This document shows positions 1 to 33,711 of a DNA stretch of 33,711 nucleotides, one piece after another. This DNA is from Anaeromicrobium sp. GTDB taxonomy: Bacteria; Bacillota; Clostridia; Peptostreptococcales; Thermotaleaceae. The notes under the pieces are model-generated. The model ran no database searches, was not told the origin of the DNA, and saw only the letters and a list, made by a program, of their open reading frames with translations. How positions within the stretch are numbered: the first letter of the stretch is position 1; each line of letters begins with the position of its first letter. The stretch is from assembly GCF_025210435.1 (NCBI RefSeq), contig NZ_JAOART010000144.1:1-33711 (forward strand), in the 5' to 3' direction. The position numbers and the translations under genes are program-made.

Positions 1-1
1 A

Positions 2-37
2 GTAGTTGAAAAATATGGTATAAATTTAACAGGATAA
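2..37 (+). CDS. C-terminal end of an upstream gene (partial)
   Basis: The only frame open to the left edge on the plus strand encodes VVEKYGINLTG followed by TAA at 35-37. It is too short to name. A weak stem-loop (AGTATGCAG at 38-46 with CTGCATACT at 96-104, enclosing a smaller AT-rich stem) follows directly and could be its terminator. Whether this is a real gene end cannot be decided from 36 bases. Confidence 0.3.
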   Translation, partial: VVEKYGINLTG

Positions 38-144
38 GTATGCAGCCAATCACTGGAATAATAATCCATTATAAGAATATTATTCAATTGTATGACTGCA
101 TACTAGTTTGGAAATATATGTTGTACGAAATATGAGATATAAGA

Positions 145-175
145 AAGGCTAAATCCATAAGATGGATTTAGCCTT
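145..175. terminator. Rho-independent terminator of the chemotaxis receptor gene
   Basis: A perfect 14-bp stem (AAGGCTAAATCCAT at 145-158, ATGGATTTAGCCTT at 162-175) with a 3-base loop lies 18 bp beyond the receptor stop codon. Read on the minus strand it is followed by TTTCTTATAT. On the plus strand it is followed by AAATTTTAAA, so it may also stop transcription from the left. Confidence 0.75.
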
Positions 176-192
176 AAATTTTAAATCTTTAA

Positions 193-2262
193 TTAAATTT
201 TAAACTTTTTTGCATGATCCTTTAACTCTTCCACAGTACTATTTAAATTAATTACATAATTTAATATGCTTTCCATTGATGCATTTTGCTCTTCTGATGA
301 TGCGGCAACCTCTTCTGTGGAAGCTGCTGTTTCTTCAGATAAAGCAGATAAATTAGTAATCATATCTAAAAGTTTATTTTTCTTCATATTCATGTCTTCA
401 TTATAGGTTTCAACACCATTTACTTCCTCGGATAGTTCCTCTATAGATGAGGAAATTTCTTGGAAGGAAGACTGGGTCATAGCAACGGAAGCATCCTGTT
501 CACTAGTTATTTCTCTAGCCTGTGTAATACCTTCAAGGGCAGTTTTAGATTGAACTTGGATCTTATCTATTATATCTTTAATAGTTTGGGTAGAAGCGTT
601 AGATTGTTCTGCAAGTTTTCGTACTTCTTCAGCTACTACGGCAAATCCTCTACCTTCTTCCCCAGCTCTAGCAGCTTCTATGGCTGCATTTAATGCTAGT
701 AAGTTAGTTTGTTCAGATATATTAGCTATAGTGTCTGTTATGACACCTATTTCTTCAGCCATTTTATCCATTTCTAGTACCATAGTATTAACATGGGTAA
801 CGGAAGATTGAACTTCCTTAGACTTTTCAATTAAGGTATTAATAGTATCTAACCCCACATCATTATTCCTATTAGACTTAATGGCAAGTTGTTTTATATG
901 TTGTATTTTATCTGAAACTAGATTTATACTTTCGGATAGATCCTGCACATTACTTGCTCCCTCTTCAATTTCCCTAGCTTCATCATCGGCACTTATAGCC
1001 ACTTCATTTATTGCCCTAGATATTTCACTAATAGTATTTTTATTTTCTTCAGTCATTTTTACCACATTATCAAAGGTACTAGATAATGTGTCAGAAGATC
1101 CCTTTATTTGGGATGCTAGATTCTTTAAATCATCCTGCATTTGGTTTATACCATTACCTAATACTCCTATCTCATCGTTCCTATCCATTAACTTATTATC
1201 TAATTTTACGGAGAAATCTCCACTTGAGATAATGTTTAATTGTTCTGAAATTTTAAGTAACGGGTTAGTAAATTTATTTGCAAATAGCATTATGAATAGG
1301 GAAGATAATATTATGGAAACTACTACTAAACCTATAATAATATTGTTTATCCTGTTTGCTAAGGCCATTAATTCATTCTTTTCTACAATTGCAATGAATT
1401 TCCAACCAGATGAAGGTGAAGTGTAAAGATTACCATAGTAAGAAATATCCTCTTCAACAAATTCAAAGTTATCCTTATTTGTATTTAAAACATTATTAAA
1501 TTCTTTAATATTTAATTCTGATATATTTTTAAAGTTCATTTCTGAATTTTTAGGGTGGGCTAATATGGTTCCATTATTGTCTAATAATATTATGTATCCG
1601 TTCTTACCTATCTTAATATGTGTGATCATTTCTGTTAAACCTTTTAAGCTCACATCTAAGCCTTGTACTCCTAAAAACTCACCATTATGATCTGTAATAG
1701 AAGTAACTGTACTTATAAGAACTGCATCATCTGCTGGATAATAATATGGAGCAGTACGAACAGTTTTTCCATTACTTTTTAATACGGCTTCATAAAAGGG
1801 TCTTTTTCTAGGGTCATAATTATCCATTACTCCTGATTCAGGCCATTGAATATAACCACCATCTTTTGTTGCCATATACACATAGGCTGATTTAGGATGA
1901 GTTCTTGCGAAACTGTCAAAAAGTTCATAAATTTCTTGTTCTACTCCACCATTTTGTGAAGGAGTTATTTTAGTTACATGGGTTTTATCCATATAAGAAG
2001 TAATACTATTATCAGCCTCTTTTATTATTGTACTATTAGCTAACATATTAGTATTTTCTGAAACAGATTCAAAATACATATTAATGGCATTATCTACTTG
2101 CGTTATTTCTTTAGAAGATGCCTCTAAAAATTGGTTTTTCAATGTGGTTTTGAACCTTTGATTAATGTACATGCCCATGATTAAAATAGGAATTATGACT
2201 ATTGGTAATACGGAAAAAATCATCTTTTTCTTTAAACTGAAAAATTTCTTTTTACTTGACAT
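193..2262 (-). CDS. Methyl-accepting chemotaxis protein with dCache sensor
   Basis: A 689-residue transmembrane chemoreceptor that would signal through CheA/CheW to the flagellar motor. A membrane segment at about residues 14-33 is followed by an extracellular double-Cache region (about 40-300), a second membrane segment (about 307-327), a HAMP domain and a long cytoplasmic methyl-accepting coiled coil. The coiled coil contains the near-invariant hairpin tip ([20 protein letters not shown], then [18 protein letters not shown]). Length and order are those of a normal Gram-positive receptor. The ATG at 2262 has the ribosome site AGAGGTGG. It stands alone and divergent from the sugar transporter operon, which suggests, without proof, that its ligand may relate to that sugar. 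The C-terminus lacks a CheR-tethering pentapeptide. Confidence 0.95.
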
Positions 2263-2305
2263 GAATCCACCTCTTTTCGCTTAATATGAAAATATGTATA
2301 CATAT

Positions 2306-2336
2306 ATTATAACAGTTTTTTCGATGAAATTCGACA
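2306..2336 (-). promoter_or_regulatory. Promoter of the chemoreceptor gene with a Spo0A-like box at -35
   Basis: On the minus strand a perfect -10 TATAAT (2311-2306) lies 18 bp after TGTCGAA (2336-2330). That heptamer matches the Spo0A box consensus TGNCGAA and occupies the -35 position; no good -35 hexamer is present. A second, poorer match (CATCGAA) lies within the spacer. Spo0A-activated sigma-A promoters are known to have this layout. The -10 is clear; the Spo0A reading is inference. Confidence 0.45.
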
Positions 2337-2483
2337 TATTCAAATAATTTCCACAATTCCGACCGTGGTATTTTATGGATGACTTATAGGTGATAATATA
2401 ATAGTTCATAAATGTTTCAATAAATTTCCAGGAAAATATTATTTTCTACCTACAAACCCTTAAGTTCTTTTCTTAGTTTTATA

Positions 2484-2524
2484 AGGTCATAATATGACCT
2501 AGGTCCATCCATTATCTAATGGAT
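2484..2524. promoter_or_regulatory. Two adjacent perfect inverted repeats upstream of the sugar operon
   Basis: The 397-bp gap between the divergent receptor and transporter genes contains two perfect palindromes 6 bp apart: AGGTCATAATATGACCT (2484-2500) and ATCCATTATCTAATGGAT (2507-2524). They lie about 110-145 bp upstream of the likely transporter start point and have no T-tract, so operators are more likely than terminators. Candidate binders are the YesN-type regulator encoded downstream or a regulator outside the window. The rest of the gap shows only the two promoters. Confidence 0.4.
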
Positions 2525-2595
2525 AATACTATGTCGGATTAGTACAAAAAAGTGCGTATTATTCTAAATACTTCCCAGTGGAATTTTAATAAAAT

Positions 2596-2624
2596 TTAAT
2601 TAGGAAAAGGTTATCTGTTAAAAT
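2596..2624 (+). promoter_or_regulatory. Probable promoter of the sugar transporter operon
   Basis: A reasonable -10 (TAAAAT, 2619-2624) with 17-bp spacing to a very poor -35 (TTAATT, 2596-2601), giving a 5' leader of about 30 nt before the ATG at 2660. A weak -35 is what would be expected of an activator-dependent promoter, fitting control by the AraC-type regulator of this locus. Confidence 0.35.
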
Positions 2625-2659
2625 AGTCTACTAAAAAAGTAAAGGGGGAGAGGTAAGAT

Positions 2660-3670
2660 ATGAAAAAAATATTAGGTATCATATTAATATGTACCATGAT
2701 AATGGGATTAATGGTTGGGTGTGGAAGTACACCAACTACACAAGAGGAACCTAATGCAGAAGAAAAGGTTGTAGAAGAACCTAAGGATGAAAAAATTGTA
2801 ATAGGATTTTCTCAGATAGGTGCAGAGAGTGGATGGAGAACAGCTGAGACTGAATCAGTTAAAAAGACTTGTGAGGAAGACCCAATGATTGAGTTGAAGT
2901 TTTCAGATGCTCAGCAAAAACAAGAAAATCAAATAAAAGCACTTAGATCATTTATAGCTCAAGAAGTAGATCTTATAGCTTTAGCTCCTGTTGTGGAATC
3001 TGGATGGGAGACAGTTTTAGGAGAAGCTAAGGATGCAGGAATTCCAGTCATATTACTAGATAGACAAGTAAGTGTGGCAGATGAAAGTCTATTTACTAGT
3101 TTCATTGGATCTGATTTTGTACTTGAGGGAGAAAATTCTGCTAAATACTTAATTGAAAAATTTGGTGCTGATACGAAAGTTAATATAGTAGAGTTGCAAG
3201 GTACTGTAGGTGCTAGTGTGGCTAACGATCGTAAAAAGGGATTTGAAAATATAGTTAATAATAATGATAATTATAAAATTATAAAATCTCAATCTGGAGA
3301 TTTTACAAGGGCAAAGGGTAAAGAAGTAATGGAAGCTTTCTTAAAGGCTGAAGGTAAGAAGATAAATGCATTATATGCCCATAATGATGATATGGCACTT
3401 GGTGCTATTCAGGCTATAGAAGAATATGGATTAGTTCCAGGGGAAGATATAGTTATAGTTTCTATAGACGGAGTTAAGGATGCGTTTTTATCCATAAAGG
3501 AAGGGAAATTAAATTGTACAGTAGAATGTAACCCATGCTTAGGACCTCAATTAGTAAAAGCGGCTAAGGATTTAAAGGATGGAAAGACTTTACCTAAGTG
3601 GATTAAGTCTGAAGAAGATGTTTATTATGGACAAAAGGCTATAGATGCCATACCAAGTCGTTCGTATTAA
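2660..3670 (+). CDS. ytfQ: Sugar ABC transporter substrate-binding lipoprotein, YtfQ-like
   Basis: Extracellular sugar-binding lipoprotein of the LacI-like periplasmic-binding-protein family (336 residues). A lipoprotein signal ending in a lipobox-like GCG (Cys at about residue 21) is followed by an acidic linker and the two-lobed binding domain. Segments GFSQIGAESGWRTAET, QQKQENQIKA, ELQGTVGASVANDRKKGF, SQSGDFTR and YAHNDDM closely match remembered E. coli YtfQ, the galactofuranose-binding protein, so a furanose form of galactose or a similar sugar is likely. The ribosome site GGGGGAGAGG precedes the ATG. It is first in the operon, and a stem-loop separates it from the ATPase gene, which usually gives extra binding protein. 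It is very similar to the second half of the protein at 10321-12162. Confidence 0.93.
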   Translation: MKKILGIILICTMIMGLMVGCGSTPTTQEEPNAEEKVVEEPKDEKIVIGFSQIGAESGWRTAETESVKKTCEEDPMIELKFSDAQQKQENQIKALRSFIAQEVDLIALAPVVESGWETVLGEAKDAGIPVILLDRQVSVADESLFTSFIGSDFVLEGENSAKYLIEKFGADTKVNIVELQGTVGASVANDRKKGFENIVNNNDNYKIIKSQSGDFTRAKGKEVMEAFLKAEGKKINALYAHNDDMALGAIQAIEEYGLVPGEDIVIVSIDGVKDAFLSIKEGKLNCTVECNPCLGPQLVKAAKDLKDGKTLPKWIKSEEDVYYGQKAIDAIPSRSY

Positions 3671-3701
3671 AGGAGATTCCTCATTTAAATAAATTTTCCT
3701 A

Positions 3702-3736
3702 AAGGATAGAGAGCTTTTATTAAAAGCTCTCTCCTT
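3702..3736 (+). terminator. Intercistronic stem-loop after the binding-protein gene
   Basis: AGAGAGCTTTTA pairs with TAAAAGCTCTCT and the stem extends to AAGGA/TCCTT. Only TTATATT follows, not a full T-tract. It lies in the 92-bp gap between the first and second operon genes, so it is best read as a leaky terminator or an mRNA-stabilising hairpin that keeps binding-protein output above that of the membrane components. Confidence 0.6.
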
Positions 3737-3762
3737 ATATTAAAAATTGGGGGAGGCAAAGG

Positions 3763-5316
3763 ATGAATGATAAAAATATATTATTAAAAATGACAAATAT
3801 AAAGAAGACATTTCCAGGAGTGAAGGCCTTAGATAATGTGAATTTCAATTTAAGAGAAGGTGAAATTCATGCTCTTATGGGAGAAAATGGAGCAGGCAAA
3901 TCTACTCTTATAAAAGTGTTAACAGGAGTACACAAACTAGATGAGGGGAATATAAATCTTTTAGGAGAAGATTTAATACCTAAATCTCCTCACCATGGAC
4001 AAAGAGTTGGAATTAGCACCGTATATCAGGAGATAAATCTATGTCCTAATTTAAGCGTATGTGAAAATATATTTTTAGGTAGGCAACCGAAGAAGGGGAA
4101 AGTGATCAATTGGAAAGAAATAACTAAAAGATCTAGAGAATTACTTGAAAGATTAGATATTCATATAGATGTGGAGCAAAACTTATCCTATTATTCTGTT
4201 GCCATACAGCAAATGGTAGCCATAGCCAGGGCTGTGGATATATCGAGTAAGGTTTTGATACTAGATGAACCTACTTCTAGTCTAGATAGTAAAGAGACCA
4301 AGAAGCTATTTAATGTAATGAACAAATTAAAGAAAAAGGGAATGGGCATTATATTTATTACTCACTTTTTAGACCAAGTATATGAAGTATCAGATAGAAT
4401 TACTGTACTGAGAAATGGAAAATTAGTAGGAGAGTATAAGACTAAGGAATTAAATAGAATGAACTTAATAGGAAAAATGATTGGCAAGGATTTGGAAGAT
4501 TTAGATCAGATTCATGATATTGAAAGAAAAGAGAAAAAATCAGATGAGTATATACTTAAAGCTAAAAATCTTGGTAAGAATGGTACCATGTCACCATTTG
4601 ACTTAAACATTAAAAAGGGAGAAATAGTAGGCTTATCAGGTCTATTGGGGTCTGGAAGATCAGAGGTGGCAAAGCTAATATTTGGTATAGATAAAAATGA
4701 TACTGGAACTATAACTTTAGATAACGAAATATTTAAAAGTATGTATCCTAAGAGGGCCATTAGTAAAAAAATTGGATTTTGTCCTGAGGAAAGAAAAGTA
4801 GAGGGAATAGTAGGATCCCTTAGTATAAGAGAGAATATTATATTGGCATTACAAGGTAGAATTGGAGCATTTAATTATATATCCATGAAGGAACAACAAA
4901 AGATAGCAAGTAAGTATATAGAGTTATTGAAAATAGCTACACCTAGCATGGAACAGAGAATTGATAAATTAAGTGGGGGAAATCAGCAGAAGGTCATATT
5001 GGCCAGATGGTTAGCTACTAAACCTAAATTGTTAATATTAGATGAGCCAACGAGGGGAATAGATATAGGCTCAAAGGCAGAAATTCAGAAGCTTATTATT
5101 TCCTTAGCAAAGGAAGGTGTGAGTATTCTTTTCATATCCTCAGAGTTAGAAGAAATGTTAAGATGTTGTGACCGAATAGTGATTTTAAGAGATAGGGAAA
5201 AAGTAGGAGTTGTGGAAGGCGAAAAAATGACAGATTCATATATAATGAAGATTATCGCTAAGGAGGATGATGAAGGTGTTAAGTATGAAGAAAAAATTTC
5301 TTCAGTTAAAAACTAA
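3763..5316 (+). CDS. ytfR: Sugar ABC transporter ATP-binding protein (two ATPase domains)
   Basis: Cytoplasmic energising subunit of the CUT2 (RbsA/MglA/YtfR) type, 517 residues with two nucleotide-binding domains. The first has Walker A GENGAGKST, Walker B VLILDEPTSSLD and a degenerate signature region (LSYYSVAIQQ) normal for this family. The second has a non-canonical Walker A (GLLGSGRSEV), signature LSGGNQQK and Walker B LLILDEPTRGID. This asymmetry is typical of the family, where mainly one site hydrolyses ATP. The ribosome site GGGGGAGG precedes ATG 3763; a second ATG at 3767 is out of frame. It overlaps the start of the first permease, indicating translational coupling. Confidence 0.95.
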   Translation: MNDKNILLKMTNIKKTFPGVKALDNVNFNLREGEIHALMGENGAGKSTLIKVLTGVHKLDEGNINLLGEDLIPKSPHHGQRVGISTVYQEINLCPNLSVCENIFLGRQPKKGKVINWKEITKRSRELLERLDIHIDVEQNLSYYSVAIQQMVAIARAVDISSKVLILDEPTSSLDSKETKKLFNVMNKLKKKGMGIIFITHFLDQVYEVSDRITVLRNGKLVGEYKTKELNRMNLIGKMIGKDLEDLDQIHDIERKEKKSDEYILKAKNLGKNGTMSPFDLNIKKGEIVGLSGLLGSGRSEVAKLIFGIDKNDTGTITLDNEIFKSMYPKRAISKKIGFCPEERKVEGIVGSLSIRENIILALQGRIGAFNYISMKEQQKIASKYIELLKIATPSMEQRIDKLSGGNQQKVILARWLATKPKLLILDEPTRGIDIGSKAEIQKLIISLAKEGVSILFISSELEEMLRCCDRIVILRDREKVGVVEGEKMTDSYIMKIIAKEDDEGVKYEEKISSVKN

Positions 5317-6295
5317 TAAAGCTTTTGGTCCTTTTATGGCCTTATTAGGTATATTACTGTTGAATCTAATAGTAATGCCCGATTTCTTTAGAATAGAAAT
5401 TAAAAATGGCCATTTATTTGGAAGTATTATAGATATTTTAAATAGGGCAGCACCTTTAGTTATAGTATCTCTAGGAATGACCTTAGTTATTGCCACAGAG
5501 GGAATAGATATATCTGTAGGGGCTGTAGTTGCCATAACAGGAGCTATATCTGCCACTTTAATAAGTGATATGCCTGTAACTATGGCTTTAATCTTAAGTA
5601 TAATGGTAGGAATAATATGTGGTATATGGAACGGAGCTTTAGTAGCCCATATAGGAATACAACCCATGATTGGAACACTAATATTAATGACCGTGGGACG
5701 GGGAATTGCCCAACTCATAACTAATGGTCAAATAATAACTATAAACAATCAGGCATATAGCTTTATAGGTACAGGATATTTATTAGGACTTCCCTTTTCA
5801 ATATTCATAGTTTTAGGCGTGGCATTGATTTTATGGATATTAGTTAGAAAAACTGCTCTAGGACTTTTTATAGAGTCAGTAGGAACTAATTCGCTATCTA
5901 GTACTTATGCAGGTATAAACTCAAAGAAGATACTATTTTCTGTATATGTTGCATGTGGTATTTGTGCCGCTATTGCAGGTATTATAGTATGCTCTAATGT
6001 AAAGTCGGCAGATGCCAACAATGCGGGCCTTTGGCTAGAACTTGATGCCATACTAGCAACTGTTATAGGTGGTACTTCCATGAGAGGAGGGCGTTTTTAT
6101 ATAGGTGGTACTATAATAGGTGCTTTCTTTATACAGAGTTTAACTACTACCATATATTCCTTGGGAGTACCTCCTGAAACCATATTAGTAGTAAAGTCTA
6201 TGGTAGTAATATTAGTAAGTCTATCACAATCTGAGAAGTTTAAAAATGACCTTAGAGCTATGGGAAAAAGGAGGATTGCCTCTAATGAAAAATAA
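5276..6295 (+). CDS. ytfT: Sugar ABC transporter permease (first of two), YtfT-like
   Basis: Integral membrane subunit of the RbsC/YtfT family, about 339 residues with 8-10 hydrophobic segments. It carries the family signature region around GIDISVGAVVAITGA, which contacts the ATPase, and a conserved late stretch AILATVIGGTSMRGG. The gene overlaps the end of the ATPase gene. The start is uncertain: AGGAGG (5261-5266) touches the ATGs at 5267 and 5270, so those are too close. GTG 5276 is 9 bases away, and ATG 5285 has a second weaker site AAGGTG. GTG 5276 is used here. Pairing with a second, different permease matches the ytfQRT-yjfF layout. Confidence 0.88.
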   Translation: MLSMKKKFLQLKTNKAFGPFMALLGILLLNLIVMPDFFRIEIKNGHLFGSIIDILNRAAPLVIVSLGMTLVIATEGIDISVGAVVAITGAISATLISDMPVTMALILSIMVGIICGIWNGALVAHIGIQPMIGTLILMTVGRGIAQLITNGQIITINNQAYSFIGTGYLLGLPFSIFIVLGVALILWILVRKTALGLFIESVGTNSLSSTYAGINSKKILFSVYVACGICAAIAGIIVCSNVKSADANNAGLWLELDAILATVIGGTSMRGGRFYIGGTIIGAFFIQSLTTTIYSLGVPPETILVVKSMVVILVSLSQSEKFKNDLRAMGKRRIASNEK

Positions 6296-7268
6296 AATAA
6301 AAATAAATCAGAATAATATAAGTTTAATAGCCACTATAAGTCTTTTTCTTATATTGTATATGTGTGGAGGGATCAAATATAGTAGTTTCTTTAAGCCTCA
6401 AGTCTTTTTAAATCTATTTATAGATAATGCATATTTAATAATAGTGGCAACAGGTCTTGCCTTTGTCATAATAACGGGAGGAATAGACTTATCTGTGGGA
6501 GCTGTAGTAGCCCTAATTAGTGTTGTAAGTGCAAAACTTCTTCAAATGGAAGTAAATCCCATAGTCGTAATCATAAGTAGCATTTCCCTTGGAGGATTAT
6601 TTGGGTTATTTCAGGGAGTGCTAGTATGTAGATATGAAATCCATCCATGGATTGTTACCCTTGGAGGAATGTTTTTAGCTAGGGGAGTTTCTTTCTTAAT
6701 TACCACAGAAAGTATTGTTATAACAGATGAGTTATTCAATATTATATCTAAAAATAAAATTTATGTTTATGGGAAGAATTTCATATCCATAAGTGTTGTA
6801 TTAGCTGTAGCTGTTGTTATACTAGGTTTATATGTGAGTAAATACACAGAATTTGGAAGGAACATATATGCTATTGGTGGCAGTGAAGATTCTGCTCTAC
6901 TAATGGGAATACCCGTACAAAGAACTAAAATATTAGTATATGTTCTATGTAGTTCTTGTGCGGCCCTAGGAGGACTAGTATTTACTTTTTATATGTTATC
7001 TGGTTATGGACTTCATTGTAACGGTATGGAATTAGATGCTATAGCCTCTTGTGTTGTGGGAGGAATATTACTTACAGGAGGATATGGTTATATAATAGGC
7101 CCATTATTTGGGGTATTGAGTACGGGAGTAATTCAAAATATAGTCATATTCCAAGGCACATTAAGTTCCTGGTGGACTAAAATAGCAATAGGTTTTTTAT
7201 TGTTCATATTTATAGTTCTTCAAAGGATCATTGTCATTTATAAAGAAAGAGAAAAGACAGTTGTATAA
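6285..7268 (+). CDS. yjfF: Sugar ABC transporter permease (second of two), YjfF-like
   Basis: Second membrane subunit, about 327 residues, same family as its upstream neighbour but clearly diverged. It has the matching signature ITGGIDLSVGAVVALIS and a late ELDAIASCVVGGILLTGGYG region. ATG 6285 is chosen because AAGGAGG (6268-6274) lies 10 bases ahead of it; an in-frame ATG at 6246 has no ribosome site and lies deep in the previous gene. The 11-bp overlap with the first permease implies coupled translation. Two distinct permeases suggest a heterodimeric channel as in E. coli YtfT/YjfF. A terminator follows, so the sensor genes downstream are probably transcribed partly on their own. Confidence 0.88.
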   Translation: MKNKIKINQNNISLIATISLFLILYMCGGIKYSSFFKPQVFLNLFIDNAYLIIVATGLAFVIITGGIDLSVGAVVALISVVSAKLLQMEVNPIVVIISSISLGGLFGLFQGVLVCRYEIHPWIVTLGGMFLARGVSFLITTESIVITDELFNIISKNKIYVYGKNFISISVVLAVAVVILGLYVSKYTEFGRNIYAIGGSEDSALLMGIPVQRTKILVYVLCSSCAALGGLVFTFYMLSGYGLHCNGMELDAIASCVVGGILLTGGYGYIIGPLFGVLSTGVIQNIVIFQGTLSSWWTKIAIGFLLFIFIVLQRIIVIYKEREKTVV

Positions 7269-7285
7269 ATATTGGTAAGTTAAAG

Positions 7286-7331
7286 AAGGATATTCATTGT
7301 ATAAACAGAAATTATACTAGAATATCCTTTT
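7286..7331 (+). terminator. Terminator at the end of the transporter operon
   Basis: AAGGATATTC (7286-7295) pairs perfectly with GAATATCCTT (7320-7329), with an inner TTGTATAA/TTATACTA stem and a short TTTT run. It lies 17 bp after the permease stop and about 20 bp before the kinase start, so read-through or a hidden promoter must supply the kinase gene. Confidence 0.7.
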
Positions 7332-7349
7332 GTGGTAGGGGTGTGTTAT

Positions 7350-9107
7350 TTGAATATAATATATGATTTTATTAGAAATAGAGGAATCAAGTTTCAACTA
7401 TTAACTTACTTTATAGCGTTTACCTTACTGACAATAAGTATATTAGGAAGTATAGGTATTTTTTTATACAGTAAGGCTGTAGAAGAAGAAATAAATGTTT
7501 ATACTAATGAAATGCTAAATCAAATAAAGAATAATATAGATTTTTATATTAAGGATATGGATAATACCATATATTATTTATCTCAAGATCCTAAAATAAT
7601 TAGCTTTATGAATGGTAATAAAGACCATGCTACGGAAAAAGACATAAAGAGCATATTAGAAAGATTTGAAAATATTAATAAGGAAATTGCAGGAATACTT
7701 CTTATAAATAAGAGGGACTCATTTATAAGTAATAAAATAAAAAGAGTTACGAGGGACCCTTTAACACGGGAAGACTGGTATATGAAATCTGTAAAATCTC
7801 CACAGTCAATACTATTATTTAGTAAGCCCATAGGAAGACGAATACAAACTAAGGAAAGATACAGTGCTGATGAAGTTGTATCAATTACTAAGGCAGTTAA
7901 AGACCCATTGAATGATGATGTGATAGGTGTAATTTTAATAGATATGAAATTAGACACTATAAAAAAAGTAATAAAGGACATACAACTGGAGAAAAAGGGG
8001 TTTGTATATATAGTTGATTCTGATGAAAATATTGTATATACGCCAGTAAATTCAATAGTTCATAGAATAAAATCTAATTGGTTTAATGGAGATGAAAATA
8101 AAAGATTAACAAAGAGGATAAGGGAGAATAATTATCAGATTATATACAATTATTCAAACTATACGAAATGGAAGACAGTAGGAGTATTTTCACTAGATGA
8201 AAACCAAAAGGTAATAATTACTATAAAATTTTATACTATAATTATAGCCATTGGCATATTGGCTATGGGCATTATTATAGGTCTCATATTCACATCTACT
8301 ATTGCAAATCCAATTGAGAAATTAACACAGCTAATGATAGCAGCAGAAGAAGGTGACTTGAATGTACGTTTCAATAGTAAGTACAATGATGAAATAGGTA
8401 AGTTAGGAAATACATTTAATAAAATGCTTGAAAAAATCAAGAATTTAATAAACCTGGTATATATAGAACAAAAGAGAAAGCGAGAAGCGGAACTTAGAAT
8501 ATTAGAGGCTCAAATAAAGCCCCATTTTTTATATAACACTCTAGATACTATTCAATGGATGGCCCAAGAATATGATGCAGATGACATTATAGAAATGGTG
8601 ACGGCCCTTACTAATCTATTTAGACTAGGATTAAATAAGGGAAAAGAGATAATTAAAATAAAGGACGAATTGAAACACATAGAGAGTTATTTAACTATAC
8701 AAATGGCAAGGTATGAAGAAAAATTCCATTATGAGATTGAATATGATGAAGAATTACTTAATTATAAAGTCATAAAAATAATAATACAACCCTTTGTGGA
8801 GAATGCCATATACCATGGAATAAGAAATAGAAGAGAAAAGGGACATATAAGTATAAGTATTAAAAGGATAGAAGATAAAATTTCCTTTGTTATAAAGGAT
8901 GATGGTATAGGCATAGGGGAAGGGCAACTAAACACATTAAATGAAATACTTAAAGGAAATGTGGACGATGAGGATGGGCAAACCTATGGTATTTTCAATG
9001 TTAATGAAAGAATTAAACTAACTTATGGAGAAGAATATGGAGTAGAGATTAAAAGTACTTTAGGTAAGGGAACTACTGTGAACATTGTCCATCCTATTTT
9101 AGATTGA
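7350..9107 (+). CDS. YesM-type sensor histidine kinase
   Basis: Membrane sensor kinase of the LytS/YesM class, about 585 residues. One membrane segment near residues 15-38, an extracellular Cache-like region (to about 290), a second membrane segment (about 295-315), HAMP, then the His_kinase domain with AQIKPHFLYNTLD (phospho-acceptor His at about residue 392). The ATPase domain has IIIQPFVENAIYHGI (N box) and DDGIGIGEG (G1 box). Start choice: TAGGGGTG (7336-7343) lies 6 bases ahead of TTG 7350; in-frame GTGs at 7332 and 7341 overlap that site. It sits 19 bp ahead of its response regulator. It could sense sugar directly through the Cache domain or through the binding-protein gene two positions downstream. 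Confidence 0.92.
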   Translation: MNIIYDFIRNRGIKFQLLTYFIAFTLLTISILGSIGIFLYSKAVEEEINVYTNEMLNQIKNNIDFYIKDMDNTIYYLSQDPKIISFMNGNKDHATEKDIKSILERFENINKEIAGILLINKRDSFISNKIKRVTRDPLTREDWYMKSVKSPQSILLFSKPIGRRIQTKERYSADEVVSITKAVKDPLNDDVIGVILIDMKLDTIKKVIKDIQLEKKGFVYIVDSDENIVYTPVNSIVHRIKSNWFNGDENKRLTKRIRENNYQIIYNYSNYTKWKTVGVFSLDENQKVIITIKFYTIIIAIGILAMGIIIGLIFTSTIANPIEKLTQLMIAAEEGDLNVRFNSKYNDEIGKLGNTFNKMLEKIKNLINLVYIEQKRKREAELRILEAQIKPHFLYNTLDTIQWMAQEYDADDIIEMVTALTNLFRLGLNKGKEIIKIKDELKHIESYLTIQMARYEEKFHYEIEYDEELLNYKVIKIIIQPFVENAIYHGIRNRREKGHISISIKRIEDKISFVIKDDGIGIGEGQLNTLNEILKGNVDDEDGQTYGIFNVNERIKLTYGEEYGVEIKSTLGKGTTVNIVHPILD

Positions 9108-9126
9108 TTCGGTTGGGGGTATGGCT

Positions 9127-10320
9127 ATGTGGAAATTATTAATTGCAGATGATGAACCTAAGATTAGGAGAGGCCTTAGGCGGGTTTTAGACTGGAATGA
9201 TATGGATATCAATGTGGTGGCAGAGGCTGAAGATGGAGAAGTTGCCTTAGGGTTAATAGAAAAACATGAGCCTCACATACTACTTGTGGATATAAATATG
9301 CCCTTTTTAAATGGCCTAGAATTAATAGAAAAGATTCAAAAGATTGTGCCTGAATGTATGATTATAATAATAACTGGATATGATGAATTCGAATATGCAC
9401 ATAAAGCTTTAAGGTTAAAAGTATATGATTATTTATTAAAACCTGTTTTAAAGAATAAATTAAAGGATGTAATAAATGGAGCTTTAAAGGAACTAAAAGA
9501 AAAGGAGAATAAGGATTCCTATGAGGAGTGGAATAAAAAACAGCTAAAGGGAAATATTCAGACTATAAAAGAAACCTTTATAAAGAGATGGATATATGAA
9601 GATATAGATGAGGAAGAAATAAATAAGACTCTGAAGTTTTTAGGTTGGAATATTACTATTCCTGTAGGAATTTTAGGTGTTAAAACATTCAAAAGGAATT
9701 ATACTTACGAAGATAAAAAAACATCAAATGAGAAAATAAAAAAGACCATGGAAGGGATTTTACCTAATAATACTTATAATTTTATATTTGAAGATGGAGA
9801 CCACATTATCCTGATAGCACCTATTAAGAAGATGATAAATTGGCTGGAGCTTGGAGCTAAAATAGATATACAAATAAGGGAAGAATTGCAAATTGAAGTA
9901 GCCATGGCCCAAGATATAGTAGAAGAAAATATTCTAAATTTCACAAAGACTTATATGAAGCTGAAAGAAGATCTAAAAAGTATGGATTCCTATACACCAG
10001 TAGTATTATATGCAAAGAATTATATAGATACAAACTATTATAGAGGAAATTTATCCTTGAAAGAAGTTGCAAAAGTGTCACAAGTAAATCCAGACTACTT
10101 GAGCAAGTTGCTAAAGAAAGAATTGGGAATGACTTTCATAGAATATTTAACTAAAACTAGAATAAAAAAATCCCTACTATTTATGGAGGATACCAATATG
10201 AAATTATATGAAGTAGCTGAACAAGTAGGCTATAGTACACAACATTATTTTAGTAGAGCCTTCAAAAAAATAATGGGAACATGTCCTCTTAATCATAAAA
10301 AGGGGAATGGAAGCAGTTAA
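9127..10320 (+). CDS. YesN-type response regulator with AraC DNA-binding domain
   Basis: Transcription regulator of about 397 residues that is the cognate partner of the preceding kinase. The N-terminal receiver has the acidic pair in LLIADDEP, the phospho-acceptor Asp in LLVDINMP (about residue 55), the Thr of IITGYDEF and the Lys of LLKPV. A middle linker of about 150 residues follows, then a C-terminal AraC/XylS double helix-turn-helix with VNPDYLSKLLKKELGMTF and the second-helix signature VGYSTQHYFSRAFKKIMG. The ribosome site GGGGGT (9115-9120) is 6 bases ahead of ATG 9127, preferred over the adjacent ATG 9121. The likely target is the transporter operon promoter at about 2.6 kb. Confidence 0.93.
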   Translation: MWKLLIADDEPKIRRGLRRVLDWNDMDINVVAEAEDGEVALGLIEKHEPHILLVDINMPFLNGLELIEKIQKIVPECMIIIITGYDEFEYAHKALRLKVYDYLLKPVLKNKLKDVINGALKELKEKENKDSYEEWNKKQLKGNIQTIKETFIKRWIYEDIDEEEINKTLKFLGWNITIPVGILGVKTFKRNYTYEDKKTSNEKIKKTMEGILPNNTYNFIFEDGDHIILIAPIKKMINWLELGAKIDIQIREELQIEVAMAQDIVEENILNFTKTYMKLKEDLKSMDSYTPVVLYAKNYIDTNYYRGNLSLKEVAKVSQVNPDYLSKLLKKELGMTFIEYLTKTRIKKSLLFMEDTNMKLYEVAEQVGYSTQHYFSRAFKKIMGTCPLNHKKGNGSS

Positions 10321-12162
10321 GTGAAAAAGTTTATAGTATTTATATTAATAATTAGTATTTTCTTAGTTTTAATTAATAATGAAAGTAAAGAGGATGAGGG
10401 CACAAAATATTTAATAGGTATGTCCCAGGCTAATCTATCAGAGCCTTGGCGTATAATGATGAATGAAGATATAAAAGAGGCAGTAAAAAAATATAGGGAC
10501 GTAAAGGTAATATTTACAGATGCAGGACAAAGTAGTAAGAAGCAAATAAATGATGTTGATAAATTATTAGACTATGGTATAGATATATTGATCATATCTA
10601 TGAATAATTCAGAAGATTTAACTCCTATTGTTGAGAATGTATATAAAAAGATACCTGTGATAGTATTAGATAGGCACGTTAAGGGTTATGACTATACGCT
10701 GTTTATAGGTCCAGATAATAAGTTCATAGGAGAGGAAACGGGAAAATTCATAGTAGATATATTAGGAGATAAGGGGGGAGACATTGTAGAAATACAAGGA
10801 TTATTAGGATCACCTCCCGTGTCAGATAGAAGTAAGGGAATGAGAAGTGAAATAAAGAAGAATAAAAACATAAATATAATAGAGACAGTTGTAGCCGATT
10901 GGCAAAAGGATAAGGCAGAAGATAAGATGAGAGAAATAATTAAAAAACATCCTTCTATAGATTTAGTCTGCGCTCAAAGTGATGCTATGGCATTTGGTGC
11001 ATATAAGGGAATCGAGGAAAACAAATTAGGAAATATACATTTTTTAGGGGTAGATGGATTAGCAAATTACAACGGAGGTCTTAGCTTAGTAGAAGAAGGA
11101 ATATTAAAAGGAACGTTCACTTGTCCAACGGGAGGCAAGGAAGCTATAGAATATGCCATGGAGATTTTACAAGGAAAAAAGACCATACCTAAAAAAATTA
11201 TACTTAGGGCAAATAAGATAATAAGGGATAATGTGGGTGAGTATTTAAATAAAAAATATAAAAAAGAGGGAAATGAAGTTAGGGCATCTATTTTATTAGG
11301 TTTTGCCCAAACAGGAATGGAAAGCTCTTGGAGAGATGCAAATGTAAAATCAATAGAAAAGGCTGCTGTTGATTATGGAATAGATTTAGATATGGTATAT
11401 TCAGATAATAGTCAAGAAAAACAAATAAGAATAGTACGGGAATTCATTAGAAAAAAGGTAGATGTTATAGGCCTATCTCCTGTGGTGGAAAGGGGATGGG
11501 AAGAAGTTTTTAAGGAGGCTAAAGAGGCCAATATACCTATTATATTATGTGATAGAAAAGTGACTATAGATGATAACAACCTTTGGACTTCTTTCATAGG
11601 TTCTGACTTTATAGAAGAGGGAAAAAGAGCTGGAAGATGGATGATAGATTATTTTGGTAATAGTAAGGATGTTATAAATATAGTGGAATTGAAGGGAACT
11701 AGGGGAGCCAATCCTGCCATAGAGAGAAAAATCGGTTTTGAAGAAGTACTAAGGGATACATCAAACTTTAAAATAATCAAATCTGAATATGCTAATTTTA
11801 GAATGGATATGGGTAAAAGTGTTATGAAAAACATACTTAATCAGGAGAAGGGAAAAATAGATGTGGTCTATGCCCATAATGATGATATGGCATTAGGTGC
11901 AATTACAGCTATAGAGGATTATGGTCTAGAGCCAGGGAAAGATATAATAGTAATATCTATAGATGGTACTGTACCAGCGTTGAAGGCCCTTGCTGCTGGA
12001 AAATTAAACTTTGCTGTGGAGTGTAATCCTGTATTAGGTCCTCAAATCATGGAGGTAACCAAGGACTTATTTGAAAATAAGGAAGTGCCAAAGCAAATAA
12101 TCACAGAAGAAGAAGTATTTACTCAGGAAAATGCAAAAAAGGAATTACTGACAAAATATTAA
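10321..12162 (+). CDS. Membrane-anchored tandem sugar-binding-protein sensor
   Basis: 613 residues comprising two complete LacI-like periplasmic-binding modules in series behind one N-terminal hydrophobic segment (residues 3-19). No lipobox Cys is present, so it is probably a signal anchor facing outward. Module 1 spans about 31-310 (GMSQANLSEPWR, VLDRHVKGYDYTLFIGPDN, AQSDAMAFGAY); module 2 about 324-613 (GFAQTGMESSWR, QEKQIRIVREFI, ELKGTRGANPAIERKIGF, YAHNDDMALGAI, SIDGT). Module 2 resembles the YtfQ-like protein at 2660-3670 much more closely than it resembles module 1. GTG 10321 follows the regulator's stop directly (GGAAG 7 bases upstream). The context points to an accessory sensor for the YesM-type kinase, analogous to clostridial XylFII with LytS; this is inference. 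Confidence 0.88.
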   Translation: MKKFIVFILIISIFLVLINNESKEDEGTKYLIGMSQANLSEPWRIMMNEDIKEAVKKYRDVKVIFTDAGQSSKKQINDVDKLLDYGIDILIISMNNSEDLTPIVENVYKKIPVIVLDRHVKGYDYTLFIGPDNKFIGEETGKFIVDILGDKGGDIVEIQGLLGSPPVSDRSKGMRSEIKKNKNINIIETVVADWQKDKAEDKMREIIKKHPSIDLVCAQSDAMAFGAYKGIEENKLGNIHFLGVDGLANYNGGLSLVEEGILKGTFTCPTGGKEAIEYAMEILQGKKTIPKKIILRANKIIRDNVGEYLNKKYKKEGNEVRASILLGFAQTGMESSWRDANVKSIEKAAVDYGIDLDMVYSDNSQEKQIRIVREFIRKKVDVIGLSPVVERGWEEVFKEAKEANIPIILCDRKVTIDDNNLWTSFIGSDFIEEGKRAGRWMIDYFGNSKDVINIVELKGTRGANPAIERKIGFEEVLRDTSNFKIIKSEYANFRMDMGKSVMKNILNQEKGKIDVVYAHNDDMALGAITAIEDYGLEPGKDIIVISIDGTVPALKALAAGKLNFAVECNPVLGPQIMEVTKDLFENKEVPKQIITEEEVFTQENAKKELLTKY

Positions 12163-12268
12163 TTTGTTTTTGAATATGCATTACCTGGGGTTAATATAAT
12201 GATTGATTGGCATTTAATTTGTTGTTAATATGAGAGTGAATAGTTAAATAAATTGGGAATTATTAAAT

Positions 12269-12304
12269 AAAGGATAAGATGGATTTTAATCTGTTTTATC
12301 CTTT
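12269..12304 (+). terminator. Probable terminator after the sensor genes
   Basis: AAAGGATAAGA pairs with TTTTATCCTTT around a 14-base loop, followed only by the AT-rich ATATATTATTATAAA. It lies in a 243-bp gap that otherwise holds the cardiolipin synthase promoter region. Confidence 0.5.
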
Positions 12305-12405
12305 ATATATTATTATAAAATATGGTTTTAAGTGAAATAATAATGTGTAGTGAGTAGGATTAAAAAAATTATAATAGGAAATAAGATCAGATTTAAGGAG
12401 GTTGT

Positions 12406-13869
12406 ATGAATTTATTAGGTTTTGGAGTTCAAGTTACTACGGGAATAAGTATTATATTCATATTAAATATGATACTTGCTTTCATAGTTATATTTTTTGA
12501 GAGAAAACATCCCTCTTCAACTTGGGCATGGATAATGGTATTATTACTTATTCCTGTTATGGGATTTATACTTTATTTATTATTTTCTCAAAATTTAAGT
12601 AAGAGAAAATTATTTAAGTTGAGAAAAGAAGAAGAAGAAATAACCACTATGATGAAAGAACATCAATTGAAAAGTATCAATGAAGGAAATATTCAATTTA
12701 AAGATCCTTCCATGGGTCAATATAAAGACATGATGAGAATGAATTTATTAGAAGATAATGCTGTACTTAGTCAGGACAATCATATAGAAATATTTAAAGA
12801 TGGAGAAACGAAGTTTAAAGAACTTATAGAATCTATAAAAAATGCCAAGGATCATATTCATGTGATGTATTATATTTTTAGAAGAGATGAAATTGGAATG
12901 AAAATAGTAAATGCACTTATAGACAAGGCTAAAGAAGGGGTAGAAGTAAGGTTTATATACGATGCCGTAGGAAGTAAGTTTGTAAAGAGAAAAGCCTTTA
13001 AAGATTTACAAGAAGCAGGTGGAAAGGTAGAATTATTTTTTCCATCATCCATACCCATAATAAATCCTAAGGTAAACTACAGAAATCATAGAAAAATAGT
13101 AGTAATAGATGGGAAAATAGGATTTGTAGGTGGATTTAATGTGGGGGATGAATATTTAGGCCTAGATAAAGAATTAGGATACTGGAGAGATACCCATTTG
13201 AAAATAAAGGGTGGAGGGGTAGGAGGATTACAATATAGATTCATATTAGATTGGCGTTTTGTAGCTAATGAGCCTATGGATGATCTATATAGATATTTTC
13301 CCATAAGAAAATCACATGGAGAAGCAGGAGTTCAAATAGTTTCTAGTGGGCCTGATTCTCAAAAGGAACAAATAAAATATGGATATATTAAGATGATAAA
13401 TGAAGGAAAGAAAAATATTTATATACAAACTCCATATTTTATACCAGATGAAAGTATGTTAGAGGCTTTGAAAATAGCTGCTTTATCTGGAGTAGATGTG
13501 AAAATAATGATTCCAAATAAACCAGATCATATATTTGTACATTGGGCTAGCTATTCCTATGTGGGAGAACTATTAGATGCAGGAGCTAAAATTTATTTAT
13601 ATGAAAAGGGATTTTTGCATGGTAAAACTTGTGTTGTAGATGGAAAAGTAGCCACTGTAGGAACGGCTAACTTAGATAATAGGAGTTTTAAATTGAACTT
13701 TGAAGTGAATGCATTTATATACCATAGAAAAACAGCAAAGGAATTAGAAGATATATTTTTAGATGATCTAAAGGAATGTAGAAAAATTACTAAGGAAGAA
13801 TATAAAAATAGATCTAAATTAATTAAATTTAAAGAATCAATATCTAGGTTAATAGGTCCTCTTTTATAG
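12406..13869 (+). CDS. cls: Cardiolipin synthase (phospholipase D family)
   Basis: Membrane enzyme that joins two phosphatidylglycerol molecules into cardiolipin and glycerol. Its 487 residues match the family's usual length: two N-terminal membrane helices (about 10-62), then two phospholipase D HxKxxxxD motifs, HRKIVVID (about 227-234) and HGKTCVVD (about 405-412), each with the downstream GG/GT-x-N residues (GGFNVGDEY, GTANLDNRSF). The ribosome site AAGGAGG sits 5 bases before ATG 12406, and a -10 TATAAT lies at 12370-12375 with no convincing -35. The end (RLIGPLL) looks natural for the family, but the TAG stop codon coincides with the first three bases of the 233-bp repeat starting at 13867. 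Confidence 0.95.
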   Translation: MNLLGFGVQVTTGISIIFILNMILAFIVIFFERKHPSSTWAWIMVLLLIPVMGFILYLLFSQNLSKRKLFKLRKEEEEITTMMKEHQLKSINEGNIQFKDPSMGQYKDMMRMNLLEDNAVLSQDNHIEIFKDGETKFKELIESIKNAKDHIHVMYYIFRRDEIGMKIVNALIDKAKEGVEVRFIYDAVGSKFVKRKAFKDLQEAGGKVELFFPSSIPIINPKVNYRNHRKIVVIDGKIGFVGGFNVGDEYLGLDKELGYWRDTHLKIKGGGVGGLQYRFILDWRFVANEPMDDLYRYFPIRKSHGEAGVQIVSSGPDSQKEQIKYGYIKMINEGKKNIYIQTPYFIPDESMLEALKIAALSGVDVKIMIPNKPDHIFVHWASYSYVGELLDAGAKIYLYEKGFLHGKTCVVDGKVATVGTANLDNRSFKLNFEVNAFIYHRKTAKELEDIFLDDLKECRKITKEEYKNRSKLIKFKESISRLIGPLL

Positions 13870-14099
13870 ATTTCTGGTGTATAAACTTGCTTTATGCGGG
13901 CCTATTTCAGGAAACTATTGAAAATCTTTTCCACCCAAGTCCTTGTCACAAGCGAAAGTGTGAATCTTCGTAGATAGGTTCACGTGTCATGTTCAAGTAG
14001 CATAGGATGTTGTGACGTTCCAGGGTTCCAAAGATTTTCAATATATTTTCCCTTATAGGCAAGTTACTGTATAAAGAAAGCTTAGTGTTCATAAATCTA
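13867..14099 (+). repeat. 233-bp structured repeat, copy A
   Basis: Begins TAGATTT and ends AAATCTA, flanked on both sides by TA. Contains no ORF of note. Predicted pairings: GCCTAT (13900) with ATAGGC (14055); TTGAAAATCTTT (13919) with AAAGATTTTCAA (14030); ACCC (13933) with GGGT (14023); GTCACAA (13945) with TTGTGAC (14010). Inside these lie two hairpins: GTGAATC (13960) with GGTTCAC (13977), and ATGTT (13989) with AGCAT (13999). The core CACCCAAGTCCTTGTCACAA and the segment GTTGTGACGTTCCAGGGTTC are the same in the other full copies. Its first three bases are the cls stop codon. Confidence 0.9.
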
Positions 14100-14111
14100 T
14101 ATAGGAGGTTA

Positions 14112-14158
14112 GGCTAAAAAGGTTTATCTAAATTCATATGCCTGAACCTTTTTTAGCC
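14112..14158. terminator. Terminator between repeat copy A and the small minus-strand gene
   Basis: GGCTAAAAAGGTT (14112-14124) pairs with AACCTTTTTTAGCC (14145-14158). It includes the stop codon of the minus-strand gene and lies just beyond repeat A, so it can end transcripts from both cls and the minus-strand gene. Confidence 0.6.
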
Positions 14159-14542
14159 TTTAAAATCATGAAGTGTATAGACTATATTTCCACAATTATC
14201 AGGATATTGGGACCATTTAATTGTGTTGGCTGGAGCATCAGATAAAAAGAATTTGTCTGATTCATCTTCAGTAGAGCGGATAAACTCAAATAAAATATAT
14301 TTTCTGTGTTTATTTAAGTCGTCATAATAGTATATTACTCCTCCCTTAAGGCACATATGATCATGAGCATTTAATTCAAATATAATTCCCTTATGACCTG
14401 GTGGAATAGAGTTTATAGGGGGTTTTTCAAATTGTCCATCTATTAAATATTGGGTTTGATACTTTAATTCTACAGGAAGGTTATTAATTACTTTTATTGT
14501 TGAACAATTAGGAAAATCAGCACTTTTCATATTATCACTCAA
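14153..14542 (-). CDS. Small hypothetical protein, probably beta-rich
   Basis: A 129-residue protein I do not recognise. It has no signal peptide or membrane segment. The composition (many Y, F, I, V alternating with turns; segments IKVINNLPVELKYQTQYL, GGVIYYYDD, YILFEFIRS) suggests a compact beta-sandwich. A distant relation to aegerolysin-like lipid-binding proteins is conceivable on shape only. Two Cys near the N-terminus and middle and one near the C-terminus are present. The start is TTG 14542, because GGAGGG (14549-14554) lies exactly 6 bases away; the ATG at 14530 would be 18 bases away. A -10 like TATAAT lies at 14577-14572. It is a single gene between cls and the FAD dehydrogenase. 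Confidence 0.72.
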   Translation of the reverse strand: MSDNMKSADFPNCSTIKVINNLPVELKYQTQYLIDGQFEKPPINSIPPGHKGIIFELNAHDHMCLKGGVIYYYDDLNKHRKYILFEFIRSTEDESDKFFLSDAPANTIKWSQYPDNCGNIVYTLHDFKG

Positions 14543-14723
14543 AAAAATCCCTCCAAAAGCTAATAATATACATTATATGTATACAATAACTTATTGGCTA
14601 CTTATATTCACAAGATTTAGGTATATGAAAAAAATAATTTAAATAACCAGTGAAATGACTAATTTATTTTTTGAATATGCCTTAATAGGAGGATATATTG
14701 AGTTATCTTTATAGGGGTAATTA

Positions 14724-14755
14724 CCTTTGTAGACAAGTTATTGTATAGGCAAATC
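14724..14755 (+). repeat. Degenerate right-end fragment of the 233-bp repeat
   Basis: CCTTTGTAGACAAGTTATTG followed by TATAGGCAAATC aligns without gaps to the right end of copies A and B (CCCTTATAGGCAAGTTACTG followed by TATAAAGAAATC), with about 25 of 32 bases the same. Nothing to its left resembles the rest of the repeat, so it looks like the remains of an old, deleted copy. Chance similarity in AT-rich DNA is possible. Confidence 0.45.
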
Positions 14756-14819
14756 ATGGGGGATAAATATGAAAAGACATAATGCAACAATAAAATACAA
14801 AATATTATCAAGAAAAAAC

Positions 14820-14848
14820 TTGAAATAATTCGTGATATAACGTACAAT
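14820..14848 (+). promoter_or_regulatory. Sigma-A-type promoter of the FAD dehydrogenase gene
   Basis: TTGAAA (14820-14825), 17-bp spacer, TACAAT (14843-14848). The transcript would start near 14855, which rules out the in-frame ATG at 14853 and supports the ATG at 14892. Confidence 0.7.
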
Positions 14849-14891
14849 TTTAATGAAAGACAAAACATTGTGCGAAAGTGAGGCGTTTTGT

Positions 14892-16286
14892 ATGAAATAT
14901 GATCTTATTATAATTGGGGCAGGACCTTCTGGGATATTTACAGGATTAGAGTTGGTGAGAAGGGGATCTCATAAAAAAATATTATTAATAGAAAAGGGTA
15001 GAAGAATAGAGAAAAGACATTGTCCAAAGGATAAAACTAGGGAATGTGTTTCTTGTAAACCCTATTGTCATATAACTACAGGTTTCTCTGGAGCAGGAGC
15101 CTTTTCTGATGGAAAGTTATCCCTTAGCTATGAAGTGGGTGGAGATTTGCCAAAGTTAATAGGGAGAGAAAAGGCACAAGAGGCCATAGATTATGCTGAT
15201 AAGATTTATTTAGAATTTGGAGCAGATACTAAGGTTGAAGGGTTAGGAAATGTAGAAGAGATAAAAGACATAAGAAGAAAGGCAATAGAGGCTGGGTTAA
15301 AGCTTGTTGATTGTCCCATAAGACATTTAGGTACGGAGAAGGCTCAAGAAATATATTATAAGATACAAGAATACCTAATAGATAAGGGAGTAGATATTAG
15401 ATTTAATACTACAGTGGAAGATTTGGTTATAGATGGGGGATATGTAAAGGGCGTGAATATAAAAGACTCCATGGGTCATATGAAAGAAGTTATACATGGA
15501 GAAAATGTAGTAGTCTGTACGGGACGAAAGGGTGCATATTGGCTAAAGAATATGTGTGAAAAGCACAAGATAGACCATAAGGCCGGCACCGTTGATATAG
15601 GCGTAAGAGTAGAAGTTAGAAATGAAATATTAGAGAAGGTAAATAATGTTTTATACGAATCAAAGCTAATAGGTCATCCTAAACCATTTAAAAACAAGGT
15701 AAGAACCTTTTGTCAAAACCCTGGAGGTTTTGTTAGTCAGGAAAATTATGATAATGATTTGGCAGTAGTTAATGGCCATTCTTATAAAGAGAAAAAAAGT
15801 AATAATACTAATTTAGCCATATTATGTTCTCACAATTTTTCATATCCTTTCAATAAACCTATAGAGTACGGAAAAAAGGTTGCAGAATTATTGAACATGT
15901 TAGGAAATGGAAAAATATTAGTTCAAAGATATGGAGATATACTAGATGGTAAGAGAACTTGGCAAGATGAACTAGATGAATCAAATGTGGTTCCCACACT
16001 ACCAGATGCGGTGGCAGGTGATTTAACATCGGCCATATCCTATAGAACTATGACTAATATATTAAACTTTATAGAGGCCATGAATGTGGTTGTGCCAGGC
16101 TTTGCTAGTAGGGAAACCTTGTTATATGGTCCAGAAGTTAAGTTTTATTCAAATAAAATAGAATTAGATGAGAACTTTGAGACGAATATAAAGGGATTAT
16201 ATTGTTTAGGTGATTCTAGTGGATGGACTAGGGGCCTTCAAATGGCATCTGCCATGGGAACATTAATGGGAAAAATACTAGAATAA
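14892..16286 (+). CDS. FAD-dependent dehydrogenase (COG2509-type)
   Basis: A soluble flavoprotein of about 464 residues. The N-terminus YDLIIIGAGPSGIFTGLEL is a Rossmann FAD-binding motif (GxGxxG) followed by an acidic end of strand 2 (LLIEKG). A Cys-containing segment (HCPKDKTRECVSCKPYCHI) leads to GFSGAGAFSDGKLSLS, the hallmark of the uncharacterised COG2509 dehydrogenases; the C-terminal GLYCLGDSSGWTRGLQMASAMG is the second FAD-contact region. The physiological substrate of the family is not established to my knowledge. ATG 14892 has GTGAGG 8 bases upstream and a promoter at the right distance. It is monocistronic, with a strong terminator after it. No link to the flanking genes is evident. 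Confidence 0.88.
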   Translation: MKYDLIIIGAGPSGIFTGLELVRRGSHKKILLIEKGRRIEKRHCPKDKTRECVSCKPYCHITTGFSGAGAFSDGKLSLSYEVGGDLPKLIGREKAQEAIDYADKIYLEFGADTKVEGLGNVEEIKDIRRKAIEAGLKLVDCPIRHLGTEKAQEIYYKIQEYLIDKGVDIRFNTTVEDLVIDGGYVKGVNIKDSMGHMKEVIHGENVVVCTGRKGAYWLKNMCEKHKIDHKAGTVDIGVRVEVRNEILEKVNNVLYESKLIGHPKPFKNKVRTFCQNPGGFVSQENYDNDLAVVNGHSYKEKKSNNTNLAILCSHNFSYPFNKPIEYGKKVAELLNMLGNGKILVQRYGDILDGKRTWQDELDESNVVPTLPDAVAGDLTSAISYRTMTNILNFIEAMNVVVPGFASRETLLYGPEVKFYSNKIELDENFETNIKGLYCLGDSSGWTRGLQMASAMGTLMGKILE

Positions 16287-16291
16287 TAATA

Positions 16292-16335
16292 GGGAGTATT
16301 TAAGGTTTAGAATATGCCTTAGATACTCCCTTTTT
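16292..16335. terminator. Strong Rho-independent terminator
   Basis: GGGAGTATTTAAGG pairs with CCTTAGATACTCCC (one mismatch) followed by TTTTT. It ends the dehydrogenase transcript and lies 8 bp from the end of the convergent hydrolase gene. Confidence 0.85.
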
Positions 16336-16342
16336 AATATGC

Positions 16343-17170
16343 CTAAAGATCTATACTTCTAGAAACATAGGCCTTAAAATTTAGATCCTTATATATATTA
16401 GTAATTTTCCTATTTAATCTTCTATTTTTAGAATACTCTATAACATATATATGAAAACCTGTACCCTTAAGGGAGCTTAGGTATTCTAGTGCATAATTAA
16501 TGTCTGCACTATTTTTTTTAGAGAATATATTATATTCATAATTATCTATATTAGTATAAACTTCTTCAAGGTTTATTCCGTATAAGAACTCATTCACATT
16601 AATCTTTTGGGAAAAAGCCTTGTTTATAAAGTGGTAACCACCATTTATTATTATGGGTTTATTATAGGATTTGTGCAAAGTATTTAGGATGGCATGAACC
16701 CCTTGGAAGGTTTCGGGGTTATTGTATATGGAATAAACATCCACATTATCTATAAAAAAACCATCAATACCCTTGTGAGAAAGATTTTTAGCTATACTGT
16801 TAATTATGTAATCTTGCCATTTTTTATTAGAAACATCTATCCATCTTTCATCATGCCAATTTTCATAAGGATCGAGTGTAATATGTTTAAAATCATAATA
16901 GTAGGGTCTAAATTTTTCTAAGGAACCTATATTTATATAACTATAGACCTTTACACCCCTCTTATGCAAATAATCTATATTGTCCTTTGTAAAGTAAAAT
17001 CCATCTATAACTACTTCATCATATTTAGCAAGTTTTTTAATTTCCCTAGGAGATGATCCAATGAAAACTCCATAGTCATATGAAAGAGCTAAAACTTTAT
17101 CATCATTTCCCGTTAACAAAAATAAGGTGAATATTATTAATATGAACGTTGTGTGCATGTTTCTTTTCAC
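16343..17170 (-). CDS. Secreted GH114/GH166-like glycoside hydrolase (PelA-hydrolase type)
   Basis: 275 residues with an N-terminal signal peptide or anchor (about 1-29), then a (beta/alpha)8-barrel of the TM1410/GH114 type. Motifs are VVIDGFYF, VKVYSYINIGSLE, WHDERWIDVSNKKWQDY and GIDGFFIDNVDVY (Asp at about 141 likely catalytic), plus IIINGGYHF. The family includes endo-alpha-1,4-polygalactosaminidases and the hydrolase half of Pseudomonas PelA, which cleaves Pel. The GTG start at 17170 is fixed by AGGAGGG 7 bases away. It is divergent from the pel operon, which supplies only a deacetylase-type PelA, so this gene probably provides the missing hydrolase for trimming or releasing Pel at the cell surface. 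Confidence 0.85.
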   Translation of the reverse strand: MKRNMHTTFILIIFTLFLLTGNDDKVLALSYDYGVFIGSSPREIKKLAKYDEVVIDGFYFTKDNIDYLHKRGVKVYSYINIGSLEKFRPYYYDFKHITLDPYENWHDERWIDVSNKKWQDYIINSIAKNLSHKGIDGFFIDNVDVYSIYNNPETFQGVHAILNTLHKSYNKPIIINGGYHFINKAFSQKINVNEFLYGINLEEVYTNIDNYEYNIFSKKNSADINYALEYLSSLKGTGFHIYVIEYSKNRRLNRKITNIYKDLNFKAYVSRSIDL

Positions 17171-17191
17171 TCTGATCCCTCCTATATATTA

Positions 17192-17424
17192 TAGATTTAT
17201 TATTTGGAAACTTACTTTATGTGAGCCTACTTCAGGAAAATATATTGAGAATTTTTTCCACCCAAGTCCTTGTCACAAGCGAAAGTGTGAATCTTAGTAG
17301 ATAGGTTCATGAGTCATGTTGGAGTAACATAGGATGTTGTGACGTTCCAGGGTTCCAAAAATTTTCAATGGTTTCCCTTATAGGCAAGTTACTGTATAAA
17401 GAAATCTTAATGTTACCAAATCTA
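17192..17424 (+). repeat. 233-bp structured repeat, copy B
   Basis: Same length and end sequences (TAGATTT, AAATCTA) and flanking TA as copy A. Bases 8-17 are diverged from the other copies, but the core is nearly identical. The small hairpin is ATGTT/AACAT here against AGCAT in A and C, turning a T-G pair into T-A. It occupies most of the 417-bp divergent gap between the hydrolase and pelD genes, so it lies between their promoters. Confidence 0.9.
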
Positions 17425-17496
17425 TAATTATATTATAAATTAATTTTAGCCATATTTGTGGCAGAATATTTAATTAATGAAAAAAAGATAGAAAAA

Positions 17497-17503
17497 TGTC
17501 GAA
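17497..17503 (+). promoter_or_regulatory. Candidate Spo0A box upstream of the pel operon
   Basis: TGTCGAA, a full match to the Spo0A consensus TGNCGAA, in the 163 bp between repeat B and the pelD start. No convincing -10 sits at the right distance after it, so a regulatory role is possible but weakly supported. No c-di-GMP riboswitch motif was seen in this leader. Confidence 0.25.
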
Positions 17504-17587
17504 AGAAAAGAAAGGTCATTTAATGAAAAGTGGGCAAAATAAATTATATGAATTAATTTTCCTTCTTTTGTAAAGGTGGCATATAAA

Positions 17588-19771
17588 ATGAAAGTTTTGA
17601 TTACTGGCGGTTATGGATTTATTGGATCCCATGTGGCAGATAGATTTTATAAAGAGGGACATGAAATCTATATAATAGATAATCTTTCAACGGGAAAAGC
17701 TGAAAATGTATCTGTGAAGCATAAATTCTACAAACTAAGTATTGAAGATAAAAAGTGTGAAGAAATATTTAAATTAAATAAATTTCATGCAGTAATTAAC
17801 CTGGCAGCCCAAGTAGATGTGAACATGTCTTTAAAAAATCCCCAATTAGATACTCAAGTGAATATTTTAGGATTAGTCAATTTGCTAGAGTTATCAGTAA
17901 AATATGGAGTGAAAAAATTTATTTTTGCATCTTCAGCAGCAGTATATGGAGAAAACAAAATACTACCCCATAGGGAAAATAGTAAAACCAGTCCTATTTC
18001 TCCCTATGGAATGAGTAAATTAATGGGAGAGTATTATTGCAATAAATGGAATGAAATCTATGGACTCAATACCATATCCTTTCGATTTTCCAATGTATAT
18101 GGACCTAGGCAAGGGGCGAAGGGAGAAGGAGGAGTAGTTTCTATTTTTTTAAAGAAACTTATGAGGGGAGATAAATTAATTGTATTTGGAGATGGGAAGC
18201 AAACGAGGGATTATATATATGTGGGAGATATAGTTGATGGAATATATAAAAGTACCATCTTATCCCATATTAATGGTGTGTATAATCTATCTACAAATAC
18301 CCAAAAGAGCTTAAATGATTTATTAGAAGCTTTAAAACAGATTAAAACTATAGAAGAGATTATCTATGAAGAGAAGAGGAAGGGGGATATTCTTCATTCT
18401 AGATTAGATAATAATAGGGCAAAAAAGGATCTTAACTGGACAAATATTTATTCCTTAGAAGAGGGCCTGTCTAAAACCTATAGATGGTATAGGGAAAATT
18501 ACAAATTAAACCATGAGCATAATAGTGAAGAAATTAAAGGGAAAAATAAAAAAAGATTTAACAGATTAATAAGAAGCCTACTACCCTATGGTGAAAATAT
18601 ATTAATATTTGCAATACTATTTTATATGTGCTCAAAGGGCATTGGAACAAGTTTATTAAACAATGATCTATATACATTCCTAAGTATAATTTATATAGGG
18701 TTCATGGGCATACTATATGGTAAGAAGCAATCTAGTATATCCATATTCTTATCTATTATTTTGTATGTATTTGGATACTTAAGGGTAGGTGGAGATATGA
18801 TCGTATTGTTTTATGAACCTAAACATTTAATAATAATAGGTATATATTTTTTAATAGGAACCACAACAGGATATACCCTTGATAAAAAGAATCGAGCATT
18901 AGATTTTAAGGAATTAGAAATAAATGCTTTAAAGGAAAAATATACTTTTTTATATGAAATTTATGGTGAAACGAGAAAATTAAAGGATGAATTTGAAAAA
19001 CAGATAGTAAATTCAAAGGATAGTTTTGGAAAAATATATAGTATTGTTGATGAACTAAAATATCTAGAAAAGGAAAAGGTATATAGTGGGTGTATAGGTG
19101 CCATAGAAACCATAATGGAAACGGATGAGGTAGCAGTTTATACAATTAGTCCTAGGGGAGAGTTCTTAAGATTAAAAGCTAAATCAAGGAAAAACCATTC
19201 AAAAATATCTAACTCTATAGATTTAAGTGGTCTAACAGAAATTAAAAATATGATTGAAAAAAAAGAAATATTTATAAATGATAATTTAAAGGAAAATCTT
19301 CCTATTATGGCAGCCCCCCTTTTAAATGAAAAGAAAATATTTGGAATAATTGCAATATATAAAGTGGAATTTGAAAAACTAACCTTATATTATGAAAATT
19401 TATTTAAAATTTTAGTAAGTTTAATATCTGACTCCCTTTCTAGGGCACATGTTCATGAAGAAAGAATCCTTTCTGAAAAGTACATGGAAGATACTTTTGT
19501 TTTAAAAAGTCATGAATTTGAAAATGTACTAGGAACTATTAAAGAAAAGTATGAAAAATTTCATATGGATTATTTGTTATTAAGAATTAACAACCTAGAA
19601 TCTTATAAAAAAATAAGTGAAAAATTAAAACCTATCATAAGGACAGATGATTATATAGGCCTTAGAACGGACAATAAACTCTATTTATTACTAACTAATG
19701 CAAAGGTTAAAGATATGGACATAATAAATGAAAAGCTAAATAAAAGGGGCATTCATGTGTCCTTATTATAG
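17588..19771 (+). CDS. pelD: Epimerase-PelD fusion: sugar-nucleotide epimerase plus c-di-GMP receptor
   Basis: A 727-residue fusion. Residues 1-310 form an extended short-chain dehydrogenase/epimerase (GGYGFIGSH NAD-binding motif; SSAAVYGE; active-site YGMSK with Tyr about 140 and Lys about 144), probably a UDP-GlcNAc/UDP-GalNAc 4-epimerase of the PelX/GalE type. Residues about 335-445 hold four membrane helices, then a coiled coil, a GAF domain (about 485-620) and a degenerate GGDEF domain (about 650-727). In the last, RTDD (about 685) keeps the RxxD c-di-GMP inhibitory site, but the GGDEF motif is replaced by RTDNKL, so it should bind and not make c-di-GMP. AAAGGTGG (17572-17579) sets ATG 17588; the upstream GTG lies inside that site. 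The TAG stop coincides with the left end of repeat C. Confidence 0.88.
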   Translation: MKVLITGGYGFIGSHVADRFYKEGHEIYIIDNLSTGKAENVSVKHKFYKLSIEDKKCEEIFKLNKFHAVINLAAQVDVNMSLKNPQLDTQVNILGLVNLLELSVKYGVKKFIFASSAAVYGENKILPHRENSKTSPISPYGMSKLMGEYYCNKWNEIYGLNTISFRFSNVYGPRQGAKGEGGVVSIFLKKLMRGDKLIVFGDGKQTRDYIYVGDIVDGIYKSTILSHINGVYNLSTNTQKSLNDLLEALKQIKTIEEIIYEEKRKGDILHSRLDNNRAKKDLNWTNIYSLEEGLSKTYRWYRENYKLNHEHNSEEIKGKNKKRFNRLIRSLLPYGENILIFAILFYMCSKGIGTSLLNNDLYTFLSIIYIGFMGILYGKKQSSISIFLSIILYVFGYLRVGGDMIVLFYEPKHLIIIGIYFLIGTTTGYTLDKKNRALDFKELEINALKEKYTFLYEIYGETRKLKDEFEKQIVNSKDSFGKIYSIVDELKYLEKEKVYSGCIGAIETIMETDEVAVYTISPRGEFLRLKAKSRKNHSKISNSIDLSGLTEIKNMIEKKEIFINDNLKENLPIMAAPLLNEKKIFGIIAIYKVEFEKLTLYYENLFKILVSLISDSLSRAHVHEERILSEKYMEDTFVLKSHEFENVLGTIKEKYEKFHMDYLLLRINNLESYKKISEKLKPIIRTDDYIGLRTDNKLYLLLTNAKVKDMDIINEKLNKRGIHVSLL

Positions 19772-20001
19772 ATTTCTGGTGTATAAACTTACTTTATGTG
19801 AGCCTATTTCAGGAAAATATTGAAAAATTTTTCCACCCAAGTCCTTGTCACAAGCGAAAGTGTGAGTCTTCGTAGATAGGTTCATGATTCATGTTGGAGT
19901 AGCATAAGATGTTGTGACGTTCCAGGGTTCCAAAAATTTTCAATCTATTTTCCCTTGTAGGCGAGTTACCGTATAAAGAAATCTTAGTTTTACGAAATCT
20001 A
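19769..20001 (+). repeat. 233-bp structured repeat, copy C, inside the pel operon
   Basis: Full-length copy with the same ends and flanking TA. It starts on the pelD stop codon and ends 5 bp before the pelE ribosome site, so the pelD-pelE gap is almost entirely this element, whereas all later pel genes overlap or lie within 4 bp of each other. Relative to copy A the helix pair C(13927)-G(14033) is T-A here; in the GTGAATC/GGTTCAC hairpin the changes A to G (left) and C to T (right) both leave G-U pairs. Confidence 0.9.
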
Positions 20002-20016
20002 TAGAAGGGGGTAATA

Positions 20017-20916
20017 ATGTTAAATGAATTTATTATTTTCCATATTAGTATGAGTATATGTTATTTAATATATGGCTTTTTAAGAAAAGAAAAAATAAAG
20101 GCTATTAATGAATTCATATTAGTTTTTATGATTCCTCTATTAGGAATAGGTCATTTAATATTAATTAAATTAATAGGTACACAAATTAAAGATTCAACCC
20201 ATATATTAAATTCTTACAAAGAGTATATAAGGGAAAAAAATAAAATTTTTTATGGGGAAGGTGTAAACTTATCCCAAAAAATAAACACCATATCCATGGA
20301 AGAAGCTCTAATATATAACACTAATAGGGAAAAAAGACAATTACTACTCAATATTCTAAAGGGTGATTATTCTCAAAATGTTTCTATTTTAAAAAGTGCA
20401 TTAAAGGACGAAGATTCAGAAACGAGCCATTATGCAGCATCTGCTCTAATGAGAATAAAGGGTGAGTTAGATAAGAATTTACAGTTGAAAGAGATTGAAT
20501 ATGAAAAAAATAAGGATTCTATGGAAATAATGAAAGAATATATTAGAATTGTGAAAAAATATATGGAAAGCGGATTATTAGACCAATTTACATATTATAA
20601 ATATAGGAGTATATATTTAAATTTGTTAAAAATCATATTATCTAAGGAAAAATCAAATCTATATTATGAAGAAAAAATTAATTATGAAATAGAAGTGGGA
20701 AATTACCAAGAAGCGAGGGCCTATTGTGAAGAATATTTAAAAAACTTTACCCTAGAGGAAGGTGCATATTTATCCTATATGAAGTTATATTACAATTTAG
20801 GAGATTACAAGGGACTATATGAAAATATAAATTTATTAAAAAATTCATTTGTTAGATTATCTCCTAAGGGACTAAATATATTGAGATTTTGGATGGAAAG
20901 GACAAAACATGTATAA
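20017..20916 (+). CDS. pelE: PelE, membrane-anchored helical-repeat protein of the Pel complex
   Basis: 299 residues: two N-terminal membrane helices (about 5-22 and 30-53) followed by a cytoplasmic helical-repeat region with HEAT-like (ILKSALKDEDSETSHYAASALMRIKG) and TPR-like segments towards the C-terminus. In Pseudomonas, PelE is an inner-membrane TPR protein of the PelD-E-F-G synthase complex. Identification rests mainly on position between pelD and pelA and on architecture, as PelE sequences diverge strongly. ATG 20017 follows AGAAGGGGG. Its end overlaps the pelA start by 8 bp, indicating coupled translation. Confidence 0.78.
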   Translation: MLNEFIIFHISMSICYLIYGFLRKEKIKAINEFILVFMIPLLGIGHLILIKLIGTQIKDSTHILNSYKEYIREKNKIFYGEGVNLSQKINTISMEEALIYNTNREKRQLLLNILKGDYSQNVSILKSALKDEDSETSHYAASALMRIKGELDKNLQLKEIEYEKNKDSMEIMKEYIRIVKKYMESGLLDQFTYYKYRSIYLNLLKIILSKEKSNLYYEEKINYEIEVGNYQEARAYCEEYLKNFTLEEGAYLSYMKLYYNLGDYKGLYENINLLKNSFVRLSPKGLNILRFWMERTKHV

Positions 20917-22723
20917 AAAAACCATAATATTAATATTGTTTGGGTTAATTGGTATGGCAGTCTTATTTCAAGTTACTAGACTAGATATTATAAGTAGAGG
21001 AAGTAAAAATATAAATGTTGTAAATAAAATTATTAATCCTATAAAAATCAATATTCCATCCCATGTGAATAAGGAAAAGTTTTTAATCATATACGATGAA
21101 TTGGAGCCAGGAAGTTTAAAAATAAAAGATAATTTAAATAATATTTTAAAAAAATATATGAAAAAACATATAGTACACATGGAAGTTAATGAAGAGATGA
21201 GAAATATTCATTATGATACTATAATCATTGCCCTTGAATATATAGACAGAATAAAAGATTTTGAGAACATAATGAACTTTGCTAAAGATGGAGGAACTCT
21301 CATCTTTATGGAAAGACCTTTAGATGGAGAAAATCTTAATAAAATATATAAATACCTTGGAATAGAAGAATACAATGATCTTATAGATACGAAGGGAATA
21401 AAACTAAAAGAAAATCTATTAATAGGTGCTAAAGGATTTGAAAGTAATGAAGAATTTATAGAAAATTCTTCATTAGATGTGGTGTTAAATCACAAACCTA
21501 GAGTGTATGCCACTTCCTATGATAATATGCCCCTACTTTGGAGTAATACATATGGAAATGGAAAGATTATTGTTTTTAATGGAACCATTACTAATGAAAA
21601 AGTAAATACGGGATTAATGGCTGGAATCATAAGCTTAAGTAGAGATGAATTCATTTACCCCATAATAAATTCTAAGCTAGTACATATAGATGACTTTCCT
21701 TCCCCTATACCTGAGGGAATAAATCCTCACATATATGAAGACTATGCCAGAACTATTCCCCAATTCTACAGGGAAATATGGTGGGCCCATATGCTAAAAC
21801 TTTCAAAAAAATATAACATAAAATATACTTCATACATAATAGAAACCTATAATGATAGGGTAGAAGAACCCTTTTATCAAGATGATATTAAGGCTAAAAA
21901 CTATTTGTTAATATATGGACGAGAGTTGTTAAAACATGGTGGAGAAATTGGGATACATGGATATAACCATCAATCATTAGCACCAAAGGGTTATATAAAA
22001 GAAGATCTAGGTTATAATCCTTGGCATAGTGAAAAGGATATGGTAGCTTCCATTAGGGAAGTAATAAACTATGGTCACTCCGTATTTCCTAATTACCACT
22101 TTAGAACTTATGTACCTCCTTCAAATATCTTAAGTCCAGAGGGGAGAAGATCCATTAAAAAGGGTATGCCTAACTTAAAAATAATATCTGGATTATATCT
22201 AAATAACTATACAAAGGACGTGTATGAACAGGAGTTTGAAATAAGTGAAGATGGCATAATTGAATTTCCGAGACTTACCTATGGATATACTAAGAGGGAT
22301 GATGAATTGTGGACCATATATAACGGTATCAATTTATTTGGTGTATTTTCACATTTTATACATCCAGATGACATATTAGATACCCATAGAAGTGATGGGA
22401 AAAGTTGGAGTGAGCTTAGTAAGGAATTTGAATATATTCAAAGGACAGTTTATGAAAAGTATGGGTGGCTAAGGGCCAATACCACATCCCAAGGGGGTAT
22501 AAATTTAATAAAATATGAAGATGCAGCCCCCCATATTGAATATGGTGAAAATGAAATAAAAATCTATTGTAATAACTTTAGACCCCATATTTATTTCATA
22601 TTTAGAACTATTAATAGGGTGAAAAAATCTAAAAATTGTAAAGTACAATCTATTGATGAGGGAGTCTATCTTATACAACTAGAAGATAGTAGTGGAACCA
22701 TATATATGGAAAAAGAGGAGTAA
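20909..22723 (+). CDS. pelA: PelA-type Pel polysaccharide deacetylase (no hydrolase domain)
   Basis: 604 residues anchored by one N-terminal membrane helix (5-22), then an alpha/beta domain (about 50-240, resembling the Rossmann-like domain of DUF2194/PelA proteins) and a CE4/CE18-like deacetylase domain (about 250-540). The metal-site motifs are LVHIDDFP (Asp 261-262) and GIHGYNHQS (His 350 and 354), with FRTYVPPSN as the following conserved strand; a short beta domain closes the protein. It would remove acetyl groups from GalNAc-rich Pel outside the membrane. Unlike Pseudomonas PelA it lacks the hydrolase half; a separate hydrolase gene is divergent upstream. It corresponds to the PelA-DA form of Gram-positive Pel loci. 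Confidence 0.88.
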   Translation: MYKKTIILILFGLIGMAVLFQVTRLDIISRGSKNINVVNKIINPIKINIPSHVNKEKFLIIYDELEPGSLKIKDNLNNILKKYMKKHIVHMEVNEEMRNIHYDTIIIALEYIDRIKDFENIMNFAKDGGTLIFMERPLDGENLNKIYKYLGIEEYNDLIDTKGIKLKENLLIGAKGFESNEEFIENSSLDVVLNHKPRVYATSYDNMPLLWSNTYGNGKIIVFNGTITNEKVNTGLMAGIISLSRDEFIYPIINSKLVHIDDFPSPIPEGINPHIYEDYARTIPQFYREIWWAHMLKLSKKYNIKYTSYIIETYNDRVEEPFYQDDIKAKNYLLIYGRELLKHGGEIGIHGYNHQSLAPKGYIKEDLGYNPWHSEKDMVASIREVINYGHSVFPNYHFRTYVPPSNILSPEGRRSIKKGMPNLKIISGLYLNNYTKDVYEQEFEISEDGIIEFPRLTYGYTKRDDELWTIYNGINLFGVFSHFIHPDDILDTHRSDGKSWSELSKEFEYIQRTVYEKYGWLRANTTSQGGINLIKYEDAAPHIEYGENEIKIYCNNFRPHIYFIFRTINRVKKSKNCKVQSIDEGVYLIQLEDSSGTIYMEKEE

Positions 22724-22725
22724 TT

Positions 22726-24132
22726 ATGAGAATTTGTATCATTGCAGAGGGGTCCTATCCCCATGTGGCAGGAGGTGTATCCACCTGGACCCAATCCCTA
22801 ATAGAAAATATGAAGGAACATGAATTTATAATATATGCCATTGGAGCTGAAAGTAAAAGTAGGGGCACATATAAATATGAGATACCTTCTAATGTGGTTT
22901 CTATGGAAGAAATTTTTTTAGATGAGTTTTTAAACTTAAAGGGAGTATATGGTAAAAAGTTTAAAATAAGTGATTTAGTAAAGGATAATATAAAATCCTT
23001 AATATTAGGAAATAATGTGGATTTTAATATATTATTTGATTTTTTACAGGATGGGCAAGTGGATAATATAATGGATTTTTTCATGAGTAAGGATATATTT
23101 AATATAATAAAGGAAGCCTATCATATTAAATATAGTCTTATACCCTTTAATAATTTTTTTTGGGCTGTTAGGGCCATGATTATTCCATTATTTTTTCTTA
23201 TAAAGAGAAATGTGCCAAAGGCTCACATTTACCATAGTGTATCAACAGGGTATGGAGGCATTATGGGAGCCCTTGGAAATTATATTTATAATACTCCTTT
23301 TATATTAACTGAACATGGCATATATACTAGGGAAAGGGAGGAAGAAATAATAAAATCCAATTGGATAGAGGGATATTTTAAAGACATGTGGATTAAGTTT
23401 TTCTATAACCTATCCCATTGTGCCTACAACAAGGCAAATAGGGTAATATCCTTATCTGAAAAAAATAAACATATGCAAGTTGAAATAGGTTGCCCTATGG
23501 AAAAAATACATGTTATCCCAAATGGAATAGATGTTAGCAAATTTAGTCATATACCTGGGAAAGATACAAATCATAAACACATAAATATTGGAGCAGTCCT
23601 TAGGCTAGTGCCTATTAAAGATGTGAAAACTATGATAAGGGCCTTTTACATGGTAAAAGAGGAAATAAAAAATGCAAAATTTTATATAATGGGTCCCACC
23701 GATGAAGATAAGGAGTATTATAAGGAATGTGTAAATCTAGTTAAAAACTTAAACCTAGAAGATCTTATATTTACAGGAAGAATAAATATAAAGGAATATT
23801 TGGGAAAAATGGACATACTAGTTTTAAGTAGTATAAGTGAAAGCCAACCCTTAGCCATATTAGAGGGATTTGCATGTAGAAAACCCTTTGTATCTACAGA
23901 TGTGGGAAGCTGTAAGGAACTCATATATGGAGAAGATCATTATGGACAGGCTGGATTTGTAGTACCCCTTATGAACTATGAGAGATTATCCAAGGAAATA
24001 ATTAAACTTTGTAAAAATAAGGATTTAAGGTTAAGAATGGGAACTAATGGATATGATCGAGTGGTAAATTTATACACTTTTCATAAATTTATTAAGGAAT
24101 ATAAGGACCTATACAATAGTTTTAGGATGTGA
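22726..24132 (+). CDS. pelF: PelF, Pel polysaccharide glycosyltransferase
   Basis: Cytosolic GT4-family glycosyltransferase of 468 residues that polymerises Pel from UDP-sugars (UDP-GalNAc in Pseudomonas). The N-terminus (CIIAEGSYPHVAGGVSTWTQ) is the characteristic PelF start with the GGV acceptor-site loop; VIPNGIDVSKF begins the second Rossmann domain, and ESQPLAILE (Glu 372 and Glu 380) is the EX7E donor-site motif. Length and motifs are normal. Only 2 bp separate it from pelA, with AGGAG as ribosome site. It lacks membrane segments, so it depends on PelD/PelE/PelG for membrane docking. Confidence 0.95.
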   Translation: MRICIIAEGSYPHVAGGVSTWTQSLIENMKEHEFIIYAIGAESKSRGTYKYEIPSNVVSMEEIFLDEFLNLKGVYGKKFKISDLVKDNIKSLILGNNVDFNILFDFLQDGQVDNIMDFFMSKDIFNIIKEAYHIKYSLIPFNNFFWAVRAMIIPLFFLIKRNVPKAHIYHSVSTGYGGIMGALGNYIYNTPFILTEHGIYTREREEEIIKSNWIEGYFKDMWIKFFYNLSHCAYNKANRVISLSEKNKHMQVEIGCPMEKIHVIPNGIDVSKFSHIPGKDTNHKHINIGAVLRLVPIKDVKTMIRAFYMVKEEIKNAKFYIMGPTDEDKEYYKECVNLVKNLNLEDLIFTGRINIKEYLGKMDILVLSSISESQPLAILEGFACRKPFVSTDVGSCKELIYGEDHYGQAGFVVPLMNYERLSKEIIKLCKNKDLRLRMGTNGYDRVVNLYTFHKFIKEYKDLYNSFRM

Positions 24133-24136
24133 TGGA

Positions 24137-25582
24137 TTGGCCGGAATAGGTTTTGAATTAAAGAAGTTGTTTAATAAGGAGGGCTTTTTTAACTTAATCA
24201 AAGCATATTTATATTCTACCCTGGTGACGGTAGGGCCTTTCATATTGTGTACATCCATGATTATAACAATACAAATAATACTTAAATATTTAAATATGGA
24301 TTTTTTAGAGAGGGAAATTTTTTTGGCAACGGTAGTCTATAGTTTTATATTTTCTCAAATTATTACTAGCGGTTTTTCCATGGTAATAACTAGATATGTG
24401 GCAGATAGACTATATGAAGAAGAGTTTGATGAAATATTACCATCTCTATACGGAATAATAAGTATATGTATAGTTATAGGAGGATTAATAGGTATTATAT
24501 TTTTATATGGATCTCCTATAGGCTGGAAACTAGCACTTGCATCCTATTTATTATATATTCAATTAATCATAATGTGGGTTGAAACAGTGTATTTGACTGC
24601 CTTAAAAGATTATATTAAAATATTTAAATCATATGTGACAGGTGTCATAATTGCCATTGTACTTTCATATATGTTACTTAAAAGATCCAATTATAAGTCT
24701 GCTTTAGGACTCTTGATTGCCATGGATATGGGCATATTTATCATAATAACCTTTTTAATGGTATATATAAAAAGCTTTTTTAAAAGTAGCAACAATAAAT
24801 ATTATGAATTTTTAACATATATGGATAAATATCCAGAACTATTTTTTGTAAATTTTTTTTATACTTTATCTTTGTATATACATAATTTTATATTTTGGAA
24901 TAGTCACATGGCTGTAACTATTGTGGATACATATAAATACTGTCCATCCTATGATGTACCAACCTTCTATGGATTTTTATCAATAATTCCTGCCATGGTA
25001 ATATTTGTAGTATCCATTGAAACTTCCTTTTATAAGAAGTATAGAGAATATTATTCTTTAATAAGGTCAGGTGGCAATTTATCCGAAATAGAAAAGGCGA
25101 AAAATAATATGGAAAGGGTATTATGGGAAGAAGTGAGAAATCTCATGGAGGTTCAAATCTTTTTTTCTTTAATGGGAATTATACTTGGAAATATGTTTTT
25201 GCCTAGATTAGGATTAAATCATTTATCTATAGATATATTCAACATATTAGCCCTAGGAGCCTATGGAAATGTAGTATTTTTAATTATAATATTACTACAA
25301 TTGTACTTTGAAGATAGAATGGGAGCCCTTGTAATTTCAATTGTTTTCATTACTACAAACACCTTATTTACAACGGTGTCCCTTAAATTAGGTGAAAACT
25401 TTTATGGACTAGGATTTTTCTTATCTGCCTTTATGAGTTTAATAATAAGTTTATTGAGGCTTGAATATTTTTTAGATAATATAAACTACTACACTTTCTG
25501 CTCTCAGCCAATCATGTATAAGGAAAGAAGAGGTGTATTTTATAAAATACTTAAATTCTTTGGACATATAAATGAAAAATAG
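24137..25582 (+). CDS. pelG: PelG, polytopic Pel export protein
   Basis: 481 residues with about 12 hydrophobic helices, a polysaccharide-transporter (Wzx/MOP-like) fold; in Pseudomonas it is the membrane channel of the Pel synthase complex. The N-terminus MAGIGFELKKLF is the hallmark PelG start, which fixes the unusual TTG at 24137 as the start codon (4 bp after pelF's stop; only a weak GGATG/GATGGA ribosome site, so translation is probably coupled). It ends the operon at a terminator. No pelB or pelC follows, as expected in a cell without an outer membrane. Confidence 0.92.
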   Translation: MAGIGFELKKLFNKEGFFNLIKAYLYSTLVTVGPFILCTSMIITIQIILKYLNMDFLEREIFLATVVYSFIFSQIITSGFSMVITRYVADRLYEEEFDEILPSLYGIISICIVIGGLIGIIFLYGSPIGWKLALASYLLYIQLIIMWVETVYLTALKDYIKIFKSYVTGVIIAIVLSYMLLKRSNYKSALGLLIAMDMGIFIIITFLMVYIKSFFKSSNNKYYEFLTYMDKYPELFFVNFFYTLSLYIHNFIFWNSHMAVTIVDTYKYCPSYDVPTFYGFLSIIPAMVIFVVSIETSFYKKYREYYSLIRSGGNLSEIEKAKNNMERVLWEEVRNLMEVQIFFSLMGIILGNMFLPRLGLNHLSIDIFNILALGAYGNVVFLIIILLQLYFEDRMGALVISIVFITTNTLFTTVSLKLGENFYGLGFFLSAFMSLIISLLRLEYFLDNINYYTFCSQPIMYKERRGVFYKILKFFGHINEK

Positions 25583-25606
25583 AAGCAGATAACTACTTCT
25601 ATTTTT
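25575..25606. terminator. Terminator at the end of the pel operon
   Basis: AAAAATAGAAG (25575-25585, including the pelG stop) pairs with CTTCTATTTTT (25596-25606). It works in both directions and so can also end the convergent yjiH-type transcript. Confidence 0.75.
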
Positions 25607-25632
25607 TACAGATTATTATATTTTTAAATTAT

Positions 25633-26991
25633 CTAAAAGATAATATGTGCCATTAAAACAATAACAGGTAGAGTGATAAGGGTACGTTCTATGAATATTA
25701 TAATCAAATCCTTTAGTGAAACAGGTATCTTTGATCCTAATAAAAGACCTCCAACTTCAGACATGTATATTAATTGGGTAACTGATACACATGCAACTAT
25801 AAATCTAGTCATATCACTTTTTATACTAGTGGCTATAACTGATGGTAAGAACATATCTGCAAAGCCAACTACTAGAGTTTTAGATGCTTCAGCTGCTTCT
25901 GGAACTTGAAGTAACTTTAGTAGGGGAATAAATGGAAGTCCTAACCAAGTAAATAAAGGTGTATATGTGGCAAATATAAGGGCCAACGTACCCATAGCCA
26001 TAACTACTGGGGTTACTCCTAACCACAAGTCTAATACATTTTTGATTCCAGAATTGAAAAATTCTGTTGGATCAACATTCTTAGAAGCCCTTTGGGTAGC
26101 ATTTTTAAGACCCCAAGTGAAACTTGTATAACCCTTTGGAATTGATTCTGTATCATTGTTTTTTGTACCACCAAAGTAAGTATCTGGTTTTCTAGATAGG
26201 GGTGGTATACGTGGTATAATTATTGCGGCAGTTACACCTGCTAATAATATTGTTAAATAATAGGGAACAAATAAATGCTGAAGATTTACTTGAGCAATAA
26301 CTACTAAACTAAATGTGATGGAAACGGCAGAAAATGTAGTTCCTATAACAGCTGCTTCCCTTTGAGTATAGTAACCTTCTTCATATTGCTTACTTGTAAG
26401 AAGGACACCTACAGTTCCATCTCCTAGCCATGATGCAATACAATCTATGGATGAACGCCCTGGTAATGTGAATATGGGACGCATTATTTTAGTCAATAGG
26501 CAACCGAAAAATTCAAGCAACCCAAAATTTAATAATAAGGGTAAAAATAAACCTGCAAATAGGAAAACGGCAAATAATACAGGTAATAAGTCGTTTAATA
26601 AAAGTCCTCCCGTATCACCTGACCAAATCCACTGTGGACCTACTTGGAATAAAGTACATAGGGCAAATACTGCACCTAGTATTCTTGCAATAAACCATAG
26701 GGGAGATACATTAAAGAGTGTGTTTAAAAACTCATTGTCTTCTATAGCCTTTGGCTTTAATATTTTAGCTCCTAGAGTACCAATTAATGTAATACTTATT
26801 AATGTGGTAGTTATTCCCGGTAATAGGGACCCTAAGGAAGTATGTACAAATCCTGATAATATGGCTATGGGAATTGTAATATTTCCATTATATGAAATAG
26901 GAGTCATAAAAAGTAATATTCCTATTAAGGACGGGATGATAAATTTTAATAAACCATTAGATGATTCTTGATTATTTAGTGATTTATCCAT
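25633..26991 (-). CDS. YjiH-family membrane protein with nucleoside-recognition (GATE) domain
   Basis: 452-residue integral membrane protein with about 11 hydrophobic segments. It resembles the E. coli YjiH/COG3314 family, which carries the Gate domain shared with SpoIIM/FeoB-type and nucleoside permease proteins; characteristic stretches are LPGRSSIDCIASWLGDGTVG and the C-terminal VTQLIYMSEVGGLLLGSKIPV. The substrate is unknown. In E. coli yjiGH lie beside iadA (isoaspartyl dipeptidase), and here the gene lies beside pepT, which hints at amino-acid or peptide-derived substrates. AAAGGAG precedes ATG 26991, and it has its own sigma-A promoter, so it is probably transcribed separately from pepT. 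Confidence 0.85.
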   Translation of the reverse strand: MDKSLNNQESSNGLLKFIIPSLIGILLFMTPISYNGNITIPIAILSGFVHTSLGSLLPGITTTLISITLIGTLGAKILKPKAIEDNEFLNTLFNVSPLWFIARILGAVFALCTLFQVGPQWIWSGDTGGLLLNDLLPVLFAVFLFAGLFLPLLLNFGLLEFFGCLLTKIMRPIFTLPGRSSIDCIASWLGDGTVGVLLTSKQYEEGYYTQREAAVIGTTFSAVSITFSLVVIAQVNLQHLFVPYYLTILLAGVTAAIIIPRIPPLSRKPDTYFGGTKNNDTESIPKGYTSFTWGLKNATQRASKNVDPTEFFNSGIKNVLDLWLGVTPVVMAMGTLALIFATYTPLFTWLGLPFIPLLKLLQVPEAAEASKTLVVGFADMFLPSVIATSIKSDMTRFIVACVSVTQLIYMSEVGGLLLGSKIPVSLKDLIIIFIERTLITLPVIVLMAHIIF

Positions 26992-27029
26992 GTTAAAGCT
27001 CCTTTCAATTATTATGCGAGACTTTATTC

Positions 27030-27058
27030 ATTATAATGCATAAATATAAAAAAGCCAA
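27030..27058 (-). promoter_or_regulatory. Sigma-A promoter of the yjiH-type gene
   Basis: On the minus strand TTGGCT (27058-27053), 17-bp spacer, TATAAT (27035-27030), 39 bp before the start codon. It lies between the pepT terminator and the yjiH-type gene. Confidence 0.75.
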
Positions 27059-27159
27059 TAGTTTTTATACAAAAAAAGTAAAAAAAATATGGAAATTCAG
27101 TAATGTGTATAAGTAATAGAGCAAAATAAAGCCAGTTCCCCCATGATAAATGCATATAT

Positions 27160-27188
27160 AAATAACCAGGAGTTTTTCCTGGTTATTT
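27160..27188 (-). terminator. Terminator of pepT
   Basis: AAATAACCAGGA (27160-27171) pairs perfectly with TCCTGGTTATTT (27177-27188), loop of 5. Read on the minus strand it is followed by ATATATGC, not a run of T, but stem and position (15 bp after the pepT stop) fit. Confidence 0.7.
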
Positions 27189-27203
27189 TGGGTAGACTAT
27201 TAT

Positions 27204-28424
27204 TTATTTTCCATAGGATTTTATAACTTCTACTATAGTTTCTACGGCCTTATCCATATGTTCTACACATAGGGTTTCAAATTTACCATGGAAGTTAAAA
27301 CCACCTGTGAATATATTAGGAGTTGGAAGTCCCATATAAGATAATCTTGCTCCGTCAGTACCCCCTCTTATAGGTTTAATAATAGGTTTTACACCTACAG
27401 TTGCCATAGCCTTTACTACGGAATCAACTATATGAATTACGGGCACTATTTTTTCTTTCATGTTAAAATATGAGTCTGTTAGGACAAGTTCAACTGTACC
27501 AGGACCATATTTATCATTTATAAATTGGCAGGCCTTCTCAATTAAAACTTTTTTACTAAGGAACTTTTCCATATCATGATCTCTGATTATGTATTCCATT
27601 TTGGTCAATTCAACGGTTCCTGTAAATTCATCAAGGAGGAAAAAGCCTTCGTATCCTTCTGTATATTGGGGAACTTGAAACTCTGGAAGGAGTCTATTTA
27701 ATTCCATACCTATTAATATGGAATTTTTCATCTTTAACTTTGCTGAACCAGGATGTATATTAACACCATGGACTTTAATAGAAGCAGAAGCTGCATTGAA
27801 GTTTTCATATTCAATTTCTCCAATAAAGCCTCCATCTATAGTATAGGCAAAGTCAGCTCCAAATTTATCCACATCAAACTTATCTGCACCTCTGCCAATT
27901 TCTTCATCTGGAGTAAATGCGATTTTAATATCTCCACGTTTAATTTCAGGGTTATTAATAAGATATTCTATTACAGTGATTATTTCTGCTATTCCAGCTT
28001 TGTTATCAGCTCCAAGCAATGTGGTTCCATCTGTAGTAATAAGAGTTTGTCCCTCATAATCTTTTAGATAAGGAAAATCTGATACCTTCATAACAATATC
28101 TAGTTCCTCATTTAAAACTATATCATTACCATCATAATCTTCAATTATATTAGGCTTAACATTCTTACCAGAAAAATCAGGACTTGTATCAAGATGGGCG
28201 ATTAAACCAATAACAGGTTTATTCTCCACATTTCCCTTTAGAGTTCCCATAACATAACAATTATCATCCACATGGGCATCTTCTATTCCTATGGACTTTA
28301 ACTCATCTACCAATATATTTGCCAAATCAAATTGACTTTTAGTACTTGGTATGCTTTCTGAATTATCATCTGATTTTGTGTTAACTACTGAATATCGAAG
28401 AAATTTTTCATAAGCTCTTTCCAT
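27204..28424 (-). CDS. pepT: Peptidase T (tripeptidase, M20B zinc enzyme)
   Basis: Cytosolic aminotripeptidase of about 406 residues that releases the N-terminal residue from tripeptides. The di-zinc site is complete: IGLIAHLDTSPD (His, Asp), TLLGADNKAG (bridging Asp), TPDEEIGRG (catalytic Glu and Glu ligand), YTIDGG (Asp ligand) and GGFNFHGKFE (His ligand). RGGTDGARLS is the usual substrate-site segment. Start ATG 28424 lies 9 bases after AGGAGG; the in-frame ATG at 28442 overlaps that ribosome site. A terminator stands between the upstream carrier gene and pepT, but no clear promoter was found, so partial read-through is likely. Confidence 0.95.
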   Translation of the reverse strand: MERAYEKFLRYSVVNTKSDDNSESIPSTKSQFDLANILVDELKSIGIEDAHVDDNCYVMGTLKGNVENKPVIGLIAHLDTSPDFSGKNVKPNIIEDYDGNDIVLNEELDIVMKVSDFPYLKDYEGQTLITTDGTTLLGADNKAGIAEIITVIEYLINNPEIKRGDIKIAFTPDEEIGRGADKFDVDKFGADFAYTIDGGFIGEIEYENFNAASASIKVHGVNIHPGSAKLKMKNSILIGMELNRLLPEFQVPQYTEGYEGFFLLDEFTGTVELTKMEYIIRDHDMEKFLSKKVLIEKACQFINDKYGPGTVELVLTDSYFNMKEKIVPVIHIVDSVVKAMATVGVKPIIKPIRGGTDGARLSYMGLPTPNIFTGGFNFHGKFETLCVEHMDKAVETIVEVIKSYGK

Positions 28425-28460
28425 TGCTACTAGCCTCCTCATTGATTCATATATATAAAT

Positions 28461-28505
28461 GAGGTTATCTCATAGTAGAAATAATTTCTATATGATGATA
28501 ACCTC
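28461..28505 (-). terminator. Terminator or attenuating hairpin after the YfcC-type gene
   Basis: GAGGTTATC (28461-28469) pairs with GATAACCTC (28497-28505), with a further inner AGAAAT/ATTTCT stem. Read on the minus strand the hairpin is followed by ATTTATATATATG, so termination may be incomplete, leaving some transcription into pepT. Confidence 0.65.
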
Positions 28506-28515
28506 TTTGTATTCT

Positions 28516-30030
28516 TTAAACTAATGCTTGAACTAATAGCATAACTGCTGAGAATCCTGCAATTATACCCATTAGAGGCATAATGAACTTTAACCATTTG
28601 TCATATGTTACATCTACCATTGAAAGTGTAACTAATATAAGACCTGTTGGTGTAATAAATGCCATTAAACCTTGTCCATATTGATATGCACTAACTATAA
28701 CGTCCCTTGGTAATCCAACTGTATCAGCAAGAGGTGCCATAATAGGCATTGACAATACGGCCAATCCTGATGAGGATGGAATGAAGAATCCTAATACACA
28801 GAATATCAATAACATTAATATGGCAAATATACCACCATTCATTCCAGAAACAATATTAGTTGCACCATAAAGAATTGTGTCAGAAATTAAACCATTATCC
28901 ATGATTAGGTTTACTGCACGGGCAACACCAATTGTCAATGCAACTCCCACAAGATCAGCAGATCCTGCAACGAAGTTTTCAACGGACTTCTTTTCACCCA
29001 TTCCTGAAACTGCACAAATACCTATTCCCACTGCAAGGAATAAAGTAGTCATTTCCATGAACCACCAATCTTGAGTAGAAACTCCCCAAATCATTACAAC
29101 AAAAGCAAGGGAGAATATTAAAAGCATAAGTTTACGTCTTAAAGTAAACTCTGGAATTTCTCTATTTACATGTACGAATTTCGCTTCTATTTCAGCCTTT
29201 TGATCATAAATAAGTGAAGCAGAAGGATTTTTCTTTATCTTTTCAGCATATCTAATAATATATACAATTGTTATAATAGTAGCAAGTACAAGACCTGTAC
29301 CTCTAAACCACATACCATCCATAAATGATATTCCTGCAGCGTTAGATCCCATTACAGAAGAGAATGGATTAACTGTTGAGAACATGGTACCAATAGATGA
29401 TCCCATATATAGGGCTGCTATACATACGATGGCATCATATCCTGCAATCATGAAAACTGGAACAAGGATTGGATATAGGGCTATAGTTTCTTCTGCAAGA
29501 CCAAAAGTAGTTCCACCTAAAGAGATTAGGAAAGTAACGATTACAATAAGTAAGTACTCTCTGCCCTTTGTTGCACGTGAAAGACTTGCAAATCCAGCAT
29601 CAAAGGCACCACTACTATTTAGGACACCTATTATACCACCTATAATAAATACGAACATAATAATATCAACTGTGTCATAAAGACCTTGAATTGGTGCTTT
29701 AATAATTTCAAATGGTCCTTGAGGCTTACTTTCTAGTTCTTCATAAGTACCAGGGATAGCAACTGCTTTATAAATACTTCCATCAGTAAATTTATTAATA
29801 TCTACCTTAACTCCAAGTTCATCCAAACTAGCTTGTGCACCTGGATATTCTTTAGTAGATCCGTCTGGTGATGTTACTACAAACATTTGTGAACCATCAT
29901 CATATACAAGTTTTGCATAGGATCCGGCTGGAACTGTATAAGTTAAGATTGATGCAAAAATTAAAACTATAAAAAGTACAGTATAAGCCGTGGGAAAACT
30001 TCTTTTCTTCTTTTTTACTTCAGTTGTCAT
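28516..30030 (-). CDS. YfcC-family membrane carrier
   Basis: 504-residue membrane protein with about 12 hydrophobic segments, of the YfcC/C4-dicarboxylate anaerobic carrier-like family (ion transporter superfamily). Recognisable segments are FPTAYTVLFIVLIFASILTY near the N-terminus, FVFIIGGIIGVLNSSGAFDA, LISLGGTTFGLAEETIALYP and FFIPSSSGLAVLSMPIMAPLAD. Related proteins are annotated as amino-acid or dipeptide carriers, but the substrate cannot be told from sequence. GGAGG lies 6 bases before ATG 30030. It lies 85 bp after pepV with no terminator between, so the two form an operon that would couple uptake (or product export) to dipeptide cleavage. Confidence 0.88.
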   Translation of the reverse strand: MTTEVKKKKRSFPTAYTVLFIVLIFASILTYTVPAGSYAKLVYDDGSQMFVVTSPDGSTKEYPGAQASLDELGVKVDINKFTDGSIYKAVAIPGTYEELESKPQGPFEIIKAPIQGLYDTVDIIMFVFIIGGIIGVLNSSGAFDAGFASLSRATKGREYLLIVIVTFLISLGGTTFGLAEETIALYPILVPVFMIAGYDAIVCIAALYMGSSIGTMFSTVNPFSSVMGSNAAGISFMDGMWFRGTGLVLATIITIVYIIRYAEKIKKNPSASLIYDQKAEIEAKFVHVNREIPEFTLRRKLMLLIFSLAFVVMIWGVSTQDWWFMEMTTLFLAVGIGICAVSGMGEKKSVENFVAGSADLVGVALTIGVARAVNLIMDNGLISDTILYGATNIVSGMNGGIFAILMLLIFCVLGFFIPSSSGLAVLSMPIMAPLADTVGLPRDVIVSAYQYGQGLMAFITPTGLILVTLSMVDVTYDKWLKFIMPLMGIIAGFSAVMLLVQALV

Positions 30031-30115
30031 AATATACCTCCAATATGTAATTAATCCTAAAATTATGCCATTAATTTTTTATCTATAATTCTATCTGCCC
30101 CCATTCCATTAGATT

Positions 30116-31459
30116 CTATTTTAATAACTTTAATATTGCACATGAATAGACTTCCATAGCCTTTTTCATTTCATCCAATACTATATATTCATTTGGTTGA
30201 TGTTCAGTCTCCTTAGATGAAGGAAATGTTGCTCCAAAAGCTACACAATTATCCATGGCTCTAGCATAGGTTGCTCCACCAGATGAACGGGGTAAGTTCT
30301 TTGTATCTCCTGTAACCTCCACATAAGCTTCCATTAGCTTAGTTATGATTTCAGAATCTAGGGGAGTGTATATGGACCTTAAATAATCGTTTTCTTCAAT
30401 GGTAAAACCATAATTTTGAGCAACTTCACTTAATTTAGTTAAAACGAATTCTTTATCCACACTTACAGGAATTCTCATATCAATGCCTAAAGTCTCATTA
30501 TCTTCATCAATATTTATTTTTCCAACATTAAATTTTAAATTTCCAGATGCTTCATCCCTACATTCACCAAAGATCTTAGTGGCAAAGGCATCTTCTGAAA
30601 TATTGTCAACTATGAAATCAATGGCTTTTGATTTTAATCCCATTTTATTCATACCAATTAAAAGCCTGCATATGGCATTAATACCCTTTTCAGAATCCTT
30701 AGCATGGACGCTCTTTCCAACAACAGTTACCTTATCTTCATCTTTTTTATGATCAAAATTTAATTCTCCTAGACATTTTGCTAAAGAATCTGAATCTTTA
30801 GTTTTATAGGAAATTTTTGAAGGAACTGAGTTATATGCATCTCCTCCCTCTAGACGAATAGAAGTTTCATTTTTTGTAATTAAGTTTACCTGTAAAAGTC
30901 CCTTTTCTGCATAGGTCAATGGGAAATTTGAATCAGGAGTGAATCCATAGTCAGGAGTCTTTTCTTTTTTATTATATTCATTAATACCTCTCCAAAGGTT
31001 TTCTTCGTCAGTTCCATATATAAATCGAATTTTCTTATTGATTGTGATGTTACTGTCAATTAAAGCTTTAAGAGCATACATGGCACATAGGGTAGGCCCC
31101 TTATCATCTTGAGTTCCCCTACCGAATAGTTTACCTTCCTTAATTACAGGATCAAAAGGTTCTGTGTTCCATTTTTTTAAATCTCCAGCTGGAACCACAT
31201 CTAGATGGCCTAAAATACCAATCATTTCATCACCATCTCCATAGTCTGCATAACCATAATAACCATTAGGGTCATAATAGGTGCTAAAACCTAATTTATC
31301 AGCTATGGCTAAAATTTCTTTTAAGGACATATCTATATTCTTACCAAAGGGATAAGAACTGTCATCATCCTCATAAACGCTAGGGATTCTAATTAATCCT
31401 TGAAGGTCTTCAAGGAATTCATCAAAATTAAGTTCCATTTTTTCTTTTAATATTTTCAT
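30116..31459 (-). CDS. pepV: Dipeptidase PepV (M20 zinc peptidase)
   Basis: Cytosolic broad-range dipeptidase of about 447 residues, slightly shorter than the usual 460-470. Metal and catalytic motifs: ILGHLDVVPAGD (His, Asp), GRGTQDDKGPTL (bridging Asp), YGTDEENLWRG (catalytic Glu and ligand Glu), FTPDSNFPLTYAEKG (Asp ligand) and KETEHQPNEYI (His ligand). GGATYARAMDN matches the PepV substrate region. Start ATG 31459 has GAGGG 6 bases upstream; an in-frame TTG at 31465 touches that ribosome site and is rejected. It is the first gene of the pepV-yfcC unit, just downstream of a regulator gene, with a palindromic operator candidate in its promoter. Confidence 0.94.
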   Translation of the reverse strand: MKILKEKMELNFDEFLEDLQGLIRIPSVYEDDDSSYPFGKNIDMSLKEILAIADKLGFSTYYDPNGYYGYADYGDGDEMIGILGHLDVVPAGDLKKWNTEPFDPVIKEGKLFGRGTQDDKGPTLCAMYALKALIDSNITINKKIRFIYGTDEENLWRGINEYNKKEKTPDYGFTPDSNFPLTYAEKGLLQVNLITKNETSIRLEGGDAYNSVPSKISYKTKDSDSLAKCLGELNFDHKKDEDKVTVVGKSVHAKDSEKGINAICRLLIGMNKMGLKSKAIDFIVDNISEDAFATKIFGECRDEASGNLKFNVGKINIDEDNETLGIDMRIPVSVDKEFVLTKLSEVAQNYGFTIEENDYLRSIYTPLDSEIITKLMEAYVEVTGDTKNLPRSSGGATYARAMDNCVAFGATFPSSKETEHQPNEYIVLDEMKKAMEVYSCAILKLLK

Positions 31460-31496
31460 AATCAACCCTCTTTTAAGTATTTATTTACACATAAAT

Positions 31497-31537
31497 TTTA
31501 TATGAAAAATAAATAAAAATCTGTAGTATAAACTACA
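31497..31537 (-). promoter_or_regulatory. pepV promoter with perfect inverted-repeat operator candidate
   Basis: TGTAGTATAAACTACA (31522-31537) is a perfect 6+4+6 inverted repeat, the size and symmetry expected for a Crp/Fnr-family dimer site. Its centre lies about 40 bp upstream of the start point predicted from a -10 TATAAA (31502-31497), the position used by class II Crp/Fnr activation; no -35 hexamer is obvious. The neighbouring Crp-like gene is the natural candidate binder. Confidence 0.5.
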
Positions 31538-31556
31538 AATATGTCTAAATGAAAAA

Positions 31557-31583
31557 ATAATCAGAATAGTATTCTGATTATTC
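31557..31583 (-). terminator. Terminator of the Crp-like gene
   Basis: AATAATCAGAATA and TATTCTGATTATT form a perfect 13-bp stem around one base, overlapping the stop codon; on the minus strand it runs into TTTTTTC. Confidence 0.85.
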
Positions 31584-32252
31584 TATAGGTATATTAGTAA
31601 GTTTCTTTAGACCATTAATATCTTTAATTATTATTTTCCTATCCCTAATATCTATAAGATTTTTATCTTTAAATAATCGTATTCCATTAGTAACGGTGAT
31701 TCTATTAAGGCCTATCCTGTGGGCGATTTCCTCATGGGTAAATATAATACTTATATTATTATTAGAGTTTATATTTTCCGTATAATATAGCCTTACAAAG
31801 AAATCTGCCAATTTTCCAAGGGAATCATTAAATTGCAAATTAGACAATTCTAGCATAATCATTCTGTACTTTTTTATTATACTAGTTAAAAAATAATTGT
31901 ACATTTCAGGATGTTCTTTTAATTTAGATTCTACTATTTCTCTACTAACCACAGATACTTTCCCTTTTGTTAAAGCCTTATTCACAACAAAGGCCCTATT
32001 TTCATCAAAAAAGTCAATTTCTCCGAATATATTTCCTTCAATTATCCTGTAGAAAAATATTTCGTCACCATTTTTAGAATACATGGCATGATTGAGCTCG
32101 CCTTCAAGGACTATATAAATATTATCAGGATGGCTAGGGTTAATAATCTGGCCTTTGCTAAAAGTTTCAACTTTACCATAGGCTGCTAAATTATTTATAA
32201 AAAAGGTATCCATTTTTTTCTGGATAACCTGGTCAAATATTTTTTTATACAT
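31578..32252 (-). CDS. Crp/Fnr-family transcription regulator
   Basis: 224-residue regulator: a cyclic-nucleotide-binding-like beta-roll (about 20-120, with YIVLEGELNHAMYSKNGDEIFFY and IIEGNIFGEIDFF), a dimerisation helix (about 125-160) and a C-terminal winged helix-turn-helix (FTHEEIAHRIGLNRITVTNGIRLFKDKNLI). There is no cysteine anywhere, so it is not an Fnr-type iron-sulphur oxygen sensor. The cAMP-contact Arg-Ser pair of true Crp is not evident either (ENRAFVVN at that place), so the effector is unknown. AAGGAG precedes ATG 32252. Its position directly ahead of pepV suggests control of the peptide-use genes on this strand. Confidence 0.9.
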   Translation of the reverse strand: MYKKIFDQVIQKKMDTFFINNLAAYGKVETFSKGQIINPSHPDNIYIVLEGELNHAMYSKNGDEIFFYRIIEGNIFGEIDFFDENRAFVVNKALTKGKVSVVSREIVESKLKEHPEMYNYFLTSIIKKYRMIMLELSNLQFNDSLGKLADFFVRLYYTENINSNNNISIIFTHEEIAHRIGLNRITVTNGIRLFKDKNLIDIRDRKIIIKDINGLKKLTNIPIE

Positions 32253-32319
32253 AAATAGTTCTCCTTAACTGGGGCATTTTCATAATTGGAAAGTTATTGA
32301 TAAAATAAATTCATCATAT

Positions 32320-32348
32320 ATTTTATCATTGCCATAATATTCTTTCAA
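32320..32348 (-). promoter_or_regulatory. Sigma-A promoter of the Crp-like regulator gene
   Basis: On the minus strand TTGAAA (32348-32343), exactly 17 bp, TAAAAT (32325-32320). A loose inverted repeat (TGATAAAAT at 32298-32306 with ATTTTATCA at 32320-32328) overlaps the -10 and might allow autoregulation. Confidence 0.75.
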
Positions 32349-32363
32349 GAGGATACGATTTAT

Positions 32364-32406
32364 CCTCATAGACTCACATAAAGCAAGTTCATAATAAATA
32401 AATCTA
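32364..32406 (-). repeat. Left-end fragment of the 233-bp repeat, inverted
   Basis: Read on the minus strand it begins TAGATTTATT and continues AACTTGCTTTATGTGAGTCT, matching the first 43 bp or so of the 233-bp element (copy D has AACTTGCTTTATGTGAGCCT). Flanked by TA. The rest of the element is missing. It lies about 15 bp upstream of the -35 of the Crp-like gene. Confidence 0.7.
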
Positions 32407-32429
32407 TATTAGTAAATTATTTTTCAATG

Positions 32430-32466
32430 AAAAACTAGTGAGAGTATAGGATTCTCACTAGTTTTT
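32430..32466 (-). terminator. Terminator of the TPR-protein gene
   Basis: AAAAACTAGTGAGA (32430-32443) pairs perfectly with TCTCACTAGTTTTT (32453-32466) and includes the stop codon; on the minus strand it ends with a TTTTTC run. Confidence 0.88.
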
Positions 32467-33333
32467 ATTCAAAATAGAATCTATTGAATCTTTTGTTTTT
32501 ACGATGAAATCGTCTTTGGGGTTTAATTTCATTGCTGCATCTATGAATTCTTTTCCACTTTTAAAATCTCCTATACTGGCATAAGAGCCAGCTACTATGG
32601 CATAGGCATAGGCAATATTTTCCTTCTTGTTCAAATATGGTATAGCCATACCCATAGATTCTATGGAATCAAAATATTTATTTAGCATATATTCAGCTTG
32701 TCCTTTTACGAAATACAAGGAAGATGATTTAGAATCATATTCTAAACCCATAAGGGTATATTCCAATGATTTATTATAGTTTTTTAGATTCAATTCTTTA
32801 GAGCCTAAGAGGCTATAATAATAGGCTATTTCTTCTTTTATATTATATTCTTTAGGATAAATATAAAATTTATCTTCTTCCATTACTAAATCCATAGGAA
32901 CTTCATTCTTTTTTATTTCTTTATTAAGAGAAAAGTCACAGGTGTTTTTTATTTTAAAGAAAAGAATCCTGTCATAAAGCACATCCTTTTCTTCATCCAC
33001 ATAGGGCTCTGTCTTTGAGTCTAGATCACAATCTACTAATGTATAGTTAGAGTAGATTTTACTTTCTAAATTTTTAGCTAAAGTATAATCTTCTAAAGTA
33101 ACATGATTCCTATATTCCTTGCTAAAAAGTTCATAAGCCTTCTTGTATTCCTTATTGTTTATATAGTCAAAATATTGAGATATGAAACTTTCTGCCTGTT
33201 CTTCCACACTAGGACTATGGGCTATAATTTCAGAGTCTACCAATATATTATAAAGCATATAAACTAAAACACCATTTGCACACAAACATAATATTAATAA
33301 TAATGTTAAACTTAATTTTTTTTTCTTTCCCAT
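32458..33333 (-). CDS. Membrane-anchored NTF2-like/TPR protein of unknown function
   Basis: 291 residues: a basic N-terminus and one membrane helix (about 8-30), then an extracytoplasmic region. Residues about 43-160 (EQAESFISQYFDYINNKEYKKAYELFSKEYR) look like an NTF2-like or DUF4878-type fold. Residues about 165-290 form three or so TPR units (YYSLLGSKELNLKNYNKSLEYTLMGLEYD; AGSYASIGDFKSGKEFIDAAMKLNPKDD). TPR proteins of this kind usually hold protein partners; none can be inferred here. GAGGAGTG precedes ATG 33333. It is a single-gene unit with its own promoter and terminator. Confidence 0.85.
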   Translation of the reverse strand: MGKKKKLSLTLLLILCLCANGVLVYMLYNILVDSEIIAHSPSVEEQAESFISQYFDYINNKEYKKAYELFSKEYRNHVTLEDYTLAKNLESKIYSNYTLVDCDLDSKTEPYVDEEKDVLYDRILFFKIKNTCDFSLNKEIKKNEVPMDLVMEEDKFYIYPKEYNIKEEIAYYYSLLGSKELNLKNYNKSLEYTLMGLEYDSKSSSLYFVKGQAEYMLNKYFDSIESMGMAIPYLNKKENIAYAYAIVAGSYASIGDFKSGKEFIDAAMKLNPKDDFIVKTKDSIDSILNKN

Positions 33334-33354
33334 AAGAACACTCCTCTAGATGAC

Positions 33355-33384
33355 AGTATACTTAAAATTATTCCTAAAAAGCAA
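33355..33384 (-). promoter_or_regulatory. Promoter of the TPR-protein gene
   Basis: On the minus strand TTGCTT (33384-33379), 18-bp spacer, TATACT (33360-33355), 22 bp before the start codon. Confidence 0.6.
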
Positions 33385-33591
33385 AAGATATTTTAACTAT
33401 TAGGAAAATGGACCTGATTATATTATATAACGTATATGGTCTTGAGAGGAGATAAATATCATAATTATTTATAGTTAGGCATATGAATCTAGATTTTGTA
33501 GCAATAAATTAATTTTATACAAAAATGTTTTTGGTAATTAAAGGGTTTGTTGGATTAGGTTAGCCGTCTTTCGTTAAAACCAAGAAATCTA
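33385..33591. other. Intergenic region with no recognised gene
   Basis: AT-rich sequence between the TPR gene promoter and repeat copy D. No ORF with a ribosome site, terminator or known RNA motif was seen. At its right edge AGAAATCTATAGATTTCT (33583-33600) is an 18-bp perfect palindrome spanning the repeat's left end, which might mark two element ends meeting. Confidence 0.5.
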
Positions 33592-33711
33592 TAGATTTCT
33601 GGTGTATAAACTTGCTTTATGTGAGCCTATTTCAGGAAACTATTGAAAATCTTTTCCACCCAAGTCCTTGTCACAAGCGAAAGTGTGAATCTTCGTATAT
33701 AGGTTCATGTG
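33592..33711 (+). repeat. 233-bp structured repeat, copy D (cut by window end)
   Basis: The first 120 bp of the element, with only about four differences from copy A (for example TTTATGTGAG against TTTATGCGGG). It has the TAGATTT end and the flanking TA on the left. Its left helix arm carries the same TTGAAAATCTTT as copy A, so the right arm beyond the window should read AAAGATTTTCAA if the fold is conserved. Confidence 0.88.

Follow-up and report, generated by a model that had tools for sequence, protein, structure and literature searches.

RUP of Streptococcus pneumoniae is among the closest described systems to the element analysed here. According to parts of two papers (PMC2229807, PMC3049150) it is likewise a short repeat without genes, with a TA target and a base-paired transcript, and its ends resemble those of the resident IS630-type element IS630-Spn1; nevertheless, RUP is a simple 107-bp unit, and the likeness is one of description. 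ERIC, Correia (NEMIS) and BOX repeats are also small and mobile, form long stem-loops and have been proposed to affect mRNA, but they belong to other hosts, and the passages on them in the same papers describe them without a branched core that covaries between divergent subfamilies (PMC2229807, PMC3049150). Again by description, bcr1-bcr18 of the Bacillus cereus group are similar in being MITE-like and present in high copy number; a portion of them has a conserved secondary structure and is transcribed within UTRs and operons, as excerpted from PMC3446304, where no figure for orientation is given. IS200/IS605 elements and Tn7 moved by TnsE share with our element an orientation following replication (PMC5371812, in part), but differ in ends and target, and neither machinery was found tied to the repeat. 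In the titles and abstract beginnings of the open-licence literature no description of this repeat was recognised. We take the element to be an IS630-type MITE, a known kind, but in an unusual version, with its middle kept as a fold and its copies facing replication.

The window, i.e. the whole analysed stretch of 33,711 nucleotides of Anaeromicrobium sp., contains three full copies of 233 bp, named A (13867..14099), B (17192..17424) and C (19769..20001), and a fourth copy D (33592..33711), which is cut by the window end, identical with the contig end. Profile search and alignment confirmed this arrangement, with all four on the + strand, as it had been read by the earlier note. A lone left-end fragment on the - strand (32368..32408) was found as inverted repeat I1. 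Copy A extends on the + strand from the left terminal repeat TAGATTT (13867..13873) to the right terminal repeat AAATCTA (14093..14099), is flanked by TA at both ends, and holds a branched core at 13930..14029 (+), delimited by single-sequence folding and covariation. The TAG of the left end serves as stop codon of the upstream gene for copy A (gene 12406-13869) and copy C (gene 17576-19771); in 7 of 116 full-length copies, the element contains the end of an open frame of at least 120 codons. No promoter or terminator beyond chance was found around copy A. Elsewhere in the window, 2660-3670 and 10321-12162 encode paralogous proteins, visible as direct repeat D3 (78%), which we take to resemble sugar-binding transport proteins; the window repeat 3359-3471 / 11854-11966 was discarded as a stretch common to two paralogous proteins.

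Searching the source genome (G000, 3.96 Mb) with a 32-base core pattern and up to 3 mismatches, 201 places were found (112 on the + and 89 on the - strand), and 0 with the reversed pattern as control; a 24-base pattern yielded 232 places. Many contigs of this genome start or stop inside an element copy. A 29-base pattern was present in 2 of 17 family genomes and the 24-base pattern in 2 of 298 order genomes, the source genome included in both cases. R1, a covariance model built on the core, found matches in 3 of the 17 family genomes: the source genome with at least 150 scored matches, its congener G001, the sole other genome of the genus among the 17, with 41 of E 0.001 or lower, and a Marinisporobacter metagenome assembly (G009) with three. 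The same three among 248 order genomes matched R2, the model built from the source genome and the congener; scoring covered 14 candidates in each genome, and the lack of matches in the others is therefore weak evidence where distant copies are concerned. Among the matches listed in a wider contig scan were two contigs of Marinisporobacter and a stretch from Thermodesulfobacteriota, the latter rejected as a chance match since by eye its sequence is unlike the repeat. A plasmid or phage origin was also set aside: blastn gave no match, and two core patterns had no exact match in IMG/VR.

The ends are those of a MITE of the IS630/Tc1-mariner type. TAGATTT and AAATCTA form terminal inverted repeats with nine perfect bases counting the TA, and of the 71 copies that carry unaltered TAGATTT and AAATCTA close to their termini, 60 have TA on both sides. 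Tandem neighbouring copies have one TA in common. A coding function was ruled out, as no long reading frame exists; the longest stop-free frames have medians of 26-39 aa (74 copies). Dispersed copies with no long frame agree with a short MITE that lacks a transposase gene. An IS630-type transposase, supplied in trans, would mobilise the element. Three PF13358 matches for such a transposase were found in the source genome, two above cut-off, of which one is interrupted by an internal stop. At four contig ends of this genome the right end of one IS630-type element was observed, 95.7-100% identical over the matched part, and the IS630-type pieces terminate in TATAGATTTC, same as the MITE ends, with a likeness that is not significant past the first nine bases (250/2000 shuffles as good). 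No complete IS630 copy is assembled in the source genome. In the congener no PF13358 match was found, which counts against an IS630-type transposase as mobiliser of its copies; the Marinisporobacter assembly has one clear PF13358 match, without a TAGATTT end nearby.

Movement as a single strand by a Y1 transposase of the IS200/IS605 or REP type was considered and appears highly improbable. The orientation of IS200/IS605 recapitulates replication in the portion of PMC5371812 used here, as would be expected from this explanation. Y1_Tnp frames are also present, two of ~294 and 315 aa each in the source genome and the congener, and one of 132 aa in addition in the source genome. Against this stand the inverted-repeat ends and TA flanks, by which the element falls outside both IS200/IS605 and REP, the finding of an element copy in the examined flanks of 1 of 5 Y1 loci, and the Marinisporobacter assembly, which holds its element copies with no Y1_Tnp match. 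The IS200/IS605 family is not known for inverted repeats at the termini or for TA at both flanks. As an observation in its own right, the Y1_Tnp proteins of ~300 aa, two per species (L272:1465-2370 and L274:1468-2352 in the source genome, L271 and L273 in the congener), are possible REP-type transposases.

Comparing orthologous places of both species, flanks of source-genome copies located 20 places in stretches of the congener, 83-93% identical. Thirteen of these were empty, with gaps of -6 to 109 bp, so that copies moved or were lost; emptiness can also reflect loss. At three places the compared stretch of the congener carried an element of its own type, at the same TA, beside it, or in a 1.3-kb gap, and the remaining four were ambiguous, one of them clean when compared by letters. 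In the reverse direction, 7 of 11 places of congener copies had no element in the source genome, and the other four showed two weak remnants and two elements of the source-genome type. Junction letters were compared for nine empty places in the congener and three in the source genome; small differences at several junctions make the two-base TA duplication visible mainly from the flanks. At one orthologous place (L216:6340-6680 in the source genome, L268:10970-11360 in the congener) elements of different subfamilies occupy the same TA in the same orientation, a result of replacement, conversion or repeated insertion. The adjoining sequence contains the palindrome CGTTTCACGTGAAACATT, presumably parS-like. 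Another congener locus, L156:1501-1790, carries a head-to-tail pair of core copies that are identical to each other and recur at a period of 163 bases, with N at the joint.

The fold proposed by the earlier note, an outer helix followed by ACCC/GGGT and GTCACAA/TTGTGAC helices closing on two hairpins, is present in the fold of copy A. On the + strand the two inner helices lie at 13933-13936 / 14023-14026 and 13945-13951 / 14010-14016, and the hairpin GTGAATC/GGTTCAC at 13960-13966 / 13977-13983. The AGCAT arm of the second hairpin (13999-14003, +) has two alternative partners, either upstream ATGTT at 13989-13993 (models R1 and R2, 85% of cells paired) or downstream 14007-14011 (chosen by RNAalifold with 32 divergent copies; 338/385 cells paired in a separate count). 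Copy A reaches a folding energy of -72.2 kcal/mol, whereas its dinucleotide shuffles average -46.5 (z -6.6; 0/200 as stable); the opposite strand folds too (-63.6, z -5.5). An invariant GAAA, also claimed, was found only in part: constant in the window copies, it varies in other copies. ACCC, a paired stretch, is likewise constant only in the window copies and is represented elsewhere by ATTG, ATCT, ATCG, AAGG or AGTG. Some copies of the source genome combine ACCC/GGGT arms of different subtypes, which are unpaired, and perfect pairing is therefore not required for a copy to exist.

The branched fold is real and conserved through great sequence change. Copies of the congener are highly divergent in sequence and nevertheless retain the helices. 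In 54 rows (50 distinct), all from the congener except for one Marinisporobacter row and none used in building R1, the R1 alignment had 83.4% of cells paired compared to 73.9% in shuffled and 40-48% in slid controls, and a covariation score of 0.234 versus 0.093. For both genomes together 89.1% of cells were paired versus 77.2%, and helix 2 showed all of C-G, G-C, U-A and A-U with 95.3% of cells paired. We are aware of the fact that R1 and R2 alignments are fitted to structure; the cleaner test is MAFFT alignment with tree simulation. For the tests of covariation, tree simulation and strand energy, 77 of 140 unique sequences (less than 95.5% alike) were used. Mapping the 53 pairs of the single-sequence fold of copy A onto the MAFFT alignment of these 77 divergent copies, 81% of cells were paired versus 57% and 62% in two nulls, and 410 compensatory cells were counted versus 130 and 122, with 0/200 simulations reaching either value. 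Thirty pairs had a double change, which is beyond one null (0/200) but not the other (78/200). Among 11,935 column pairs the fold holds 8 of the best 10, 9 of the best 20 and 13 of the best 50. With an R-scape-like null no single pair covaried at E 0.05, the best reaching 0.08. RNAalifold did not recover the structure from 51 MAFFT-aligned copies with flanks, the opposite strand scoring better; from 32 divergent trimmed copies the fold was recovered, with the opposite strand slightly better (-49.5 vs -47.8).

Thus, changes between copies that keep the pairing, first noticed in the window, were borne out over many copies by the aggregate tree-aware test and the model alignments; the call for covariation was answered by the aggregate (0/200) but by no individual pair. 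The earlier note had also named, as the finding that would speak against a structured RNA, a MITE conserved solely in its terminal inverted repeats. Indeed, the repeat is MITE-like with TA and terminal repeats, but it has a covarying branched core besides, and because the fold is kept by compensatory change in a divergent subfamily, the inverted repeats are not its sole conserved feature.

Whether this fold acts as RNA or as DNA was approached from its identity and from strand comparisons. A named RNA family was ruled out, in agreement with the first reading: neither the window nor a copy from the congener had an Rfam match at gathering score, and one match to CRISPR-DR19 (E 2.8) was at chance level. 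Tolerance of G-U pairs, previously taken as a sign of selection on RNA, held for the occupancy of cells in the core helices, but not for mutation events. Core helices 3-5 contained 208 G-U and 23 A-C cells, and five core pairs had at least 10 G-U cells and none at least 10 A-C cells; such counts measure inheritance, not mutation events. Tree-based single changes out of Watson-Crick pairs numbered 86 to G-T and 60 to A-C in the source genome (74 distinct full copies), versus 45 and 65 in the two-genome set; as the two data sets disagree, G-U events were dropped as RNA evidence. Using RNA parameters, the + strand folded better in 26 of 31 sequences of the source genome and in 14 of 46 from the congener and the Marinisporobacter assembly. 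With DNA parameters, neither strand was favoured (+ better in 15/31 and 21/46, respectively). In our reading, the core contains a + strand fold, of RNA or single-stranded DNA, set in a palindromic stem that favours neither strand; the support for one strand is moderate. An RNA that stands alone or has a function is at most a candidate.

These data bear on the possibility that the element is an ordinary IS630-type MITE, the fold being a by-product of quasipalindrome template switching and the orientation resulting from asymmetric ends and a fork-loving transposase. During replication, one palindrome arm would correct the other, yielding compensatory changes without selection. We regard this as possible, if rather unlikely. 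It agrees with the outer helices 1-2, which lack a G-U preference (9 G-U and 15 A-C cells), with the equal DNA-parameter folds of both strands, with the existence of copies lacking the core, and with double-stranded transposons known to insert in fork orientation, such as Tn7 by TnsE (PMC5371812, in part). Template switching nevertheless leaves unexplained the branched core itself, the excess of G-U in the core pairs, and the unpaired AAGTC and GTTCC conserved across subfamilies.

Profile matches in 1.13 Mb of the source genome comprised 105 full copies, 20 cut by an end, 17 with the left end only, 15 with the right end only and 8 otherwise partial. In 1.44 Mb, 128 full-length copies were found versus 5 core-less ones, whose left and right arms adjoin directly (L098:15187-15299, L211:6449-6558, L222:19220-19313, L249:14714-14810, L306:10269-10384). 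The junction is nearly the same in all five, the left arm reaching profile position 60-69 and the right arm starting from 181-184. The core-less form may have spread, or one deletion, bounded by short TTTTCC repeats, may have arisen several times. That five copies share this junction argues against the core being strictly required, although copies with the core are far commoner.

Copies are strongly oriented with respect to replication. Replication direction was inferred from GC skew, with the strand of positive skew taken as leading. In 1.44 Mb of the source genome and 0.83 Mb of the congener, 197 of 224 copies have their + strand on the leading strand, versus 60.9% for RUP and 60.8-63.3% for pneumococcal BOX, RUP and SPRITE, values mirroring coding bias in the part of PMC3049150 cited. 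Of 228 copies, four with a local GC skew below 0.05 had been dropped; the tests on neighbouring genes left out 51. The bias persisted with the copies masked (143/165 and 54/59), and the leading-strand share was similar in thirds of profile score, a rough stand-in for copy age (33/36, 35/37 and 32/37), which speaks for an origin of the bias at insertion or by very early selection. An asymmetric target motif setting the orientation was rejected, none being found within 20 bases. Work by Gomez et al. from 2014 is said to have dealt with transposon orientation and the sliding clamp. The section of PMC5371812 considered describes an orientation following replication for IS200/IS605, for Tn7 moved by TnsE and for several further IS families, so that an orientation bias per se has precedents; for IS630-type elements, no published figure was found in the open-licence literature.

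Genes were taken from our own open-frame calls (at least 120 codons) and not from annotation; in 1238 of 1612 gaps both neighbours run along the leading strand. A role in cis has been weighed, in which + strand RNA would insulate or process the mRNA of neighbours and selection would remove copies opposing transcription. Between co-directional genes, 136 copies point the way of the genes versus 13 pointing against them, and gene terms add to the regression (LR 10.5, p 0.005), as such a role would predict; the G-U tolerance of the + strand core helices and the action on mRNA proposed for ERIC, NEMIS and BOX, in the parts of PMC2229807 and PMC3049150 cited, point the same way. Replication, however, is the stronger predictor with the larger weight (LR 25.5, p 4e-7), and in mixed-direction gaps, where genes are uninformative, 24 of 28 copies follow the leading strand (p 0.0002), which genes do not explain. 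Moreover, the eight copies found in operons on the lagging strand are evenly divided, 4:4, between following the genes and following the fork, the third with the best profile scores shows the same bias as the other two, and + strand RNA is the more stable in only the 14 of 46 non-source sequences given above. Altogether, we consider a role in cis quite doubtful.

We therefore return to the MITE with a conserved fold. In our opinion, the chances are evenly balanced that the element is a non-autonomous IS630-type MITE of ~233 bp, mobilised in trans, inserting at forks and aided by its fold in spread or tolerance. The preferred place of insertion would be the replication fork, the + strand lying in the template for lagging-strand synthesis. 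How the fold helps the element we infer as follows: the folded + strand, as single-stranded DNA at the fork or as RNA, would favour either the spread of a copy or its tolerance by the host. A stricter version, in which mobility depends on the branched fold because the + strand, as single-stranded lagging template or RNA, is recognised and insertion at the fork is one-way, seems unlikely to us. If true, it would constitute a fold-dependent branch of IS630-type transposition, not a passive pair of DNA ends.

Descriptions of small bacterial MITEs mostly concern the ends and a stem-loop. In the present element the middle keeps a branched fold, and the copies adhere to the direction of replication far more strictly than those pneumococcal repeats for which figures have been published. 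The combination of fold and orientation makes testable the role of a folded DNA or RNA strand in transposition, or in the tolerance of repeats within operons.
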